Assembly (NCBI RefSeq): GCF_041361465.1
Contig: NZ_JBGKAC010000001.1
Span: 1,550,001 to 1,614,000 of the forward strand
Source: Halobaculum sp. MBLA0143
Lineage (GTDB): Archaea > Halobacteriota > Halobacteria > Halobacteriales > Haloferacaceae
Length of the DNA: 64,000 nt
Direction of reading: 5' to 3'
Position numbers and translations under genes: made by a program. How positions within the stretch are numbered: the stretch's first letter is position 1; each line of letters opens with the position of its first letter. Below are positions 1 to 64,000 of the stretch, one piece after another. A model generated the notes under the pieces. It saw only the letters and a list, made by a program, of their open reading frames with translations, was not told the DNA's origin and did no database searches.

Positions 1-356
1 CCCGACACAGGCAACACGGTCGTTCGACTCGTCGACGCACCGTTCGACGCGCACGAAACGTCCGCCGAGTTCGGCGTAGTGTCGTCGGCGGACGGTCCGT
101 CACCGTCGATCACCGCTGCCAGCACGTCGCAGGGGACGGCGGGCTCGCTCCGGCCGTCGCCCACGTCGGACTGGGCCCACTCGGCGTGGTGCTCTGGCAC
201 ACGCGCTGTCAGTCGTCCAACGCCACAGCGCGCGCCGCCGAGTACCGACGACGGGACGGGGTGAACGTGTCGGACGAACACCGGGCAGTCTCCCCGAACG
301 CAGTGCACGAGTGTCTCGTGGGTGTCTCGCGCGGCTCGATCCGGTGCCGGTCGCAC
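1..356 (-). CDS. Partial hypothetical protein running off the left edge
   Basis: An open minus-strand frame begins just after the stop codon of the SHOCT gene (position 372) and stays open to the window edge, about 118 codons. The first plausible start is GTG at 356; there is no ATG. Third codon positions are mostly G or C and the translation is rich in Asp and Glu towards the edge, as expected for a haloarchaeal gene, but it matches no family I recognise. It contains several Cys residues in its first half. The same strand and the 15-bp spacing would fit co-transcription with the SHOCT gene. A non-coding stretch that happens to stay open is possible. Confidence 0.3.
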   Translation of the reverse strand, partial: MRPAPDRAARDTHETLVHCVRGDCPVFVRHVHPVPSSVLGGARCGVGRLTARVPEHHAEWAQSDVGDGRSEPAVPCDVLAAVIDGDGPSADDTTPNSADVSCASNGASTSRTTVLPVS

Positions 357-371
357 GACCGGCGTTCCGTG

Positions 372-800
372 TCAGGTCCGTTCGCGCTCGCGGCGTCGCT
401 CGCGTGTCCCGTCGCCGGTTCCCCCCGTGTCGCCCGTCCGTCGCGTGCCGCCCTCGGTCCGGATGTCGTCCAGGCTCAGCCCCTCCGTCGCCAGGAGGTC
501 GTCGAGACGGCGCTCGAACTCCTGGCGCGACAGTTCTCCGTTGGCGTAGCGGTCTCGGAGGTCCGCAACCGGATCGCCGCTGGGCTCGCGTCTGGGCGGG
601 GCGGGCTCACTGCCGTCGTCGACGTACGGCACGAGCTCCGGGGTGAGCACGATCAACGGGATCAGGATGAACAGCCCGATCGACGCCAGAAACGCGGAGA
701 GGAAGCCGCCGACGAACGGCGCGACCGCGACTGCTCCAGACGCACCGATCGTGAGGAAGAACGCCAGCGCCGCAGCACGCCACCGACTGATCGTCTCCAT
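372..800 (-). CDS. SHOCT-domain small membrane protein
   Basis: A 142-residue protein. Residues about 9-28 and 31-56 form two hydrophobic segments likely to span the membrane, followed by a Pro/Glu-rich linker and a short helical domain at about 76-106 (DPVADLRDRYANGELSR then an EFERRL continuation). That segment matches the SHOCT (short C-terminal domain) pattern common in haloarchaeal two-helix membrane proteins. The last 30 residues are low-complexity Arg, Thr and Gly. ATG start at 800. SHOCT domains are thought to mediate oligomerisation; the specific role of this protein is unknown. The next gene on its upstream side, the YchF-type GTPase, has the same orientation, with 117 bp between them. 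Confidence 0.8.
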   Translation of the reverse strand: METISRWRAAALAFFLTIGASGAVAVAPFVGGFLSAFLASIGLFILIPLIVLTPELVPYVDDGSEPAPPRREPSGDPVADLRDRYANGELSRQEFERRLDDLLATEGLSLDDIRTEGGTRRTGDTGGTGDGTRERRRERERT

Positions 801-917
801 GCGTAGATCTTTACTCGGAGACTCTTATCTCCACCGCCGGGTGTCTGGAGACGACACGCGCAGTCGAGAGGCGGGGTCGATCGGTCGGTCACGCACGCGG
901 GGCGGACAGCGTCCCGT

Positions 918-2099
918 TCAGTTCGCCGTCGACACCACCTTCACGACGTCCCCCTCCGCCAGTTCGTGCCCTTCGCCGATCCGGCGATCCGAGCGAGCGT
1001 CGACGGCGTGGAGGTAGCCCTCGCCGATGTCCGTGTGGACGGCGTACGCCAGATCCTGGGGGCCGCTCCCCCTCGCCAGGAGGTGTGCGTCCGGCAGCAT
1101 CCGGCCCTGGCCGTCCGTCCAGTGGGTCTCGCTCTCGACGGGGTAGACGGTGATTCGATCCAACAGGTCGTAGACGGCCGTGTTCAGCGCCGTCTGCACG
1201 CCCGTGCCGTCGTACTGTGTCATCACCTCGCCGATGCGCTCCAGTCCGGCCGCCTGTGAGTCGCTCAGATCGCCGCGGACCTCGAACGCCTCGTCGCCCG
1301 TGTCGTAGTCGATGGCGCCCGCCGCGGCGGCGCGCTGGAGCGCCAGCTCCCCGTCGGCGGTCGTCGGCACCACCGGCTTGTCCGTCTCTCGGAGGCGTTC
1401 GACGTTGTCCTCGGGTGCGATGTCCGCCTTGTTGGCCACGACGACGATGGGCTTCGTGCGCTCGCGGACCCGTCGCGCCAGCTCCGCGCGGTCGTCGTCG
1501 TCCCACGACCCCGGGTCCGCGGGGTACTCCATCGCCCGGAGGACGTACGTCACGTCGTGTTCCGTCGCGCCGAATCCCGTCAGCATGTCCACGAGCGCCT
1601 CGTCGATGTCGAAGTCCGGCGACCGGCCCTTGCGGACGACCGACTCCCAGTTGCGGTCCACGATCCCGGCCAGCCACTGGTCCATCTCCGACTCCACGAA
1701 GTCCACCTCCTCCACCGGGTCGTAGTCGCCCACCTCCACCGGCTCGCCTTCCGCGTTCGTCTCGCCGGCGGCGTCCACCACCTGGAGGATCACGTCCGCG
1801 TCCGTCAGCGCGTCCAGGAACTGGTTGCCCAGCCCCCGTCCCTCGTGGGCGCCCGGGACGAGTCCGGCCACGTCCAACAGCTCCACCGGGACGTAGCGCT
1901 TGCCGTCGCTGCAGTGGTCGCTGCCACACCGCTCGTCGCGCGCCAGACACGGACACTCCGTCCGGACGTGTGCCACCCCCCTGTTCGGGTCGATCGTCGT
2001 GAACGGGTAGTTGCCCACGTCCACCTCCGCGTCCGTCGCCGCCTCGTAGAACGTGGACTTGCCCGCGTTGGGCTTGCCCGCCAGCGCTATCGAGATCAT
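918..2099 (-). CDS. ychF: Translation-associated GTPase, YchF/Obg-like family with TGS domain
   Basis: A 393-residue P-loop NTPase of the Obg/YchF family. The Walker A motif GKPNAGKST lies at residues 8-16, G3 DVAG at 76-79 and G4 NKAD at 223-226. The C-terminal 75 residues or so look like a TGS domain. A Cys-rich insert (Cys49, 51, 58, 63) follows the switch I region. Bacterial and eukaryotic YchF/OLA1 proteins use an NxxE-type G4 and prefer ATP; the intact NKAD here argues for GTP, as in the archaeal translation-associated GTPase subgroup. The likely role is ribosome-linked and cytoplasmic. ATG start at 2099, with no close gene upstream on the same strand. Confidence 0.93.
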
Positions 2100-2595
2100 G
2101 CAGGGGGGTTCTCGGGAGACGACCCTGTGGGTTTCGGTCGCTATTCGTCGTGTTCGGTGTGTTCGTCTCGTTCGAGTGACGATCCGCTCGTCGCGGGACT
2201 ACGAACGGCCCGAAACCCCCGCTATCAGTTGTTGGCTCGGACGAGCATAGGACCACGAACAGGCTGAAAGCCCCGCCGGGCTGTGGGACGCTCACTCGCT
2301 GCGCTCCTCGCTTCGCTGCGGTGGCGTGCGGGCGACCCGCGAGGCGGGTGTGTACTGAACCCCGACTGTCGAACGAGGTGTCGTCGGTCGACAGTCGGGC
2401 GAGCGAACGCTCGTTGGGACTTCCGACAAGGTGGGAATGGAAGGGGCGCGGCTTCCACCCTGTTCGCACACACCGTGCAAACACAGAGTCCGACGAATCA
2501 CGAGGGTTCCACCCGAACGACACAGACAGATACCCAGTTTCACTTCCGCCGTAGGAGCCGAAGGTTCACGTCTGCCCCACACGAAGCCCACGCGA
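2100..2595. other. Intergenic region between divergent genes, with repeats and hairpins
   Basis: A 496-bp gap between the divergent YchF and polymerase IV genes. I see no convincing coding frame. It holds an imperfect direct repeat (about 2198-2220 and 2251-2274, both reading ac-ac-or-ct-acgaac followed by gaaa and a run of c), the string ctcactcgctgcgctcctcg typical of dispersed haloarchaeal intergenic sequence, a 12-bp perfect inverted repeat (2361-2399) and a small palindrome at about 2399-2413. The promoters of both flanking genes must lie here. Confidence 0.6.
2361..2399. repeat. Perfect 12-bp inverted repeat
   Basis: The arm cccgactgtcga (2361-2372) is exactly complementary to tcgacagtcggg (2388-2399), with a 15-nt loop. 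A second small palindrome, cgagcgaacgctcg, follows directly. The pair sits about 200 bp upstream of the polymerase IV start. It could be a structured RNA element, a protein-binding site or the scar of a mobile element; nothing decides between these. Confidence 0.6.
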
Positions 2596-4197
2596 ATGAC
2601 AGAGACGCTCCCCGGGGTAGACGACGGGCCGGGCGAGCGGGTGATCGTCCACGTCGACATCGACTGCTTCTACGCGAGCTGTGAACGACTCCGCGAACCA
2701 CAGTTGATCGACGAACCGGTCGTCGTTGGGATGGGCTACGAACCGGGCGAGCGCCACGGCGCGGTGGCGACGGCCAGCTACGAGGCCCGGGCGTACGGCG
2801 TCGACTCCGCCCAGCCCATCGAGGAGGCGTTGGACAGACTGCCGCGGGTCGCGGACGCCGACCGGACGGACCCCGAGGCCCCCGACCCGACGGAGGCGGG
2901 CCACTACCGCCCGGTCGATATGGAGTACTACGAGTCCGTCGCCGAGAGGGTCAAGGGAGTGCTCCACGACCTCGCCGACACCGTCCGCGAGGTGAGCGTC
3001 GACGAGGCGTACCTGGACGCGACGGACGCGACGAGTTGGGCACCCGTGGGAGAAGGGGCAGTGGCAGAGGGAGACGGGAGCGACGTAGACACGGACGAAG
3101 ACGCGGATACGAACGAACACACGGACGAAGACGTGGACTCGGAGCGCAGACTGGCGGCGGGGTACGCCAGACACGTCAGACAGGAGATCCGCCGGCGCGT
3201 GGGCGTGCCGGCGAGCGTCGGCGTGGCGCCGAACATGGCCGTCGCCAAGGTGGCGTCGGACCACGACAAGCCGGACGGGCTGACGGTCGTGGCGCCCGAG
3301 CGGGTGCGGTCGTTCCTGGCCCCGTTGCCGGCCGAGGACCTCCACGGCGTCGGCCCGGTGCGGGCCAGCGAGCTCGCGGCGATGGGGATCGAGACCGCAG
3401 GAGAGCTGGCGAGTGCGGACGCCGACCGGCTCGTGGAGCGGTTCGGCGACCGTGGTCGGGAGCTGTACGACAGGGCGCGGGGCCGCGACGACCGCGAGGT
3501 GACCCCACGCGGGCGGCCGAAGTCGTTGTCTCGGGAGTCGGCGTTCACGGAGGCGACGGACGACCCCGCGGCCAAGCGGGAGAAGGTGCGGGCGTTGGCG
3601 GCGGACGTGAGCGAGCGAGCCCGCTCCCGCGGGGCGACGTACCGCACCATCGGCATCAAGGCGGTCCAGCCGCCGTTCGACGTGAACACGCGGGCGGAGT
3701 CGCTGTCGGGGCCGGTGGACGACCCGGATCTCGTCCGCGAGGTGGCCCTGGAACTGCTGACGGAGTTCGAGACGGTGCCGGTCCGGAAGCTGGGCGTCCG
3801 GGTGTCGAACCTCTCGTTCGGCGGCGGCGACCAGGCGAAGTTGGGGGGGTACGACGGCGACACGGCCGGAGTGTCGAACGGCGGGGGGACCGCGGCCGGC
3901 GACGGCGGAGACGCTCACGACGTCGTCGGTGCCGGCGGTGCGACGCTCGAAGAGTGGGCGGAGACGGCGACGGGCACCGACAGCGCCGCGGACGGGGAGG
4001 CCGTCTACGCCGACGGAGACACCCCACAGACGCTGACGGCGTGGGCCGAACGCGGGGGGACGGCGTGGGACGAGTCCGACGCCGCCGCGTGGGACGAGCC
4101 AGACGACACGGACGCGGAGTCGGACCGCCGGTGTCGCGGTCCGGCACAGCCGTCACTCGACGCGTTCGAGCCGACTGGGGGGGACGGCGACGAGTGA
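2596..4197 (+). CDS. dinB: DNA polymerase IV (Y-family translesion polymerase)
   Basis: A 533-residue Y-family polymerase that copies past damaged bases. Motif I HVDIDCFYASCE covers residues 19-30 with catalytic Asp21; the second carboxylate pair is Asp136-Glu137 in SVDEAYLD. Palm, finger and helix-hairpin-helix thumb segments follow (GVGPVRASELAAMGI), then the little finger domain. Two features are unusual in length: an acidic insertion at about 153-182 inside the palm, and a Gly/Asp-rich tail of about 100 residues. The tail ends in QPSLDAFEP, a PCNA-interacting (PIP) box of form QxxLxxF. ATG at 2596 was chosen because the frame upstream is shadow sequence and the haloarchaeal family begins near here. 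Confidence 0.93.
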   Translation: MTETLPGVDDGPGERVIVHVDIDCFYASCERLREPQLIDEPVVVGMGYEPGERHGAVATASYEARAYGVDSAQPIEEALDRLPRVADADRTDPEAPDPTEAGHYRPVDMEYYESVAERVKGVLHDLADTVREVSVDEAYLDATDATSWAPVGEGAVAEGDGSDVDTDEDADTNEHTDEDVDSERRLAAGYARHVRQEIRRRVGVPASVGVAPNMAVAKVASDHDKPDGLTVVAPERVRSFLAPLPAEDLHGVGPVRASELAAMGIETAGELASADADRLVERFGDRGRELYDRARGRDDREVTPRGRPKSLSRESAFTEATDDPAAKREKVRALAADVSERARSRGATYRTIGIKAVQPPFDVNTRAESLSGPVDDPDLVREVALELLTEFETVPVRKLGVRVSNLSFGGGDQAKLGGYDGDTAGVSNGGGTAAGDGGDAHDVVGAGGATLEEWAETATGTDSAADGEAVYADGDTPQTLTAWAERGGTAWDESDAAAWDEPDDTDAESDRRCRGPAQPSLDAFEPTGGDGDE

Positions 4198-4271
4198 CCA
4201 CGACGGGGGGCTGCCGGGGTTCGGCGTCTCGTCCGACAGGGACTAAGCGCCCGGCACCCGACCGGACAGGT

Positions 4272-5687
4272 GTGACAGACGACAACGACGACGGGCTCGC
4301 GGTCGGCGGCGCGGGCGACGACACGGACGCGCACGGCGTCGAGTGGCCGTCCGGCGACTCACCGGCGTACGCGGCAGGCGACGCCGATCCGTTCGACCCG
4401 GCCGTGGCGGCGGCGTTGGACGACGCGGACCCACTGGCGTCGTTCCGCGAGCGGTTCGACCCGCCGGACGGGGAGCTGTACGTCGACGGAAACTCGCTGG
4501 GCCCGTTCTCGGAGGCGGCCGGCGAGAGCCTCGACCGGGTGCGCGAGGAGTGGCGAGACCTCGGGATTCGCGGCTGGGAGGAGGGGGAGCCGGACTGGTT
4601 CCACTTCGCCGAACACCTCGGGGAGCTGTTGGCGCCGGTGGTGGGTGCCGATCCCGACGAGGTGATCGTCGCCAACTCCACGACGACGAACGTCCACACG
4701 CTCGTCGGGACGTTCCTGGACACGCTCCCGGGGACGCCCGCCGGGCCGGCGCCGGACGCCGACGCGCCGGCGATCCTGGTCGACGACCTGGACTTCCCGA
4801 CGGACCACTACGCGATCCGGGCACAGCTCCGCCAGCGCGGGGTCGACCCGGACGAGAAGCTCCGAACCGTCGGCTCGCGCGACGACCGAACGATCCACCC
4901 CGCCGACGTGGAGACGGCGTTGGCGACCCACGACGACGTTGGAATCGTCTTTCTGCCGTCCGTGCTCTACCGCTCGGGACAGCTGTTCGACGTCGACCGG
5001 ATCACGGCCGCGGCCCACGACCACGACGCCCTCGTCGGGTTCGACCTGGCTCACTCCGTCGGCGTCGTGCCACACGACCTCGCCGGCGCCGGCGTCGACT
5101 TCGCGGTCTGGTGTTCCTACAAGTACCTCAACGCCGGGCCGGGAGCCATCGCCGGGCTGTACGTCGCAGAGCGGCACCACGGCACGACGCCGGCGCTGGC
5201 AGGGTGGTGGGGCAACGACAAACAGACGCAGTTCGAGATGCGTCAGACGTTCGACCCCGCCGACGACGCGAGCGCCTGGCAGATCGGGACGGTGCCAGTG
5301 TTGTCTGCCGCGCCCATCGAGGGGGCGACGGAGACGATCCGCGAGGCGGGGATCGACCGGGTCCGACAGAAGTCGCTGGCGCTGACGGACTACCTGATCG
5401 CACTCGTGGACGCGCTGCCGGAGACGTTCGCCGTCGGGACACCCCGGGATCCCGCGGCACGCGGCGGCCACGTCGCCGTCGAACACCCCGAAGGACGGCG
5501 GCTCAGCCGCGCGCTCCGCGACCGCGGTGTCGTCGTCGACTTCCGGCCGCCGAACGTCGTCAGAGTCTGTCCGTCGCCGCTGTACACCCGGTTCGAGGAC
5601 GTGCGCGCCGTCGCCGACCACCTCCGCGAACTCGCGGAGACGGAGGCGTACCGGGAGTACGAGGTCGACGACGGCGGCGTGACGTAG
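4272..5687 (+). CDS. kynU: Kynureninase
   Basis: A 471-residue PLP enzyme of the aminotransferase class V fold that cleaves L-kynurenine to anthranilate and L-alanine. The family hallmarks YVDGNSLGP near the start of the core, the FDLAHSVGVVPHDL stretch and the PLP-lysine segment CSYKYLNAGPG are present; Lys284 should bear the cofactor. The GTG at 4272 is the best start because upstream sequence in this frame is polymerase shadow. The first 45 residues are an acidic extension. It follows polymerase IV by 74 bp on the same strand. No tryptophan 2,3-dioxygenase or formamidase gene is visible in the window, so whether it serves tryptophan catabolism or anthranilate supply is not shown. Confidence 0.92.
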   Translation: MTDDNDDGLAVGGAGDDTDAHGVEWPSGDSPAYAAGDADPFDPAVAAALDDADPLASFRERFDPPDGELYVDGNSLGPFSEAAGESLDRVREEWRDLGIRGWEEGEPDWFHFAEHLGELLAPVVGADPDEVIVANSTTTNVHTLVGTFLDTLPGTPAGPAPDADAPAILVDDLDFPTDHYAIRAQLRQRGVDPDEKLRTVGSRDDRTIHPADVETALATHDDVGIVFLPSVLYRSGQLFDVDRITAAAHDHDALVGFDLAHSVGVVPHDLAGAGVDFAVWCSYKYLNAGPGAIAGLYVAERHHGTTPALAGWWGNDKQTQFEMRQTFDPADDASAWQIGTVPVLSAAPIEGATETIREAGIDRVRQKSLALTDYLIALVDALPETFAVGTPRDPAARGGHVAVEHPEGRRLSRALRDRGVVVDFRPPNVVRVCPSPLYTRFEDVRAVADHLRELAETEAYREYEVDDGGVT

Positions 5688-5731
5688 CGAGCGACAGAAC
5701 GGGAAGTGAGCGAGCGACAGAACGGGAAGTG
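5686..5731. repeat. 23-bp tandem duplication at the kynU stop
   Basis: The unit beginning agcgagcgacagaacgggaa repeats twice with period 23 (5686-5708 and 5709-5731) and decays into a partial third copy. The first copy begins inside the stop codon of the kynureninase gene. It lies between convergent genes, where terminators are expected, but it forms no clear hairpin. Confidence 0.75.
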
Positions 5732-5771
5732 AGTGGGCGACGAGACGACAGGACGGTTCCGGACACCTGCC

Positions 5772-6635
5772 TCAGGCCAGCCCGAGTACGGAGAGCCCGT
5801 CGAACCGGAACAGGAAGAAGTACAGTTGGACGACGCCGGCGGCGGCCAACAGCACCCCCATCCCGCGTTCGATCAGGCTCGTCCGGCCGCGGGCGGCAGC
5901 CAACAGGGCGTTACGGCCCAGCGCGGCCGCGACCGTCACCGCGACCATCAGCAGGCTCATCCCGGCCGCGTAGGCGCCGAACGCCGCCAGCGCGGTCGGC
6001 GGCCCGGCCGCGACCGCCTGGACGCCGATGCCGACGAACACCGGAGCGGTACAGCCGGCCGCGGCGGCGGCGTACAACACGCCGAACGCGAAGAAGCCGC
6101 CGACGCTCCGGCGTCGCTCCGGCAGTCTGACCGTCGGCGTCGGGAGGTCGTACCCCAGCGCCGTCGCCGTCCCGACGACGATCAGGACGACCCCGACGAC
6201 GAGTTCCAACAGGCTCACGCTACCCAACAGTCGGGAGCCGACGGCAGCCGTCACCCCTGCCAACAACCCGTACACGAGGAAGAACCCCAGACTGACGACC
6301 ACGCCGACGACGGCCGCGCGGACGAGCCGCGCGGCCGTCTCGCCCGGGAGAACCGTGCCGAGAGCGTCGGCCGTTCTCTCGGCGACGCGACCGGTGCCCG
6401 GGCCGGCGACGGGACTGCTCGGGTCGGCAGCACGACTGTTCGAGTCGGCGGCAGCGCTCCCGTTCCCGCCGCTCGCGTTCGCGTCGGCAGCGCCGCCGTT
6501 GGCGCGGCCCTCGCCGGCCGTCTCGCCGAGGTAGAAGGAGACGTACCCGGGGAGCAACGGGTACGCGCACGGCGCGAAGAAGGTACCGGCGCCGGCGGAG
6601 AAGGCGAACGCCACGAGCGGGAGATTCGGGATCAC
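5772..6635 (-). CDS. ccdA: CcdA/DsbD-type transmembrane thiol-disulfide transporter
   Basis: A 287-residue polytopic membrane protein of the CcdA/DsbD transmembrane family, which passes electrons from cytoplasmic thioredoxin to thiol proteins outside the membrane. The signature APCAYPLLPG holds Cys23, and a second conserved Cys sits at residue 195 in AAGCTAPVF; these two should form the redox pair. About six hydrophobic segments are visible. A hydrophilic Ala/Gly/Ser-rich loop at about 40-90 is longer than usual for the family. The start overlaps the end of the upstream thioredoxin-like gene by 4 bp, so the two are probably translated together and form an exported reduction pathway, for example for cytochrome c assembly. 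Confidence 0.88.
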   Translation of the reverse strand: MIPNLPLVAFAFSAGAGTFFAPCAYPLLPGYVSFYLGETAGEGRANGGAADANASGGNGSAAADSNSRAADPSSPVAGPGTGRVAERTADALGTVLPGETAARLVRAAVVGVVVSLGFFLVYGLLAGVTAAVGSRLLGSVSLLELVVGVVLIVVGTATALGYDLPTPTVRLPERRRSVGGFFAFGVLYAAAAAGCTAPVFVGIGVQAVAAGPPTALAAFGAYAAGMSLLMVAVTVAAALGRNALLAAARGRTSLIERGMGVLLAAAGVVQLYFFLFRFDGLSVLGLA

Positions 6636-7240
6636 GACTGGAGGGCACGCTCCACGCCGGCGACGAGCCGGTCGGTGCCGGCCAGGCCGGTGTGGCGGAG
6701 TGTGGTCTCGCCGCTCGGAGTCTGAACCACGACCGTCGGGATGCCGGTCACGTCGTACGCCTGGGTCGCCGCGAGCTCCGGGTCGCGGGCGACGGGCCAG
6801 GTGCCGTCGTGTCGCCGCCAGAAGGAGCGGATCGCCGCCTCGTCCGACTCCTGGGTGACGGAGACGACCGCGAGCGCCGTCTCGTCGAACCGTTCGCGGA
6901 CCCGCCGGAGGTTGTCCATCTCCGGTTTACAGGGCGCACACCAGGTGGCGAAGAAGTCGACGAGCACCGCCCGGTCGGGCGGCGACAGCCCGACCGTTCC
7001 CGACGGCGAGCCGGGTGCCGACACCGTCGGGAGGACGAGCCCGCGGTCCGTCCCGGTGGGAGTGGCGTCCGAGCCGGCGGTGCTGCCGTCTCCCGCCGGC
7101 CCGCGGTCGTCCGGTCCGCCGTCGGCGTCTGGGCCGTCGACACCGACACAGCCCGCGAGCCCGGCGCTCGCCGCGGTGCCGACGGCGGCGAGGTAGGCGC
7201 GACGCTTCACGCTCACAGCCAGTGGGCTCCGGAACTTCAA
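6632..7240 (-). CDS. TlpA/ResA-like thioredoxin-fold lipoprotein
   Basis: A 202-residue thioredoxin-fold protein with active site WCAPC (Cys101 and Cys104) and the TlpA-type insertion. The N-terminus reads as a Tat lipoprotein signal: twin Arg at 13-14 in KRRAYLAAVG, a hydrophobic stretch, then lipobox LAGC with lipidated Cys31. A Gly/Asp/Thr-rich tether of about 40 residues leads to the fold. The protein should sit on the outer face of the membrane and take electrons from the CcdA protein encoded immediately downstream with a 4-bp overlap. A later GTG at 7210 is an alternative start that would keep the signal. Confidence 0.87.
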   Translation of the reverse strand: MKFRSPLAVSVKRRAYLAAVGTAASAGLAGCVGVDGPDADGGPDDRGPAGDGSTAGSDATPTGTDRGLVLPTVSAPGSPSGTVGLSPPDRAVLVDFFATWCAPCKPEMDNLRRVRERFDETALAVVSVTQESDEAAIRSFWRRHDGTWPVARDPELAATQAYDVTGIPTVVVQTPSGETTLRHTGLAGTDRLVAGVERALQS

Positions 7241-7312
7241 CGGTCTGGTGTCGTGTGCGGACAGCCCCCAGCCCCGGCGCGACTAAGCCACGGGACGAGA
7301 GTAGGTAACACG

Positions 7313-8533
7313 ATGCACCGCCGCAGCTTCCTCGCCGGTGTCGTCGCCGCCGCGCTCGCCGGCTGTGCCGGCCGCGGCGGCGACGAGACGGCGACACGCA
7401 CGGACACCGCGACAGCCGCCGCGACGGAGACCGCGACGGAGACCGACACCGCGACACCGCGCGCGGTCTCGGGTGACGTGAGACAGGTCGCGGGCGTCGA
7501 CCTCCCCGTTCCGGACGAACAGCTGGCGCGGGGCGCGGGGGTGGACTCCATCCCGGCGATCACGGACCCCGAGTTCGGGACAGACTGGTCGGGCGTGTCG
7601 GTGACGGTCCGCAGTCGGATGACCGGCGAGGAGGAGACGCGCGAGCCACGACTCCGGGGGGACGACCAGGTCGTCGGTGTCGTCCGCGACGGCGAGGCGC
7701 GGGCGTACCCGTTGCGCGTGCTCAACTGGCACGAGGTGGTCAACGACACCTTCGGCGGGCCGTTGCTCGTCACGTTCTGCCCGCTGTGCGGCAGCGGCGT
7801 CACCGCGGTCCGCGAGGTAGACGGCCAGGAGACGACGTTCGGCGTCTCCGGTCTCCTGTGGAACTCCGATCTCGTCATGTACGACGAGGTGACGGACAGC
7901 CGGTGGAGCCAGATCGCCGCGACGGCGATCCAGGGGCCACGCACCGGCCACACCCTGGAGCTGGTCCCCTCGACGATCACCACGCTGTCGGACTGGCGGG
8001 GCAGCTACCCCGACACCCAGGTGTTGCGGCCGCCGCCGGAGTCGAGCACCGTCGTCGGCTCGGCCGCCGTCCGGGACTACACCCGGAACCCGTACGCCTC
8101 CTACGACGACGTCGACCAGATCGGGCTCGGCGAAAACGAGTTCGACGACGACCGACTCCGCCCCAAGACACGGGTGCTGGGGATCGCCTCCGACGGCACG
8201 GCACGAGCGTACTCGTTGGAGGCGGTCCGGGCGGCCGGCGGCGTCGTGGAAGACACCGTCGCCGGGACGCCAGTCGTCGTGGCGACCGGCGCCGACGGGA
8301 CGACGCTACACGGCTGGCGCCGGACGGTCGACGGCCGCACGCTGTCCTTCTCGGCGACCGGCGACGGCCGGCTCGCGGCCGGCGACTCCGTCTGGCGTGC
8401 CGCGACCGGCACGGCCGTCTCCGGCCCCTTCGAGGGGACGCGACTGGCGCCGGCGACAGACACCGGACAGCTGTTCTGGTTCGCGTGGGCGGAGTTCCAC
8501 CCGGAGACGACCGTCTACGGACGCGACGGGTAG
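7313..8533 (+). CDS. DUF3179-domain lipoprotein
   Basis: A 406-residue secreted lipoprotein. Twin Arg at 3-4 (HRRSFLAG) and lipobox ALAGC with Cys18 mark Tat export and lipid anchoring. A Thr/Ala/Asp-rich tether (about 20-50) precedes a DUF3179 domain that spans most of the rest, with the conserved TFCPLCGSG segment (Cys156 and Cys159) and the LLWNSDLVMYD segment. The biochemical function of DUF3179 is not established; its CxxC motif and its position beside an exported thioredoxin and CcdA suggest a thiol-redox substrate, which is my inference. It is divergent from the TlpA-like gene with a 72-bp shared promoter region. Confidence 0.87.
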   Translation: MHRRSFLAGVVAAALAGCAGRGGDETATRTDTATAAATETATETDTATPRAVSGDVRQVAGVDLPVPDEQLARGAGVDSIPAITDPEFGTDWSGVSVTVRSRMTGEEETREPRLRGDDQVVGVVRDGEARAYPLRVLNWHEVVNDTFGGPLLVTFCPLCGSGVTAVREVDGQETTFGVSGLLWNSDLVMYDEVTDSRWSQIAATAIQGPRTGHTLELVPSTITTLSDWRGSYPDTQVLRPPPESSTVVGSAAVRDYTRNPYASYDDVDQIGLGENEFDDDRLRPKTRVLGIASDGTARAYSLEAVRAAGGVVEDTVAGTPVVVATGADGTTLHGWRRTVDGRTLSFSATGDGRLAAGDSVWRAATGTAVSGPFEGTRLAPATDTGQLFWFAWAEFHPETTVYGRDG

Positions 8534-8602
8534 CGCGGAGAGGGTGTACCGTCACCCACCGCGACCACGGAGTTGAAGTCGTGTCCGACCGTCGACACAG
8601 TC

Positions 8603-9649
8603 GTGCGCGCCGCTATCTACGATGGACCGGGAGAGATCAGTGTCGAGGAGGTACCGCGGCCGGAGATCGAGTCGCCGGGCGACGCGATCGTCAGGGTGAC
8701 ACACACGGCGGTCTGCGGGTCGGACCTCTGGTTCTACCGCGGGGACAGCGACCGCGAGGCCGGCTCTCGTGTCGGCCACGAGCCGATGGGGATCGTGGAG
8801 GAGGTCGGCGACGACGTGGTGAGTGTCGAGCCGGGCGACCGCGTGTTCGCGCCGTTCGTCGTCTCCTGTGGGGAGTGTGAGTTCTGTCGGAAGGGGCTCC
8901 ACACCTCCTGTGTGAACGGCGGCGGCTGGGGCGGCGACAACGGGGGCGCCCAGGGTGAGTTCGTCCGGTCGCCACACGCCGACGGGACGCTCGTCAAGGT
9001 GCCCGACCGCGTCGCCGACGACGAAGACGTGTTGCGGTCGATTCTGCCGCTGACGGACGTGATGGGGACGGGTCACCACGCCGCCGTCAACGCCGGTGTC
9101 GGCCAGGGGGACGCCTGTGCGGTCGTCGGCGACGGTGCCGTCGGGCTGTGTGGCGTCCTCGCCGCGCGCCGACTCGGGGCACGCCGGATCGTCGCCGTCG
9201 GCCACCACCCCGACCGGCTGGCGCAGGCAGAGGCGTTCGGCGCGACGGACACCGTCGACGGCTCCGGCGACACGGACGCCGTCGAACGGGTCCACGAGCT
9301 GACGAACGGCGGCGTCGACCACGTCTTGGAGTGTGTCGGCGCCGCCTCCGCGATGGAGACCGCGACCGGGATCTGTCGCCCGGGCGGGACGGTCGGCTAC
9401 GTCGGCGTCCCCCACGGGATGGACGCCGGGGTCGACCTGTTCGACTTCTTCGGCGACAACATCTCGCTCTCCGGCGGCGTCGCCCCGGTCCGGGCGTACG
9501 CCGACGAACTGCTGGCGGACGTGGTCGGCGGGACGCTCGACCCCGGGCCGGTGTTCACGGAGACGGTCGACCTGGACGGTGTCCCGGAGGGGTACGAGAT
9601 GATGGCCGAGCGGGAGGCGGTGAAGGTGCTCGTCAAGCCACACGAGTGA
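8603..9649 (+). CDS. Zinc-dependent alcohol dehydrogenase (MDR family)
   Basis: About 348 residues of medium-chain dehydrogenase/reductase. Catalytic zinc ligands are Cys38 (TAVCGSD) and His59-Glu60 (VGHEPMG). The structural zinc site CGECEFCRKGLHTSC is intact. The Rossmann segment AVVGDGAVGLCGVLAARRLGA follows. A run of Gly, Trp and Asp after the zinc lobe (GGGWGGDNGGAQGEF) is found in the glutathione-independent formaldehyde/threonine dehydrogenase-like branch. The GTG at 8603 starts the protein at the usual family position (VRAAIYDGPG); an ATG ten codons upstream at 8573 is an alternative. The substrate cannot be told from sequence. Confidence 0.88.
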   Translation: MRAAIYDGPGEISVEEVPRPEIESPGDAIVRVTHTAVCGSDLWFYRGDSDREAGSRVGHEPMGIVEEVGDDVVSVEPGDRVFAPFVVSCGECEFCRKGLHTSCVNGGGWGGDNGGAQGEFVRSPHADGTLVKVPDRVADDEDVLRSILPLTDVMGTGHHAAVNAGVGQGDACAVVGDGAVGLCGVLAARRLGARRIVAVGHHPDRLAQAEAFGATDTVDGSGDTDAVERVHELTNGGVDHVLECVGAASAMETATGICRPGGTVGYVGVPHGMDAGVDLFDFFGDNISLSGGVAPVRAYADELLADVVGGTLDPGPVFTETVDLDGVPEGYEMMAEREAVKVLVKPHE

Positions 9650-9667
9650 ACGCGAGAGGCGTCGCTC

Positions 9668-9797
9668 GCTGTCGTCTGGGGGCGTCGTCAGTTTGTGGGC
9701 ATCGTGGGTCCGCAGGCGTCGTCAGTTCGTGGGCGCCCGTGAGCCCGTGGGCGCCGTCAGTTTGTGGGCGTCGTCAGTTCGCGGTCGTCGTCAGCCC
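9668..9797. repeat. Degenerate gtcgtcagttygtgggc repeats
   Basis: The string gcgtcgtcagttygtgggc recurs about four to five times with variation (for example near 9682, 9715, 9755 and 9771), together with related gtgggcgcc strings. The array fills the gap after the alcohol dehydrogenase and runs into the last codons of the convergent TetR gene. Spacings are irregular, so it is not a clean tandem array. Confidence 0.6.
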
Positions 9798-10382
9798 GCG
9801 GGCCACGGCGTCGATCAACAGATCGCGGGTGGGTTCGTACAGTTCCTCGCCGATGTCCCGACGGTGGAGCGTGACGAACGTGACGGCGCGGACGGCGCTT
9901 GCGACCGTCTCGGGGTCCGGCCCGTGGACCGCCTCCGCCTCGTACCACGCCTCGACGTACGGCAGGAAGTACGCCAGCGACTGCTCGCGTTCGGCCGCGA
10001 CCCCCTCCGGGCCGTAGTGGTCGCGGAGTCGGTCTAGTTCCTCGCGGTCGGTCAACAGCCGTTCGACGAGCGGGTTGGTCTCGATTTCCCCACACACCCG
10101 GCGCATGAACGCCGCGAGCGCCGTCTCCGGGTCGTCTTCCTCCTCCAGCGGGGCCAGCAGATCCGGCAGGATCTCCTCGCCCTCGCGTTCGAGAACGGCC
10201 GCGTACAGGTCGAGTTTCGAGTCGAAGAATCGGTAGAAGGTGCCGTCGGCGATGCCCGCCTCGTCGGTCAGCTCCGAGACGGTGGTCTTCGACCGGCCGT
10301 AGCGGGCGAACCGTTCGCGGCCGGCCGCCAACAGTCGCTCGCGGATCGCGGCCCGTTCGTCCTCGGTGAAGCCGTCTGGCAT
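9774..10382 (-). CDS. TetR/AcrR family transcriptional regulator
   Basis: A 202-residue regulator. The N-terminal helix-turn-helix covers about residues 10-55 (FARYGRSKTTVSELTDEAGI then ADGTFYRFFDSKLDLY), the signature of TetR proteins; the remainder is the helical ligand-binding domain. It lies 7 bp downstream of the ABC permease gene and in the same direction, so it is probably the third gene of an ATPase-permease-regulator operon and may control that exporter. The final codons overlap the degenerate repeat noted at 9668-9797, giving a low-complexity Thr-rich end. ATG start at 10382. Confidence 0.88.
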   Translation of the reverse strand: MPDGFTEDERAAIRERLLAAGRERFARYGRSKTTVSELTDEAGIADGTFYRFFDSKLDLYAAVLEREGEEILPDLLAPLEEEDDPETALAAFMRRVCGEIETNPLVERLLTDREELDRLRDHYGPEGVAAEREQSLAYFLPYVEAWYEAEAVHGPDPETVASAVRAVTFVTLHRRDIGEELYEPTRDLLIDAVARGLTTTAN

Positions 10383-10389
10383 TCGCGTG

Positions 10390-11181
10390 TCAGTTCACGT
10401 CCCGGCGCGTGAAGTAGACACTGCTCGCCGTCCAGACGACGGCCGTCGCGGCCAGCAACACGACCGCGCCGCCGGGGTCGTGCGTCCCGCGGACGAGAAT
10501 CGCCGTCGGGTCGTAGTAGTGCGTCGGCGAGAGTGCCCCCAGAGCCTCCAGGTCCGTGTCGGCGACGACGGACTCCACGAGGTAGAGCCCGAACACGACG
10601 CCCGCGGCGGCTCGCTGGGCGACCGCCGCCCGGTCGGCGACGACGGAGGCGCCGACGCCGACTGCGGCCGTCGCCAGGAGGTACGGCACGGACGCCAGGT
10701 GGACGACGACGAGATCCGTGACGGCGATCGACTCGCCGATCCAGGCGACGCTCGCGTACACGACGACCGGGACGAGGGCGTTGACGGCCACGAGCGGGAC
10801 GAGCAAAGAGAGCGTCGCCTCCGCGAGCAGCCGGCGGCGCCCCATCGGGAGCGACAGGAGGAGATCCATCCGGCCGGTCTCTACGTCCCGGGCGACGACG
10901 CCGGCGGCGGTGTACGCGAAGTACACTCCGAGGAGCAACACCCAGCCGAAGGCGTACAGCTCTGTGGCGAGGAACCCCTCCACCGTCCCCAGCGTCTCGA
11001 TCCCGAAGGCGGCCTGGAACGCCGGCGGCAGGCTCTCCGTGTAGGCGTCTAAGTCCACGTTCGCGGCCACGTCCGGGTACAGCGACACCATCAGCAGCGT
11101 CAGCACGGACAGCCCGCCGGCGACGACGACCGCACCACGGAGCCGCCGCCGCGCGGCGTAGCGAGCGAGCGCGAGCGTCAC
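10390..11181 (-). CDS. ABC-2 type transporter permease
   Basis: A 263-residue membrane protein with about six hydrophobic helices, starting with an Arg-rich cytoplasmic segment (YAARRRLRG) and a large extracytoplasmic loop after the first helix, as in ABC-2 permeases of the NosY/export type. The segment GVVARDVETGRMDLLLSLPMGRR is the cytoplasmic coupling region found after helix two in this family. Its start overlaps the end of the ATP-binding gene by 4 bp. Together they form an exporter of unknown substrate, possibly a drug or lipid, with a TetR regulator directly downstream. Confidence 0.87.
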   Translation of the reverse strand: MTLALARYAARRRLRGAVVVAGGLSVLTLLMVSLYPDVAANVDLDAYTESLPPAFQAAFGIETLGTVEGFLATELYAFGWVLLLGVYFAYTAAGVVARDVETGRMDLLLSLPMGRRRLLAEATLSLLVPLVAVNALVPVVVYASVAWIGESIAVTDLVVVHLASVPYLLATAAVGVGASVVADRAAVAQRAAAGVVFGLYLVESVVADTDLEALGALSPTHYYDPTAILVRGTHDPGGAVVLLAATAVVWTASSVYFTRRDVN

Positions 11182-12239
11182 GCTTCACCTCCTGTCGTCG
11201 GCGTTTCGTCGTCGGAGGTGTCGGCGGTGCCAGTCTCCCCGTCGGAGGTGTTGGCGGTGCCAGTCTCCTCGTCGGAGATGTCGGTGGTGTCAGTCTCGTC
11301 GCCGGCCGCGGACGCGAGCTGGTCGTCCGCCTCGTCGTAGAAGCCGGCGAACACCCGTTCGAGCGGTGCTTCCTCCACGTCGAGCTCCAGCAGTCGGAGC
11401 GACGACAGCCTGTCGACTAAGTCGTTCACGTCGCCGGTGAACGTGAACTGCACGCGGGTGACGGGCTCGTCCGTCTCCCCGCCGGGGGTCGTCGCCGGCT
11501 CGACCGTCAGGTCGTGGACGCCGGCGAGCCGGAACCGACTCCGGTCGTGGTCGCCGGCAGCCAGCAGTCTGACAGTCTTGCCGGAGCGGTCCAACAGCGT
11601 CTCCACCCGTTCGACCGTGACGAGCCGTCCGTCGCGCAACACGCCGACGCGGTCACACAGCCGTCGCACCTCCCCGAGAACGTGCGAGGAGACGAGCACG
11701 GCCTTGCCCGCGGCGCGCTCCTCGGCGACGAGCGTCTCGAAGCGCCGTTGCATCAACGGGTCCAGCCCCGCGGTCGGCTCGTCTAACAGGAGCAACTCCG
11801 GGTCGTGGGCGAACCCGCGGACGACCGCGAGCTTCTGGCGCTGGCCCGTGGAGTAGCTCCGCACCGGGCGGTCCAGGGGCACGGGGAACCGCTCCAACAG
11901 TTCCGCGCGTCGTTCGTCGCCCTGGACCGCGCCGTGGAGGTCCAGCGCCGCGCGTCCGGTCGCCGTCGGGTCGAACGCGGGGTTGGCGGGGACGTAGCCG
12001 ATCCGTCGGCGAGCCTCGACGTGGGCCGCCTCGTCGCGCACGTCCGCGCCCAACACCGTCGCCGTCCCCGCCGTCGGCGACTGGAACCCCAACAGCGTCC
12101 GGATCGTCGTGGACTTGCCCGCGCCGTTCGGGCCGAGGTAGCCGAACACCTCCCCCTCTCGAACCTCGAAGCTCACCCCGTCGTTCGCTCGGACGTCGCC
12201 GTACGCCTTCGTCAGCCCGGACACGGTGATTGCGCTCAC
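11178..12239 (-). CDS. ABC transporter ATP-binding protein
   Basis: A 353-residue ATPase. Walker A GPNGAGKST lies near residue 35-43, the signature is YSTGQRQ in place of LSGGQ, Walker B reads LLLLDEPTAGLDP and the H-loop is SSHVLGE. The family normally ends near residue 300; here a further 50 residues of Thr/Asp/Glu repeats are added, encoded by three 30-bp repeats. It should power the permease encoded downstream with a 4-bp overlap. ATG start at 12239. The gene begins the ATPase-permease-regulator run. Confidence 0.92.
   Translation of the reverse strand: MSAITVSGLTKAYGDVRANDGVSFEVREGEVFGYLGPNGAGKSTTIRTLLGFQSPTAGTATVLGADVRDEAAHVEARRRIGYVPANPAFDPTATGRAALDLHGAVQGDERRAELLERFPVPLDRPVRSYSTGQRQKLAVVRGFAHDPELLLLDEPTAGLDPLMQRRFETLVAEERAAGKAVLVSSHVLGEVRRLCDRVGVLRDGRLVTVERVETLLDRSGKTVRLLAAGDHDRSRFRLAGVHDLTVEPATTPGGETDEPVTRVQFTFTGDVNDLVDRLSSLRLLELDVEEAPLERVFAGFYDEADDQLASAAGDETDTTDISDEETGTANTSDGETGTADTSDDETPTTGGEA
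11211..11300. repeat. Three in-frame 30-bp repeats in the ABC ATPase tail
   Basis: Period-30 copies begin at 11211, 11241 and 11271, each starting gtcggagrtg. They encode a ten-residue unit close to ETGTADTSDD in the C-terminal tail of the ATPase. Copies differ by a few bases, so the array is older than the perfect repeats at 57000. Confidence 0.85.
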
Positions 12240-12355
12240 GACTCCACCGACTCACTACGAACGTATGAACGTTTTCCCCAGTCGTTCACACGAGTCGGAC
12301 GCACGTCTGACCGGGGCCGGAAGCCACAAATCCCCCTCGACACGAGTGTGACAGC

Positions 12356-12583
12356 ATGGAAACAGGACGGTCGGGCGACGGGGGGGGCCGGCCGACGGGG
12401 TACGTCGTCGGGGGCACACTGTCTGCGCTCGTGTCGCTGCTCCTGTTCGTCCCGTTGGCGGGGCTCGTCGCCATCTACTGTGGCTACCGGGCGTACACCG
12501 CCGGCGAGGAGGCGTTCGCGTACCTGCTCGGGGTCGGCGGCGGGATCCCCGTGTTGTTGTGGGCCGTCGGGGTGGTGGGATAA
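12356..12583 (+). CDS. Small two-helix membrane protein
   Basis: A 75-residue protein with a short Gly/Arg-rich N-terminus and two hydrophobic segments (about 18-41 and 54-74) separated by a polar turn with YRAYTAGEE. Codon third positions are nearly all G or C, supporting a real gene. The family is not one I can name; small proteins of this type are common in haloarchaea. ATG start at 12356. It lies between the ABC exporter and the start of the helicase block, with the same direction as the helicase. Confidence 0.6.
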   Translation: METGRSGDGGGRPTGYVVGGTLSALVSLLLFVPLAGLVAIYCGYRAYTAGEEAFAYLLGVGGGIPVLLWAVGVVG

Positions 12584-12601
12584 ACGCTCTCCCGCAACGC
12601 G

Positions 12602-12610
12602 TATACTTTA
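12602..12610 (+). promoter_or_regulatory. TATA-like box for the helicase operon
   Basis: The string tatacttta lies about 45-52 nt before the ATG at 12654. Transcription would start near 12634 and leave a leader of about 20 nt. AT-rich sequence stands out from the surrounding high GC. Confidence 0.45.
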
Positions 12611-12653
12611 TCAGAGGCTAGTCTTGAGCAACGGACTTTCGGTGTACTCAGAT

Positions 12654-15600
12654 ATGCCTGATGACGACTCTCCGGATCACGAAGACTTCCAGCGGGCACT
12701 CGGTGAGCTTCTCCCGGTCGTCCCAGTCGTCTCACCGTCGTACCTGGCAGAGGGTGTCGGCTGTACCCAGGCCGAGGCTCGTGCATGGCTGCACGGACAG
12801 TGGAGCGAAGGTGAACTCCACCGCCGCAAGATTGGCGGGTCGACTTTCGTCTACTATCCGAGCGAAGAAAACACAGGTTCGACAGAACAGCCCGCTTCCG
12901 AGGCAGAGTCATCCAAATCTGTCGAGGAAGACACCGACGCCGGTGAACGGGTGCTGTTCTTCCCAGGGCGGCGTGAGATTGCCGTCGACCAGCCGACGGA
13001 CGACACGCGAGAGTCGCTCTCGGGTGTCGCACATCTCGTCGACTCTGCTGCCGACAGCTACCTGTACAAGATAGGCTCGGGGGACGTGTGGACTGCTGCC
13101 GTCGATTCGTTCGACGAACTACGAGAGACCCTCCGTGGTGTCGTTGGTGACGAGAAGTGGGACGGTGGGTTCGAGAGTCGGATCGAGGACGACTGGCGGC
13201 GCGCACACCAGTTCGAACTCCAGACGGAGACGGACGACGCCGGCCGGGAGTTCACCGTCCTCGAAGCTGAAGATCCAGAGACTGTCGAAAACGTCGTCAA
13301 GCGGAAGCTCGAACACAACGAACACTACACGGAGTTTCTCTCTGAGACCGAGGTACGCCTACGGCGCGGTGCGACCGCGGCGGTGAAAGAACAACTGTAC
13401 GAGGAGGGGTATCCTGCGGTTGACAGCCGCCGAATCGACGAAGGCGAGAGTCTCGACGTCGAACTCGTCCCCGAGATCAGTCTACGCGACTACCAGCAGG
13501 AGTGGATCGACCACTTCGTCGAGCGAAAGGCGGGCGTGTTCGTCGGCCCGTCCGGGTCCGGTAAGACCGTCGCGGCGATGGGTGCGATGGCGGCGGTCGG
13601 CGGCGAGACGCTGATAATCGTCCCGAATCGGGAGCTAGCCGGGCAGTGGCAGGAGGAGCTGTTGGAGAAGACGACGCTCGAACGCGACCAGATCGGGCAG
13701 TACCACGGCGGGCAGAAGCGCATTCGGCCGGTGACGATTGCGACGTACGACACCGCCGCGATGTCGAGACACCGGGAGCTATTCAACGAGCGGGAGTGGG
13801 GGCTCGTGGTCGCAGACGAGTGCTTCAGCGGCGACACAGAGGTCGTCACCGAGTCCGGTCGCACTACGTTTGCCGAGCTAGACGACGAGCACGGCTTCTC
13901 TGAAGGGTGGACGGAAGGTGTCGATCTCTCCGTGCAGACGTACGATCCCAATGTGGGAGAGTACCACATGACAGAGGTGACAGGAGTCTACAAGACGACA
14001 GCTCCGGTACAGCGCATCGCCACCGACGACGGTCGAGAGATCACAGCCACGCCGTCGCACACGCATTTGATCTACAACCCGGAGACAGCAGAAATCGAGG
14101 AGTCGAAGACGCTCTCGGAAGGCGACTGGCTCGTCTACCCCAGGAGTCGGAACGTTCGCCTGTCGGGCGACTACTCCCACCCTGCGGCGGAGCTGACAGG
14201 GTGGATGATCGGTGACGGGAGCATGACCGACTCCGGGGCGATGAAGTTCTCGTTTGCCAAGCGCCCAGAAGAGCAGGCGTCGGTCGTCAAGCGTCTGTGC
14301 GATGCTCTGGATCTCGACTACTCGACGTACTGGAACGACCGCGGCGACTACACCGTCCGTGTCCCGGCAACCGACAAACTCCCGTACGACGGCACTCCAG
14401 GAGCGAAGACGAACACCGTCCGTATTCCGGCGGAGTCGTACATGTGGTCGGAAGAGAGAGTCGCCGCACTCGTCCGTGGGCTCTTCGACGCCGAAGGGTG
14501 GGTGGACGAAGAGACGAGCAGAGTGCAGATCGGGACGACATCCCCGGGGCTGTCCCAGGACCTCCGGTTCCTCCTGCAACGCCTCGGGTTCGATCCGCGG
14601 TCGCAGACACTTGAACGTGAGGAGCCTCACGCGGACATGCACCGCCACGTTCTCTCTCCCGAGCAGTCGTGGGAGTTCGTGGACATCGTGGGCAGCAGAT
14701 TCGTGCACAAACGCGAGAACGTCAACTCAGACGGTGGGACGAACAGAGGGATTCCCACAGCAGGGCTGTTCGAGTCGGTGAAGACGGAGCTGGGTGTCAC
14801 GAACGAGACCCTCGCAGAGATGCTCGGGATGAGTCGACAGGGAGTGGGTGAGGCGATTCGCGAAGAGTACGAGTACCCTGCCCAGGAGCTGCTTGGACTC
14901 GCCGACGGCCTGGAGCGTCTGGCGCTCGAAACGCTCGAGGGGGCCGAAGCAAAACGGAAGCACTGGAATATCTCGTATGCGGAGCTGTCAGAAGCATCGG
15001 GCGTCGACATGAGCTACTGCCGGAAGCTACTCGAAGGAATCCACGATGCCCCCGAGACGACCGAGCGGGTCGAGCGTGCTCTCGAGACAATTGTAGAGCA
15101 GCGTCGTTCGGCGGCGACGGAGTACGCCGAGCGAATTCGCTCGTTGGCGAACTTCGGGGTCACCCGCGTGACCGACATCGAACCGGCCGGCGAGGAGACG
15201 GTGTACGACTTCGAGACGGAGACGCACACGTTCGTCGCCGACAACCTCCTCACCCACAACTGCCATCACGCCGTCGCAAACACTTGGAAGCGGTTCCGAG
15301 AGATCCAGTCGGTCGCCCGGTTGGGGCTATCTGCGACGCCCGTCCGGGAGTCTGGTGACGCGAAGGAAATCTTCTCGCTTATTGGGCCACCGGTGGGACA
15401 ATCGTGGAGCCGACTGTTCAGAGAAGACTGGGTGGCAGAACCGTCCGTCGAACTATTGCTCGTTCCCTGGGGATCGGACGCGGCACGGACCCGGTACGAA
15501 CGAGCGGAAGGTGCGAAGAAGTTGATCGAAGCTGCCCGAAACCCGAGGAAGTCCGAGGTGATCGAGGAGCTTCTTCGAGAACACGACGAGGAGAAGACGC

Positions 15601-15986
15601 TGATCTTCGTCGACTGGATCCGGCAGGGGCGCGAACTGTCCGAACGCCTCGGGATTCCGTTCGTCTACGGCGAGACGAGTCACGACCGACGACAGACGAT
15701 TTATCAGCAGTTTCGTGACGGCGCGATGGACGCACTGATCGTCTCTCGTGTCGGCGACGAAGGCTTAGACCTCCCCGACGCCGAGGTTGCGATTCTCGCG
15801 TCGACGATGGGATCCTCGCGGTCGCAGACGGGCCAGCGCGTTGGCCGGACGATGCGTCCGATGGGGAACGCGAAGGTGTACATCCTCCTGACGAGGGGGT
15901 CGAGCGAAGAGGACTGGGGCCGAGAGAGCACCCAATACCTCGCAGAAAAGGGGATCGACATCGAGAAACGTGAGCTAGATGGGTGA
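12654..15986 (+). CDS. XPB/Rad25-like superfamily 2 DNA helicase interrupted by an intein
   Basis: An 1110-residue precursor. Mature helicase parts are residues 1-389 and 870-1110. The N-terminal region (about 10-70) looks like a winged helix; a basic/acidic middle region leads to motif Ia-type SLRDYQQEW and Walker A GPSGSGKT (298-305). Motif II would read ADECHH once spliced; motif III-like LSATPV and motif VI QRVGRTMRP follow the intein. The order and spacing match archaeal XPB-type helicases that open duplex DNA with ATP. The ATG at 12654 follows a TATA-like box; upstream sequence in frame is shadow of the ABC genes. Codon use is less GC-biased than in neighbouring genes. No Bax1-type nuclease gene is adjacent; instead winged-helix genes follow. 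Confidence 0.85.
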   Translation: MPDDDSPDHEDFQRALGELLPVVPVVSPSYLAEGVGCTQAEARAWLHGQWSEGELHRRKIGGSTFVYYPSEENTGSTEQPASEAESSKSVEEDTDAGERVLFFPGRREIAVDQPTDDTRESLSGVAHLVDSAADSYLYKIGSGDVWTAAVDSFDELRETLRGVVGDEKWDGGFESRIEDDWRRAHQFELQTETDDAGREFTVLEAEDPETVENVVKRKLEHNEHYTEFLSETEVRLRRGATAAVKEQLYEEGYPAVDSRRIDEGESLDVELVPEISLRDYQQEWIDHFVERKAGVFVGPSGSGKTVAAMGAMAAVGGETLIIVPNRELAGQWQEELLEKTTLERDQIGQYHGGQKRIRPVTIATYDTAAMSRHRELFNEREWGLVVADECFSGDTEVVTESGRTTFAELDDEHGFSEGWTEGVDLSVQTYDPNVGEYHMTEVTGVYKTTAPVQRIATDDGREITATPSHTHLIYNPETAEIEESKTLSEGDWLVYPRSRNVRLSGDYSHPAAELTGWMIGDGSMTDSGAMKFSFAKRPEEQASVVKRLCDALDLDYSTYWNDRGDYTVRVPATDKLPYDGTPGAKTNTVRIPAESYMWSEERVAALVRGLFDAEGWVDEETSRVQIGTTSPGLSQDLRFLLQRLGFDPRSQTLEREEPHADMHRHVLSPEQSWEFVDIVGSRFVHKRENVNSDGGTNRGIPTAGLFESVKTELGVTNETLAEMLGMSRQGVGEAIREEYEYPAQELLGLADGLERLALETLEGAEAKRKHWNISYAELSEASGVDMSYCRKLLEGIHDAPETTERVERALETIVEQRRSAATEYAERIRSLANFGVTRVTDIEPAGEETVYDFETETHTFVADNLLTHNCHHAVANTWKRFREIQSVARLGLSATPVRESGDAKEIFSLIGPPVGQSWSRLFREDWVAEPSVELLLVPWGSDAARTRYERAEGAKKLIEAARNPRKSEVIEELLREHDEEKTLIFVDWIRQGRELSERLGIPFVYGETSHDRRQTIYQQFRDGAMDALIVSRVGDEGLDLPDAEVAILASTMGSSRSQTGQRVGRTMRPMGNAKVYILLTRGSSEEDWGRESTQYLAEKGIDIEKRELDG
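13821..15260 (+). other. Intein with LAGLIDADG homing endonuclease inside helicase motif II
   Basis: A 480-residue intein at precursor residues 390-869. It begins with Cys in CFSGDTEV, has a block B TPSHTHL, two LAGLIDADG-type motifs (LTGWMIGDGS and LVRGLFDAEGW), two helix-turn-helix-like stretches (around LAEMLGMSRQGVGEA and YAELSEASGVD), and ends VYDFETETHTFVADN then LLTHN. The next extein residue is Cys. Splicing joins ADE to CHH, restoring the DExH box, so ATPase activity depends on splicing. All terminal splicing residues look intact and both endonuclease motifs retain the acidic residue. Confidence 0.93.
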
Positions 15987-15989
15987 ATA

Positions 15990-16010
15990 ACTTACACTTG
16001 GAGTGTAAGT
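15990..16010. repeat. 9-bp perfect hairpin after the helicase stop
   Basis: acttacact (15990-15998), loop tgg, then agtgtaagt (16002-16010) is a perfect inverted repeat 4 bp after the helicase stop codon. Flanking ggtg and cacc extend it with a bulge. It may be a terminator-type RNA hairpin or an operator in front of the winged-helix operon. Confidence 0.6.
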
Positions 16011-16023
16011 CACCCCCGCCTTC

Positions 16024-16053
16024 GATGGCGTTTTGAAGGCTTCAAATCCCATC
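16024..16053. repeat. Second imperfect hairpin before the winged-helix operon
   Basis: gatgg (16024-16028) and ttttgaag pair with cttcaaa and ccatc (16040-16053) around a one-base loop. It stands 14 bp after the first hairpin and about 60 bp before the next start codon. Confidence 0.45.
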
Positions 16054-16115
16054 TTCAGCTAGATGTCAGAGTAAGTAGAAAAAGACATAAGTCATAGTGG
16101 GTCTAGCTGCCGTCT

Positions 16116-16508
16116 GTGACGGACGAGATGAAATTCGAGGATCTCCTCGTGGACGAAGAGGAAGTCAACGAGGAACTCCTCACCGAGACCGTGATCGACT
16201 ACGTGCAGATCGGTGAGCAGAGCGGAGAGTTGATCCCGAAGCCTGCGTACGACGACCTCACCGCGAAAGAGAAGATTGTCGTCGCGCTGCTCGCACACCG
16301 CGCGCGGTTCGGCTTGGACATGGTTGAAGACGAGTGGATCAAGCCGGGAGCAATCGCCTCGATGACGGGTGTCAAGAAGGGGACCGTCTACCCCACCGTC
16401 CGCGATCTGGCAGACGATGGGATCGCACGGAACTCCGACGACGGGGGATACATGATCCCGTCGGTGAACGTCGAGCAGGCGCGAGAGTACCTGAGAGGTG
16501 ATGCGTGA
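16116..16508 (+). CDS. Winged-helix domain protein, first of the helicase-linked set
   Basis: A 130-residue protein. Residues 1-45 are acidic and probably helical; about 50-115 form a winged helix: LTAKEKIVVALLAHRA, an insert, then KPGAIASMTGVKKGTVYPTV as recognition helix and a wing GYMIPSV. The same pattern, including the preceding short strand-like segment, is seen in the N-terminal half of the protein encoded at 16914, so the two are paralogues at domain level. The GTG at 16116 follows a TATA-like gacataag by about 27 nt, suggesting leaderless mRNA. The stop overlaps the next start (TGATG). DNA or protein binding is inferred; the family is unnamed to me. Confidence 0.72.
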   Translation: MTDEMKFEDLLVDEEEVNEELLTETVIDYVQIGEQSGELIPKPAYDDLTAKEKIVVALLAHRARFGLDMVEDEWIKPGAIASMTGVKKGTVYPTVRDLADDGIARNSDDGGYMIPSVNVEQAREYLRGDA

Positions 16509-16927
16509 TGTCAGGCGAAGAACAGACGGTCACCGATCTCGCGGCGGAGGTCGACGACCTCCGGGAGCGCGTCGAACACCTGGAGGCACTGATCGAGGAA
16601 GACCCGGAGTCAGTCGGAGCAGCGCCGGACGTCTCGTCGTTCGTCGCCGACGCCGACCCGTCGTCACACCCCGAGCGTGCGCTGCTCTTGGCCTACTATC
16701 TCGAACAGTACGAGGGACAGGAGACGTTCACGACAGGCGACATCGAGGATGGGTACAGTGAGGCCCGGATGCAGACGCCGGCGAACCTCAGTGACACGCT
16801 CGCGGGTTGTCGGCGGAAAGGCTGGCTGCTGGAGGCTGGCGAAGACGAGGAGACACAGGCCAAGCTGAGACGGCTCACGAGAGGCGGAATCGAGGCCGCC
16901 GAGGAGATGACCGATGAGCCTCGATGA
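16508..16927 (+). CDS. Coiled-coil plus winged-helix-like protein
   Basis: A 139-residue protein. Residues about 8-36 form a likely coiled coil (LAAEVDDLRERVEHLEALIEE shows heptad spacing), followed by a linker and a C-terminal domain from about 55: ERALLLAYYLEQ, FTTGDIEDGYSEA, then LSDTLAGCRRKGWL and a RLTRGGIEAAEE end. This domain resembles the C-terminal domain of the convergent gene product at 17778-18398 in length, helix order and the RALL start. ATG at 16508 shares bases with the previous stop; the end overlaps the next gene by 14 bp, indicating coupled translation. Function unknown. Confidence 0.7.
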   Translation: MSGEEQTVTDLAAEVDDLRERVEHLEALIEEDPESVGAAPDVSSFVADADPSSHPERALLLAYYLEQYEGQETFTTGDIEDGYSEARMQTPANLSDTLAGCRRKGWLLEAGEDEETQAKLRRLTRGGIEAAEEMTDEPR

Positions 16928-17774
16928 TCGTATCCGAGACGAGATGGTGGTGGAGAGCCGGTCCCAGCTCGAAGAGAACTTCGAGAGGGTCAGTGATCTG
17001 ATCGATGTACGACAGGACGGGTCGGTCAGAGTGGGCAACGGTGACGAGTTGACCTGGAAGCAACGTGCGCTGCTCATCCTCATCGGTTCCCGGTTAGCAC
17101 ACGAAGCGGACGCAGCAGACAGCCCTGAGATCAGTTACTCTGAACTGTACGGTCGGCTCGACATCTCGAGTTCGTCCGTTCGTAATTTCATCGGCAGCCT
17201 CCACGATCAGGAAGTCGTCAAAAAGCCCGACGGGGACTGGATCTACCGTCCGGTCGATCTCTCGGGGGTCAGTGGTGTCGACCTCCCGAGACAGGATCTC
17301 GAACAGCCGAGCGAAGAGGACGACTCGTTCCTCGGCGATGTCGAGCCGCGAGAGCCGTCCTACGAGGATCTCGTCGAGAGTGTAGAGCGGACGTACGCGA
17401 GCGGGCTCTACAGTGCGACGATGATCCTGACCCGGAAGCTGTTCGAGAATCTCCTCGTCGACATCATGCGAGGTCACTACGGTGTCGGTGACTCTCTAGA
17501 CGAGTTCTACGACGAGGATCGTGGTCGGTTCAATGGGTTCGCCGTAATTCTCGAAAACTTTGGCGAGAACGCTCAAGCGTTCAACCCTTACGACACCTCT
17601 CTGGCACAAGGTAAGTTCCTCAGCGAGATCGACGACTTCAGAGAGGAAGCAAACGCTGACGCACACTCTATCAGTACTACTCGTAGCAGCGAAGAGATGG
17701 AGGAGTACTCACGCAAGGCGAGGAGGATTGCAAAGGTGCTGTTTCACGCGAAACGGCGCGCAGTAGAGGAGTAG
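16914..17774 (+). CDS. Winged-helix protein with HEPN-like C-terminal domain
   Basis: A 286-residue protein with two parts. Residues about 45-115 are a winged helix (LTWKQRALLILIGSRLAHEA, then ISYSELYGRLDISSSSVRNF and a DGDWIYRP wing), paralogous to the protein at 16116. After an acidic linker, residues about 149-282 are helical: YEDLVESVERTYASGLYSA, ILTRKLFENLLVDIM, and FREEANADAHS with Arg243 and His251, ending in basic helices. Helix pattern and the Arg...His arrangement recall HEPN or DUF4145-type domains, but Arg and His are seven residues apart rather than four to six, so RNase activity is doubtful. Likely an adaptor or effector of this block. Confidence 0.7.
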   Translation: MSLDDRIRDEMVVESRSQLEENFERVSDLIDVRQDGSVRVGNGDELTWKQRALLILIGSRLAHEADAADSPEISYSELYGRLDISSSSVRNFIGSLHDQEVVKKPDGDWIYRPVDLSGVSGVDLPRQDLEQPSEEDDSFLGDVEPREPSYEDLVESVERTYASGLYSATMILTRKLFENLLVDIMRGHYGVGDSLDEFYDEDRGRFNGFAVILENFGENAQAFNPYDTSLAQGKFLSEIDDFREEANADAHSISTTRSSEEMEEYSRKARRIAKVLFHAKRRAVEE

Positions 17775-17777
17775 CGG

Positions 17778-18398
17778 CTACTCGTCGTTTTCGAGGAGTT
17801 CCTCCTCAACGTACTCATCGCCAGTGCGTGTCATTTGGTAGACTGGAGACCCATCGGACTCGTCGATCTTGCTGATATGTCCGTCACGGACCTGATAGCG
17901 CAGGTCGCGTGACACGTTCGACCCGAGTTCGATCCGTGCGTCCTTGGCTTCCTGTTGAAGTTCGGGCTTGGTGAACTCGCCGTCACCCTGCTGCGTGAGG
18001 AACCACCCGACGAGCAGTGCCCGGTCTTTCTTCGTCGGGCTGTCGGTCATCTTGTAGTACTCCGGGAGAGTGCGGTCGGCTGTTCGTCTGTTTGTTTCAC
18101 TGTTGTCGGCGCTCGTAGTGTCGGAGTCCGTCAGACTCTCGGCCTCGTTGCCGGACACCTGGGCGGCCTCCCCGTCGCTGTACACTGTCGGAGCTGCAGC
18201 CGGCCCGGGTGACTCCGCGGCCGCACGAATCGTCTCCTCGTCGAGGTGTTCCAGAACTTCGTTCTGTAGGACATCGTACCAGAACTCGACCTCGTCTGCT
18301 CGACCGCTGAGTTCGACAGACACCTCGCCGACGCTGACGCTGATCGACAGTTCGGATTCGTCGCCATCGACGACTTCGCCGTCGTGTTCCTCTGACAT
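17778..18398 (-). CDS. Hypothetical protein with C-terminal winged-helix-like domain
   Basis: A 206-residue protein convergent with the winged-helix operon; the two stop codons are 3 bp apart. Residues about 15-65 alternate acidic and hydrophobic residues (LSISVSVGEVSVELSGRADE, then a helix EFWYDVLQNEVLEHL), a fold I cannot name. A Ser/Thr/Asp linker leads to a domain at about 120-200: KKDRALLVGWFLTQQ, FTKPELQQEAKDARI, VSRDLRYQVRDGHI, VYQMTRTGDEYVEE, resembling the C-terminal domain of the protein at 16508. A TATA-like box about 30 nt upstream of the ATG supports leaderless expression. Its job is probably tied to the opposite operon, which is inference. Confidence 0.7.
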   Translation of the reverse strand: MSEEHDGEVVDGDESELSISVSVGEVSVELSGRADEVEFWYDVLQNEVLEHLDEETIRAAAESPGPAAAPTVYSDGEAAQVSGNEAESLTDSDTTSADNSETNRRTADRTLPEYYKMTDSPTKKDRALLVGWFLTQQGDGEFTKPELQQEAKDARIELGSNVSRDLRYQVRDGHISKIDESDGSPVYQMTRTGDEYVEEELLENDE

Positions 18399-18425
18399 AC
18401 TAATTCTGTTGTGCTACCCGAGCCG

Positions 18426-18433
18426 ATATAAAC
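18426..18433 (-). promoter_or_regulatory. TATA-like box for the 17778-18398 gene
   Basis: On the minus strand the sequence reads gtttatat and lies 28-35 nt before the ATG at 18398, the expected place for a leaderless haloarchaeal promoter. Confidence 0.5.
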
Positions 18434-18504
18434 ATACCTGCTTCGAGAGGAGCCGAACTGTCTCGAGCCAGTGTTAGGTATCTCCAGACCCAAACAGCGA
18501 CCGA

Positions 18505-20073
18505 GTGACGAACCCCGACACCGTCCCGACGGCCTCACAGATCCACACCGTCACCGACGGCGAGCCGGGGACGGTCGTCTGGCACCGCGAACACCTCCGG
18601 ATCGCGGACCAGCCGGCCGTCGCCCGCGCGGCCGACGACGACCGACTCCTCCCCCTGTTCGTGTTCGACCCCGCCTTCTACGGCGACCGGGGGATGGCGT
18701 GTGACGCCCGGATCGAGTTCCTCCACGAATGTCTACGCGACTTGGACGAACAGTACCACGACGTGGGCGGCGCGGGGCTGACGTACGCCCACGGCGACCC
18801 GGTGGCGGTGATCGAGCGGTTCCGCGAGGCTGGCTGGGACGTGCTCGCGGCAGAGAGTCCGACCGGACGGTACGGGCTGGAACGTGACGAGCGCGCCCGG
18901 GAGGCGGGCGTCGAGTTCGTCGCCGGCGACGGACTGGTCCGGGACCGCGAGCGGACGCGGCAAGACTGGAGCGACGAGGTGGAGTCGTGGCTGGCGGCCG
19001 ACCAGTACGACTGGGACCCGGCGAGCGTTCGACTGGGCCGGATCGACACCGAGGTCACGCCGGCGTCGGTCGCCGAGCGGTACGACCTCTCGCCGACGAA
19101 GACGAAGGTTCCGACCGGCGGGACGACGGCCGCCCGCGAGCAACTGCGGGAGTTCCTCGGCCGGATCGGCTCGTACCCGAGCAACATCTCCTCGCCGACG
19201 GACGCCCGCGACGGCACGAGCGGACTGTCGCCGTACCTCCGATTTGGCTGTCTGTCCGTCCGGCAGGTGTACCAGACCGTGATCCAGGAGACCCCGGCCG
19301 GTCGCGGCCGGGAGATGTTCGTCTCGCGGCTGTTCTGGAACCTCCACTACCGCCAGAAGCTGGCCGACTGGCCGGGGTGGGTCGACGAGGCGGTCAACCC
19401 GGTGTTACGGGGGTTCAACGCCGACGAACACGATCCCGACCTCGTCGCGGCCTGGAAGGCGGGCGAGACGGGGTTCCCGATGGTGGACGCGAGTCTGCGG
19501 TGTCTCCGGGAGACGGGCTGGCTCAACTTCCGGATGCGGGCACTCGGGGTGAGTGCCTACTACCACCTGTTGCAGCAGCCGTGGTGGATCGGCGCCGACT
19601 ACTACCACGAACACCTGATCGACTCCGTCGCCGCGATCAACTACACCCAGTGGCAGTACCAGTGCGGGCTCGTCGGCAAGCCGACGGTGCGACTGTACAA
19701 CCCGATCAAACAGGTGCGCGACCAGGACCCCGACGGGGAGTTCGTCAGGCGGTGGGTGCCGGAGCTGCGGCCGTTGCCGGACGAACACCTCCCGCGGCCG
19801 GAGAAGACACCCGTGAGCGTCCAGTCGGAGTGTGGTGTCCGGATCGGCGAGGACTACCCCCGGCCGGTCGTGGAGTACGAGGCCGCGAAGGAACGCTTCT
19901 GGGAGCGGTACGACGCGGTGAAGCCGGAGGCGGCGGCGGCGCTGGCAGACGAGACGGTCGCCGACCGGGCGTCGCTGTCGGGCGGCCGAGCGGCGGCGCG
20001 GGCCATCGCCGAGGAACACGGCGAGACGGACGCGGAGACGGGCAGTCAGGCGACGCTCGGCGGGTTCGAGTGA
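18505..20073 (+). CDS. Cryptochrome/photolyase family protein
   Basis: A 522-residue FAD protein that should repair UV photoproducts with light or act as a blue-light sensor. The N-terminal Rossmann-like antenna domain begins VVWHREHLRIADQPAVARA. The FAD-binding half shows GTSGLSPYLRFGCLSVRQVY, FWNLHYRQKL, GFPMVDASLRCLRETGWLNF and the QWQYQCGLVG region, with the Trp/Asn pattern of the DNA photolyase class I group. The last 60 residues are an Ala/Glu-rich tail ending QATLGGFE, which looks like a PCNA-type PIP motif variant. GTG start at 18505. Lhr helicase follows by 34 bp on the same strand, a repair-themed pair. Confidence 0.88.
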   Translation: MTNPDTVPTASQIHTVTDGEPGTVVWHREHLRIADQPAVARAADDDRLLPLFVFDPAFYGDRGMACDARIEFLHECLRDLDEQYHDVGGAGLTYAHGDPVAVIERFREAGWDVLAAESPTGRYGLERDERAREAGVEFVAGDGLVRDRERTRQDWSDEVESWLAADQYDWDPASVRLGRIDTEVTPASVAERYDLSPTKTKVPTGGTTAAREQLREFLGRIGSYPSNISSPTDARDGTSGLSPYLRFGCLSVRQVYQTVIQETPAGRGREMFVSRLFWNLHYRQKLADWPGWVDEAVNPVLRGFNADEHDPDLVAAWKAGETGFPMVDASLRCLRETGWLNFRMRALGVSAYYHLLQQPWWIGADYYHEHLIDSVAAINYTQWQYQCGLVGKPTVRLYNPIKQVRDQDPDGEFVRRWVPELRPLPDEHLPRPEKTPVSVQSECGVRIGEDYPRPVVEYEAAKERFWERYDAVKPEAAAALADETVADRASLSGGRAAARAIAEEHGETDAETGSQATLGGFE

Positions 20074-20107
20074 AACCGTTAACAGCCGCGCGCCACTACC
20101 ACGGTCG

Positions 20108-22945
20108 ATGACAGAACGCGCCGTCGCGGGGGGTGTCGACGCCTTCGCCGCGCTCTCTGAGCCGGTGCGGGCGGCGCTGTCGGACCGGGGGTTCACGACG
20201 CCCACGGAGCCACAGCGGCGTGCCATCCCGCGGCTCGTCGACGGCTCACACGGGCTCGTCGTCGCCCCGACGGGGACGGGGAAGACGGAGACCGCGATGC
20301 TGCCGGTGTTCTCGGCGCTCGCCGACGCGCCGCCGGAGGGGATGGGTGCGCTGTACGTCACGCCGCTCCGGGCGCTCAACCGAGACATGCGCGAACGGCT
20401 GGAGTGGTGGGGCGAGACGTTGGACCTCGACGTCCAGGTGCGACACGGGGACACGACGGACTACCGCCGGCAGCGCCAGGCCGAAGACCCGCCGGACGTG
20501 CTCGTCACGACGCCGGAGACCCTCCAAGCGATGCTGACGGGGTCGAAGCTCCGGGCGGCGCTCTCGGACGTGGCCCACCTCGTGATCGACGAGGTTCACG
20601 AACTGGCCGCGTCGAAGCGAGGCGCACAGCTGACGATCGCGATGGAACGGCTCCGCCACCTCGCCGACGACTACCAACGGATCGGACTGTCGGCGACCGT
20701 CGGCGACCCCGGCGAAGTGGGACGGTTCCTCACCGGCGACCGTGGGTGTGAGATCGTGGAGATCGACGCCGGCAGCGCCGTCGACTTCGAGGTGGTGTCG
20801 CCGGAGCCGACGGACGCCGACGAACGGCTGGCGGGCGAGCTCGCCACCGACGCGGAGATCGCCAGTCACGTCCGGACGATCCGCGATCTCGTCCGCGACC
20901 ACGAGTCGACGCTCGTGTTCGTCAACACCCGCCAGACGGCAGAGGCGCTGGGGTCGCGGTTCAAGAAGCTCGACGAGCCGATCGAGGTCCACCACGGCTC
21001 GCTGTCGAAGGAGGCCCGGATCGACGTGGAAGACCGGTTCAAGGCCGGCGAGATCGACGGCCTCGTCTGCACCTCCTCGATGGAGCTCGGCATCGACGTG
21101 GGGCGTGTCGACCACGTCGTCCAGTACAACTCGCCGCGGGAGGTGACGCGACTGCTCCAACGGGTCGGCCGCGCCGGTCACCGTCGTGACGAGGTGTCCA
21201 GTGGCACCGTCGTGACGGAGCACCCGGACGACACGCTGGAGGCGATGGCCATCGCCCGCCGGGCGGTCGACGGCGAGGTGGAGACAGCCGGCATCCACCA
21301 CGCGAGTCTCGACGTGGTCGCCAACCAGATCGTCGGGGTCCTGATGGACCGCGAGGACGGCGTCGGCGCCCGCGAGGCGTACGAGCTCCTGACACGGGCG
21401 TACCCGTTCCGCGACCTGACGAGCGAGCAGTTCCGCGAGGTGGTCCGGGAGCTGGCCGGCAATCGTGTGCTCTGGTTGGACGAGGAACGCGACCGGATCG
21501 AGACCAGCGGCGGCACCTGGCAGTACTTCTACCGCAACCTCTCGATGATTCCCGACGAGGAGACGTACGAGGTGTACGACATCTCCTCGCGCCGCCAGAT
21601 CGGCACCTTAGACGAGCGGTTCGTCGTCAACTTCGCCGAGCCGGGCGAGACGTTCATCCAACGCGGCGAGATGTGGCGGATCAACGACGTGGACGACGAC
21701 GAGACCCGCGTCAACGTCGCCCCCATCGAGGACCCCGCCGGCGAGGTGCCATCCTGGACCGGCCAGGAGATCCCCGTCCCGCAGGGCGTCGCCCGCGAGG
21801 TTGGCGAGATGCGGTCCGTCGCCGCCCCGCAGTTCGCCGGCGGCGCCCGCCCGGAGACGGTCGCCGGGGAGTTCACGTCGCGGTACCCCACCGACGAACA
21901 GACGGCGCTGACGGGGCTCGAACAGATCCAGCGTCACGCCGAGACGGACCACCCCGTCCCCACCGCCGACCGGCTCGTCGTCGAGGGACGCGGCCGCGAA
22001 CTCACGCTCAACTCCCCACACGGTCACGAGGTGAACCGGACGCTCGGCCGCCTCCTGTCCGCGCTGATCGGCCAACGTACCGGCTCCTCGGTCGGGATGG
22101 AGGCGGACCCCTACCGGATCGAGTTGGAGGTACCCTCTCGCGCCAGCCCCGGCACCGTCATCGAAATCTTAGAGGAGACCGACCCGGACCACGTCGAGGC
22201 GTTGCTGGAGCTCGCCCTGAAGAACTCGGACACGCTGAAGTTCACGCTCGCGCACGTCGCCGCGAAGTTCGGCGCGCTCAAGCGCTACGACGCCGACCGT
22301 CGCTTCGGTGGCGACCGGCTGTTGTCCGCGCTGGAGGACACTCCCGTGTTCGACGAGGCCGTCCGCGAGGTGTTCCACACGGAGCTGGCGGTCGACCGCA
22401 CGGCCGACCTGCTCGGGGAGATCCAGTCGGGGGAAGTCGAGGTCGTCGCCGCGCGCGACCACACCCCGCTGGGAACCGGTGGCCGATCCAGCGGCCGCGA
22501 ACTGCTCGTCCCGGAGAACGCCGACGCGTCCGTCGTCGAGACGATCAAAGAACGCGTCCTCTCGGACCGCGTGATCCTCCTGTGTGTCCACTGTGAGGAC
22601 TGGCGCAGCGAACGCACCGTCGGCAGTGTCTCCGACGAGCCCACCTGCCCGGACTGTGGCTCCACTCGAATCGCCGCGCTCAACCCCTGGGACGACGAGA
22701 CCGTCGAAGCCGTCCGCACGACCGACAAAGACGACGAACAGGAACGGCGCACCCGCCGCGCCCACCGCGCCGCCAACCTCGTCCAGGAACACGGTCGACG
22801 CGCCGTGATCGCACTCGCCGCCCGCGGTGTCGGACCGACGAACGCCGCCCGCGTCATCGGCAAGCTCCGCGAGGACGAGACGGAGTTCTACCGCGACCTC
22901 CTAGAGCAGGAACGGGAGTACGCGCGGACACAGCAGTTTTGGTAA
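20108..22945 (+). CDS. lhr: Lhr-type ATP-dependent DNA helicase
   Basis: A 945-residue superfamily 2 helicase. Q-motif-like PTEPQRRAI, Walker A APTGTGKTE, DEVHE motif II, LSATVGD motif III and QRVGRAGHRRD motif VI are all present in the first 430 residues. A Lhr winged-helix and beta-barrel core follows (YDISSRRQIGTLDERFVV). Near the C-terminus CVHCEDW and CPDCGS form a four-Cys zinc-binding pair. Archaeal Lhr helicases move 3' to 5' and act on forked DNA in repair. ATG at 20108. It ends just before a large palindrome that could terminate its transcript. Confidence 0.92.
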   Translation: MTERAVAGGVDAFAALSEPVRAALSDRGFTTPTEPQRRAIPRLVDGSHGLVVAPTGTGKTETAMLPVFSALADAPPEGMGALYVTPLRALNRDMRERLEWWGETLDLDVQVRHGDTTDYRRQRQAEDPPDVLVTTPETLQAMLTGSKLRAALSDVAHLVIDEVHELAASKRGAQLTIAMERLRHLADDYQRIGLSATVGDPGEVGRFLTGDRGCEIVEIDAGSAVDFEVVSPEPTDADERLAGELATDAEIASHVRTIRDLVRDHESTLVFVNTRQTAEALGSRFKKLDEPIEVHHGSLSKEARIDVEDRFKAGEIDGLVCTSSMELGIDVGRVDHVVQYNSPREVTRLLQRVGRAGHRRDEVSSGTVVTEHPDDTLEAMAIARRAVDGEVETAGIHHASLDVVANQIVGVLMDREDGVGAREAYELLTRAYPFRDLTSEQFREVVRELAGNRVLWLDEERDRIETSGGTWQYFYRNLSMIPDEETYEVYDISSRRQIGTLDERFVVNFAEPGETFIQRGEMWRINDVDDDETRVNVAPIEDPAGEVPSWTGQEIPVPQGVAREVGEMRSVAAPQFAGGARPETVAGEFTSRYPTDEQTALTGLEQIQRHAETDHPVPTADRLVVEGRGRELTLNSPHGHEVNRTLGRLLSALIGQRTGSSVGMEADPYRIELEVPSRASPGTVIEILEETDPDHVEALLELALKNSDTLKFTLAHVAAKFGALKRYDADRRFGGDRLLSALEDTPVFDEAVREVFHTELAVDRTADLLGEIQSGEVEVVAARDHTPLGTGGRSSGRELLVPENADASVVETIKERVLSDRVILLCVHCEDWRSERTVGSVSDEPTCPDCGSTRIAALNPWDDETVEAVRTTDKDDEQERRTRRAHRAANLVQEHGRRAVIALAARGVGPTNAARVIGKLREDETEFYRDLLEQEREYARTQQFW

Positions 22946-22950
22946 AACAC

Positions 22951-23010
22951 CGACCTTTTTGCCGTTCGGGTGCGCGCCTGCGGCGCGCACCACTCACGGC
23001 AAAAATGTCG
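22951..23010. repeat. Nested palindrome downstream of lhr
   Basis: Outer arms cgacctttttgccg (22951-22964) and cggcaaaaatgtcg (22997-23010) pair with one mismatch. Inside, ggtgcgcgcc (22969-22978) and ggcgcgcacc (22982-22991) pair perfectly around a tgc loop. The outer left arm carries five T residues 6 bp after the lhr stop codon, so it may be a terminator; a protein-bound cruciform is an alternative. Confidence 0.7.
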
Positions 23011-23050
23011 ATCAAAAAGGCGCTCACTCGGTCGCTTCGCTCCCTCGTTC

Positions 23051-23395
23051 GCGTCCGGATCGTCGTGCGCTACTGCCTCCGCACCGCTCCCGCACCGCTC
23101 CCGCACCGCTCCCGCACCGCTCCCGCACCGCCTCCGCACCGCCGAAATTGGCCTTCGACTCCCGCTCGCGTCCGGATCGTAGTGCGCTACTGCCTCCGCA
23201 CCGCTCCCGCACCGCCTCCGCACCGCCGAAATTGGCCTTCGACTCCCGTTCGCGTCCGGATCGTAGTGCGCTACCGCCCCCACACCGCTCCCGCATCGCA
23301 GAGTTGGTCTTCACACCTCGCTCGCGTCTGGGCTCTAGCGTTCTACCACCACCGCACCGCCAGAATCCGATTTTGGGCGCGCGCGTCTCGAGTTC
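23051..23395. repeat. Direct repeats with an internal 11-bp minisatellite
   Basis: Units starting gcgtccggatcgt begin at 23051, 23168 and 23252, with a decayed fourth at 23324 (spacings 117, 84 and 72 bp). The first unit exceeds the second by 33 bp, which equals three extra copies of an 11-bp element, caccgctcccg. Both full units also share gccgaaattggccttcgact. This suggests replication slippage inside an older duplication. Confidence 0.85.
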
Positions 23396-23534
23396 GAGAC
23401 TGTCCCGCTCCGCGACCAAGTCACACCACTCCGCGACCGCGCCCGCGCCGCGAGACGAGACTCGCGGGCAGTCGGGGGTGACGAGTGTCGCGCGCATCCG
23501 AACCCTCAAGCCCACGCTCCGCCACCGAGAACGC

Positions 23535-24818
23535 ATGCCGGAACGGACGGTCGAACTGACGGGACACATCATCGACTCCGGAATGATGCAGCGCGCGTTC
23601 GGGGTCGTGATGGACATGGGCGGCCAGTTCCACGTCGAGACGTTCGACGTGGGCTCACAGAAGGACAAACACAGCTACTGTCGGATGCGTGTCGAGGCCG
23701 ACGACGAGGACACGCTCCAGTCGATCCTCCACGAGCTCCACCAGAACGGCGCGAGCGTCGCCGACCCGGTGGACGCCCGGACGGAGCCCGCGCCGGCCGA
23801 CCACGTCGTCCCGCAGTCGTTCTACTCCACCACGAACCACCGGACGGAGGTGCGCTACGACGGCGAGTGGATCGAAGTAGAGGGGACGGAGATGGACTGT
23901 GCCGTCGTCGTCGATCCCGAGGGGAGCGGTGCGGCCGGGGACGACGGTGACGGCACGACGGACGAGGGTCCGCGAGCGTACACGGAGCCGCTGTCGGGGG
24001 TGGAGGCGGGTGATCTGGTCGTCGTCGGCGAGGCCGGCGTCCGGGTTCACCCTCCCGAGCGCCCTCGCGACGCCGAGGGCCCGTTCGGGTTCATGCAGGG
24101 CGGCGTCTCCAGCGAGCGCCCCTCGGAGTCGCTCGTCCGCGAGATCGCCGAGGTGGTCGTCGAGACGCGCGCCGACGGCGGCGACGTGTTGGTCGTCCCC
24201 GGCCCGGCCGTGATCCACGCCGGCGGCCGCGAGGCGCTCGCCGAACTCGTCCGCGAGGGGTACGTCACCGCCGTCTCCGCCGGCAACGGGTTCGCCGTCC
24301 ACGACCTGGAACGGGACCTGTACGGCACCTCGCTCGGGATGGACGTAGAGACGCTGGACCACCCCCGGACGGGCCACAAACACCACATCCGCACCATCGG
24401 CGAGGTCATCCGCGCGGGGTCGATCCCCGAGGCGATCGAACAGGGCGTCGTCGGCTCCGGCGTGATCTACGAGTGCGTGGACAACGACGTGCCCTGGGTG
24501 CTCGCGGGGTCGATCCGCGACGACGGCCCGTTGCCGGACACGATCACGGACACGGTCGCGGCCCAGGACGCGATCCGCGAACAGGCTCAGGACGCGGATC
24601 TCGTGTTGATGCTCGCGACACTGCTCCACTCCGTCGCGGTCGGCAACTGTCTCCCGTCGGAGACCCCGACGATCTGTGTCGACATCGACCCGGCGACGGT
24701 GACACAGCTCGTCGACCGCGGCTCCGCCCAGGCGACCGGGATGGTGACGGACGTGGGGATGTTCCTCCCCCGGCTGGCGGAGGCGGTGACGGGCGAAGCG
24801 GAGGAACCGACGGGGTGA
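23535..24818 (+). CDS. Archaeal ornithine cyclodeaminase (LOR/SDH-type, TIGR00300 family)
   Basis: A 427-residue protein. The N-terminal domain (about 1-110, with MPERTVELTGHIIDSGMM and SFYSTTNHRTEVRY) and the C-terminal Rossmann-type domain (VVPGPAVIHAGG, GNGFAVHDLERDLYGTSLG, CVDIDPATVTQLVDRGSAQA) fit the archaeal family first characterised as ornithine cyclodeaminase, which converts ornithine to proline and ammonia using NAD. It gives archaea lacking the usual proline route a path to proline. An acidic insert lies at about residues 130-150. ATG at 23535, preceded by the satellite-like array. Confidence 0.87.
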   Translation: MPERTVELTGHIIDSGMMQRAFGVVMDMGGQFHVETFDVGSQKDKHSYCRMRVEADDEDTLQSILHELHQNGASVADPVDARTEPAPADHVVPQSFYSTTNHRTEVRYDGEWIEVEGTEMDCAVVVDPEGSGAAGDDGDGTTDEGPRAYTEPLSGVEAGDLVVVGEAGVRVHPPERPRDAEGPFGFMQGGVSSERPSESLVREIAEVVVETRADGGDVLVVPGPAVIHAGGREALAELVREGYVTAVSAGNGFAVHDLERDLYGTSLGMDVETLDHPRTGHKHHIRTIGEVIRAGSIPEAIEQGVVGSGVIYECVDNDVPWVLAGSIRDDGPLPDTITDTVAAQDAIREQAQDADLVLMLATLLHSVAVGNCLPSETPTICVDIDPATVTQLVDRGSAQATGMVTDVGMFLPRLAEAVTGEAEEPTG

Positions 24819-24884
24819 GCGGACGCACCGCCGGCCGTGCGGGGCGACGACACGTTTTACTCGCCCGGCGTCGCACCGGGAGAC

Positions 24885-25253
24885 GTGAAAGTACTTCTGG
24901 GAGTCGGCGGCAGTTCCGACTCGCTGACGGCGCTGGAGGCGACCGTCGAGCGGGCGCTGGCGGCCGACGACGAACTGACGGTCGCGGTGGTGGAGAATCC
25001 GCGGTCCGACATCGACCCGGACGAGGTGGAACGACGCGTCCGTGAGGAGCTGTCGACGGTGCCCGTAGAGGCGGAGGTGCGCCGCGTGGAAGGGGACGGC
25101 GGGAGCCGACTCGTGGAGATCGCGGAGTCGGAGGGGTTCGACCAGATCGCGCTGGGCGGCGGCCAGACGAGTCCGATGGGGAAGATCAACATCGGCTCCA
25201 TCGCCGAGTTCGTCCTCCTGAACGCTCCGGTGTCCGTCCACCTGGTTCGGTGA
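24885..25253 (+). CDS. UspA-family universal stress protein
   Basis: About 122 residues of the Usp alpha/beta fold: KVLLGVGGSSDSL at the start (nucleotide loop of the family), then a C-terminal GGGQTSPMGKINIGSIAEFV segment where the typical GxxGxGxxxxGSxxxxV motif appears in variant form, ending PVSVHLVR. The GTG at 24885 places the first strand at the usual position; upstream in-frame ATG would add 16 unlikely residues. It follows the cyclodeaminase by 66 bp and almost abuts the GNAT gene. Cytoplasmic stress role inferred from family only. Confidence 0.78.
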   Translation: MKVLLGVGGSSDSLTALEATVERALAADDELTVAVVENPRSDIDPDEVERRVREELSTVPVEAEVRRVEGDGGSRLVEIAESEGFDQIALGGGQTSPMGKINIGSIAEFVLLNAPVSVHLVR

Positions 25254-25255
25254 CC

Positions 25256-25792
25256 ATGAGCAGACCCTACCCAGACACGGCCGCCGGGCCGTACGACCCG
25301 CCGCCGCGGTCGTTCGCCGACCGCGAGGACCGGACGATCCAGGTCCGGGTGTTCGACGGCTCGCAGGCGGAGCTGGACGCACTCGTCGAGATGTACGACG
25401 GGTTCGACGCCGCAGACCGCGCACAGGGGATCCCCCCAGGCGGAGAGCGCCGGATCAGAGACTGGCTGGACGCCGTCACCGGGCCGGGCTGTCACAACGT
25501 GATCGCCTGGGACGACGACACGGTCGCTGGCCACGCTACGCTCGTCCCGGACGACGACGCTCACGAGCTGGCGATCTTCGTGGACCAGCCGTACCAGGGC
25601 GCCGGAATCGGCACCGGGCTGATCGAGAGCCTCCTCGGGCACGGCGCCGACGAAGGGGTCCGTCGCGTCTGGCTGTCCGTCGAACGGTGGAACCGCGCCG
25701 CGGTGGGCCTGTACGAGAAGGTGGGGTTCGAGACCGCCGGCGCCGAGTCGTTCGAGATGGAGATGGCCGCTCGTCTCGACCCGCCGGAGTGA
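25256..25792 (+). CDS. GNAT family N-acetyltransferase
   Basis: A 178-residue acetyl-CoA-dependent acetyltransferase. The N-terminal 30 residues are a Pro-rich extension; the GNAT core holds the acetyl-CoA loop QPYQGAGIGTGLIE and the terminal VGLYEKVGFETAG strand-helix. The substrate is not identifiable. ATG at 25256 was preferred; a GTG at 25250 would overlap the upstream Usp stop by 4 bp and is equally possible. It is likely co-transcribed with the Usp gene. Confidence 0.87.
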   Translation: MSRPYPDTAAGPYDPPPRSFADREDRTIQVRVFDGSQAELDALVEMYDGFDAADRAQGIPPGGERRIRDWLDAVTGPGCHNVIAWDDDTVAGHATLVPDDDAHELAIFVDQPYQGAGIGTGLIESLLGHGADEGVRRVWLSVERWNRAAVGLYEKVGFETAGAESFEMEMAARLDPPE

Positions 25793-25940
25793 CTGCAGCG
25801 TGTACTCTCTACCCACGAACGTGTAACTTTATCACATATAGACCGATTTCTACACACAGTGTGGCTCGTCACCGTGGGACCTCGGCGTGTGCTACCGCGT
25901 GATTTAGGAGGGTGAAGCCACTCTCTCGGAACGAGTTCAG

Positions 25941-26516
25941 ATGGCACCCACGGAGTCGTCGCCGACGGTGCTGATCGTCGACGACGAGACGGATCTGACG
26001 ACACTCTACGCCGCCTGGCTGGAGTCGGAGTACGACGTGGTGACGGCGACGAGCGGCGCGGAGGCGTTGGCGACGCTGGACGGGGGGATCGACGTGGCGC
26101 TGCTCGACCGTCGGATGCCGGAGACGAGCGGCGACGAGGTGTTGGCAGAGATCCGTCGCCGGGACATCGGCGCGCAGGTGGCGATGTTGACCGCAGTCGA
26201 GCCGGACGCGAACATCACGGAGATGCAGTTCGACGACTACGTCACGAAGCCGGTCGAGCGCCAGGAGGTCCACGCCACAGTCGAGGTGTTGTTGGAACGC
26301 CGGACGTACGACCGCCACAGCCGGAGGTTCTTCTCGCTGGCGTCGAAGAAGGCGGCCTTGGAGTCGGCCAACGAACACGACACCGACGAGTACGACGAGA
26401 TTGTCGACCGGATGGGGGAGATCCGCGACGAGATGGACGACACCCTAGAGACGCTGACGGCGAAGCAGGCGTTCACCCAACTCGACGCCGGGATCGGCGT
26501 CGAGACCGATCGGTAG
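25941..26516 (+). CDS. HalX-domain response regulator
   Basis: A 191-residue protein with a receiver domain at about 8-125: acidic pair Asp14-Asp15, phospho-acceptor Asp56 in LLDRRMPE, Thr in MLTAVE and Lys in VTKPVE. A HalX domain follows (about 125-190), a helical output module of haloarchaeal regulators; no classic DNA-binding domain is seen. No histidine kinase lies adjacent, so the partner is unknown. A gap of 148 bp upstream contains TATA-like strings (ttatcacatata near 25830) and a ggaggg ribosome-site-like motif about 27 nt before the ATG. Confidence 0.88.
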   Translation: MAPTESSPTVLIVDDETDLTTLYAAWLESEYDVVTATSGAEALATLDGGIDVALLDRRMPETSGDEVLAEIRRRDIGAQVAMLTAVEPDANITEMQFDDYVTKPVERQEVHATVEVLLERRTYDRHSRRFFSLASKKAALESANEHDTDEYDEIVDRMGEIRDEMDDTLETLTAKQAFTQLDAGIGVETDR

Positions 26517-26520
26517 CCGG

Positions 26521-26973
26521 CTACACGGACAACACCGGCTGGCTGGCGTACAACAGGACGTACTCCGCGGCTTTCTCCAACACCGCGCCCGGCTCGCCGG
26601 AGACGGGTTCGCGGGGGACGACCAGGAAGTCGGCCTCGACTTCCTCTGCGGTGTCGAGAATGGCGCTACCGGGGTGAGTGGTCTTCCGACGCGTGGAGTA
26701 GCCGTACGCGATGGCCGTCGACACGTCGACACCGGCGTCCGCACACTGCTCGCGGACGGTGTCGGTGAACGCCTCCGTCTCCTGGGCCACGTCCTCGCGG
26801 GCGACGGCGTCCGTCTCGATGGCCCGCACCACCTCCTCGCCGAGGACGTAGACGGCGTGGACGGTCGCTCCGTACCGGTCCGCGAGCGCGACCGCGTACT
26901 CGACCGCCTCCAGCGACTCCTCGCTGCCGTCGACCGGGACCAGCACGCGATCCAGTTCGAGCGTGGCGTCCAT
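26521..26973 (-). CDS. UspA-family universal stress protein
   Basis: A 150-residue Usp-fold protein: VLVPVDGSEESLEAVEYAVALADRYG at the start, and a C-terminus that lacks the glycine-rich ATP loop (it has PREPVSGEPGAVLEKAAEYV), so ATP binding is uncertain. It ends 4 bp from the convergent HalX gene. ATG 26973 gives the usual start; ATG 27000 would add nine residues. It is divergent from another Usp gene at 27098. Confidence 0.83.
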   Translation of the reverse strand: MDATLELDRVLVPVDGSEESLEAVEYAVALADRYGATVHAVYVLGEEVVRAIETDAVAREDVAQETEAFTDTVREQCADAGVDVSTAIAYGYSTRRKTTHPGSAILDTAEEVEADFLVVPREPVSGEPGAVLEKAAEYVLLYASQPVLSV

Positions 26974-27097
26974 ACGCGCCGGGTGGACTGGTTCGGCCAT
27001 AGGCCTTCCCCTCGCGGCGACGGCGTTGTGACGGCGGGGTGACGACGCGGCGACGGCACGCGGCCGACGACGCGGGCCCGCCGCGACCCAGTCGCTT

Positions 27098-27601
27098 ATG
27101 TCGACTGCCGGACAACCCCCCCGCGTGTTCGACACCATCGTCGTCGCCACGGACGGCTCCGCCAGCGTCCAACGGGCGGTCGCGGTGGCGCTGGATCTCG
27201 CGGAGGCGTTCGACGCCGCGGTCCACGCGCTGTACGTCGTCGACAGCAGCGAGGTGGACTCCTCGCCCGCGGGCGTCCGCGAGCAGATGCGCAACGCGCT
27301 CCAGGAGCGCGGCGGCGCCGCCATCGTCGACGTCCAACGGCGCGGGGCGGAGTTGGGGTGTGACGTGACCGGCGTCGTCCGCGAGGGACGCCCGGCCGAC
27401 GAGATCGCCGAGTACGCCCGCGAGATCGACGCCGACACGGTCGCCGTCGGCACCCGTGGTCGCCACGGGGAGAACCGTTTCCTGATCGGCAGCGTCGCAG
27501 AACGCGTCGTCCGGGCGTGTCCCGTTCCGGTCCTCACCGTCCGCCACTTGGAGGACAGCGACGCCGAGCCCGTCGCCGAGACCGGAGCGTCGGAGCGCTG
27601 A
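27098..27601 (+). CDS. UspA-family universal stress protein
   Basis: A 167-residue protein with the full Usp pattern: FDTIVVATDGSASVQRAV at the start and GTRGRHGENRFLIGSVAERVVR, the complete ATP-binding G-x2-G-x9-G-S type loop, then CPVPVLTVR. ATP-binding Usp dimers are stress-linked; the trigger is not evident. ATG at 27098 is upstream of the core by about ten residues. It is the last gene before the repeat array and the hydrogenase region. Confidence 0.87.
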   Translation: MSTAGQPPRVFDTIVVATDGSASVQRAVAVALDLAEAFDAAVHALYVVDSSEVDSSPAGVREQMRNALQERGGAAIVDVQRRGAELGCDVTGVVREGRPADEIAEYAREIDADTVAVGTRGRHGENRFLIGSVAERVVRACPVPVLTVRHLEDSDAEPVAETGASER

Positions 27602-27634
27602 ACGTCCGTCGGGCCGCGACACCGTCTTCCGGCC

Positions 27635-27696
27635 GTCGGTATCCGTCGCTCGACCCGTCGATACTCGTCGCTCGACCTACCGGTATCCGTCGGTAG
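27635..27696. repeat. 22-bp tandem repeats ahead of the hydrogenase region
   Basis: Units at 27635-27656, 27657-27678 and a partial 27679-27696 share the pattern gtcggtatccgtcgctcgac with few changes. They end about 30 bp before the TATA-like box of the next gene, a place where repeated operator sites would act. They may equally be neutral duplications like others in the window. Confidence 0.75.
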
Positions 27697-27724
27697 TTAC
27701 CGCCTAACGCCGTGAAATCGGTGG

Positions 27725-27734
27725 ATAACTATAC
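27725..27734 (+). promoter_or_regulatory. TATA-like box for the 75-residue protein gene
   Basis: ataactatac stands 24-33 nt before the ATG at 27758, matching leaderless haloarchaeal promoters. The 22-bp repeats lie immediately upstream. Confidence 0.5.
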
Positions 27735-27757
27735 CCCCTGCCTACCGAGAGGGAAGT

Positions 27758-27985
27758 ATGGCCGAAGTCTACGACTACGTCCCGTCCGCGGCGGCACAGG
27801 AGACGGCCTACCGAATCGTCTGTGGCGGTGCCAGCGTGGACCCGCCGGTAGACCAGGATCGCGTGCTGGAGCTGATGACACTTCGCGGCTACGACAACGA
27901 GGAGACCCGACGGGCACTCCAACGGCTGTTGGCGGTAGAGGCCGTCCGAGTCGGTGAAGACGGGATCCAGCCGAACCACACGTGA
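27758..27985 (+). CDS. 75-residue hypothetical protein upstream of the hydrogenase operon
   Basis: A small soluble protein: AEVYDYVPSAAAQETAYRIV, then DQDRVLELMTLRGYDNEETR and RALQRLLAVEAVRVGEDGIQ. The second half has the helix-turn-helix-then-wing rhythm of a compact winged helix (helix with LMTLRGYDNEETRRALQRL, then a VRVGEDGIQ wing), so a DNA-binding role is possible but not shown. It has its own TATA-like box and upstream repeats. It precedes the hydrogenase small subunit by 192 bp on the same strand, making it a candidate local regulator. Confidence 0.6.
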   Translation: MAEVYDYVPSAAAQETAYRIVCGGASVDPPVDQDRVLELMTLRGYDNEETRRALQRLLAVEAVRVGEDGIQPNHT

Positions 27986-28140
27986 CACCGTCCGTCGTGA
28001 GTGTGCCGACTGGTTCGCTACCGCGCGTGCGACGCTCGACCCCGCCCGTCGCGTCCCCCGTCGCTCCGTCCAACTGATAAAGTCCCACCGTAGCGTGGCT
28101 GAGGGCTGATTCACGTTCGGTTCCTCCCGTACAGTAGCCT

Positions 28141-28164
28141 CGGCGACGCCCTCTGGTGTCGCCG
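28141..28164 (+). promoter_or_regulatory. Hairpin in the hydrogenase leader
   Basis: cggcgacgcc (28141-28150) pairs with ggtgtcgccg (28155-28164) over ten positions with one G-U pair and a ctct loop, ending 13 nt before the ATG of the hydrogenase small subunit. In RNA it would be stable and close to the start codon, so it could affect translation or be a terminator for the upstream gene. Confidence 0.5.
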
Positions 28165-28177
28165 ACGGAGACGACAC

Positions 28178-29485
28178 ATGAGTGTCGACACACACACTGA
28201 CGGATGGACCGAGGAGACCCCACAGACGGACTTCCTGGCACGCTGTCGAGACGCCGAGGCGGGGACGATCGTGGAGACGGCCGCAGACGAGATCCGCGCC
28301 GCGCTGTCGCGGGTGCCCGACGGCGACGCGACGGTCGCGTGGCTCCAGGCACAGAGCTGTTCGGGCTGCACCGTCTCTACGCTCCAGAGCGAGTTCCCCC
28401 GGATCGAGGGGGTGCTCGGTGAGTTCCGCGAGGCGGCGAGCTTCCACCCCACGCTGATGGCAGCGGCGGGCGAGGAGGCGATGGACGCGCTGGCGGAGCC
28501 GCCGGACGTGTTGATCGTCGAGGGGTCGGTGCCCGTAGAGACGCCGTTGGCGGCGACGCTCGGCCGCGACGAACGGGGCAACCGCAAGCCAGTCTTGGAC
28601 TGGGTCGTCGAGCTGGGGGAGGCGGCAGACATCGTCGTCGCCGTCGGCACCTGTGCGGCCTACGGCGGGCTGCCGGCGGCGGGTCGCCACGACAGCGACG
28701 ACGGCGTCGGCACGGACCCGACCGGCGCGCGCGGGCTCCAGTTCGACGGCCGAGAGCCCGGCGGCGTGTTCGGCCCGGCGTTCGAGACGGGCCGTGGGCT
28801 GCCGGTCGTGAACGTCCCCGGCTGTCCCGCCCACCCGGAGCACGTCCTGTTGACGCTGGCGACGGTGCTGGCGGGCCACGATCCCGAACTGGACGAGTAC
28901 AACCGCCCGTTGCCGATCTTCGGGCCGCTCGTCCACGACGACTGTGCGCTCCGGGAGGAGTACGAGGCCGGCAACTTCGCCCAGTACCCCGGCGACGACG
29001 GCTGTCTGTACGACCAGGGGTGTGCCGGCGTGTACAGCTACTGTGACGACTCCGTCCGGCTCCGCAACGGCGGCACGACGATCTGTCGCCGGGTGGGGGC
29101 GCCGTGCATCGGCTGTGTGGAGCCGGCGTTCTGGGACCGGTTCACCCCCTTCTACGAGCCTGGCGAGGACGACGGCTGTGCCGGCGCCGACGCCCCCTCC
29201 GTCGGCGAGGTGAACGCCGACGACGACCCGACGGAGATGGCCGCCGTCGGGTGGCTGTCGGCTGGGCTGGCGAGCGTCGTCACACTCCCGTTGGCGCCGG
29301 TCGCGGCCGGCGTGGGCGCCGTCGGTCGGTTCTTCGGCGACGACGACGGCCACACGGTGTCGACGGAGTGGGACGAGAGCGCCTCCGCCGCCGGGTCTCC
29401 GGCCGTCACCGACGGTGGACCGTGTGGCGACTGCGCGGCCACCGGAGCGACGGACCGGAGGGACGAACGAGGAGGGGGTGAGTGA
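28178..29485 (+). CDS. [NiFe] hydrogenase small (FeS) subunit, group 1-like
   Basis: A 435-residue subunit that carries electrons from the NiFe site. Proximal-cluster ligands: CSGC (Cys61, Cys64), GTCAAYGG and PGCPAHPEH. Distal cluster: HDDC then CLYDQGC. Medial cluster: C near VYSYC, CRR and CIGCVEPAFWD. So three clusters are expected, as in uptake (group 1/2) enzymes. Residues about 357-380 are a hydrophobic helix after the last cluster, as in membrane-bound group 1 proteins, followed by a 55-residue tail with GDCAATGATD. The N-terminus (MSVDTHTDGWTEE) has no twin-arginine signal. ATG at 28178; stop overlaps the large-subunit start by 4 bp. Confidence 0.93.
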   Translation: MSVDTHTDGWTEETPQTDFLARCRDAEAGTIVETAADEIRAALSRVPDGDATVAWLQAQSCSGCTVSTLQSEFPRIEGVLGEFREAASFHPTLMAAAGEEAMDALAEPPDVLIVEGSVPVETPLAATLGRDERGNRKPVLDWVVELGEAADIVVAVGTCAAYGGLPAAGRHDSDDGVGTDPTGARGLQFDGREPGGVFGPAFETGRGLPVVNVPGCPAHPEHVLLTLATVLAGHDPELDEYNRPLPIFGPLVHDDCALREEYEAGNFAQYPGDDGCLYDQGCAGVYSYCDDSVRLRNGGTTICRRVGAPCIGCVEPAFWDRFTPFYEPGEDDGCAGADAPSVGEVNADDDPTEMAAVGWLSAGLASVVTLPLAPVAAGVGAVGRFFGDDDGHTVSTEWDESASAAGSPAVTDGGPCGDCAATGATDRRDERGGGE

Positions 29486-31017
29486 CCGTGCCGGAGATCG
29501 AGATCGACCCGACGACGCGGATCGAGGGCCACCACTCCACCACGCTGCACGTCGAGGACGGCGAGGTCGCCCGTGCGGAAAGCGAGATGAACATGTTCCG
29601 TGGGATCGAGAGCGTCACCCACGGCCGGGCGCCGTCGGACGTGCCGCAGGTGACACAGATGGTGTGTGGCGTCTGTTTCACCTGTCACCGGCAGGCGGCG
29701 ACACTCGCCTTGGAGGAGGCAGCCGAGCGGGCCGGGGTGTTCGACGGCGTGCCGCCGAACGGCCGGCTCCTGCGCGACGTGATGGAGGCGACGTTCCTGT
29801 TGTGGAACCACGCCGTCCACCTGTTCGTGCTCGCGGGGCCGGACTACTCCGACGCGGTCGCAGACACCGGGTTCGACAGACTCGACCCCGCGGACGGCGA
29901 CGGCTACCGGACGGCGCTGGAACACCAACGGTCGTTGCTCCAGGCGTTCACGGAGTTCGGCGGCCGTGCCCCCCACCCGCTGACGTACGTTCCCGGCGGC
30001 GTGACGGCGGACCCGGACCCGGAGACGGTCGGCGAACTCCGGGAGACCGTCGCCGGGTTAGACGAGTGGCTCGGCCCGACGGACGCGCTGCCGGCGACGC
30101 TGGAGCGGGCCCGCGACCGCGACCCGGTCGGGGACCACCCCGGACTGTACGACCTCTGTTCCGTGCTCGTGGGCGCGAGCGAGGCGGGTGCAGACGGGTT
30201 CGGGGTCGGCCCCGGACGGTTCTACGCCAACGGGATGTTCTACGGCACGGACGGGGGTGACGACCACGTCCTGCCGCGGGGGGTCGTCGACGGGGACGGC
30301 CGCCGGCGGCCCTCGCGGGCGGAGCTGATCGAGGGGATCACGGAGGACGTGAGCCACGCGTGGTACACGGCAGCCTCCGGCGGCCGGATGGACGAGGCGC
30401 CGGCGCCGACGCCCGAACCGGACGAGGACGGCGCCTACTCCTGGGGGAAGGCGCCCCGCTACCACGGCGAGACGATGGAGACAGGACCGCTCGCACGACT
30501 CGTCGCGGCCGACCGAGACCCACACGGCCTGCGCGAGCGGCTCGGCAACGACGAGACGGGGTCGTCCACGTTCGACCGGCTGGCCGCCCGGGTGCAGGAG
30601 ACACTGCTCGTCCGAGACTACCTCCGCGAGTGGCTGGAGGCGGTGGATCCGGACGCGCCCGTCCGGGCGGCGTGGACCGACGAGTTCAGCGGCAACGGCG
30701 TCGGGCTGTGGGGTGCCTCTCGGGGGGCGCTGTCCCACTGGGTCAGTGTCGACGACGGAGCGGTCGACGCCTACCAGATCGTCACGCCGACGACCTGGAA
30801 CCTCGGCCCGCGGGACGGAGACGGCACTCCAGGGGTGTTCGAGGCGGCCGTCGAGGGGACACCCGTCTCGGACGTGTCGGAGCCGACGGAGGTGATGCGG
30901 ACGATTCGGTCGTTCGACCCGTGTCTGGGCTGTGCCGTCCACGTCGAGAGCCCCGAAGAACGGTTCGAGACACAGATCCAGCCGCACGCGCCCGGCGCCG
31001 GGGGTGACCGCGGGTGA
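29482..31017 (+). CDS. [NiFe] hydrogenase large (NiFe) subunit, group 1-like
   Basis: A 511-residue catalytic subunit that splits or makes H2. L0 TTRIEGHH is at residues 11-18; L1 MVCGVCFTCH gives NiFe ligands Cys62 and Cys65 (with an extra Cys68 where most have other residues); L2 FDPCLGCAVH gives Cys481 and Cys484 with His487. Around L2 the text TPVSDVSEPTEVMRTIRSFD is close to group 1 enzymes. The 24 residues after His487 should be cut off by the maturation protease encoded next. Start GTG at 29482 (or 29488) overlaps the small-subunit stop. The protein length is a little below the usual 550-600, and acidic loops are longer, as in halophiles. Confidence 0.94.
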   Translation: MTVPEIEIDPTTRIEGHHSTTLHVEDGEVARAESEMNMFRGIESVTHGRAPSDVPQVTQMVCGVCFTCHRQAATLALEEAAERAGVFDGVPPNGRLLRDVMEATFLLWNHAVHLFVLAGPDYSDAVADTGFDRLDPADGDGYRTALEHQRSLLQAFTEFGGRAPHPLTYVPGGVTADPDPETVGELRETVAGLDEWLGPTDALPATLERARDRDPVGDHPGLYDLCSVLVGASEAGADGFGVGPGRFYANGMFYGTDGGDDHVLPRGVVDGDGRRRPSRAELIEGITEDVSHAWYTAASGGRMDEAPAPTPEPDEDGAYSWGKAPRYHGETMETGPLARLVAADRDPHGLRERLGNDETGSSTFDRLAARVQETLLVRDYLREWLEAVDPDAPVRAAWTDEFSGNGVGLWGASRGALSHWVSVDDGAVDAYQIVTPTTWNLGPRDGDGTPGVFEAAVEGTPVSDVSEPTEVMRTIRSFDPCLGCAVHVESPEERFETQIQPHAPGAGGDRG

Positions 31018-31709
31018 CCGTCGTCGACGGGGACACGGCGGCGACGACTGTAGACGGGGAACTGGCGGCCGCGAACGGCGTCGTCGTCGGTGTCGGCAAC
31101 CCGACGCGGGGTGACGACGGCGTCGGCCGAGCGGTCGTCCGGGCGACGGAGGGCGTGCCGGCGACGTTCGCGTCCACGACCGCCTTCTTCGCCCTGGAGG
31201 CGGCAGACGGGCGCGACCACGCGGTCGTCGTCGACGCCGTCGACGGCGACGGGCTCCCGGGGACGATCCACCGCTACCGGCTGGACGCCGGCGACGACGC
31301 CGTCCCGCGGGTGGCGCTCCACGACGTGACGTTCGCGGACGCGCTGGCGGCCGGCGACGACGTGTACGACCTCCCCGATCGGCTCGTGTTGCTGGGGGTG
31401 GTCCCGGAGAGTCTGGAGACGCGAATCGGACTGAGCGACCCGGTCCGGCGGGCGGTGCCGGCAGTGGCGACACTCGCCCGCGCGGAGCTGGTCGAGACGA
31501 CGCCACACGACGGCGGTGACACGACCGTGGACACGACCTGGTACTGTCAGGACTGTGAGGAACGGATCGACGCGGGTGCGGTGTCGAACCACGAGGAACG
31601 GGGCCACAGCGTCCGTGGGCGGGCGCGCCCGGACCGTCTCCTCTCGGACGACCCCTGGGCGCTCGGGGGCGGAGAGGAGAGCGAAGGCGGTGACGGAGGT
31701 GACGACTGA
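31014..31709 (+). CDS. Hydrogenase maturation protease with C-terminal zinc-finger extension
   Basis: A 231-residue endopeptidase of the HycI/HyaD/HybD family that removes the large-subunit C-terminal peptide after nickel insertion. The core (about 20-160) shows GVGNPTRGDDGVG with acidic Asp34/35, VVVDAVDG with Asp74 and ALHDVTF with His103, the three expected metal-sensing residues. The family usually stops near 160. Here residues about 160-231 are added and hold YCQDCEERIDAGAVSNHEER followed by GH: Cys178, Cys181, His193 and His198 form a CxxC...H...H zinc-finger pattern. GTG start overlaps the large-subunit stop by 4 bp. Confidence 0.9.
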   Translation: MTVVDGDTAATTVDGELAAANGVVVGVGNPTRGDDGVGRAVVRATEGVPATFASTTAFFALEAADGRDHAVVVDAVDGDGLPGTIHRYRLDAGDDAVPRVALHDVTFADALAAGDDVYDLPDRLVLLGVVPESLETRIGLSDPVRRAVPAVATLARAELVETTPHDGGDTTVDTTWYCQDCEERIDAGAVSNHEERGHSVRGRARPDRLLSDDPWALGGGEESEGGDGGDD

Positions 31710-31945
31710 TGTGTCTGGGCGTCCCGGGCGAGGTGCAGGAGGTGGACGGCCAGGAGGCGTTGCTGTCGTTCGACGGCGCCGAGAAGTGGGTTCGCGTGGA
31801 CGTGGTCGGCGACGACGTAGAGGCGGGCGACTACGTCCTGGTCCACGCGGGATTCGCAATCCGGCGCATCCCGGAGGCACAGGTGGAACGCACCCGCGAG
31901 CTGTACGCGGAGGCGGCCGCGGCGGGCGCCGGTGGTGTGTCGTGA
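31709..31945 (+). CDS. hypC: Hydrogenase maturation chaperone HypC
   Basis: A 78-residue HypC/HupF protein. It begins MCLGVPGEV with the essential Cys2 that, with HypD, carries the Fe(CN)2CO group to the large subunit. The rest is the family beta-barrel (VRVDVVGDDVEAGDYVLVHA and GFAIRRI) and an Ala-rich tail. Its ATG shares one base with the previous stop (TGATG) and its end overlaps hypD by 4 bp, so stoichiometric co-expression is likely. Confidence 0.95.
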   Translation: MCLGVPGEVQEVDGQEALLSFDGAEKWVRVDVVGDDVEAGDYVLVHAGFAIRRIPEAQVERTRELYAEAAAAGAGGVS

Positions 31946-33027
31946 CGACCCTGGAGTTCCGCGACCCGGAGCGAGCCCGCGAGCTCCGGGCGCGGCTGTC
32001 GACGCTCGTGGACCGGATCGACGGCGACACCCGGGTGATGCACGTCTGTGGCTCCCACGAGGAGGCCATCGCGGAGTTCGGGCTCCGGTCGGTGCTGCCC
32101 GACGGGCTCCGGGTGGCGATGGGACCGGGCTGTCCCGTCTGTGTCACCGACCGGCCGGAGGTGGACGAGGCGGTCGCGCTCGCGGAGGCGGGCCACACGG
32201 TCGCCACCTACGGCGACATGGTTCGGGTGCCCGGGACGGAACGGAGCCTGGCAGACGCCCGCGCGGCCGGAGCAGACGTGCGGACGGTGTACGGCGCCGA
32301 CGAGGCCGTCGAGATCGCCCACGAGACGGACGCGGAGGTGGTGTTCTTCGCCACCGGGTTCGAGACCACCGCGGCGCCGACCGCGACCGTGCTCCGGGCG
32401 GACCCGCCGGAGAACTTCTCCGTCCTGTCTGCCCACAAGTACGTCCCGCCGGCCATGGACGTGGTGGCGGGCCACCCGGAGACTCGGATCGACGGGTTCC
32501 TGGCGGCCGGTCACGCCGCGACGATCACCGGAGTCGAGCCGTTCGAGGGTGTCGTGGAGCGTCACGGCCTCCCGGTCGTCGTCGCCGGGTTCGAGCCGTT
32601 GGACCTGTTGGCCGCGCTCGTGTTCCTGTTGGAGGACGTCGCCGACGGGACGCCGACCGTGACGAACGCCTACCCGCGGTGTGTCGCCGACGACGGCAAC
32701 CCGGCGGCACGGGCCGCGCTGTCGGAGGCGTTCGTCCGGGTGCCCGGGGAGTGGCGCGGCGTCGCACGCGTGCCGGACGCCAGCTTCGAGATCGCGCCGG
32801 CGTACGCCGCCCACGACGCCCGCGAGCGGTTCGACCCGGAGACGCCGGCGCCGGACGGCCGGGCGAACGCCTGTCGCTGCGGAGAGATCATGGCCGGGCG
32901 GGCGAGCCCCCGGGACTGTCCGTTGTTCGGCCAGGGGTGTACCCCCGACGACCCCGTCGGGGCGTGTATGGTCGGCGAGGAGGGGCCGTGTCGCATCCAA
33001 CACGAGTACGGGGGTGAGCGGCCGTGA
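31942..33027 (+). CDS. hypD: Hydrogenase expression/formation protein HypD
   Basis: A 361-residue FeS protein that assembles the Fe(CN)2CO unit with HypC. Conserved Cys motifs are present: HVCGSHE near residue 35, GPGCPVC near 66, and the [4Fe-4S] region near the C-terminus with CRCGEIMAG, DCPLFGQGC and GACMVGEEGPC. GFETTAAPTA is the conserved central motif. GTG at 31942 (GTGA overlap with the hypC stop) is the natural start because the upstream frame is the shadow of the protease gene. The end overlaps hypE by 4 bp. Confidence 0.95.
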   Translation: MTTLEFRDPERARELRARLSTLVDRIDGDTRVMHVCGSHEEAIAEFGLRSVLPDGLRVAMGPGCPVCVTDRPEVDEAVALAEAGHTVATYGDMVRVPGTERSLADARAAGADVRTVYGADEAVEIAHETDAEVVFFATGFETTAAPTATVLRADPPENFSVLSAHKYVPPAMDVVAGHPETRIDGFLAAGHAATITGVEPFEGVVERHGLPVVVAGFEPLDLLAALVFLLEDVADGTPTVTNAYPRCVADDGNPAARAALSEAFVRVPGEWRGVARVPDASFEIAPAYAAHDARERFDPETPAPDGRANACRCGEIMAGRASPRDCPLFGQGCTPDDPVGACMVGEEGPCRIQHEYGGERP

Positions 33028-34112
33028 GCGAGGAGGTCGTCACGGCCGCCCACGGCGCCGGCACGGAGGCGACGGCCGATCTCGTCGACCGACTCCTGGG
33101 CGACCGGTTCGGCGGTGGCGAGGGGGGAGACGCCGGCGACGGCGACGCTGGCGGCGCCGGCGGCGCCCTCCCTGCCGGCGCCGTCGGGCTGGCGGCCCGC
33201 GACGACGGCGCGGTCGTCCCGGACGCCACGACCGGCGACGAGACGGCGACCGCGACGGTCGTGAGCACGGACAGCCACGTCGTCCAGCCGCCGGTCTTCC
33301 CGGGCGGGGACGTGGGGCGACTCGCGGCCGCCGGCACGGTCAACGACCTCGCCGCGATGGGGGCGACGGACGGCGTGACGCTGTCGAGCGCGCTCGTGAT
33401 CCCGGCCGGCACGCCCGTCGACACCGTCGAGACGGTGACGGCGTCGATGGCGGCGGTGTGTGAGACGGCCGGCTGCACGCTCCGGACGGGCGACACCAAG
33501 GTCGTCGGCGCGGACGAACTCGACGGCCTGGTCGTGACGACCACCGGCGTCGCCCGGGTGGACCCGGCGGACACGCTGCCCGCGAGCGGGCTGTCGCCGG
33601 GCGACCGGCTCGTGGTCACCGGGCCGGTCGGCGACCACGGTGTCGCCTTACTCGCCGCCCGCGAGGGGTTCGACTTCGAGACAGCCCCCGAGAGCGACGC
33701 CGCGCCGACGGCGGGACTGCTGCGGGCCGCCCGCGAGGCCGGGGAGATCACGGCCGCGACCGACCCCACCCGTGGCGGGCTGGCGAACGCCGTCAACGAA
33801 CTGGCGGCCGCGAGCGACGCCGGCGTCGTGTTGGACGAAGAGACTCCGGTCGCGGACGACACCCGCGGCGCCGCGGAGGTGCTGGGGGTCGACCCGCTGA
33901 CGGTCGCCTGCGAGGGGCGGCTCGTCGTCGGGGTCGACGCCGACGACGCCGAGACGGTCGTCGACCGGCTCCGCGACACCCCCGGCGGCGAGGGTGCGGC
34001 CGTGATCGGCCGGGTCGTCGACGACCACCCCGGCGACGTGGTGTTGGACACCGGAATCGGCCGACGGTACCTCTCCGTGCCGACCGGGGAGCGAGTCCCG
34101 CGGATCTGCTGA
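33024..34112 (+). CDS. hypE: Hydrogenase expression/formation protein HypE
   Basis: A 362-residue PurM/ThiL-like enzyme that dehydrates the carbamoyl group on its own C-terminal Cys to a thiocyanate, the source of the CN ligands. The protein ends VPRIC, exactly the required terminal Cys. Motifs for ATP and metal include STDSHVVQPPVFPGGDVG, GTVNDLAAMGA and ATDPTRGGLANAVNE. A Gly/Ala/Asp-rich insert at about 33-55 lies before the first conserved motif. GTG at 33024 overlaps hypD by 4 bp. Confidence 0.95.
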   Translation: MSEEVVTAAHGAGTEATADLVDRLLGDRFGGGEGGDAGDGDAGGAGGALPAGAVGLAARDDGAVVPDATTGDETATATVVSTDSHVVQPPVFPGGDVGRLAAAGTVNDLAAMGATDGVTLSSALVIPAGTPVDTVETVTASMAAVCETAGCTLRTGDTKVVGADELDGLVVTTTGVARVDPADTLPASGLSPGDRLVVTGPVGDHGVALLAAREGFDFETAPESDAAPTAGLLRAAREAGEITAATDPTRGGLANAVNELAAASDAGVVLDEETPVADDTRGAAEVLGVDPLTVACEGRLVVGVDADDAETVVDRLRDTPGGEGAAVIGRVVDDHPGDVVLDTGIGRRYLSVPTGERVPRIC

Positions 34113-34495
34113 TGCACGAACTCGCCGTCGCCGAACGGCTGGTCGCCCGCGCCCGCGAGGCCGCGGACGACGCCGGCGCCGACCGCGTCACCGGGCTGAC
34201 GGTCGCGGTCGGCGAGGCCACCCACCTCGCGCCCACACAGCTCCGCTTCTGTCTGGAGGCGGTGACGGACGACCTGCTCGCGGACGCGACAGTGTCGTTC
34301 GAACGAGTGCGGGCCCGTGGGACGTGCGACTGCGGCTGGCGGGGCGAACTGGACCGACTCCCGGAGACGGTCGCGGCCGCGCCGGAGCGCCGGTGTCCGG
34401 CGTGTGACGGCACCGTGACCGTGACCGCCGGCCGGGAGTGTCGACTGGAGCGGATCACTGTCCCGGACGACGGCTCACCGAACGACACCGACTGA
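34112..34495 (+). CDS. hypA: Hydrogenase nickel incorporation protein HypA
   Basis: A 127-residue nickel chaperone. It starts MHELAVAERL with the nickel-ligand His2 and carries the zinc site CDCGW and CPACDG; the first pair is CxC rather than the usual CxxC. With HypB it loads nickel into the large subunit. ATG overlaps the hypE stop (TGATG); hypB follows 2 bp later. Confidence 0.93.
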   Translation: MHELAVAERLVARAREAADDAGADRVTGLTVAVGEATHLAPTQLRFCLEAVTDDLLADATVSFERVRARGTCDCGWRGELDRLPETVAAAPERRCPACDGTVTVTAGRECRLERITVPDDGSPNDTD

Positions 34496-34497
34496 CC

Positions 34498-35604
34498 ATG
34501 TACGAGACACACACCTCGATCGGAACACCGACGCACAGGCCCGTGTACAGTTCCACGCACAGACCGACGCACAGTCCGAAACACGCCACGCCGGGGTCGC
34601 TGGCGGGGGCCGTCGCCGACCGAGCACGGCGGCTGCTCGCCCGAGTCACCGACGGGGTCGACGGCGGGGTCTCCCGGGTCGCCGAGGTGATCGACGGCAG
34701 GGTCGCCGACAGCCTCGTCGGCGCGCCCGCACCGGGACCGTCGTCGGCTCACCGGTTCGGCCACGGCGACGACACCGACGGGGAGGCGACGGACACGGAG
34801 GCGGACGTGTTGGCGGCCGTCCGGGACCGGGCCCGGGAGAACCACGAACGGCTCGCCCACGACGCGGACGTGTTCGCCGTCGAACTGCTGGGTGCGACCG
34901 GCAGCGGCAAGACGGCGCTGATCGAGTGGCTGTTGGAGCACGCCCACGACGGCGACCGCGTCGGGGTCGTCACCGGCGACGTGTCCGGCGAGGACGACGC
35001 CGAGCGACTGCGCCGCCACGGTGTCCCGGTCGTGAACGTCACCACGGGGAAGGACTGTCACCTGGACCCACGGCGCGTCGCGGACGCGTTGGACGACGAG
35101 CGCCTCGAACTGGACGCCCTGGACGCCCTGTACGTCGAGAACGTCGGCAACGTCGTCTGTCCGGCGGACTTCCCGCTCGGGACGGCCGTGCGGCTCGCCG
35201 TCGTCTCGCCCACGGAGGGGACGGACGTGGTCCGGAAACACCCCCACCTGTTCCAGGTCGCCGACGCCGTCGCCATCAACAAGACGGACCTCGCGGAGGC
35301 GGTCGGCGCCGACACGGACCGGATGGTCGCGGACGCCCGCCGAATCGCCCCGGACGCGCCGGTCGTGGAGACGAGTGTAGAGACCGAAGCCGGCCTCGGG
35401 GACCTCGTCGACAGCCTGGGAGGGTTCCGGGCCGCCGACTACGACGACGGTGGGCACGCACACACCGACGACAGTGACCACGCGCACGCCGACGGCCACA
35501 CCCACCACGACGACGGTGGGGCGCCCGACCACAGTGACGAGACGCCCGACGACGGCCCGGAGGTGAGACGGGCGGACCACGCGACGGACGGGGGTGAGCG
35601 GTAG
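34498..35604 (+). CDS. hypB: Hydrogenase nickel incorporation GTPase HypB, His-rich at both ends
   Basis: A 368-residue GTPase that drives nickel transfer. Core motifs: LLGATGSGKTALIEWLLEH (P-loop), GKDCHLDP (metal site with Cys and His), YVENVGNVVCP and AINKTDL. Compared with typical HypB of about 220 residues, it has about 110 extra N-terminal residues (opening with THTSIGTPTHRP and further His) and a C-terminal tail of about 60 residues rich in His and Asp (GHAHTDDSDHAHADGHTHH). His-rich stretches store nickel in other HypB proteins, normally only at the N-terminus. ATG at 34498 was chosen because it follows the hypA stop by 2 bp; the frame upstream is hypA shadow. Confidence 0.92.
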   Translation: MYETHTSIGTPTHRPVYSSTHRPTHSPKHATPGSLAGAVADRARRLLARVTDGVDGGVSRVAEVIDGRVADSLVGAPAPGPSSAHRFGHGDDTDGEATDTEADVLAAVRDRARENHERLAHDADVFAVELLGATGSGKTALIEWLLEHAHDGDRVGVVTGDVSGEDDAERLRRHGVPVVNVTTGKDCHLDPRRVADALDDERLELDALDALYVENVGNVVCPADFPLGTAVRLAVVSPTEGTDVVRKHPHLFQVADAVAINKTDLAEAVGADTDRMVADARRIAPDAPVVETSVETEAGLGDLVDSLGGFRAADYDDGGHAHTDDSDHAHADGHTHHDDGGAPDHSDETPDDGPEVRRADHATDGGER

Positions 35605-37887
35605 GTGGCGACCGGCGAGACGGACGCCCGGGAGGCGGTGACGGTCCGGGTGACGGGGACGGTCCAAGGTGTCGGCTTCCGGCCGTTCGTGGCTCGGACG
35701 GCGGCGGCTCACGACCTCGCGGGCGTCGTCCGCAACACGGACCGTGGCGTCCAGATCCGGTTCGAGGGCGCTCCCGGAGCCGTCGGCGACGCGGTCGAGA
35801 CCGTGCGGTCGGACCCGCCGCCGTTGGCGAGCGTAGAGGCGGTGGAGACGGCGACGGCGACGGTGACCGGGGCGACCGACTTCGAGATCGTCGACTCCAC
35901 CGGCGACGAGGAACGGACGACGCTCGTCCCGCCGGACACGGCAATCTGTCCTGACTGTCTGGCGGACCTCCGGGACCCCGGCTCTCAGTTCCACGACTAC
36001 TGGGCGACGGGGTGTGTGAACTGCGGCCCGCGGTTCACCGTGACCGCGGGGCTGCCGTACGACCGCGACCGGACGGCGCTCGCGGCGTTCCCGCCGTGTG
36101 AGGGCTGTCGGGAGCGCTACGAGACGCGGACGGACCGGCGGTTCCACGCCCAGACGGTGGCGTGTCCGGACTGTGGCCCGCGCGTGTCGTTCGAGCCGGG
36201 TGACGACGGCGCGACGGCGACGGGGACGGCCGCGGTCGACGCCGTCGCCGACCGACTGCGCCGCGGCGCGGTCGTCGGCGTCGAAGGCGCCGGCGGCAGT
36301 CACCTCGTCTGTACCGCGACGGAGCCGACGGTGGTCGACCGGCTGCGCGAACGGACGGGACGGGCGAGGAAGCCGTTCGCGGTGATGGCGCCGACTGTCG
36401 ACGCCGTCGAGTCGTTCGCGGCCGTCTCCGCGGAGGAACGGGAGACGCTGACCGACCGCCGGCGCCCCGTCGTCGTCGTCGACCGACTGGAGCGGTCCTG
36501 GCTGGAGTCGGTCGCTCCCGGGCTAGACACGGTCGGCGTGATGCTGCCGTACAGCGGGCTCCACCACCTCCTGTTCGACCGGGTGTCGGCGCCGTTGGTC
36601 GTCACGAGCGCGAACCGGCCGGGAGAGCCGACGTGTACCGAGACGGAGCGGCTCCGTGGGCTGTCGGCCCCGGACGCGCTCCTGACACACGACCGCGAGA
36701 TCGTCAACCGCGCCGACGACAGCGTCGTCCGGGTCGTCGACGGCCGTCGACAGTTCCTCCGGCGCTCCCGCGGGTGGGTGCCCGACCCCATCCCTCGGCC
36801 GGGCGACGCCGGCGACACGACCGCGCTCGGGGTCGGTGCGCGGTCGGACACGACGGCCGCCGCGGCCGCCGACGACCGACTGCTGGCGAGTCAACACGTC
36901 GGGAGAGTGACGGATCCGGCGACGGAGGGGGCCCACCGCGCGGCCGCCGCGACCGTCCGGGAGCTGTTGGACGCCGAGCCGGACGTGGTCGGTCACGATC
37001 TCCACCCGGAGTTCCGGACGCGCGACCTCGCCGCGGCGTACGCCGCAGAGGCGGGCGCGGAGACGGTCGGGGTCTGGCACCACCACGCTCACGCGGCGTC
37101 GCTGCTGGCGGACCACGGCCGCGAGCGGGCGGTCGTGATCGCGGCAGACGGCGTCGGTCACGGGCCGGACGGCGTCGCCCGCGGCGGGGAGGTGTTGGAC
37201 GCGACGCTCGCCGAGAGCGACCGGGTCGGCGGGCTGTCGGAGTTCCGGCTGCCGGGCGGCGACCGGGCGGCCGAACGACCCGGGCGGCTGTTGGCGTCGT
37301 TGCTGGCGGACCCCGACCGAATCGACCGGCTGCTCGTCGGCCGCGACGCCGCTCCGGACCGGGAGACGGCCGCGACCGTCCGCCGGCAGGCCGACGCCGG
37401 CGTCGCCAGCCCGGAGACGACCAGCGCCGGGCGGTTCCTGGACGCCGTCGCCGCACTCCTGGACGTGTGTACGGAGCGACGGTTCCGCGGCGAGCCGGCG
37501 ATCCGGCTGGAGACGGCCGCGAGCGACGGCAGCCCCGTTCCCGTCGCGCCGCCGGTGGACTGGAGCGGCGAGCCGACGTTCGTCGCCGACGAGGCGTTGG
37601 CCCGGCTGGACGAGCTCCGGGACCAGTACCCGACGGCGGACGTGGCCGCGACGGGACAGGCGTTGTTGGCGGACGGGCTCGCCGAGGTTGCCGTCGAGAC
37701 CGCCCGCGAGCGCGGCCGCGAGGCCGTCGGGCTGACCGGCGGCGTCGCACACAACGCCGCCGTCTCCCGCCGGGTGCGGCGGGCCGTCGAGGACGCCGGA
37801 GTGACCTTCCTCGGCCACGAGGCCGTCCCACCGGGTGACGGCGGACTCGCGGTCGGGCAGGCGGTCGCGGCCGCTCGGCGGGTGTGA
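35605..37887 (+). CDS. hypF: Carbamoyltransferase HypF
   Basis: A 760-residue enzyme that moves the carbamoyl group of carbamoyl phosphate to HypE. Domains in order: acylphosphatase (about 10-95, GTVQGVGFRPFVARTAAAHD), two zinc fingers (about 110-200, CPDCLADL...GCVNCG and CEGCRERY...ACPDCG), YrdC-like adenylation domain (about 205-390, KPFAVMA and SANRPGEPT), and Kae1-like domain (about 400-760, WHHHAHAASLLADHG metal site and LTGGVAHNAAVSRR). Length is normal for the family. The GTG at 35605 directly follows the hypB stop, with no gap. It is the last gene of the operon; a convergent phosphatase gene lies 41 bp beyond. Confidence 0.95.
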   Translation: MATGETDAREAVTVRVTGTVQGVGFRPFVARTAAAHDLAGVVRNTDRGVQIRFEGAPGAVGDAVETVRSDPPPLASVEAVETATATVTGATDFEIVDSTGDEERTTLVPPDTAICPDCLADLRDPGSQFHDYWATGCVNCGPRFTVTAGLPYDRDRTALAAFPPCEGCRERYETRTDRRFHAQTVACPDCGPRVSFEPGDDGATATGTAAVDAVADRLRRGAVVGVEGAGGSHLVCTATEPTVVDRLRERTGRARKPFAVMAPTVDAVESFAAVSAEERETLTDRRRPVVVVDRLERSWLESVAPGLDTVGVMLPYSGLHHLLFDRVSAPLVVTSANRPGEPTCTETERLRGLSAPDALLTHDREIVNRADDSVVRVVDGRRQFLRRSRGWVPDPIPRPGDAGDTTALGVGARSDTTAAAAADDRLLASQHVGRVTDPATEGAHRAAAATVRELLDAEPDVVGHDLHPEFRTRDLAAAYAAEAGAETVGVWHHHAHAASLLADHGRERAVVIAADGVGHGPDGVARGGEVLDATLAESDRVGGLSEFRLPGGDRAAERPGRLLASLLADPDRIDRLLVGRDAAPDRETAATVRRQADAGVASPETTSAGRFLDAVAALLDVCTERRFRGEPAIRLETAASDGSPVPVAPPVDWSGEPTFVADEALARLDELRDQYPTADVAATGQALLADGLAEVAVETARERGREAVGLTGGVAHNAAVSRRVRRAVEDAGVTFLGHEAVPPGDGGLAVGQAVAAARRV

Positions 37888-37928
37888 GCCGACGGACGCC
37901 GAGTCGGCGCGTGTGAGGCCGCGGCTGT

Positions 37929-38363
37929 TCACGCGGCGTCGTCCGCGAGGTCGGCGACGGCTGCCCGAGCGTTCTCGACGACCGCGGGGTGTGGCTGGCT
38001 GGGACCGTGTTGCTCCCGGACGGTCGCGAGCGCGTCGTCGAACGCGACGCCGCGGACGAGCGCGAGCGCGCCGGCGGCGACGGCGACGCTACGGGAGGCG
38101 CCGGCGGAACAGTGGACGAGCGTCGTCTCGCCGGATTCGACTCGGGCCCGGAGCCGGGAGATCGCCCGGCGCGTCGCCGCGGGGTCGTTCCGTGGGCCGT
38201 CGATCAGCGGGACGGCGTCGACGGCCAGCGACTCGGGGTACGGCGTCTCCGGGGGGGAGTGGGTGAGCCGCACCACCGCCTCAACGCCGACCGCGGGCAG
38301 TGCGTCGCCGCGGGCGGCGTCGCGCGCGTCGCCGACGAACAGTCGGTCACCGATGGGTGTCAC
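37929..38363 (-). CDS. Dual-specificity protein phosphatase family protein
   Basis: A 144-residue phosphatase of the Cys-based superfamily. The P-loop VHCSAGASRS gives nucleophile Cys85 and Arg91. The N-terminal fold TPIGDRLFVGDARDAA is typical of archaeal dual-specificity phosphatases. The general acid is probably an Asp in the PLIDGPRNDP loop. GTG at 38363 starts the protein at the family position; upstream frame is a shadow. It is convergent with hypF. Whether it acts on protein or another substrate is unknown. Confidence 0.85.
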   Translation of the reverse strand: MTPIGDRLFVGDARDAARGDALPAVGVEAVVRLTHSPPETPYPESLAVDAVPLIDGPRNDPAATRRAISRLRARVESGETTLVHCSAGASRSVAVAAGALALVRGVAFDDALATVREQHGPSQPHPAVVENARAAVADLADDAA

Positions 38364-38493
38364 GCCGGAGGGTGGCGGGCCGACGGGGTAACTCTCACGG
38401 CGCCGTGGGCCTCGGAGACACGACTCTCCGGGTCTCTCCTCACCGACTGGAACGACGGTCAGCTTCATACGTCTCGGCCAGGGACGTACGAGC

Positions 38494-39372
38494 GTGTACG
38501 ACGCCGTTCTGGCGGCGACGGACGGGAGCGACCACGCTCGCGTCGCCGCCGCCCACGCGGTCGTAGCCGGCCGTCGGTTCGACGCCGACGTGCCGGTCGT
38601 GAGCGTCGCCGACCGGCGCGCGACAGCGGCGCTGCCGGCGAACGGCGGCGCGGCGGTCGCCGCCGCGGCCGCCGAGACGGCCGCCAACGAGGCGTTGGCG
38701 ACGGCACCCGACGACGACCGGGTGGAGACGGTGTTGGCCCGCGGCGACCCCGGACAGGTGATCGCGGCACGCGCCGACCGCCGGGGCGCGGGGCTGATCG
38801 CCGTCGGCACACACGGCCGGTCCGGCGTGTCGCGGTACCTCGTCGGGAGCGTCGCGGCGCGCGTGATTCGAGCGGGAGTAGCACCGGTGCTCGTCGCTCG
38901 CGCGAGTCACGCGGAGCCGCCACGGCGGGGGTACCGAGACGTGGTCGTGGCGACGGACGGCACCGGCCGGGTGGACACGGTGTTGCCGACGGCGTTCGAG
39001 TTGGCGTGTGAACACGACGCGACGATCCACGCGATCAGCGTCGTCGACACGGCGACGAACCCGACGTTCACCGGCCTGGCGGGCAGTCGCTCCGTCGACT
39101 ACCGGGAGCAGTCCGCCGAGGCGGCGACGGAACGGGTGACGACCCGGGCGCGCAAGCGCGACTTCGACGCCCGGACGGTCGTCGAGACCGGCGAGCCGGC
39201 GGCGGTCGTGACGGACTACGCCGCGCGGGTGGACGCGGACCTGTTGGCGGTCGCCACGGCCGGCCGGAGCGGGCTCTCCCGGTTGCTCGTCGGTAGCACG
39301 ACGGAACGGCTGCTCGGATCGGCGCCGGCGCCGGTGCTCGTCGCCCGCGCCGGACCGGTCGGTCCCGACTGA
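38494..39372 (+). CDS. Tandem-domain UspA universal stress protein
   Basis: A 292-residue protein with two Usp domains. Domain one (1-145) runs from YDAVLAATDGSDHARVAAAH to GTHGRSGVSRYLVGSVAARV; domain two (about 148-285) from RDVVVATDGTGRVDTVLPTA to ATAGRSGLSRLLVGSTTERL. Both keep the glycine-rich ATP loop, so intramolecular pairing replaces the usual dimer. GTG at 38494. Divergent from the phosphatase gene, with 130 bp between. Confidence 0.88.
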   Translation: MYDAVLAATDGSDHARVAAAHAVVAGRRFDADVPVVSVADRRATAALPANGGAAVAAAAAETAANEALATAPDDDRVETVLARGDPGQVIAARADRRGAGLIAVGTHGRSGVSRYLVGSVAARVIRAGVAPVLVARASHAEPPRRGYRDVVVATDGTGRVDTVLPTAFELACEHDATIHAISVVDTATNPTFTGLAGSRSVDYREQSAEAATERVTTRARKRDFDARTVVETGEPAAVVTDYAARVDADLLAVATAGRSGLSRLLVGSTTERLLGSAPAPVLVARAGPVGPD

Positions 39373-39513
39373 CGGCGTGGGCTGTCGGTCTCGCCCGAGC
39401 GCGACTCTCTGCCGAGACACCACTGTCCAGCCGCCCGGACGGCGTCGACAACCTAGTAGTAACTCTCCGTGACGTTCACAGGGGGCCGACGCCGGGGCTC
39501 GACGTGTCCTCCG

Positions 39514-39777
39514 TCAGATAGAGAGGGTGTACAGGCGCTTTCGCGCGTCCGAGAAGGAGAATCGAGAGTCGACGACCTCCACCTCCTCCAGCCGCGAGAG
39601 GGCGTACCGCACCGTCCGCGGCGGCAGCATCGTCTCTTCGGCGATCTCCGTCTGTGACAGCGTCTCCTCGTACTCCAACACCTTGGCGACGAGCTTCGCA
39701 CTCGGCGGCAGGTCCGCTACCGCGTCCCAGCCGTCCTCGACCGGCTCCTCTGTCACCGCAGACTCTGAGGCACTCAT
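39514..39777 (-). CDS. Winged-helix transcriptional regulator (MarR-like)
   Basis: An 87-residue protein: PPSAKLVAKVLEYEETLSQT then EIAEETMLPPRTVRYALSRL as helix-turn-helix and a wing VVDSRFSFSDARKRLYTL. This compact form is a well-conserved haloarchaeal regulator type. ATG at 39777. Just upstream are gttcgaac and atagttactat palindromes that could be its own operator. It is divergent from panA with 122 bp between the genes. Target genes are not shown. Confidence 0.85.
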   Translation of the reverse strand: MSASESAVTEEPVEDGWDAVADLPPSAKLVAKVLEYEETLSQTEIAEETMLPPRTVRYALSRLEEVEVVDSRFSFSDARKRLYTLSI

Positions 39778-39899
39778 CCTGTTCGAACGGTGGGTATGCC
39801 GAGTGATAATAGTTACTATCCCATTTCATTACCATAGCGTATCACGCGAGGGTGGTGGGGTACGTTACCCGAAACCTCTTGTCCGTCAGTGCCCTACTG

Positions 39900-41126
39900 A
39901 TGACAATGACAGACACGGCGGAGGGAGTCGACTTCCCGTACGACGAGGAGAACACCTCGCGTCAGGAGAAGATCGAGGCGCTCCGTGAGCGGCTCGAGGT
40001 GCTGGAGTCACAGAACGAGGAGATGCGCGACCGTCTCCTGGACGCCAACGCCGAGAACAACAAGTACCAACAGAAGCTGGAGCGGCTGACTCACGAGAAC
40101 AAGAAGCTGAAGCAGTCGCCGTTGTTCGTCGCCACGGTGCAGGAGCTGACGGACGACGGAATCGTGATCAAGCAACACGGCAACAACCAGGAGGCGTTGA
40201 CCGAGGTGACGACGGAGATGCGGGAGGGGCTGGAGCCGGACGACCGCGTGGCCGTCAACAACTCGCTGTCGGTGGTCAAGCGGCTGGACAACGAGACGGA
40301 CGTTCGGGCTCGGGTGATGCAGGTCGACCACTCCCCGGACGTGACCTACGAGGACATCGGTGGGTTGGACGACCAGATGACCGAGGTGCGCGAGACGGTG
40401 GAGATGCCGTTGGAGAGCCCGGACATGTTCGAGGAGATCGGCATCCAGCCGCCCAGCGGCGTGTTGCTCCACGGGCCGCCGGGAACCGGGAAGACGATGC
40501 TGGCGAAGGCGGTCGCCAACCAGACGGACGCCACCTTCATCAAGATGGCCGGCTCCGAACTCGTCCACAAGTTCATCGGCGAGGGGGCCAAGCTCGTGCG
40601 TGACCTGTTCGAGGTGGCTCGGGAGAACGAGCCGGCGGTGTTGTTCATCGACGAGATCGACGCCATCGCCTCCAAGCGGACGGACTCGAAGACCTCCGGT
40701 GACGCCGAGGTCCAACGGACGATGATGCAGCTGCTCTCCGAGATGGACGGGTTCGACGAACGTGGCGAGGTGCGGATCATCGCCGCCACCAACCGGTTCG
40801 ACATGCTCGACTCCGCCATCCTCCGGCCGGGCCGGTTCGACCGGCTCATCGAGGTGCCCAAGCCGGACGAGACGGGTCGGGAGCTGATCTTCCAGATCCA
40901 CACCCGCGACATGAAGACCGCAGACGACGTGGACTTCGCCGAACTCGCCGGGATGGCGACGGAGGCGTCCGGCGCGGACATCAAGGCCATCTGCACGGAG
41001 GCCGGGATGTTCGCGATCCGGGACGACCGGACGGAGATCCGGATGACCGACTTCCGGGAGGCGTGGGAGAAGATCCAGAGCGGCGACACGGACGCCGAGG
41101 CCGGCGACGCCGTCGCGTTCGCCTGA
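39900..41126 (+). CDS. panA: Proteasome-activating nucleotidase
   Basis: A 408-residue AAA ATPase that unfolds proteins for the 20S proteasome. Coiled coil at about 20-72 (ERLEVLESQNEEMRDRLLDA), OB-fold (about 73-150, with KQSPLFVATVQELTDDGIVI), then the AAA core: Walker A GPPGTGKT, Walker B LFIDEIDAIA, sensor AATNRFDMLD and arginine fingers RPGRFDR. Closely similar to Haloferax PanA from memory. The C-terminus reads AVAFA, not the canonical hydrophobic-Tyr-X, so docking may use Phe. ATG at 39900; ATG two codons on is an alternative. Upstream TATA-like sequence near 39830-39840 is plausible. Confidence 0.94.
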   Translation: MTMTDTAEGVDFPYDEENTSRQEKIEALRERLEVLESQNEEMRDRLLDANAENNKYQQKLERLTHENKKLKQSPLFVATVQELTDDGIVIKQHGNNQEALTEVTTEMREGLEPDDRVAVNNSLSVVKRLDNETDVRARVMQVDHSPDVTYEDIGGLDDQMTEVRETVEMPLESPDMFEEIGIQPPSGVLLHGPPGTGKTMLAKAVANQTDATFIKMAGSELVHKFIGEGAKLVRDLFEVARENEPAVLFIDEIDAIASKRTDSKTSGDAEVQRTMMQLLSEMDGFDERGEVRIIAATNRFDMLDSAILRPGRFDRLIEVPKPDETGRELIFQIHTRDMKTADDVDFAELAGMATEASGADIKAICTEAGMFAIRDDRTEIRMTDFREAWEKIQSGDTDAEAGDAVAFA

Positions 41127-41187
41127 ACGGCGGCGGGTCGGCTGCGGGTAGCGTCGGAACTCGTTCTCGAACGGTCGTACTCCGAGT

Positions 41188-41619
41188 GTGGCCGAATCCG
41201 ACGGGGAATCGGAGCCAATCGCCGGCTTAGAGCGGTCGATCAGTGCGGACGAGACGGTTCTGTTCGCGGTGGCGTTCGGCTCACAGGTCGACGGCGATCC
41301 GACAGAGGGCTCTGATCTCGACCTCGCGGTGAAGTTCGTCGACGAGCTCTCGGCGAGCGAGCGGTTCAGACAGCACTGCCGTCTCTCGGGTGAACTCCAG
41401 CGAGACGGTTGGCCGTTCGTCGATGTCGTGGACGTGGAGTCGTTGCCGCTCGACGTGACTCACGACGCGGTCGGCGGTCGTCTCCTCTGTGGAGACAGCG
41501 GAGCCTTCGAGTCGTTCGAGCGGTCGGTAGAGACGGAGTTTGCCGAGCGACGCGAGGAGATCCGGACGCGCCGGCGGCGCGTGATCGACCGGATCGCTGA
41601 GGAGAGACTGCGCGGCTGA
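41188..41619 (+). CDS. MNT-type nucleotidyltransferase, MntA antitoxin-like
   Basis: A 143-residue minimal nucleotidyltransferase. The motif AFGSQVDGDPTEGSDLDLAV is the GSx10DxD signature. Such proteins pair with HEPN toxins and neutralise them by adenylylation (type VII toxin-antitoxin). The ending is a basic Arg/Glu helix. GTG at 41188, 62 bp after panA. The HEPN partner sits immediately downstream but is broken, so this may be an orphan antitoxin. Confidence 0.83.
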   Translation: MAESDGESEPIAGLERSISADETVLFAVAFGSQVDGDPTEGSDLDLAVKFVDELSASERFRQHCRLSGELQRDGWPFVDVVDVESLPLDVTHDAVGGRLLCGDSGAFESFERSVETEFAERREEIRTRRRRVIDRIAEERLRG

Positions 41620-42038
41620 CGAGCGCGTCGTCTCGGTCGAACTAGAACAGATCGAGCAGTACCACGGGGAGCTAGCCGAGAGACGGGATACGCTGTCGCA
41701 CGCGGCGTTCAGTCAGAGCACGACAGAGCAACGGGCCGTCGAACGGGTGTTCGAGAACGTGATTCGGGCGTGTTCTGACCTCGGTCGACGCATCGCTTCG
41801 GAAGACCTCGGGTACGACGGGAACTCTTCGAAGGAGGCCGTTCGAACTCTGGGGGACAGGGGGGTTCGGCGAGGAGACGACGGAGACGCTCGTCGCTGCC
41901 GTCGGGTTCAGAAACGTTCTGGCCCACGAGGACGGGCACGTCGACACCGACGAGGTCTACGAGACACTCCAGACAGGACTAGCGGTGTACGACGACTACA
42001 GCCGGCAGATTGCTCAGTGGGTCCAGTCGCAGCCGTGA
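41620..42038 (+). pseudogene. Frameshifted HEPN (DUF86, HepT-like) toxin
   Basis: From 41621 one frame encodes LEQIEQYHGELAERRDTLSH, then RAVERVFENVIRACSDLGRR and LGYDGNSSKEAVRTLGDRG. At a run of six G (41859-41864) it shifts; the following frame continues FGEETTETLVAAVGFRNVLA then H, and VYDDYSRQIAQWVQ to a stop at 42038. Joined, the parts match a DUF86 HEPN protein with an intact RNVLAH (Rx4H) RNase motif. No ATG, GTG or TTG lies at the expected start (the codon there is GCT or CTG). Two defects argue for a true pseudogene, though a sequencing error at the G run cannot be excluded. Confidence 0.8.
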
Positions 42039-42068
42039 CTGACTAGCGAGGTAAGGCCCGCCACCGAG

Positions 42069-42203
42069 CTACAACGACGACACGATCAGGAACGGCACGC
42101 CAAACAGCAGCACGGTCATGACGGCGAGGATCAGGCCGTAGCCGCCGACGGTCGCCAGCGCGGTCCGCAGCGACTCGTGGTCCAGCTGCGAGAGCACACC
42201 CAC
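42069..42203 (-). CDS. Small (44-residue) single-helix membrane protein
   Basis: A short frame: VGVLSQLDHESLRTALATVG then GYGLILAVMTVLLFGVPFLI and VSSL before TAG. One hydrophobic helix at about 20-42 follows an amphipathic N-terminus. Third positions are G/C-biased and the composition looks like a conserved haloarchaeal micro-protein. GTG at 42203 or 42197 are both possible starts. It lies between the broken toxin and the cysteine synthase family gene and is too short for routine gene finding. Confidence 0.6.
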   Translation of the reverse strand: MGVLSQLDHESLRTALATVGGYGLILAVMTVLLFGVPFLIVSSL

Positions 42204-42236
42204 AGACGAGCACCCCACTCACTTAGCTCTGTCTCG

Positions 42237-43214
42237 TCAGCCGTCGTTGGCGTCGAACAGTCCGGTCGACATGTAGCGTTCGCCGGAGTCCCAGTACACC
42301 GTGAGCACGAGCGGGTCCGGGCCGGCCGTGCCGGCGTCGGGCCGCGGCTCCCAGCCGTCGACGGCGACCGGACGGTAGCCCGGCGGCTCCCCGTCGACGA
42401 ACGCCCGGGCGACGCGGCGGGCCGCGAGGTTCGACGCGCCCGACGACTGGCCGACGAGGATCCCCTCCTCACGGGCCAGCCGGCGACACTCCGTCTCGGC
42501 GTCCGCCAGGTCGACGCGCAAGACCCCGTCCAACAGGTCCGTGTCCAGATTGGGGCTGACGAACCCCGGCCCCATCCCCTGGAAGGCGTCCTCGCCGGGG
42601 TCGTCGCCCGAGAGCACCGCGTTGGCCTCCGGCTCGACGGCGACGACGTCCACGTCCGGGAACGTCTCGCGGAGCCGGCGGCCGACCCCGGTGATCGTCC
42701 CGCCGGTGCCGACGCCACAGACGAGCGCGTCCGGCGTCCGGCCGTCCAACTGGTCGAGAATCTCCGGTCCCGTGGTCTCGTAGTGGGCGCCCGGGTTCGC
42801 GGGGTTGTCGAACTGGCTGAGCTGGACCATCCCCTGGGCGACCAGCTCGTCGGCGCGTTCGCGGGCCGCGGTGATGTCGCCGTCGACGAGCTCGACGGTG
42901 GCGCCGTACGCCCGCAGGAGGCGTCGTCGCTCCGGGCTCTTCGACGCCGGCATCACGATGGTCGCGTCGTACCCCTTCGCCGCCGCGGCGACGGCGATTC
43001 CGACGCCGGTGTTGCCGGAGGAGGGCTCGACGAGTTCGTCGCCCGGCTCCAGTTCGCCGGCGTCCTCGGCGGCTGCCACCATCGCGCTGGCCGGGCGGTC
43101 CTTCGCCGACCCCCCCGGGTTGCGCGACTCCAGTTTCGCGGCGACGGTCCCCCCGTCCGGCCCGCTCACCCTGACGAGCGGCGAGCCGATCGTCTCCAGC
43201 ACGGAGTCGTCCAT
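42237..43214 (-). CDS. Cysteine synthase family PLP enzyme
   Basis: A 325-residue fold type II PLP enzyme. PLP-lysine is Lys38 in NPGGSAKDRPA; the substrate loop is SSGNTG (65-70), and GVGTGGTITG binds phosphate. QSSGASNLAA near 260 is the C-terminal conserved motif. It most likely makes cysteine from O-acetylserine or O-phosphoserine and sulfide; cystathionine synthase activity is a possibility. ATG at 43214 gives the family start; the longer frame adds non-conserved residues. It stands alone between convergent or unrelated genes. Confidence 0.9.
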   Translation of the reverse strand: MDDSVLETIGSPLVRVSGPDGGTVAAKLESRNPGGSAKDRPASAMVAAAEDAGELEPGDELVEPSSGNTGVGIAVAAAAKGYDATIVMPASKSPERRRLLRAYGATVELVDGDITAARERADELVAQGMVQLSQFDNPANPGAHYETTGPEILDQLDGRTPDALVCGVGTGGTITGVGRRLRETFPDVDVVAVEPEANAVLSGDDPGEDAFQGMGPGFVSPNLDTDLLDGVLRVDLADAETECRRLAREEGILVGQSSGASNLAARRVARAFVDGEPPGYRPVAVDGWEPRPDAGTAGPDPLVLTVYWDSGERYMSTGLFDANDG

Positions 43215-43295
43215 ACCGAGGGTATGGCGGGCGGAGGTTTGAACCCGTCCCGACTCCGGCAACGGCTCTGGTGTCGCGGTCGCACGGCCGCAGTG

Positions 43296-45536
43296 TCAGC
43301 CGAACAACCGGTCGCGCAGCGAGCGGTCCGTCGGCCGCTCGGCGAGGACGACAGAGCAGTCCAGTTTCGACGCCACGTCGACGGTGGAGTCGCCGACGAG
43401 CCGGGAGACGAGCCCCCGCTCGGTCGCGCCCAGGATCACCATCGAGCAGTTGGCGGCCGCCCGTTGGATGGCCGCCTCCGTGTCGCCCGTCTCCACCCGG
43501 AGGTTCACGTCCGTCAGGCCGTGTTCTCGCGCCCAGTCGTCCAAGAACTCGACGCCTCTGTCCTCGTCGTCCGTGACGTGGAGGAGCGTGATCTCGGCGT
43601 CGTACTCCGACCGGAGGATCGACGCGAGCTCCGCAGACAGGTCCGACTCCGGTCCCCCGGCGGTCGGGAGGAGCACGTGTTCGGGGTCGAACCCGCGGTC
43701 ACGCAGGGCGAGGAAGTCACAGGGCAGCCCCGAGCCGAGCTCGGAGACGCGCGACTCCAGGCGTCCGCTGTCGCGGACCGTCGGGTCCCACCCCATCACG
43801 ACGAGGTCCGCCTCGTGGGTGTTGGCGGCGTCGAAGATCTCCTCGTACCCGCGGTGGGAGACGACGGTGTGAGTGTCGATCCCCACGCCGAACGTCTCGG
43901 CGTCTGCGTGCGCCTGGTCCAACACCTCGTGGTAGTCCTCCTCGAACTCCTCCAAGTGGTCTTTGGCGTACTGGAGTGAGGTCTGGTCCGGGACGGTGAT
44001 GACGTGGACGGCGTCGACGGTGCCGCCACCCTGGCGGGCGGCCGCCGCCGCGAACGTGACGAGGTCCGTCTCCGTCTCCGGGTTCGACAACGGCACCATC
44101 ACGCGGTACTGGCCGCCGTCCGGCTGGACGGTCGTCGCCGCGGACACGACGGGGTCCGGGAGGTCGTCTTCGCGTTCCAGGATGTACTCCGACAACACCC
44201 CCTCGGCGGTGGTGCGCGACCGGGCGTACAGGACGTACCACAGCACCGCCGCGACGACGAGCCCGCCCCCGAGCAGCCGGATAGTCGGGGAGATGTACGC
44301 GATCAGCGCGAACGACAGCAGTGTCCCGAGCACCGGCACCGCGGGGTACAACGGGACGGTGTACTCCGGCTCGTACTCCGGCACCTCCGCCTCCCGCATC
44401 ACGATCAGGGCGACGTTGAGCAGCCCGTAGATCACCAGGTGGAGGAAGCTCCCCAGCGAGGCGAGCTGGTTCACCTCACCGAGGAGGATGAACAGGAGGA
44501 TCAGCGCCCCCGTGATCCCGATGGCGCGGTACGGCGTCCCGAACCGGGGGTGGACGCGGTTGATCTCCGGCGAGAGGATCTCGTCGCGCCCCATGGCGAA
44601 GTTGATCCGCGAGGACGCCAGGATCGAGGCGTTCGCGGAGGAGGCGGTCGCCAACAGCCCGCCGGCCAACATTGCGACGGCGCCGACTGGGCCGAGCAGC
44701 CGGCGAGCTACCTCCACGACGGTGATGTTGCCCGCCATCTCCTGTTGTGCGATGAACCCCTGTTCGACCGCGGCAGCCATCGTGACGAGCACGAGCGCGT
44801 AGATCGACGTGACGATCACGACACTGCCGATGATCGCCCGCGGGAGGTTGCGGCCAGGCTCCTTGATCTCCTCGGCCACGCTCGTGATCTGGACGAACCC
44901 CAGGTAGGAGACGAAGATGATCCCCGTCGTCGTCAGCGTCGGACCGAACCCGGCCGCCGGCGGGAGGTTCGCGGGGTCGGCGCGGAGTGCCCCCACCACC
45001 GTGAACACGGCTAGGATCGCGACGAGGATCAGCACGATGACGTTCTGGAGCTTGCCCGTCTCCTTGGCGCCGACGTAGTTGACGAACACGAAGAAGGCGC
45101 CGCCGGCGAGCGCCACCGCCTGCACGCTCAGTGGGAACGAGAGTGTCACGCCGAGGCCGGCCAGCGTGACCTGCTCGCCGACGATGGCGACGATGTACTC
45201 TCCGAACCCGACCATGTAGAAGGCGGACGCGAACGCGAGCCCGAGCCAGTTGGCCCAGCCGGCGATCGAGCCGAACAACGGTCCGAGCGCCCGGTTGACG
45301 TAGAAGTACGCCCCGCCGGAGCGGGGCATCGCCGTCCCCAGCTCCGAGGCGGAGAAGGCTGTCAGCAGCGCGATGCTACCCCCGAGCACGAACGAGGCGA
45401 TGGCCATCACGCCCGCCTCCCGGATCGCCGTCCCCGGCAGGACGAAGATCCCGGCCCCGATCATCGTCCCGATTCCGATGGTCAGGGCCGCCAGCGGCCC
45501 GAGGTCCTTCGCCAGCTCCTCGTCGCCGCTGCTCAT
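43296..45536 (-). CDS. APC-family amino acid transporter with C-terminal Usp domains
   Basis: A 746-residue fusion. Residues about 10-440 hold twelve hydrophobic helices of the amino acid-polyamine-organocation family, with the signature GIGTMIGAGIFVLPGTAIRE at the first helix. Residues about 465-605 (YRVMVPLSNPETETD onwards) and 610-740 (FDPEHVLLPTAGGPESD to GATERGLVSRLVGDSTVDV) are two Usp-like domains in the cytoplasm, the second with a near-complete ATP loop. Fusion suggests that ATP or stress signals gate uptake. Its start overlaps the end of an upstream Usp gene by 4 bp, so three Usp domains are made together. Confidence 0.9.
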   Translation of the reverse strand: MSSGDEELAKDLGPLAALTIGIGTMIGAGIFVLPGTAIREAGVMAIASFVLGGSIALLTAFSASELGTAMPRSGGAYFYVNRALGPLFGSIAGWANWLGLAFASAFYMVGFGEYIVAIVGEQVTLAGLGVTLSFPLSVQAVALAGGAFFVFVNYVGAKETGKLQNVIVLILVAILAVFTVVGALRADPANLPPAAGFGPTLTTTGIIFVSYLGFVQITSVAEEIKEPGRNLPRAIIGSVVIVTSIYALVLVTMAAAVEQGFIAQQEMAGNITVVEVARRLLGPVGAVAMLAGGLLATASSANASILASSRINFAMGRDEILSPEINRVHPRFGTPYRAIGITGALILLFILLGEVNQLASLGSFLHLVIYGLLNVALIVMREAEVPEYEPEYTVPLYPAVPVLGTLLSFALIAYISPTIRLLGGGLVVAAVLWYVLYARSRTTAEGVLSEYILEREDDLPDPVVSAATTVQPDGGQYRVMVPLSNPETETDLVTFAAAAARQGGGTVDAVHVITVPDQTSLQYAKDHLEEFEEDYHEVLDQAHADAETFGVGIDTHTVVSHRGYEEIFDAANTHEADLVVMGWDPTVRDSGRLESRVSELGSGLPCDFLALRDRGFDPEHVLLPTAGGPESDLSAELASILRSEYDAEITLLHVTDDEDRGVEFLDDWAREHGLTDVNLRVETGDTEAAIQRAAANCSMVILGATERGLVSRLVGDSTVDVASKLDCSVVLAERPTDRSLRDRLFG

Positions 45537-46066
45537 CCGTCACCTCCGCCGTCCGTGTCGGACGCAGCCGTCTCGCTGTCGTCGTCCGCTGGGTCGTCAC
45601 CGCCGTCCCCGTCCGTCGAGTCGTCGTCGGGGGTCCGCGGGAGCGCGACGACGGGGACGGTCCCCTCGGTCACGAGCCGGAGCGACTGGTCGCCGGTGAG
45701 GAACTGTAGGATTCGGTTGCCTCCGCGCGACCGGTAGGCGACGGCGGACGCGTCCACCTCGGCGGCGGTGTCGAAGATCGCGTCTACCACGTCCGTCGCG
45801 TAGGTGACGTGGTCGTCGGCGTCCGGAAACACCCGACGAACGGCCGCGAACGCCTCCTCGGCCAGTTGTTCGGACTGTTCGACGGGGGTCTTGTCCGGCA
45901 CGCCGCCGGCCTTCTCCACGACGTGGAGCGTCGTCACCCGTCCTGGGGCGTACGGGGCGAGGGCAGCCGCCGTCGCCGTGGCGTCGTCGGCGTCGGCCAC
46001 GGGGACGAGGACGTGCTCCAGGAGGTCGGCGTTCGTCTCGCTCGGCGAGACCATGGGTGTAGTCAC
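45533..46066 (-). CDS. UspA-family protein paired with the transporter
   Basis: A 177-residue protein: LEHVLVPVADADDATATAAA at the start of the fold, AYRSRGGNRILQFLTGDQSL in place of the ATP loop, then VPVVALPRTP and a 30-residue Asp/Ser-rich tail. Its stop overlaps the transporter start by 4 bp. ATG at 46066; ATG at 46054 is an alternative that begins MVSPSETNAD. Presumably regulates the transporter; inference from the overlap only. Confidence 0.85.
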   Translation of the reverse strand: MTTPMVSPSETNADLLEHVLVPVADADDATATAAALAPYAPGRVTTLHVVEKAGGVPDKTPVEQSEQLAEEAFAAVRRVFPDADDHVTYATDVVDAIFDTAAEVDASAVAYRSRGGNRILQFLTGDQSLRLVTEGTVPVVALPRTPDDDSTDGDGGDDPADDDSETAASDTDGGGDG

Positions 46067-46144
46067 TCTCGTCGCGGGTTTAATACTCCCGCAACGGCAC
46101 GCTCGGTGCCCCTCTCGGAGCGACGTCGTCTCGACTGCCGGAGA

Positions 46145-46393
46145 CTAGAACGTGTAGTCGTCGTCGGTGCCCTCGTCCTGGAGAGCGGGGTCCTGTTGTT
46201 CGTCGGTCATCTGGTCGAACATGCTCTCGTCCATCTCCGTCGCCGCGTCCTCCTCCGTCGTCTGGTAGGCGGACAGTCCCCGCGAGAGCAGCTTCTCGAC
46301 CGCCTGGTCCCTGTTGATGAACTCCCCCTGTTCGACGAGCCGTTGCATCTCGCTCTCCGTCTGGTCCGACAGCGAGACTTCGATCTGAGTCAC
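46145..46393 (-). CDS. Ribbon-helix-helix (CopG-like) regulator
   Basis: An 82-residue protein. Residues 1-43 fit a ribbon-helix-helix: TQIEVSLSD strand, then ESEMQRLVEQGEF and NRDQAVEKLLSRGL helices. The C-terminal half is acidic and unstructured (TDEQQDPALQDEGTDDDY). GTG at 46393 was preferred over GTG at 46402 because a TATA-like box lies about 28 nt upstream. DNA binding as a dimer is expected; the target is unknown. Confidence 0.78.
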   Translation of the reverse strand: MTQIEVSLSDQTESEMQRLVEQGEFINRDQAVEKLLSRGLSAYQTTEEDAATEMDESMFDQMTDEQQDPALQDEGTDDDYTF

Positions 46394-46415
46394 GGGCCCC
46401 ACTTAGCTCCGTTCC

Positions 46416-46425
46416 ACAAATAATC
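46416..46425 (-). promoter_or_regulatory. TATA-like box for the ribbon-helix-helix gene
   Basis: Minus-strand gattatttgt is centred about 28 nt before the GTG at 46393, consistent with leaderless transcription. Confidence 0.5.
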
Positions 46426-46580
46426 CTCGGTTCGACCCACCCACGAGAGGTGTCACGCAGCCCCACGCCCCGGGCTGTCGCGGACGACGACGGGTCCACG
46501 AGCCGTCGGGAACGGCCGGTCGAGGCTGCAGGCGTGCCCGCGAGCGCAGGGTTGTCGTGTGCGCGCCGCGTAGTCCGGCC

Positions 46581-46997
46581 GTGAGCGACGCGACACCCAC
46601 CACGCTGGCGGCGACGGACATGGAGACGCTGCAGCCGACCCCGGAGTTCGACCCGACGGCCCACGCCGACACGGTACAGGCGTTGGGCGCAGACGGGCTC
46701 CAGTTTCACGTCTGGACGGCAGACTGGTGTCCGGACTGTCGAGGGCAGGTGCCGGCGTTCGCGGCCGTGCTGGAGGCCGCGGGCGTCGACGACGACGCCG
46801 TGACCGTCTACCCCGTCGAACGCGGTGACGACGGCAAGGTCGGCCCGGGAGTGGCCGAGTACGACGTAGACCTGATCCCGACGGTCGTCGTCTGCCGTGA
46901 CGGCGAGGAGCTCACTCGTTTCGAGGAGTCGGGCCCGTTGTCCATCGCGGCGACGCTCGCGCGTGACATCGGCGAGAACGGAGACGGCGAGGCGTGA
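46581..46997 (+). CDS. Thioredoxin-family protein
   Basis: A 138-residue thioredoxin-fold protein with active site DWCPDCRG (Cys50 and Cys53) and cis-Pro region LIPTVVV. A 35-residue N-terminal helix precedes the fold. No signal peptide, so cytoplasmic. GTG at 46581 begins SDATPTT; ATG at 46620 is an alternative. It probably reduces protein disulfides or acts on peroxide; the CPDC site differs from classic CGPC. Confidence 0.83.
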   Translation: MSDATPTTLAATDMETLQPTPEFDPTAHADTVQALGADGLQFHVWTADWCPDCRGQVPAFAAVLEAAGVDDDAVTVYPVERGDDGKVGPGVAEYDVDLIPTVVVCRDGEELTRFEESGPLSIAATLARDIGENGDGEA

Positions 46998-47052
46998 GGT
47001 GGGGACGGACGGGGATGAGACGGCCGGAGCGCTGGAGCCGCGCGACCGGCGA

Positions 47053-48252
47053 CTAGAACGTCGTCAGTTCGCCGTGGACGGCCCGCTCGGTCACGTCCGT
47101 CACCTCGGCCAGCTTCCGGTCGGCGATGGCCGCGACCTCCTCGCGCACGTCGTCGACGGCGACGCCCTCGTCCGTGACGACCCGGGCGTCGGCGACGTGG
47201 GGCTCGTCGATGGGACGGCCGATCTGGCTGAGGATCCGAACTTGGAGGTCGCGGATGCCGTCCACCTCGGCGACGACCGCCTCGGCCACCTCCGTCGACA
47301 GCAGGTTGTAGATCTTCCCGATGTGGTTGACTGGGTTCTTGCCGGAGGTGGCCTCCATGCTCATCGGCCGGTTGGGCGTGATGAGCCCGTTGGCACGGTT
47401 GCCGCGACCGACGGAGCCGTCGTCTCCCTGTTCTGCCGACAGCCCGGTCGTCGTGAGGTAGATCGACCCCTCCTCGACGTCGTCTGCGGTGTTGACCTCG
47501 ACGGAGACGGACCGGTCGGTGTGGGTCTCGGCGACCGCCCGGGTGCGCTCGCGGACGCCCGCGACAGCGTCGAGGTAGTCGTCGAGGTCGTCGACGTGTC
47601 GGTCGACGATCGCCGCCGCGACGGTCACGTCCAGGTGGTCGCCCTCGCGTTTCCCCATGATCTTCACGTCCGGCCCGAGCGCCGGGTTGTCGTCGGCGTA
47701 CGAGCCGTTCAGCTCCCGTTCGGCCTCCAGGACGACCCGTTCGGTCTCCGTCAGCGGGGCGTGACCGACGCCGTAGGAGGTGTCGTTGGCCATCGGCACC
47801 TGGACGCCGTCCTCGGAGAAGACGCTCTGGAGGTCGCCCGACCCCTCGCCCAGCTTCACGTCGATCACGACATCCGTGCCCAAGTCGAGCTCCGGGGCCG
47901 TCTCTCGCAGGTACTCCCGAGCCGCATCCAACGCCGTCGACTCGACGGGGAACTGCCGGCCGTCGTACTGTTTCGTCGCCCGGCCGACAATCAGGAGGTA
48001 GATCGGCTCCAACACCTCGCCGCCGCCGAACGCCGGCGCCGCCCGCCCGGCGACCAACTGCGTCTCGTCGGTGTTGTAGTGGAGCACCTCACCCACCCGG
48101 TCGAGGTACAGCTGCGACAGCGCCCGCGACACTGCCTCCGCGACCCCGTCACAGATGGAGTCCGGGTGACCGATCCCCTTCCGCTCGACGATCTCCACGT
48201 CCTGGTCCTCGACCGCACCACGATCCAGCTCGGAGACGCGCACGTTCCTCAT
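47053..48252 (-). CDS. mat: Archaeal S-adenosylmethionine synthetase (methionine adenosyltransferase)
   Basis: A 399-residue enzyme forming SAM from methionine and ATP. It is the archaeal type, distinct from bacterial Met[21 protein letters not shown] near the start, [14 protein letters not shown], and the central [20 protein letters not shown] and [14 protein letters not shown] segments. Length is standard. ATG at 48252 with a TATA-like box about 30 nt upstream indicates a leaderless transcript. Confidence 0.95.
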
Positions 48253-48279
48253 TACTCACAGGGTGAGCCGGCCCGGTTG

Positions 48280-48288
48280 CTATAACTT
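48280..48288 (-). promoter_or_regulatory. TATA-like box for the SAM synthetase gene
   Basis: Minus-strand aagttatag lies 28-36 nt before the ATG at 48252, the usual leaderless distance. Confidence 0.55.
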
Positions 48289-48313
48289 GCGAAAAGTAAC
48301 GCCGCTCTTCGTA

Positions 48314-48898
48314 TTACTCTGAAGAATTACCGGTGAGCAGGAGCCCGAGGTAGGAGGTGCGAATCTGTTCCGTCGGGTCGAGTCCGAGGTTCGACAGGAG
48401 GCCGCGGGCGCCGTCGCGGACGCGTTCGACGCCGGTCTCGTTCGTCTCGGCTTCCACCTCGACGAACTCGCCCAGGTCCGTCACGCGGTCTAAGGTGACA
48501 GTGTAGCCGTCGAGGTCGAAGCGGTCGCGGCGCTTCTCGACGGTCGCGGCCGGCTCGTACCCCAGCCCCGCCAGGATCCCCGTCAATTCACCGTCGTCGT
48601 CGACGACCGTCTCGTGTTCCACGCGGGTCTTCGAGCCGGCGTCGACGAGCGGACCCTTGTACGTCAGTTTCGTCCGAGTGGTCGCGTCCCCGTCGGGGTC
48701 GACCGTCTCCCGGCGGATCCGCAGCGCCTCGTCCGTCTCCGCGAAGTCGCGGTCCGGGGCGTCGTAGTACGTGTCCGTCTGCTCGACGGTCCCCAGCGCC
48801 GACGCCCCGCGGTCGGCCAGCGCCTCGCGGACCGTCTCGTGTGTGGCCCGCACCTTCACTTCGACCTCGTAGCGCCCGTGTGTCTCGTCGTCTGGCAC
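48314..48898 (-). CDS. CYTH-domain protein (class IV adenylate cyclase-like)
   Basis: A 194-residue CYTH-fold protein. The ExExK signature is EVEVK at residues 11-15; further conserved acidic and basic residues include DTYYDAP, LRIRRE, KLTYKGP, EKRRDRF and LGEFVEVE. In archaea these CyaB-like proteins may be thiamine triphosphatases or polyphosphate-type enzymes rather than cyclases. The GTG at 48898 begins close to the signature; GTG at 48913 would add five residues. A tandem repeat lies just upstream. Confidence 0.85.
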   Translation of the reverse strand: MPDDETHGRYEVEVKVRATHETVREALADRGASALGTVEQTDTYYDAPDRDFAETDEALRIRRETVDPDGDATTRTKLTYKGPLVDAGSKTRVEHETVVDDDGELTGILAGLGYEPAATVEKRRDRFDLDGYTVTLDRVTDLGEFVEVEAETNETGVERVRDGARGLLSNLGLDPTEQIRTSYLGLLLTGNSSE

Positions 48899-48970
48899 GC
48901 CTGTCTGTCGCACAGGAGGTGTGAAAACGGTTGTCTCTCCCGCGTCCGCGCCGGCAACGCCGCGGATGGC

Positions 48971-49033
48971 GCCACGGGCGACGCAACCGACGACATCACA
49001 GGCGACGCGACCGACGACGCCACGGGCGACCCC
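48971..49033. repeat. 24-bp tandem repeats between hflX and the CYTH gene
   Basis: Copies at 48971-48994 and 48995-49018 plus 15 bp of a third share gccacgggcgacgcaaccga with a few differences. The array ends right at the hflX stop codon, so it may derive from a C-terminal extension that lost its frame. Confidence 0.8.
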
Positions 49034-49034
49034 G

Positions 49035-50324
49035 TCAGTCGTCGGTCGTCTCTTCGGCCCGCCGTCTGGCCTCGCGGACCACGTCCGGCCGGCCCACGAA
49101 CGTCACCGCGACTCGGTCGCCGTCGTAGTCGACGTCGGCCGTCCCGTGGTCGTGGAGCCACGACAGAACCGCCTGTGTCTCGCCCGTGTTCGGGAGCTCG
49201 AGCCGCGTCGTCTCCGTCGGCAACAACGCCCGGAGCCGGTCGCGCAGTTGCGCGAGTCCGTCCCCCTCCGTGGCGCTGACGGCGACCGGTTGCTCGGCGT
49301 CGGGCGCCAGCCGCGCGAGCGTCTCCGCCCGTCGAGCGACGGTCGCGTCGTCGACCAAGTCGGCCTTGTTGACCACCGGGAGCACCCGGTCGGCCTCGCT
49401 CGCGAGCACGTCCAGCGTGGTCTCGGCCCGGCGCCGGAACGCCTCGTCGTCGACGGCGGCGTCCACCACCGCAACCACGGCGTCGCTGTCGCCAATCTCT
49501 CCCAGCGTCGCCGAGAACGACTCCACGAGGTCGTGCGGGAGGTCGTCGATCAGCCCGACCGTGTCCGTGACGAGCAGCCGCCGACCGTCCACCGTCGCAC
49601 GCCGGGTCGTCGTCTCCAGCGTCTCGAACAGTCGATCCTCCGTGTTCGCCGTCACCGTCTCGTCGCCGTGGTTCTCCGCCAACGCCGACAGCGACAGGTC
49701 GTCGGCCAGCCGGTGGAGCAGCGTCGACTTCCCGGCGTTCGTGTAGCCCGCGAGCGCGACCAGGTCGAACCCCTGTTCGCGCCGCTCGGCCCGGCGTTCC
49801 GCCGCCGACGCCGACAGCGACTGGATCTCCGTCCGCAGCCGGTCGATCCGGTCGTCCACGTCGTAGACGATCGACCCCTTCTCCGTCCGGGAGCTCATCG
49901 ACTGTACCTCCGTCGTCTGTCTGAGCCGGGGGTACTCGTACTCCAGGGTGGCCAACTCCACCTGTTTCTTCGCCCGTTCGTCGCCCGCGCCGTCCGCGAA
50001 GATCTCCAAGACGAGTCGGTAGCGGTCGATCAGCTCCGTCCCGTCCGGCAACAGACCCCGGAGGTCACCGTGCTGGCCGGGAGTGAGCTGTCCGTCGAAG
50101 ATCACTGCGTCCGCATCCGTCTCGGCGACCCGTTCCGCCAGCGTCTCCGCTCGGCCGCGCCCGAGGTTGTACGTTCGGTCTTCGCGGCGCCGCTGAGTCA
50201 CTGTCGTCACTGTCTCGAACCCCGCCGCCGCGGCGAGGCGTTCGATCTCGTCCGTGTCCGGTCGTTCGTCCGCGTCGCGGGCCGCGATCACCGCGCGCCC
50301 GCCGTCGAGTCTCTCTCGTTGCAT
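49035..50324 (-). CDS. hflX: GTPase HflX
   Basis: A 429-residue ribosome-associated GTPase. The HflX N-terminal domain (TYNLGRGRAETLAE and FDGQLTPGQ) precedes a coiled segment and the G domain with P-loop GYTNAGKS (193-200), G3 DTVGLIDDLP and G4 NKAD. HflX splits stalled ribosomes and in bacteria responds to heat. The ATG at 50324 matches the expected start; an in-frame start at 50360 adds 12 unlikely residues. A gap of 268 bp with no recognisable feature follows to the next gene upstream. Confidence 0.92.
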   Translation of the reverse strand: MQRERLDGGRAVIAARDADERPDTDEIERLAAAAGFETVTTVTQRRREDRTYNLGRGRAETLAERVAETDADAVIFDGQLTPGQHGDLRGLLPDGTELIDRYRLVLEIFADGAGDERAKKQVELATLEYEYPRLRQTTEVQSMSSRTEKGSIVYDVDDRIDRLRTEIQSLSASAAERRAERREQGFDLVALAGYTNAGKSTLLHRLADDLSLSALAENHGDETVTANTEDRLFETLETTTRRATVDGRRLLVTDTVGLIDDLPHDLVESFSATLGEIGDSDAVVAVVDAAVDDEAFRRRAETTLDVLASEADRVLPVVNKADLVDDATVARRAETLARLAPDAEQPVAVSATEGDGLAQLRDRLRALLPTETTRLELPNTGETQAVLSWLHDHGTADVDYDGDRVAVTFVGRPDVVREARRRAEETTDD

Positions 50325-50592
50325 TCGTGTCGTCGCCGCCGCGCCGACCCGGCCCGTCACGGTCGGGGTGACGACCCGGGCGACGGACGACGCGTCGCTC
50401 GTCGAACAGTTCGTCCCACGGACGGATACGCCACTCGGCGCGAGAAGAGCCGTCCGTGCCGTCCCGACGAGCGCGTCCCCGTCGACGCGCTCACCGGCGC
50501 GTCGCGTGTACGGTCTGCATCTGTCTCCGAACGAGTGTTCCTGTCACAAGAGTGTTGCTGCTCCGTGTGGCTCTTTCACACGGGAGCGAGGG

Positions 50593-52941
50593 TCAGATTC
50601 CGCCGTCCACCTCGACCCCGGCCAACTCGGCCGCGAGCGTCGTCGCCTCCGGCTTCGACAGCGGGTCGTTGGCGTTGCCGCAGTGTGGCGACTGGACACA
50701 CGCCGGACACCCCTCCTCGCAGTCACAGGCGGCGATGGTACGGGCGGTCTGTGCGAGCAGTTCCTCCACGTCGTCGAAGGCGGTGCGGGTGATCCCGACG
50801 CCGCCGGGGTGGCCGTCGTAGACGAACACGGTCGGCGCCTCCAGCTCTGGGTGGTACGGGGTCGACAGCCCGCCCACGTCGGCGCGGTCACACAACAGCC
50901 ACAGCGGGAGCAACGAGATACTGCCGTGCTCGGCGGCGTGGATGCCGCCGTTGAAGCCGTACTCGCCGCCGTGTTCCCGCATCCGTACCTCCAGGTCCTC
51001 GGGGACGGTGTAGTAGAACGCCCGCGTTTCGAGGGAGGTCTCCGGGAGGTCCAACGGCTCGCGCCCCAGCGTCTCTCCGGTGGTGCCGTCCTTCCGTTCG
51101 AACCCGGTGATCTGCTCGCGGACGGTGACGGTGCCGAACCGGACGGTCACGTCCGGCCGGGCAGACAGCGTCTTCCGCCGGTGTTCCTCGCCGACGGTCA
51201 CGTCCTTGTCCGTGAGGACGGACGTGTAGTAGTCGGCCCAGGTGGGCTGGAGCTCGGCGGTGTCGCGGTCCAGATCCAGCTCCGTCACCTCGTAGTCCGT
51301 CCCCTGGTGGTGGTAGATCGCGCCCGGGTGGGCGTCGCGCAAGGCGTCGCCGAACGACAGCGAGGCGATCCGTTCGTTCGAGCGGGCGCCACGGAGCGTG
51401 ATCTCTCTGTCCTCGACGGTCCGGAGGTTCATCGAGTAGTGAGGACTCTCCTCGCCGGCGTGGGTCCACCGAGTGCCGCGGCCGGTCTCGCGGCGCTCCA
51501 GGGCCCCGTCGGTCTCCAAGTCGGCGACGACGTCCGGGAACGTCTCCCCGAAGTGGCGGTCGTCGTCCGGGGACAGCCAGTTCTCGGCGGCGGCGGCGGC
51601 GACGTGGTCCGGCAGGAGGGTGTCGTTGTCCGGGTCGGAGACGGCGTCTTCCGGTTCGCCGTCGAAGAAGTCGTCCGGATTCGACAGCAGGTACTGGTCC
51701 AGTTGGTCCTCCCCGCCCACCATCACGACGAGCGCTGGGTCGTCGCCGCGACCGGCGCGCCCCGCCTGTTGGAACGCCGACATCCGGGTGCCGGGGTAGC
51801 CGTCCAACAGGACGGCGTCCAGCCCGCCCACGTCGACGCCGAGCTCGAGCGCGTTCGTCGACCAGACGCCGCGTACGTCGCCGGCGTGGAGCCCGTCTTC
51901 GATCTCCCGGCGGCGGTCGTGTGTGAGCGCCGCCTGGTACGCCTCCACGCTGCCCGCGAGGTCGTTCCGGCCCCGTTCACGGAGTTCGTCGGCGCTGTCG
52001 GTGGCGTACCGCTCTGCGGTCTGGCGGGCGCGGGTGAACGCCAACGTCTGGTGGCCCTGAGACAACAGGTCGACGAACAGCTGTTTCGCCTCCGTGTGAC
52101 TCGACTTCCGGCGGCCGCTCTGGCGCTCCTGCTGGCGGTCGGTGTACTCCGGAGGGTTCCACAGCACCCAGTGGCGCGGACCGCGCCCGGAGGTGTCCTC
52201 GTCGACGAGCGTGAACGACGACTCCGGGGCGCCGACCGTCCGGGCGGCGTGGTCCACCGGGTTGCCGATCGTGGCGGAACAACAGACGAACTGCGGGTCG
52301 GCGTCGTACCGCTCGCAGAGCCGGCGGAGCCGGCGGAGCGTCAGCGCCACCTGGCTGCCGAACACGCCGCGGTAGCTGTGAACCTCGTCGATCACGACCA
52401 GTTCCAGCGACGAGAAGAACCACTCCCACAGGCGGTAGGCGTGTGGCAACAGCGCGTAGTGGACCATGTCCGGGTTCGACAGGACGACCGTCGGCTGGCG
52501 GTCCCGCACGTCGCGTTTCTCGCCGTCGCTCATCCGGCCGGTGTACTGGTCGACGGACACACGAGAGCCGAACCCCAGGTCGTGGGCTAGTTCCGACAGG
52601 GTCTCCTCCTGGTCTTCGATCAGAGCGTTCTGCGGGCCGAGGTACAGCGTCCGACCGCCGTGGTCCATCGCCCGTTCGAACGCCGGGACGGTGTACGCGA
52701 GGCTCTTGCCGCTCGCGGTTCGGGTGGCCAACACGACGTTGTCGCCGTCGCGGACGGCGTCGATCGCGTCCGCTTGGTGGTCGTACAGCGCGTCGATTCC
52801 GCGGTCCGCGAGGGCGTCGGCCAGCCGCGACTCCAGCTCGACGTCGGTGAACGACGGCTCACGACCCGGGAGTACGCGGCTGTCCGCGATCTGCCCCCGG
52901 TAGTACGGTCGGTTCCGGAGCCAGTCGACGATGTCTTCCAC
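50593..52941 (-). CDS. DEAD/DEAH-box helicase with DUF1998-type C-terminus (MrfA/Hrq1-like)
   Basis: A 782-residue superfamily 2 helicase. Motifs: LYDHQADAI, ATRTASGKS (Walker A variant), VIDEVHSY, CSATIGNP, TNALELGVDVGGLD and QQAGRAGRG. The C-terminal zinc module CDCEEGCPACVQSPHCGN has four Cys for metal, as in bacterial MrfA and fungal Hrq1, which repair crosslinked or mitomycin-damaged DNA. Length is normal for the family. ATG at 52941. Next upstream is an SRPBCC gene in the same direction, 24 bp away. Confidence 0.92.
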   Translation of the reverse strand: MEDIVDWLRNRPYYRGQIADSRVLPGREPSFTDVELESRLADALADRGIDALYDHQADAIDAVRDGDNVVLATRTASGKSLAYTVPAFERAMDHGGRTLYLGPQNALIEDQEETLSELAHDLGFGSRVSVDQYTGRMSDGEKRDVRDRQPTVVLSNPDMVHYALLPHAYRLWEWFFSSLELVVIDEVHSYRGVFGSQVALTLRRLRRLCERYDADPQFVCCSATIGNPVDHAARTVGAPESSFTLVDEDTSGRGPRHWVLWNPPEYTDRQQERQSGRRKSSHTEAKQLFVDLLSQGHQTLAFTRARQTAERYATDSADELRERGRNDLAGSVEAYQAALTHDRRREIEDGLHAGDVRGVWSTNALELGVDVGGLDAVLLDGYPGTRMSAFQQAGRAGRGDDPALVVMVGGEDQLDQYLLSNPDDFFDGEPEDAVSDPDNDTLLPDHVAAAAAENWLSPDDDRHFGETFPDVVADLETDGALERRETGRGTRWTHAGEESPHYSMNLRTVEDREITLRGARSNERIASLSFGDALRDAHPGAIYHHQGTDYEVTELDLDRDTAELQPTWADYYTSVLTDKDVTVGEEHRRKTLSARPDVTVRFGTVTVREQITGFERKDGTTGETLGREPLDLPETSLETRAFYYTVPEDLEVRMREHGGEYGFNGGIHAAEHGSISLLPLWLLCDRADVGGLSTPYHPELEAPTVFVYDGHPGGVGITRTAFDDVEELLAQTARTIAACDCEEGCPACVQSPHCGNANDPLSKPEATTLAAELAGVEVDGGI

Positions 52942-52965
52942 AGCAACTGGAGGGCCGCGGCGCGC

Positions 52966-53442
52966 TTACCGGTTGTGGTCGGCGTGGTCCGGCACCCCGT
53001 CGGCGTACGCCCCCGACTCGACGCGGCGGGTCAGCGCCTCGTTCATCTCGTCGAAGCCGTCGGCGAGGAAGCCGACGAGCGACGACGGCACCGCCGCGCC
53101 GACCGGACCGTCGAGCCGCTCGAGTTGGGTGAACTCCGTCCGGTCGCCCCCCGCCAGCGGCCGCAGTTGGAAGGCGTGACTCACCCGCACGAGCCCGCCG
53201 CCGGGGACCGCCGCCTCCCAGGCGAGTTCTCGCTCCGGGTCGACGCGGGTGATCTCCGCCCGGATCGGCACCGGAGGGAATCGTGGCTGAGCGATCACGG
53301 CCCGCACCGACTCTCCCTCGACTGGCTCCCCCTCGACACGCGGGAGCAACGGGTTCCAGGCGCCGTACCGCTCGAAGGCGGTCAGGGCCTCCCACACCGC
53401 CGCCGGCGGGGCGTCGATCTCGACTGCCGCGGTGACACTCAC
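52966..53442 (-). CDS. SRPBCC-fold (START-like) protein
   Basis: A 158-residue helix-grip protein: VTAAVEIDAPPAAVWEALTA at the start, FERYGAWNPLLPRVEG in the middle and a long C-terminal helix (LVGFLADGFDEMNEALTRRV). This pattern is the polyketide cyclase/dehydrase-type SRPBCC domain, which binds a hydrophobic ligand in its cavity. Ligand unknown. ATG at 53442. The stop is 24 bp before the helicase start, so one transcript is likely. Confidence 0.85.
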   Translation of the reverse strand: MSVTAAVEIDAPPAAVWEALTAFERYGAWNPLLPRVEGEPVEGESVRAVIAQPRFPPVPIRAEITRVDPERELAWEAAVPGGGLVRVSHAFQLRPLAGGDRTEFTQLERLDGPVGAAVPSSLVGFLADGFDEMNEALTRRVESGAYADGVPDHADHNR

Positions 53443-53659
53443 TACGGTGTCGTAACGGCGCGGCGCGTATCAACGACGCGGTCGGAGTGGTGGCCAGGTT
53501 CGGACGCCGACCCAGAGCCGAAGTCGGAGTCACGTTCGAACTTCGACTCGGACCCCGAGCCGGGTTCCGACCCGGAGTCGTGGAGATCGGCACGCTCGTC
53601 GCGTTTGGCTCGCTAGCTCGTAGGAAGATACTAATACAGTTAGTTCGAACAATAGTCGT

Positions 53660-54196
53660 ATGCCAGCGTACGACCCCGACTCCGAGGGTGACGGCCGGTA
53701 CGTCGCCTCGTTCGTGGCGGCGGCGGCAGACGTGTCACCAGTGTTCGAGCGCCGAGTGGAGACGGTGTTCGACGAGGTGCTGGGCGGCGCCGACGCCGAC
53801 GAGTGGTACCGGACCGGCGACATCGTCGCCGCGTTCGACCGACTGGAGGCGGAGGCCGGCGAGAAGACGATGGAGAAGGGTGGTCGCGCCGCCTCGAAGG
53901 CCGTCCCGTGGCCCGACGGGGTCGAGGGTGTCGAGGAACGACTCGCGTTCCTGGACGACGCCCACCGAGACGCGTACAGAGACAGCGAGATGGACGCGCC
54001 CGGCGGGGGGTACACGTTCGAGTCCACCGGGGACCGTAGCGCTCGCGTCGGTCTCACCGACGCGTACCCGTACCCGGACTCGTTCGGCCGCGGTGCGTTC
54101 AAAGGGGTCGTCGACACCACCGTCGGGACGATGCCGGTGTTGGAGCAGGTGCCCTCGCGTGACGGGGAACGGACGGCCTGGGAGATGGAGTGGTGA
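53660..54196 (+). CDS. Hypothetical haloarchaeal protein
   Basis: A 178-residue soluble acidic protein: AYDPDSEGDGRYVASFVAAA, EWYRTGDIVAAFDRLEAEAG, LDDAHRDAYRDS, DRSARVGLTDAYPYPDSFGR and a final TAWEMEW. No signal, helix or known catalytic motif. It resembles haloarchaeal hypothetical proteins, perhaps a sensor-type ligand-binding fold, but I cannot assign it. AT-rich ctaatacag about 25-30 nt before the ATG suggests its own leaderless promoter. Confidence 0.7.
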   Translation: MPAYDPDSEGDGRYVASFVAAAADVSPVFERRVETVFDEVLGGADADEWYRTGDIVAAFDRLEAEAGEKTMEKGGRAASKAVPWPDGVEGVEERLAFLDDAHRDAYRDSEMDAPGGGYTFESTGDRSARVGLTDAYPYPDSFGRGAFKGVVDTTVGTMPVLEQVPSRDGERTAWEMEW

Positions 54197-54299
54197 GTCC
54201 GGGCGGTTCGTGTCTGCTCGCGGCCGTCGCTCCTCGTCTTGTCCCGGCTTGTCGAAACAATCATCTCTGACGGCCAGGTACGTCCGTGCGCCAACAGAA

Positions 54300-55139
54300 A
54301 TGGACGCCGGGCAGACTGATTTTGGAGTACTCGCGGTCCCAGTAGTGCTCGTCGTAGTCACGTATCTCGTGTTCGATCTCACGACCACCGTGGTCGGGAT
54401 CTGGATCTTCGTCGAACTCGTGACAGTGTGGCTGTTGTACGGTGGTCTGGCGATGGTCACACGACCGGAGACAGACATCCGAGAGCGTGGGGCTCTCTTC
54501 TTTCCGGGGCCGGTCGACTGGATCGACGAGCGGTTCGACGCCGACAGACAGGTGTCGCTCCCGGGTGTCCCGCCGGTCTACCCGAAGAACCTCCGGTTCG
54601 CCGTCCCGACAGCGCTCCTCATGGCGATCGGTGTGCTCGGTGTCGGGGCCGGACTCGCCACCGACGGCGGGATCGGGTGGAGAAGCGGCGGGAGTACCTC
54701 GGAGCTGATCGCCGCCTTCACCATGTTCGATCGACCGGTCGTCGCCGCCGTCGGTGCGATTGTCGTCGTCGCACAGATCGTTCGGTTCTACCGGTGTCAC
54801 GTCGCCACCGGCCGGTACGAACGACTGACGGCGTACATGGTGCTCGATATGCAGGCAACCTACATGTTGATCTACATCTTCGGGCTGTTCCCGTCGGCCG
54901 TCTACCTGCTCGTGACGTTGGTCACGAGCGAATTTCTCTTCTCCCCGGTTCTCGGCGAGTCGACGGCACAAACTGTGTGGCCCGTTGTCGCTGCTGGCGG
55001 TCTCGGGGCCGGCAAGCTCCTGCTCGAACGGTACCGTACCCGCGGGGAACGACGGTCGGGACTCGATGGTGACGACTCCACGACGAGACTCACACCGACC
55101 CCCCGCCGGGATCTGACTCAACACGCGCCGACGAGCTGA
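54300..55139 (+). CDS. Polytopic membrane protein of unknown function
   Basis: A 279-residue membrane protein with about six hydrophobic segments: near residues 9-45, 100-120, 138-160, 180-205 and 220-240. A conserved-looking loop, PGVPPVYPKNLRF, follows a cytoplasmic stretch RPETDIRERGALFFPGP. Lys/Arg-rich tail. The layout is somewhat like haloarchaeal DUF6498 proteins; I am unsure. ATG at 54300 precedes the first helix; longer frames are shadow. Codon use here and downstream is slightly less GC-rich. Confidence 0.65.
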   Translation: MDAGQTDFGVLAVPVVLVVVTYLVFDLTTTVVGIWIFVELVTVWLLYGGLAMVTRPETDIRERGALFFPGPVDWIDERFDADRQVSLPGVPPVYPKNLRFAVPTALLMAIGVLGVGAGLATDGGIGWRSGGSTSELIAAFTMFDRPVVAAVGAIVVVAQIVRFYRCHVATGRYERLTAYMVLDMQATYMLIYIFGLFPSAVYLLVTLVTSEFLFSPVLGESTAQTVWPVVAAGGLGAGKLLLERYRTRGERRSGLDGDDSTTRLTPTPRRDLTQHAPTS

Positions 55140-55182
55140 CGGGACGACCCGGCCGTTCGGACGGCAAGTGAGCAGCATGGCG

Positions 55183-55301
55183 CTCCCCACTCACCCCGTA
55201 GTAGATACGACGATATCGTTGCTAGCTTTTCTTGTCCTAAATGTATCTATTTCTTATCTATCAGACGGTATACTATTTTGCAATAGATACTGCCTGTTGC
55301 G
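55183..55301. promoter_or_regulatory. AT-rich promoter region of the Tat-exported protein gene
   Basis: This stretch is strongly AT-rich against a GC-rich background (for example atgtatctatttcttatcta). tatactattt at 55269-55278 stands 24-33 nt before the ATG at 55302 and is the best TATA candidate. A second TATA-like string, ttcttatct, lies at 55251. Confidence 0.5.
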
Positions 55302-56180
55302 ATGCAAGATAACGGTGGAAGGGAACCACAAGAGCGTAGAGATACGACCAGACGGGAAGTGCTCGCGGCGTCGGGCGGGTTCGGCGGTGCGGTGATCGGT
55401 CTGGGTGGCATCACCGGACAGGCTGCGGCCGAAGACGGCCGGCTGACCGAAGACGAACTGGTGAACTCGGTGCGCGAGTCGCGTCACGTCGGCCGCCGCC
55501 GCAAGTACAACGACCGTCGAGCGGAACTGCTCGGTGGAGCCGACTCGCTCCGCGAGGTCGACGAGTCCGTGACGATGGGTGAAGACCACCCGGACACCTA
55601 CTTCGGCGAGTTCGAGAACGCGCGACCGCCGTCGGGCGAGTACGACGCGATCACCGAGCCCGGTGCACACCGCGAGCGGGACGCCCCCATCACCGTCGAC
55701 CGAGAGTTCCAGAGCCAGTACCTCGACACCTTCACCGTCGGCGGAGACCTCGGTTGCGCCACTATCGAGGGAGTCGAACTGTGTTCTTCTGTCAGCGCCG
55801 GGTTCAAGATCACCGGGACGAGTGTTGTCGAAGTCAGCGGTTCGTCGTTCGTGGACGTGGTTCTCTCGGGTGGAAACACCGAGATCACGCTGAGGCTGGC
55901 GGGGCCGAGCTTCGGTATCGGACCCGGGAAGTACGACGGCTTCTGCATCGATGCCGGGACGAAACTCCCCGGGAAGCTCCCCGCTGGTTCCGTCGAGATC
56001 TGTGGGGAGGTCGGCTTCGAGACGAGGAACGGCGGCGAAGAGGCCCGAATTTCACTCGGAATCGGCGGGGGCGACGTCTGCGTCAACGTCTGTTCACCGA
56101 TCGACCGTTCCGTCTGTGCCACCATCGTCAAGATCGGTGCCACGTACGAGACGGACTGGTTCGACAACCCGCTCCAGTGA
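55302..56180 (+). CDS. Tat-exported hypothetical protein with paired Cys
   Basis: A 292-residue protein with a Tat-like signal: RRDTTRREVLAASGGFGGAV, then a hydrophobic stretch and AAAEDG as likely cleavage region. Residues about 60-130 are basic/acidic helical (VRESRHVGRRRKYNDRRAEL). The C-terminal half is beta-rich with Gly and carries Cys in GCATIEGVELCSS, DGFCIDAG, EICGEV, DVCVNVCSP and VCATIVK, seven or eight in all, suggesting disulfides outside the cell. No family recognised. It sits behind an AT-rich gap and beside the acidic repeat gene, in a stretch that looks like accessory surface-protein content. Confidence 0.72.
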   Translation: MQDNGGREPQERRDTTRREVLAASGGFGGAVIGLGGITGQAAAEDGRLTEDELVNSVRESRHVGRRRKYNDRRAELLGGADSLREVDESVTMGEDHPDTYFGEFENARPPSGEYDAITEPGAHRERDAPITVDREFQSQYLDTFTVGGDLGCATIEGVELCSSVSAGFKITGTSVVEVSGSSFVDVVLSGGNTEITLRLAGPSFGIGPGKYDGFCIDAGTKLPGKLPAGSVEICGEVGFETRNGGEEARISLGIGGGDVCVNVCSPIDRSVCATIVKIGATYETDWFDNPLQ

Positions 56181-56789
56181 CGTGAACCGCCGGAACGGCC
56201 AGAGTCGGCGTCACGAGAGGCCCGTACCCGGCGTCTGTTCCCGTCTCCAGTTTTCGTTCGGTCGGGCACAGATAGCGTGGTCGTTCTCGGTGGGTGTCGG
56301 AGTATCTTTCTACGTCACGCTCGTTCATCCGTCTCGACGGAGGGAGAAGTGCTAGACTGCGGCCGATAAATGCGAAGATCTAACCCTGTGTGATTTCTTA
56401 CCACAGACCGTGTGCGTCTCGTATCGACACGCCGACCACGCAGCGGGCAACGAGTCGTTACGACGGCACCGGCCGGCGACTCCCGCCGTGGGTGGACGGC
56501 AGCTACGCCGTCGGTGGGAGCCGGACGCCCGCAGTCGCCGTGGCCGACACGACCGACGTCGCCCCCCCCCCCCGCCCGAAACTGGACGGGAGGGGGAGAC
56601 GGAGCCGACGGCGAGGGGATTCGACGCCGGGCGACTCGTCGACCCGTTACACCACCGGCAGAGACGCACGACCGACACCGCGTCGCCGACCGTCGACCGG
56701 GAGACGGCGAGTGACGCCGGAACCACCGGAGACGACGCCAGGCGGCGAGTAGTGGCAGCGCGCCGGCGACGAACGACACACAGGAGACA
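56181..56789. other. 609-bp intergenic region with a cytosine run
   Basis: No gene is convincing. Open frames on both strands are Arg/Thr/Pro-rich and have shadow-like codon use. A homopolymer of about eleven C near 56561-56572 would break any frame through it, so a frameshifted remnant is possible. TATA-like gataaatg near 56365 and an AT-richer stretch at 56355-56402 precede it. The promoter and a ggag site (about 11 nt before 56790) of the acidic repeat gene are at the right end. Confidence 0.5.
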
Positions 56790-58466
56790 ATGTCAGACAA
56801 CGAGGACACGACCGACGGGGACCCGGGTCGACCGGCGCCGGATGGCCCGATCAGGACCACTGGCGCGACGGACGACATCGAGCCGGACCCCCAGGCGCAG
56901 GCGCTGCTCGACGAGGTCGGACTCACGCCGGAGGAGGCGGCGGAGTTGGCGGCCGAACAGCGCGCTGCCGTCGCCGAAGGCTCGACCGACTCGGGGAGCG
57001 AGACCAACGAAGCCGAGAGCAGCGAAGCCGAGACCAACGAAGCCGAGAGCAGCGAAGCCGAGACCAACGAAGCCGAGAGCAGCGAAGCCGAGACCAACGA
57101 AGCCGAGAGCAGCGAAGCCGAGACCAACGAAGCCGAGAGCAGCGAAGCCGAGACCAACGAAGCCGAGAGCAGCGAAGCCGAGACCAACGAAGCCGAGAGC
57201 AGCGAAGCCGAGACCAACGAAGCCGAGAGCAGCGAAGCCGAGACCAACGGAGCCGAGAGCAGCGAAGCCGAGAGTAGCGAAGCCGAGACCAACGAAGCCG
57301 AGACCAACGGAGCCGAGAGCAGCGAAGACGGGGCGGATCCAACGGACGACCCGCCCGGACTGGACGAGACTGACGACACCGCGGGGGCGGGCACGGCGTC
57401 TGTCGAGACGGCGAGCGGCGACGACGCGCTCACGGGACCGTCGGACAACGACGGCGAGGCGCCAGACGGCGCAGACACTCCTTCCACAGACGGTGAGACC
57501 GCGGGCGGCAACGAACGGGCGGGCGGTGAGCCGAAGAGTGACTTCGGCGACGCCGTCGAGACGGGCGACGAGCCCGGAGCCGGAGCGGCCGATAGTGACG
57601 ACGAGACGATCGACGACGACGAGACGGGCGACAACGACAACAAGACGACCGACGACGAGACGGGCGACAACGACAACAAGACAACCGACGACGAGACGGG
57701 CGACAACGACAACAAGACGACCGAAGACGACGAGACGATCGACAACGACAACAAGACGACCGAAAACGACGAGACGACCAGAGCGAACGGGTCGGGCGAC
57801 GGAGCCGTCGGCGACGCCGCAGTAGCCGACAACAGCGACACCACGGCAGTCGATCCGACCGACAGCGACGACAGTCTGACCGACAGCGACGACGAGACGG
57901 CCGACAACGACACACCGACCGCCGAAACGGCCCCCGACGACGAGACGACTGGAACGACCGACGCCGGGGCCGGAGAGGTTGACGACGCGACCGGGCCGAC
58001 GGTGAGTCCGTTGGCGCTGGTGTTGGCGCCGCAAGCGACCGGGGAGTCGGAGCCGGAGGCCGCGGTGACGACGGCGGTGGACGACTACTTGGTCGCGCTG
58101 CTGTCGGGGGAGGCGACGGGCGACGAGCGGGAGGCGCTGTCGGTCGACCTCCAGACCCACCCGGCGGTGGAGACGGCGCTGTCGTCGGCCACGGCGGCGA
58201 ACGACAGCTACGAGACGGATCGAGCGCTCGTCCGCGCCGGGCTCGCGGCGGCACTCGCGTCGGAGGAGTCGGCGACGGCGGACGCGCCGGGCGCGACAGG
58301 TGCGACGGACGGCCGGCTCCCGGCGAGGCGGTCCGTGCCGGCGTTGTCGCGACACGTCGACGAGCTCCGGGCGGTCGTCGACAACGAGGCGTACGCCTTC
58401 GAGACGGCGACAGCCGTCGTCGACGCCGCGGTGGCGTGGGCGCTGGCCGACGGGGACGCGGAGTGA
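56790..58466 (+). CDS. Very acidic repeat protein
   Basis: A 558-residue protein without signal or membrane helix. Residues about 30-70 are a helical N-terminal segment (QALLDEVGLTPEEAAELAAE). Residues about 71-180 are tandem ETNEAESSEA units; about 275-330 repeat DDETGDNDNKTT; the rest of the middle is Asp/Glu/Thr/Gly linker. Residues about 405-558 form an Ala-rich helical domain (VTTAVDDYLVALLSGEATGD and VPALSRHVDELRAVVDNEAY). Repeats would give a long, highly charged, disordered spacer between two helical modules. ATG at 56790 has ggag about 11 nt upstream. I cannot name the family; a structural or binding role is possible. Confidence 0.75.
   Translation: MSDNEDTTDGDPGRPAPDGPIRTTGATDDIEPDPQAQALLDEVGLTPEEAAELAAEQRAAVAEGSTDSGSETNEAESSEAETNEAESSEAETNEAESSEAETNEAESSEAETNEAESSEAETNEAESSEAETNEAESSEAETNEAESSEAETNGAESSEAESSEAETNEAETNGAESSEDGADPTDDPPGLDETDDTAGAGTASVETASGDDALTGPSDNDGEAPDGADTPSTDGETAGGNERAGGEPKSDFGDAVETGDEPGAGAADSDDETIDDDETGDNDNKTTDDETGDNDNKTTDDETGDNDNKTTEDDETIDNDNKTTENDETTRANGSGDGAVGDAAVADNSDTTAVDPTDSDDSLTDSDDETADNDTPTAETAPDDETTGTTDAGAGEVDDATGPTVSPLALVLAPQATGESEPEAAVTTAVDDYLVALLSGEATGDEREALSVDLQTHPAVETALSSATAANDSYETDRALVRAGLAAALASEESATADAPGATGATDGRLPARRSVPALSRHVDELRAVVDNEAYAFETATAVVDAAVAWALADGDAE
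57000..57329. repeat. Eight perfect 30-bp tandem repeats, then decayed copies
   Basis: The 30-bp unit starting gagaccaacgaagccgagag is repeated without a single change from 57000 to 57239 (eight copies), then varies to 57329. Each unit is two related 15-bp halves encoding ETNEA and ESSEA. Perfect identity means recent expansion or ongoing correction, so copy number may vary between cells. Confidence 0.97.
57615..57780. repeat. 36-bp tandem repeats in the same gene
   Basis: Three near-perfect copies (57615-57650, 57651-57686, 57687-57722) of a unit starting gacgacgagacgggcgacaa encode DDETGDNDNKTT, followed by one or two diverged copies with an inserted codon to about 57780. Confidence 0.9.
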
Positions 58467-58511
58467 GCCGGCGGGGCCAGCGCGATCACGGGACGGGCCC
58501 GCCGACAGCGG

Positions 58512-59279
58512 TCACTCCTCGTCGAACACGCCGACGAGCGAACGCTGATCCGCCAACAACGCCGGGTCCAGTTCGGTGACGAGGTCGCGTTCGCCGCGGT
58601 CGAGCTCTCGGTGGACGCCGCCGTCCGGGCGGGCGACGAGCGACCGGCCGGCGTACTGCGCCGGGTCGGCGTCGGCCAGCCGTCGGCGCCCTGTGCGGCC
58701 GGCACCGACGACCCACCGGACGCCGTCCAGTGCCCGTGCTCGGAGGAGGAGTCGCCAGTTCTCGCTGTGGGCGGCCGGCCAGGCGCCGCCGACGAGCAGG
58801 AGTTCGACCGCCGGGCGGGCCAACTCCGCGCTCCGATCGACGAAGTTGAGGTCGTAACACGTCACCAGCCCGGCCCGGCCGGCGGGAGTGTCGACGACGA
58901 CCGACTCCGTTCCGGGCGTCAGCCACTCGCTCTCGGCCGCCCAGAGGTGTCGCTTCCGGTACACCGCGGTCTCCCCGTCGGCCCCGACGTAGACGGTCGC
59001 GTTGTGGTAGCCCTCTGGGCCGTCCTCGACGAGACCGACGGTGACGGCGACGCCCGCCTCGCGAGCCCGCTCGCCGATGGCCGTCACCGCCGGGCCGTCG
59101 CGGGCGACGGCGGCGTCGTAGACTCGGTCGTCGGCGACGAACCCCGTGAGAGCGTACTCCGGGAACACCGCGAGGTCGACACGGTCCGGGAGCCCGGCGA
59201 TCCGGTCGGCGATCACGCGACGATTTTGGGCAGGGTCGAGGTCCGCGACGGCCATCTGGCAGGCTGCGACTGTGGGCAC
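58512..59279 (-). CDS. Carbon-nitrogen hydrolase (nitrilase superfamily)
   Basis: A 255-residue amidase/nitrilase-fold enzyme. The catalytic triad is Glu41 (FPEYAL), Lys109 (YRKRHLW) and Cys141 (VTCYDLNF). It hydrolyses an amide or nitrile; the substrate is unknown. The GTG at 59279 gives the family N-terminus VPTVAACQMAV; a later ATG (MAVADL) is too late to include the first strand. Divergent from the SDR-like gene, with 148 bp between. Confidence 0.88.
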   Translation of the reverse strand: MPTVAACQMAVADLDPAQNRRVIADRIAGLPDRVDLAVFPEYALTGFVADDRVYDAAVARDGPAVTAIGERAREAGVAVTVGLVEDGPEGYHNATVYVGADGETAVYRKRHLWAAESEWLTPGTESVVVDTPAGRAGLVTCYDLNFVDRSAELARPAVELLLVGGAWPAAHSENWRLLLRARALDGVRWVVGAGRTGRRRLADADPAQYAGRSLVARPDGGVHRELDRGERDLVTELDPALLADQRSLVGVFDEE

Positions 59280-59427
59280 ACCCACGTTCGGACGGCACCG
59301 CTGATGAAGCCCGTGGAGGGCGCGCGAACGGCACCGACTCGGGTCGCGGCGGGCGGCGCCAGGGGGTCGGGGCCGGGGCGCCGCCGGGGTCGTAAGCTTC
59401 AGGCCGCCGGCCACGGTGGTCGAGACG

Positions 59428-60534
59428 ATGACAGCCACAGACGCCGACGTGTTGGTGACCGGGTTCCCGGGGTTCCTGGGTTCGGCGCTGATCCCGCGGC
59501 TGCTGGCCCGCGGCGAGGGGCCCACCGTCTGTCTTGTTCAGTCACACCACCGCGAGGCTGCCGAGGCGCGCGTGCCGGAGCTCCTCGCGGCGGCGGCCCG
59601 ACGCGGCGGCAGCGACGACCCCGACCAGCTCCGACTCGTCGAGGGGGACATCACGGAGCCGGATCTCGGGCTCGGTGACGAACGAGAGCGGCTCCAGTCC
59701 GTCTCGACCGTCTACCACTTCGCGGCCGTCTACGACCTGGCGGTGAGCCGCGAGCTCGGGGAGGCTGTCAACGTCGACGGTACTCGTCACGTCGTCGACT
59801 TCGCCGAAGACGCCGGCGTCTCCCGGCTCCACTACGCCAGCACCTGTTACGTCAGCGGGCGCTACGACGGCGTGTTCACCGAGGATCACCTCCGGGAGGG
59901 GCAGTCGTTCAACAACCACTACGAGGCGACGAAGTACCGCGCGGAGGTGCTCGTCCGGGAGGCGATGGAGGCGGGACTGCCAGCCACGGTGTACCGTCCG
60001 GCGATCGTCGTCGGTGACAGCGACACGGGCGCGACCGAGAAGTTCGACGGACCGTACTACTTCCTCCGACTGTTGGACGCTCAGCCGTCGGCGCTGTCCG
60101 TGCTGCCGGCGCTGCCGGGCGCCGCTCGGACGGAACTGAACGTCGTCCCGCGGGACTTCGTCGTGGACGCGATCACGGAGCTGTCCGGACGGGCGGACAC
60201 GGTCGGCGAGACGTTCCAGCTGTGTGACCCGGCGCCGCCGACCGTCTCGCAGTTCGTCCAGACACTCGCAGGGGCGCTCGGCCACCGTGCCGTCACCCTC
60301 CCGGCGCCGAAGTCGGCGGTCGTCCGTGGCGTGCGGGCGCTGGCAGACCGTGGCGTCACCGCCGAGCCGGCGACGGTGGACTACTTCGACCACCCGACGC
60401 GGTACGCCAACCCCGCGACACAACGCGCGCTGGCGGACACGGGTGTCACCTGTCCCCGGTTCGAGTCGTACGTGGACGCCCTCGTCGAGTTCTACCGGGC
60501 GAACCCGGACGTGCGGGTGGAGGCGATGACGTAG
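59428..60534 (+). CDS. SDR-type NAD(P)-binding protein, thioester-reductase-like
   Basis: A 368-residue extended SDR. The nucleotide loop is TGFPGFLG at residues 11-18, YHFAAVYDL is the strand-four region and YEATKYRAE holds the catalytic Tyr and Lys. The sequence after the first helix (TVCLVQSHHREAAEARVPEL) resembles the thioester reductase/fatty acyl reductase branch rather than sugar epimerases. Substrate unknown. ATG at 59428 follows an in-frame GTG at 59416. Confidence 0.85.
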   Translation: MTATDADVLVTGFPGFLGSALIPRLLARGEGPTVCLVQSHHREAAEARVPELLAAAARRGGSDDPDQLRLVEGDITEPDLGLGDERERLQSVSTVYHFAAVYDLAVSRELGEAVNVDGTRHVVDFAEDAGVSRLHYASTCYVSGRYDGVFTEDHLREGQSFNNHYEATKYRAEVLVREAMEAGLPATVYRPAIVVGDSDTGATEKFDGPYYFLRLLDAQPSALSVLPALPGAARTELNVVPRDFVVDAITELSGRADTVGETFQLCDPAPPTVSQFVQTLAGALGHRAVTLPAPKSAVVRGVRALADRGVTAEPATVDYFDHPTRYANPATQRALADTGVTCPRFESYVDALVEFYRANPDVRVEAMT

Positions 60535-60582
60535 TCTGGGTCGCCGCCAGGCGTTTCTAGTCTGGGCCGCCGTCGGGCGCCT
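60533..60582. repeat. Short direct repeat after the SDR gene
   Basis: tagtctgggtcgccgccagg (from 60533) and tagtctgggccgccgtcggg (from 60560) form a two-copy direct repeat of about 27-bp period; the first overlaps the SDR stop codon. A gc-rich hairpin, ccgtcgggcgcc paired with a ggcgacgg, follows to 60597. Confidence 0.6.
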
Positions 60583-60628
60583 CCCCCGGCGACGGGCTCT
60601 TTCCCGTTCGCCACGGAGTGTCGGACGG

Positions 60629-61093
60629 ATGTCAGCCGGGCCCCTCCGCCGTCTCGCCGCCGCCGTCGTCTTCCCGCACGAACTCGCACACGCGCTGCCG
60701 GCGGTCGCTGCCGGGCTGTCGATCACCGTCACGCCGCTGCCGGAGTGGGACGGCCCCGTCTCCCCGCTGTGGCAGTTCGACGCGGAACTCGACGGGGAGA
60801 GCCCGCTGTGGCTGATCCGGCTCGTCGCGGTCGCGCCGCTCGTCGTGTTCTTGGGCGTCGCCGCCGGACTACGGGCCGTCGACGCCGTCTCCGGTACCGC
60901 GGCGCTGCCGGTCGCCGGGACGTGTGCGCTGTGGGGATCACTGTCGGCCGGCGACCTCGGCGTGGCGCTGTCGCCGGACGAGGCGCGGGAGGCCGGTCAG
61001 TTCCTGGCGACCGTCGACCGTCGGGTACAGCTGGCCGCGGACCTGTTGGCGGTCGTGACGACAGTCGCCGTCGCGGCGTTGCTGCTGGCCTGA
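60629..61093 (+). CDS. Small membrane protein with HExxH motif
   Basis: A 154-residue protein with about four hydrophobic segments. Near the N-terminus VVFPHELAHALPAVAAGL holds HELAH, an HExxH zinc-metalloprotease motif inside a likely helix, as in membrane-embedded M50-type proteases; a third ligand such as an Asp is offered by GDLGVAL or the DEAREAG loop. The protein is shorter than known site-2 proteases, so a non-peptidase zincin relative is possible. Activity unproven. ATG at 60629, 94 bp after the SDR gene. Confidence 0.7.
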   Translation: MSAGPLRRLAAAVVFPHELAHALPAVAAGLSITVTPLPEWDGPVSPLWQFDAELDGESPLWLIRLVAVAPLVVFLGVAAGLRAVDAVSGTAALPVAGTCALWGSLSAGDLGVALSPDEAREAGQFLATVDRRVQLAADLLAVVTTVAVAALLLA

Positions 61094-61235
61094 GACGGCG
61101 TCGACCCCGTCTCCTGTCGATCCGACCGTCTCCTGTCGATCTGACCCCGATCACCGCGAGACGGTCGAGACACGTCGTTTCCCGACCGACGCCCGAACGC
61201 CGGAGTTTTGTCCCGCGACGCCGGAACACGGTGTC

Positions 61236-61484
61236 GTGAGACTCCGCGACACGCTGTTGTACACGAGCGTCCTCTGTGTCGGCTCCGGGCTCGTCCACCT
61301 CTTCGCTCCCGGGCAGCTGTTGGCGACGGCCGCGTGGGCGTACGACCGGCTGTTGGCGGTCGACTTCCAGCCGCGGCCGGCTGCTCGCACCCGCGTCCGA
61401 CTCGTCGGCGTGGCCGTCCTGTTGGTCGGTCTCCTCGCCGACCGCGCTCGCCGCGGGATCGACCGGGTGCGCGACCGAGCGTGA
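61236..61484 (+). CDS. Small two-helix membrane protein
   Basis: An 82-residue protein with helices at about 7-34 and 55-70, an Arg-rich loop (PRPAARTRVR) between them and a basic end (DRARRGIDRVRDRA), which predicts both ends inside the cell. GTG at 61236. No family known. It is followed by a further membrane gene on the same strand. Confidence 0.6.
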   Translation: MRLRDTLLYTSVLCVGSGLVHLFAPGQLLATAAWAYDRLLAVDFQPRPAARTRVRLVGVAVLLVGLLADRARRGIDRVRDRA

Positions 61485-61534
61485 GCGTGAAACTCGTGGC
61501 GGGATTTTTGGACGCGGACACTACAGTAGCCACC

Positions 61535-62293
61535 GTGACCGACAGGCAGCACCCGCACTGGGTGGTTGGAACGACCGCCGGACTCCTCGCCGCCGTCGCC
61601 GGCTGGACCGCCGCGACCGTCGGTGGAGACGCCGTGTTCGTCGCCGTGGGCGTCGCCCTGGCGGCCGGTGGCCTCCTGGCTACCCTCCCGAGACTGTCCG
61701 ACCGGCTCGTCGACCGTCGCGGCCACCTCGTCGTCGGTGGGGGCGCCGTCGCCGTCGTGGCCGCGGCGACGTGGTGGGCGGCGCAGACGCCCGCGAGTCT
61801 CCCCGGCGAGTTGTACGCTCTCGTCACGGCGTTGTTCGGTGTCCTCCTCTGTACCGCCGGCGAGGGGGCGCTCGCCGACCGACGGGTGCGCGACGGGACG
61901 GTCCTCGCGCGGGCGGACACGACGGTGCCGCGGTACCGCCGGGCCGCCGTCCAGGTTCCGTTGTCGGCGGGCGCGATCTGGCTCGTCGGCGTCGTGCTGG
62001 GCTCTCCCCCCGGTCCGGCGGTCGTCGCCGCGGGCGTGATCCCGACGGTGTTGTTGAGTGACGGTGACGGCGAGTTGGTCGTCGTCGAGGAGGGTGTCGT
62101 GCTCGGCCGCTCGGACGACTTCGGCGGCTACCTCCTGCCGTGGTGGGCACTGTCCGGAGTCGACCACGACGACGACGCGACCGTCTCCGTCACACAGTCG
62201 TTGCCGGTGCCGCTCCCCCGGCGACGCGTGACCGACGACGCGGCGACGGCCCGGAGTGTCGCCGACGCCGCTCGCCGTGCCCGACGGCGGTGA
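61535..62293 (+). CDS. Multi-helix membrane protein with soluble C-terminal domain
   Basis: A 252-residue protein. About six hydrophobic segments occupy the first 165 residues; after about 170 a beta-rich soluble domain (DGDGELVVVEEGVVLGRSDD, then WWALSGVDHD) resembles a small PH-like fold. Start GTG 61535; a GTG at 61491 would add about 15 residues. Its last bases overlap the next gene by 4 bp, which points to a shared operon with the exported beta-propeller. Function unknown. Confidence 0.65.
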   Translation: MTDRQHPHWVVGTTAGLLAAVAGWTAATVGGDAVFVAVGVALAAGGLLATLPRLSDRLVDRRGHLVVGGGAVAVVAAATWWAAQTPASLPGELYALVTALFGVLLCTAGEGALADRRVRDGTVLARADTTVPRYRRAAVQVPLSAGAIWLVGVVLGSPPGPAVVAAGVIPTVLLSDGDGELVVVEEGVVLGRSDDFGGYLLPWWALSGVDHDDDATVSVTQSLPVPLPRRRVTDDAATARSVADAARRARRR

Positions 62294-63417
62294 CGACCGA
62301 CCGCCGCGCCGCCCGTCGTGGACTACTCACCGCCGTCGGTGCCGCGGCCGTCGGACTGTGGCTCCCGGCCGACCGGTTCCGAGCGCCGGCGTCGTGGACG
62401 CCAGCGAACACGAACTGGCCGCTCCCGCGGCGTGATCCCGCACGGACCGCGGCCACCCCGACGCCCGGCCCGACGGCGAGTCTCGACCTCGTCTGGGAGA
62501 CTCGGGTCGCCGACCGGCAGCTCGTCGGGTCGTTGCTCGTCGGTGACCGCGGGGTCGTCGCCGCCACGCACGATGGGGTCACCGTTCTCGCGCGCGACGG
62601 CGACCTCCGTCGGCGCGTCCGGTCGCTGGGCCCGTTCGAGGCACCGTTGTGGGTGAACGCACTCCTGGGTGTCGACGACGGGCCGCTCGTCCGGGTAGAC
62701 GGAGGGGTGTACGCGCTCGACCGACGGGGCGGGGTTCGCTGGCGGCTGTCGCCGTCGAGCGCGGTCGACGGGTCGGTGTTCGTCGGCAACACGCTCCTCG
62801 CGGGCGTCGGCGACAGTGTGGTCGCGGTCGACACGGACACCGGGCTGGAACGGTGGCGTGCCCCCGGTCCGTTGCCGGCCGCGTGGGCCGACGGCCGGCT
62901 CGTCGGCCCGGACCCGGACGGCGCGGGGCTGGTCGCGCTCGACACGACCACCCGTCGCCGCGACTGGCACACCCGGGAGGCCGACCCCGTCGGGGGCGTG
63001 ATCGCCGCCGACCGGTTCGTCGCCGTCGGCGAGACGCTCGCGGCCTACGGGCTCGCCGACGGACGGCGACACTGGCGTCGGGACACCGAACTGACGGGTC
63101 CCCCCGCGACCGACGGGGACCGGTTGTTCTGTGTCGTCGACGACCGACTCCTCGCGGTGTCGGTCGCGGACGGGACGACGGCGTGGACCTGTCGGGTACC
63201 CGGGCTGGCTCTCGCGGGACCGGTCGTCGCCGACGACACGGTGTACGCACAGACGGACCGGGGTGTGGTCGCGGTCGACCGAGAGACCGGCACCGTCCTG
63301 ACACGGTTCGTCGTTCGGTCGTCGTCCGGGAGCCCGGCAGCCGGGCCGGTCGTCGCCGACGGCCGACTGTACCTGGCGTTCGACGAGACAGTGTACGCCG
63401 TCGGAGGGGAGTCGTGA
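62290..63417 (+). CDS. Tat-exported PQQ-type beta-propeller protein
   Basis: A 375-residue protein. RRAARRGLLTAVGAAAVGLW is a Tat-type signal. The body consists of seven or so PQQ-like blades, each with the pattern ALDRRGGVRWRL, AVDTDTGLERWRAPG, ALDTTTRRRDWHTRE, AVSVADGTTAWTC, AVDRETGTVLTRF. Such propellers scaffold outside the cell (like BamB) or bind quinones in dehydrogenases; no catalytic residues are seen, so scaffold is likelier. Start GTG overlaps the previous stop by 4 bp; the end overlaps the next gene by 4 bp. Confidence 0.83.
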   Translation: MTTDRRAARRGLLTAVGAAAVGLWLPADRFRAPASWTPANTNWPLPRRDPARTAATPTPGPTASLDLVWETRVADRQLVGSLLVGDRGVVAATHDGVTVLARDGDLRRRVRSLGPFEAPLWVNALLGVDDGPLVRVDGGVYALDRRGGVRWRLSPSSAVDGSVFVGNTLLAGVGDSVVAVDTDTGLERWRAPGPLPAAWADGRLVGPDPDGAGLVALDTTTRRRDWHTREADPVGGVIAADRFVAVGETLAAYGLADGRRHWRRDTELTGPPATDGDRLFCVVDDRLLAVSVADGTTAWTCRVPGLALAGPVVADDTVYAQTDRGVVAVDRETGTVLTRFVVRSSSGSPAAGPVVADGRLYLAFDETVYAVGGES

Positions 63418-63851
63418 GCGACCGCACCGCCGGACTCCGTCGAGCGGTCGGAGCCCTGTTCGCGGCCGGCGGACTGAACCTCGGGCTCGTCGGCGTCCAC
63501 CGGACGGCGACCGCCGCGTTCGCGTGGCCGGCCGCCGAGGTCGGCAGAGCGGCCGCGTACGCGATCGCGATCTTCGCCGCCGACCGGCTCCGCGCCCGCG
63601 GGGTGAGTACCGCCCAACTGTGGGCGTTCGGCTTCGTCACAGCCGCGACGTTCCTCCCCTCGTCCGCGCTGGCCGGCGACGGGGTGACGGCCGGCAGTCT
63701 CTACCCGACGCTCCGGACGGCCGCGTTCACGGTCGCGTCGCTGGCGACCGGGTACACCTACCTCGCCGTCGGCGGCGTTCGCGGGCTCGTGTGGTCGGTC
63801 GCCGGAGCGAACGACAGCGTCGACGAGAGGGACGGACGGACGGAGCGATGA
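63414..63851 (+). CDS. Small membrane protein, last of the propeller operon
   Basis: A 145-residue protein with about four hydrophobic helices (first at LRRAVGALFAAGGLNLGLVG) and an acidic/basic tail (NDSVDERDGRTER). It starts GTG with a 4-bp overlap with the beta-propeller gene, so the three genes 61535-63851 are probably made as one unit. No family recognised. Confidence 0.65.
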   Translation: MSDRTAGLRRAVGALFAAGGLNLGLVGVHRTATAAFAWPAAEVGRAAAYAIAIFAADRLRARGVSTAQLWAFGFVTAATFLPSSALAGDGVTAGSLYPTLRTAAFTVASLATGYTYLAVGGVRGLVWSVAGANDSVDERDGRTER

Positions 63852-63882
63852 GAGCCGCAGCGGGTCGTCTGTCGCCGAGCGG

Positions 63883-64000
63883 TCACTCCGGACCGACGCC
63901 GAGGACGGTCACGAGCGAGTAGACCGGGACGCCGTCCACGTCGTCTAACCCCTGTTTGTCCACGATGACGACACACGCGACGGGGTTTCCCCCCTCCTCG
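63883..64000 (-). CDS. Partial phosphoribosyltransferase-like protein, probably regulator GfcR
   Basis: The C-terminal 38 residues of a minus-strand gene cut by the right edge: EGGNPVACVVIVDKQGLDDV then DGVPVYSLVTVLGVGPE. VVxVDKQGxDxVxGVPVYSL is the end of the orotate phosphoribosyltransferase-like family whose haloarchaeal member GfcR, a phosphoribosyltransferase-fold regulator with an N-terminal helix-turn-helix, controls glycolytic genes. The N-terminus lies outside the window, so PyrE-like enzyme cannot be excluded. Confidence 0.55.
   Translation of the reverse strand, partial: EEGGNPVACVVIVDKQGLDDVDGVPVYSLVTVLGVGPE

Follow-up and report, generated by a model that had tools for sequence, protein, structure and literature searches.

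[NiFe] uptake hydrogenases of haloarchaea, encoded next to hyp genes, have been in the literature since 2017-2018 (PMC5437934, PMC6176080). Such an uptake hydrogenase was described for Halodesulfurarchaeum (PMC5437934), and in natronoarchaea the genes hydABC, a protease gene and hypA-F are adjacent (PMC6176080). The HydABC enzyme belongs to HydDB group 1a (PMC6176080), and the published haloarchaeal enzymes serve sulfur or DMSO respiration (PMC5437934, PMC6176080). In the published module the genes are arranged as hydS(Tat)-hydL-hydC(cytochrome b)-protease-small Zn protein-hypCDEABF. In the operon of Natrarchaeobaculum AArc1, taken from the plasmid collection, the order is hydA-hydL-cytochrome b-protease-'hypothetical protein'-hypC-D-E-A-B-F.

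The window analysed here, a stretch of 64,000 nucleotides from Halobaculum sp. MBLA0143, carries at 28178-37887 nine intact, co-oriented ORFs for HydS, HydL, a protease and HypC-D-E-A-B-F, identified by Pfam and NCBIfam profile searches. These searches revealed a complete HypABCDEF and endopeptidase set within the operon, and HypD, HypE, HypB and HypF exceeded the NCBIfam equivalog cut-offs. At six of the eight junctions the neighbouring genes share 1-4 nt, at one they abut and at one they are separated by 2 nt, in agreement with a sequence-only reading of this DNA, which had reported nine tightly overlapping hydrogenase and maturation genes. The features are as follows.

28178..29485, + strand: hydS, [NiFe] hydrogenase small subunit without Tat signal (PF01058 and PF14720; 12 cluster ligands conserved; no RR motif)
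28178..28321, + strand: HydS N-terminal segment, positional homologue of the Tat signal of the relatives, charged (TDFLARCRDAEAGTIVET; from the alignment)
29228..29335, + strand: HydS C-terminal hydrophobic helix, residues 351-386; compared with the Tat+ enzymes it has an insertion around PLAP (from hydropathy and model)
29482..31017, + strand: hydL, [NiFe] hydrogenase large subunit (PF00374, 2e-82; C62, C65, C481 and C484 invariant)
31014..31709, + strand: hydrogenase maturation protease with fused C-terminal Zn-finger domain (PF01750, TIGR00072; its C-terminal part matches a small ORF that stands alone in the relatives)
31527..31706, + strand: Zn-finger domain 'ZnR' (CxxC..H..H; model built from 11 sequences, match at 1.8e-28; a gene of its own in HydC+ operons)
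31709..31945, + strand: hypC (TIGR00074, over cut-off; N-terminus MC)
31942..33027, + strand: hypD (TIGR00075, 1e-117, over cut-off)
33024..34112, + strand: hypE (TIGR02124, 3e-89, over cut-off; C-terminus RIC)
34112..34495, + strand: hypA (PF01155, 3e-20)
34498..35604, + strand: hypB (TIGR00073, 3e-67, over cut-off)
35605..37887, + strand: hypF (TIGR00143, 2e-209, over cut-off)

The NiFe ligands of HydL lie in two CxxC motifs (Cys62/65 and Cys481/484) which are invariant across the alignment, and HydL keeps its C-terminal extension. These four cysteines, Cys2 of HypC and the C-terminal Cys of HypE had all been described as intact, which we found to be correct: HypC starts with MC and HypE ends in RIC. 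With all ORFs and metal ligands intact the enzyme looks functional, as had been proposed.

Like the operon of AArc1, the window encodes homologous HydS and HydL subunits (HydL is 57.6% identical), and the order of the protease gene and hypCDEABF is shared as well. It differs in having neither hydC nor a Tat signal (AArc1 HydA has SRRNFLQLAAG), and furthermore the HydS tail is more hydrophobic and the Zn-finger is fused to the protease. The operon had been taken for a complete [NiFe] hydrogenase and maturation operon in a haloarchaeon; this assignment stands, but by the published standard the operon is not complete, as hydC is missing. The lack of a cytochrome b gene and of a Tat signal in HydS, as well as the protease fusion, had been overlooked.

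We compared the window with 21 loci from the collection of named genomes and with further genomes, and found two main operon types. Most loci have a Tat signal and carry hydC between hydL and the protease gene; both features are missing in the window and in nine further loci. In a maximum-likelihood tree of 34 HydL sequences, these ten Tat-less, HydC-less loci form one clade (support 100/99) nested within the Tat+ HydC+ family, corresponding to one change of state. Its likely sister is the Tat+ HydC+ locus of G361, although with support of 90/67 the exact sister is less certain. Members of the Tat-less clade include Halorientalis regularis, Halovenus carboxidivorans, Natronomonas LUM.42 and Halapricum, with HydL identities to the window of 63-78%. 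The Halorientalis, Halovenus and Natronomonas loci share with the window the loss of Tat signal and hydC as well as the protease-Zn fusion. The Tat-less copies of Halapricum differ from it in having no adjacent hyp genes or a separate Zn gene.

The gene hydC is absent from the operons of all ten Tat-less loci. A HydC query gave no match in six genomes whose sole hydrogenase of this family is the Tat-less one (G000, G312, G191, G317, G147, G382), while the same query gave clear matches in all five Tat+ control genomes. The cytochrome b561 family had no match over cut-off in the host genome either, and both searches together rule out a hidden hydC elsewhere in this genome. Judged from these sequences, the cytochrome b subunit is lost in the Tat-less clade. 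Absence of hydC arose more than once, since in two further loci (G335 and G119) neither hydC nor the Zn gene accompanies hydL and the protease gene. For G119 there was no hydS call; the HydS of G335 has no tail but retains its Tat signal (RRGF), and thus a missing HydC is by itself no sign of a cytoplasmic enzyme or a lost export signal.

Instead of the Tat signal RRNFLKLVG..AGSVI of its relatives, HydS of the window contains TDFLARCRDAEAGTIV. The RR motif is missing in all ten loci of the Tat-less clade, whereas RR[ND]F is present in all aligned HydC+ relatives. Homology of the N-terminal segment can nevertheless still be recognised: in the alignment RRNFLKLVGxxxAGSVITE of the exported enzymes stands opposite xPDFLxLVxxxEAGxVVxE of the Tat-less clade. 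This segment contains 4-9 charged residues in the Tat-less clade (6 per 18 in the window) compared to 0-3 in exported enzymes. In the AlphaFold model of the window HydS, residues 21-50 are folded helices with a pLDDT of about 86-91. An alternative upstream start of hydS restoring the signal was considered, too, and rejected: there is no in-frame start codon upstream of 28178 and no hydrophobic stretch. Also by this alignment, the export signal is lost in the Tat-less clade.

These data bear on the simplest alternative, namely that the window encodes an ordinary exported HydABC enzyme as in sulfur-respiring haloarchaea, with hydC located elsewhere and an export signal that is not recognised as such. 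The 54-60% identity of HydL to those enzymes and the same order of maturation genes fit this idea. We nevertheless regard it as very improbable, as the genome contains neither HydC nor PF00384 reductases for S0 or DMSO, the RR motif is missing in ten of ten clade members with a charged region following, and no in-frame start precedes 28178.

Loss of both the export signal and the partner subunit could by itself mean that the hydrogenase is a decaying, non-working remnant. This is hardly credible given that ORFs and metal ligands are intact in all ten Tat-less loci, that HydL has diverged to 63-78% identity under purifying selection, and that the altered N-terminal segment retains a common DF..[AG]..[VI] pattern throughout the clade. 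The dN/dS is about 0.10-0.23 for the HydS core and 0.13-0.25 for HydL; between close Halapricum copies the values are 0.10-0.13 and 0.13-0.17, respectively. Moreover, three Halapricum genomes hold a Tat-less hydS-hydL locus in addition to an exported hydS-hydL-hydC-protease-Zn locus. Because of this purifying selection and the coexistence of both types, the Tat-less type is a retained variant and not a relic.

The C-terminal tail of HydS is altered, too. In nine of the ten Tat-less proteins its best 19-residue stretch reaches a hydropathy of 1.89-2.74 (1.89 in the window), compared to 0.75-1.71 in Tat+ enzymes, and a PL[AL]P motif (PALP in L014) lies at the centre of an insertion. The central PLAP of the window hinted at a re-entrant hairpin, but the AlphaFold model shows a single 36-residue helix instead (pLDDT about 72-83). 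The mean confidence of this model is modest (64.5), so that for both tail and N-terminal segment it serves as supporting evidence only. HydS of Halapricum sp. CBA1109 is the one member of the clade without the tail helix, so the clade as a whole does not depend on attachment to the membrane.

The Zn-finger fused to the protease corresponds to a small protein of 54-91 amino acids encoded between the protease gene and hypC in HydC+ operons (motif WYCTDCExxIDxxxIxxHExxGHxVxGxxRPDRLL), for which no Pfam family scored over cut-off. Besides the window, the loci of Halorientalis, Halovenus, Natronomonas, G312 and G382 have this fusion. Strong matches to the ZnR model (E < 1e-17) were obtained in 25 of the 27 Halobacteria genomes bearing HydL and in none of the 364 others. 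This co-occurrence with the HydL family indicates that the Zn-finger is probably a hydrogenase-specific accessory domain and a candidate maturation factor.

All twelve cluster ligands of HydS were found in the alignment (C61, C64, C159, C216; H253, C256, C276, C282; C289, C303, C310, C313). Cys303 occupies the position of the proline at the classical [3Fe-4S] medial cluster. As all twelve ligands including Cys303 are present, HydS is predicted to contain a relay of three [4Fe-4S] clusters. An oxygen tolerance based on the six-Cys proximal cluster of group 1d enzymes does not apply: at the ligand positions of that cluster, HydS shows a CSGC motif and GTCAAYGG, and both extra cysteines are missing.

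A hydrogenase working without a cytochrome b subunit is known from Mycobacterium smegmatis. Its group 2a enzyme Huc reduces menaquinone directly and comprises the scaffold HucM and three [3Fe-4S] clusters (PMC10017518). Huc and the window enzyme have in common that neither possesses a Tat signal or cytochrome b. The solved small subunit closest to the window HydS by sequence and fold is that of Huc, with a slight margin over [NiFeSe] enzymes. HydL, in contrast, scored 224 bits with [NiFeSe] hydrogenase and 183 bits with Huc, its nearest solved structures being [NiFeSe] and group 1 [NiFe] enzymes. Since the operon contains no HucM-like gene and HydL is nearer to group 1, the window enzyme is, by sequence affiliation, outside the Huc group; by analogy it could work in a Huc-like way. 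The Desulfovibrio [NiFeSe] and group 1 hydrogenases, the best solved match for HydL, are periplasmic and in some cases contain selenocysteine, while the window enzyme has Cys481 and no export signal.

The host genome (3.58 Mb in 2 contigs, 97.2% complete) encodes three heme-copper oxidases, but no PF00384 molybdopterin oxidoreductase, so that none of the sulfur, DMSO, nitrate or formate enzymes belonging to this family is visible. By elimination, oxygen is thus the likely terminal acceptor. Genomes of the Halodesulfurarchaeum type (G046, G061) have 9-10 PF00384 enzymes and no heme-copper oxidase. With 0-7 PF00384 enzymes in the Tat-less genomes, this contrast does not hold throughout, although the window and G317 show it clearly. 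A link to aerobic CO oxidation was considered but gained no support, as CoxL had no match in the host and occurs in only some clade members.

Taken as a whole, we consider it probable that the clade represents a cytoplasm-side hydrogenase which originated from an exported ancestor and passes electrons from H2 via quinone or ferredoxin to oxidases and oxygen. The operon would encode and mature a heterodimeric [NiFe] hydrogenase descended from the Tat-exported, cytochrome-b-linked haloarchaeal uptake enzyme, with HypABCDEF responsible for maturation and the protease processing the C-terminus. As export signal and cytochrome b subunit are lost, the enzyme would remain on the cytoplasmic side of the membrane, where the more hydrophobic C-terminal helix predicted for HydS may hold it in most members by inserting into the membrane. 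The NiFe site would oxidise H2 and the electrons would pass the three predicted [4Fe-4S] clusters on their way to an acceptor accessible from the cytoplasmic side, which may be menaquinone directly or ferredoxin. From there they would proceed to the heme-copper oxidases and oxygen. A more far-reaching version is conceivable but rather doubtful: the clade would be a distinct haloarchaeal lineage, evolved once from an exported respiratory enzyme, of cytoplasm-facing enzymes without cytochrome b that deliver H2 electrons directly to the quinone pool in aerobic haloarchaea, as a convergent counterpart of Huc with a new Zn-finger maturation domain.

Alternatively, it might be that the cytoplasmic enzyme mainly evolves H2 and acts as a ferredoxin-coupled redox valve when oxygen is exhausted. 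A cytoplasmic location follows from the Tat loss in this case, too, a predicted relay of [4Fe-4S] clusters throughout is compatible with low-potential acceptors, the tail-less member (L017) is predicted to be soluble, and Halapricum retains a second, exported copy. However, a purely ferredoxin-linked enzyme would not need the membrane-type helix seen in nine of ten members, and the operon contains no ferredoxin or diaphorase gene, making this function unlikely. Nor do the genes of the operon include a kinase, a regulator or any other electron acceptor. Known regulatory [NiFe] hydrogenases also have no Tat signal, but usually have no C-terminal extension of HydL. A role as H2 sensor instead of an energy enzyme, to which the missing Tat signal might point, is extremely improbable, because HydL of the window keeps this extension together with a protease of its own and no kinase or regulator is encoded in the operon.

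HydL of the window's family (E < 1e-150) was found in 27 of the 391 Halobacteria genomes drawn, nine of which, including the host, contain the Tat-less type. Hydrogenases had been called unusual among haloarchaea; in view of this frequency and of the operons already published, this holds only in part. What appears to be new is the Tat-less, HydC-less variant clade, not the presence of a hydrogenase operon in a haloarchaeon. This branch is apparently undescribed: searches on Halapricum, Halovenus carboxidivorans and Tat-less haloarchaeal hydrogenases returned nothing on it, which is weak evidence for novelty as the searches covered few subscription journals, and the main text of one study mentions undescribed group 1 clades including Halobacteriota without giving detail there (PMC11018855).

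The sequence-only reading had also argued from the coding style against recent transfer. This argument is weak, as a high-GC haloarchaeal donor leaves no compositional trace; the operon has a GC content of 0.739, slightly above the 0.694 of the remaining window genes. Three congener genomes showed no match to the hydrogenase, and one congener (G001) shares the left flank as far as window gene 27125, immediately followed by unrelated genes. In the tree, HydL of the window groups outside its host family, among Haloarculaceae and Natronomonadaceae sequences, and Haloplanus ruber, Halonotius aquaticus and Halohasta salina (G026, G025, G173), which belong to the same family as the host, all possess Tat+ enzymes. 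Transfer into the host would explain this more simply than loss in the congeners.

So far, hydrogen use by haloarchaea has been linked to anaerobic sulfur or DMSO respiration via an exported, cytochrome-b-linked enzyme. The Tat-less clade suggests that a respiratory hydrogenase can be turned toward the cytoplasm and kept in genomes with oxidases and, in the case of the window's host, without a PF00384 respiratory reductase. The Zn-finger protein provides a concrete, unstudied candidate for a maturation factor, and Halapricum, having both forms side by side, allows a direct comparison. If H2 is oxidised in air, aerobic haloarchaea would count among the H2 scavengers, with this clade as a clean natural example of a respiratory enzyme that has switched membrane sides.

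A small CxxC..H..H protein, for which no Pfam family was found, tracks this haloarchaeal hydrogenase closely, with strong matches (E < 1e-17) in 25 of the 27 genomes bearing the large-subunit family, compared with 0 of the 364 others. The copy in Natrarchaeobaculum strain AArc1 is annotated as 'hypothetical'.

L018:12868-13044 and homologues, small CxxC..H..H protein
Window 31527-31706, the same, as C-terminal part of the maturation protease

A third operon variant, found in two further genomes, adjoins neither the cytochrome b gene hydC nor the gene for the small Zn-finger protein nor hyp genes. Its small subunit (HydS) is tail-less and carries a Tat signal (RRGF) at L095, while no hydS was called at L096.

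L095:8180-11310 and L096:9316-11444, third operon variant

The HydS of genome G361 and of archaeon 128-326 have Asp in place of a proximal-cluster Cys (CSGDSVS, CTADSIS). Other haloarchaea encode highly divergent proteins resembling the [NiFe] large subunit, in open frames of 659-719 aa.

L068:7872-8972 (reverse complement) and L033:288-1370, HydS with Cys to Asp
L058, L059, divergent large-subunit-like proteins; matches in genomes G148, G315, G282, G239, G307, G299, G259

Genes 24837, 25256, 26521 and 27125 on the left flank in the window have homologues in Halonotius aquaticus, about 2.5 kb from its Tat-positive hydrogenase operon, and the two loci may have an insertion neighbourhood in common. 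GC is lower (0.59-0.63) at window positions 12654-17774, which contain an ORF of 1110 aa.

L019:4417-6323, left-flank homologues, Halonotius aquaticus

Genes named by sequence appearance only as CooS-like (anaerobic CO dehydrogenase) and CooC-like stand immediately 5' of the G361 hydrogenase operon, and this position suggests that CO and H2 metabolism may be linked there.

L068:4210-6939 (reverse complement), CooS-like and CooC-like genes, G361
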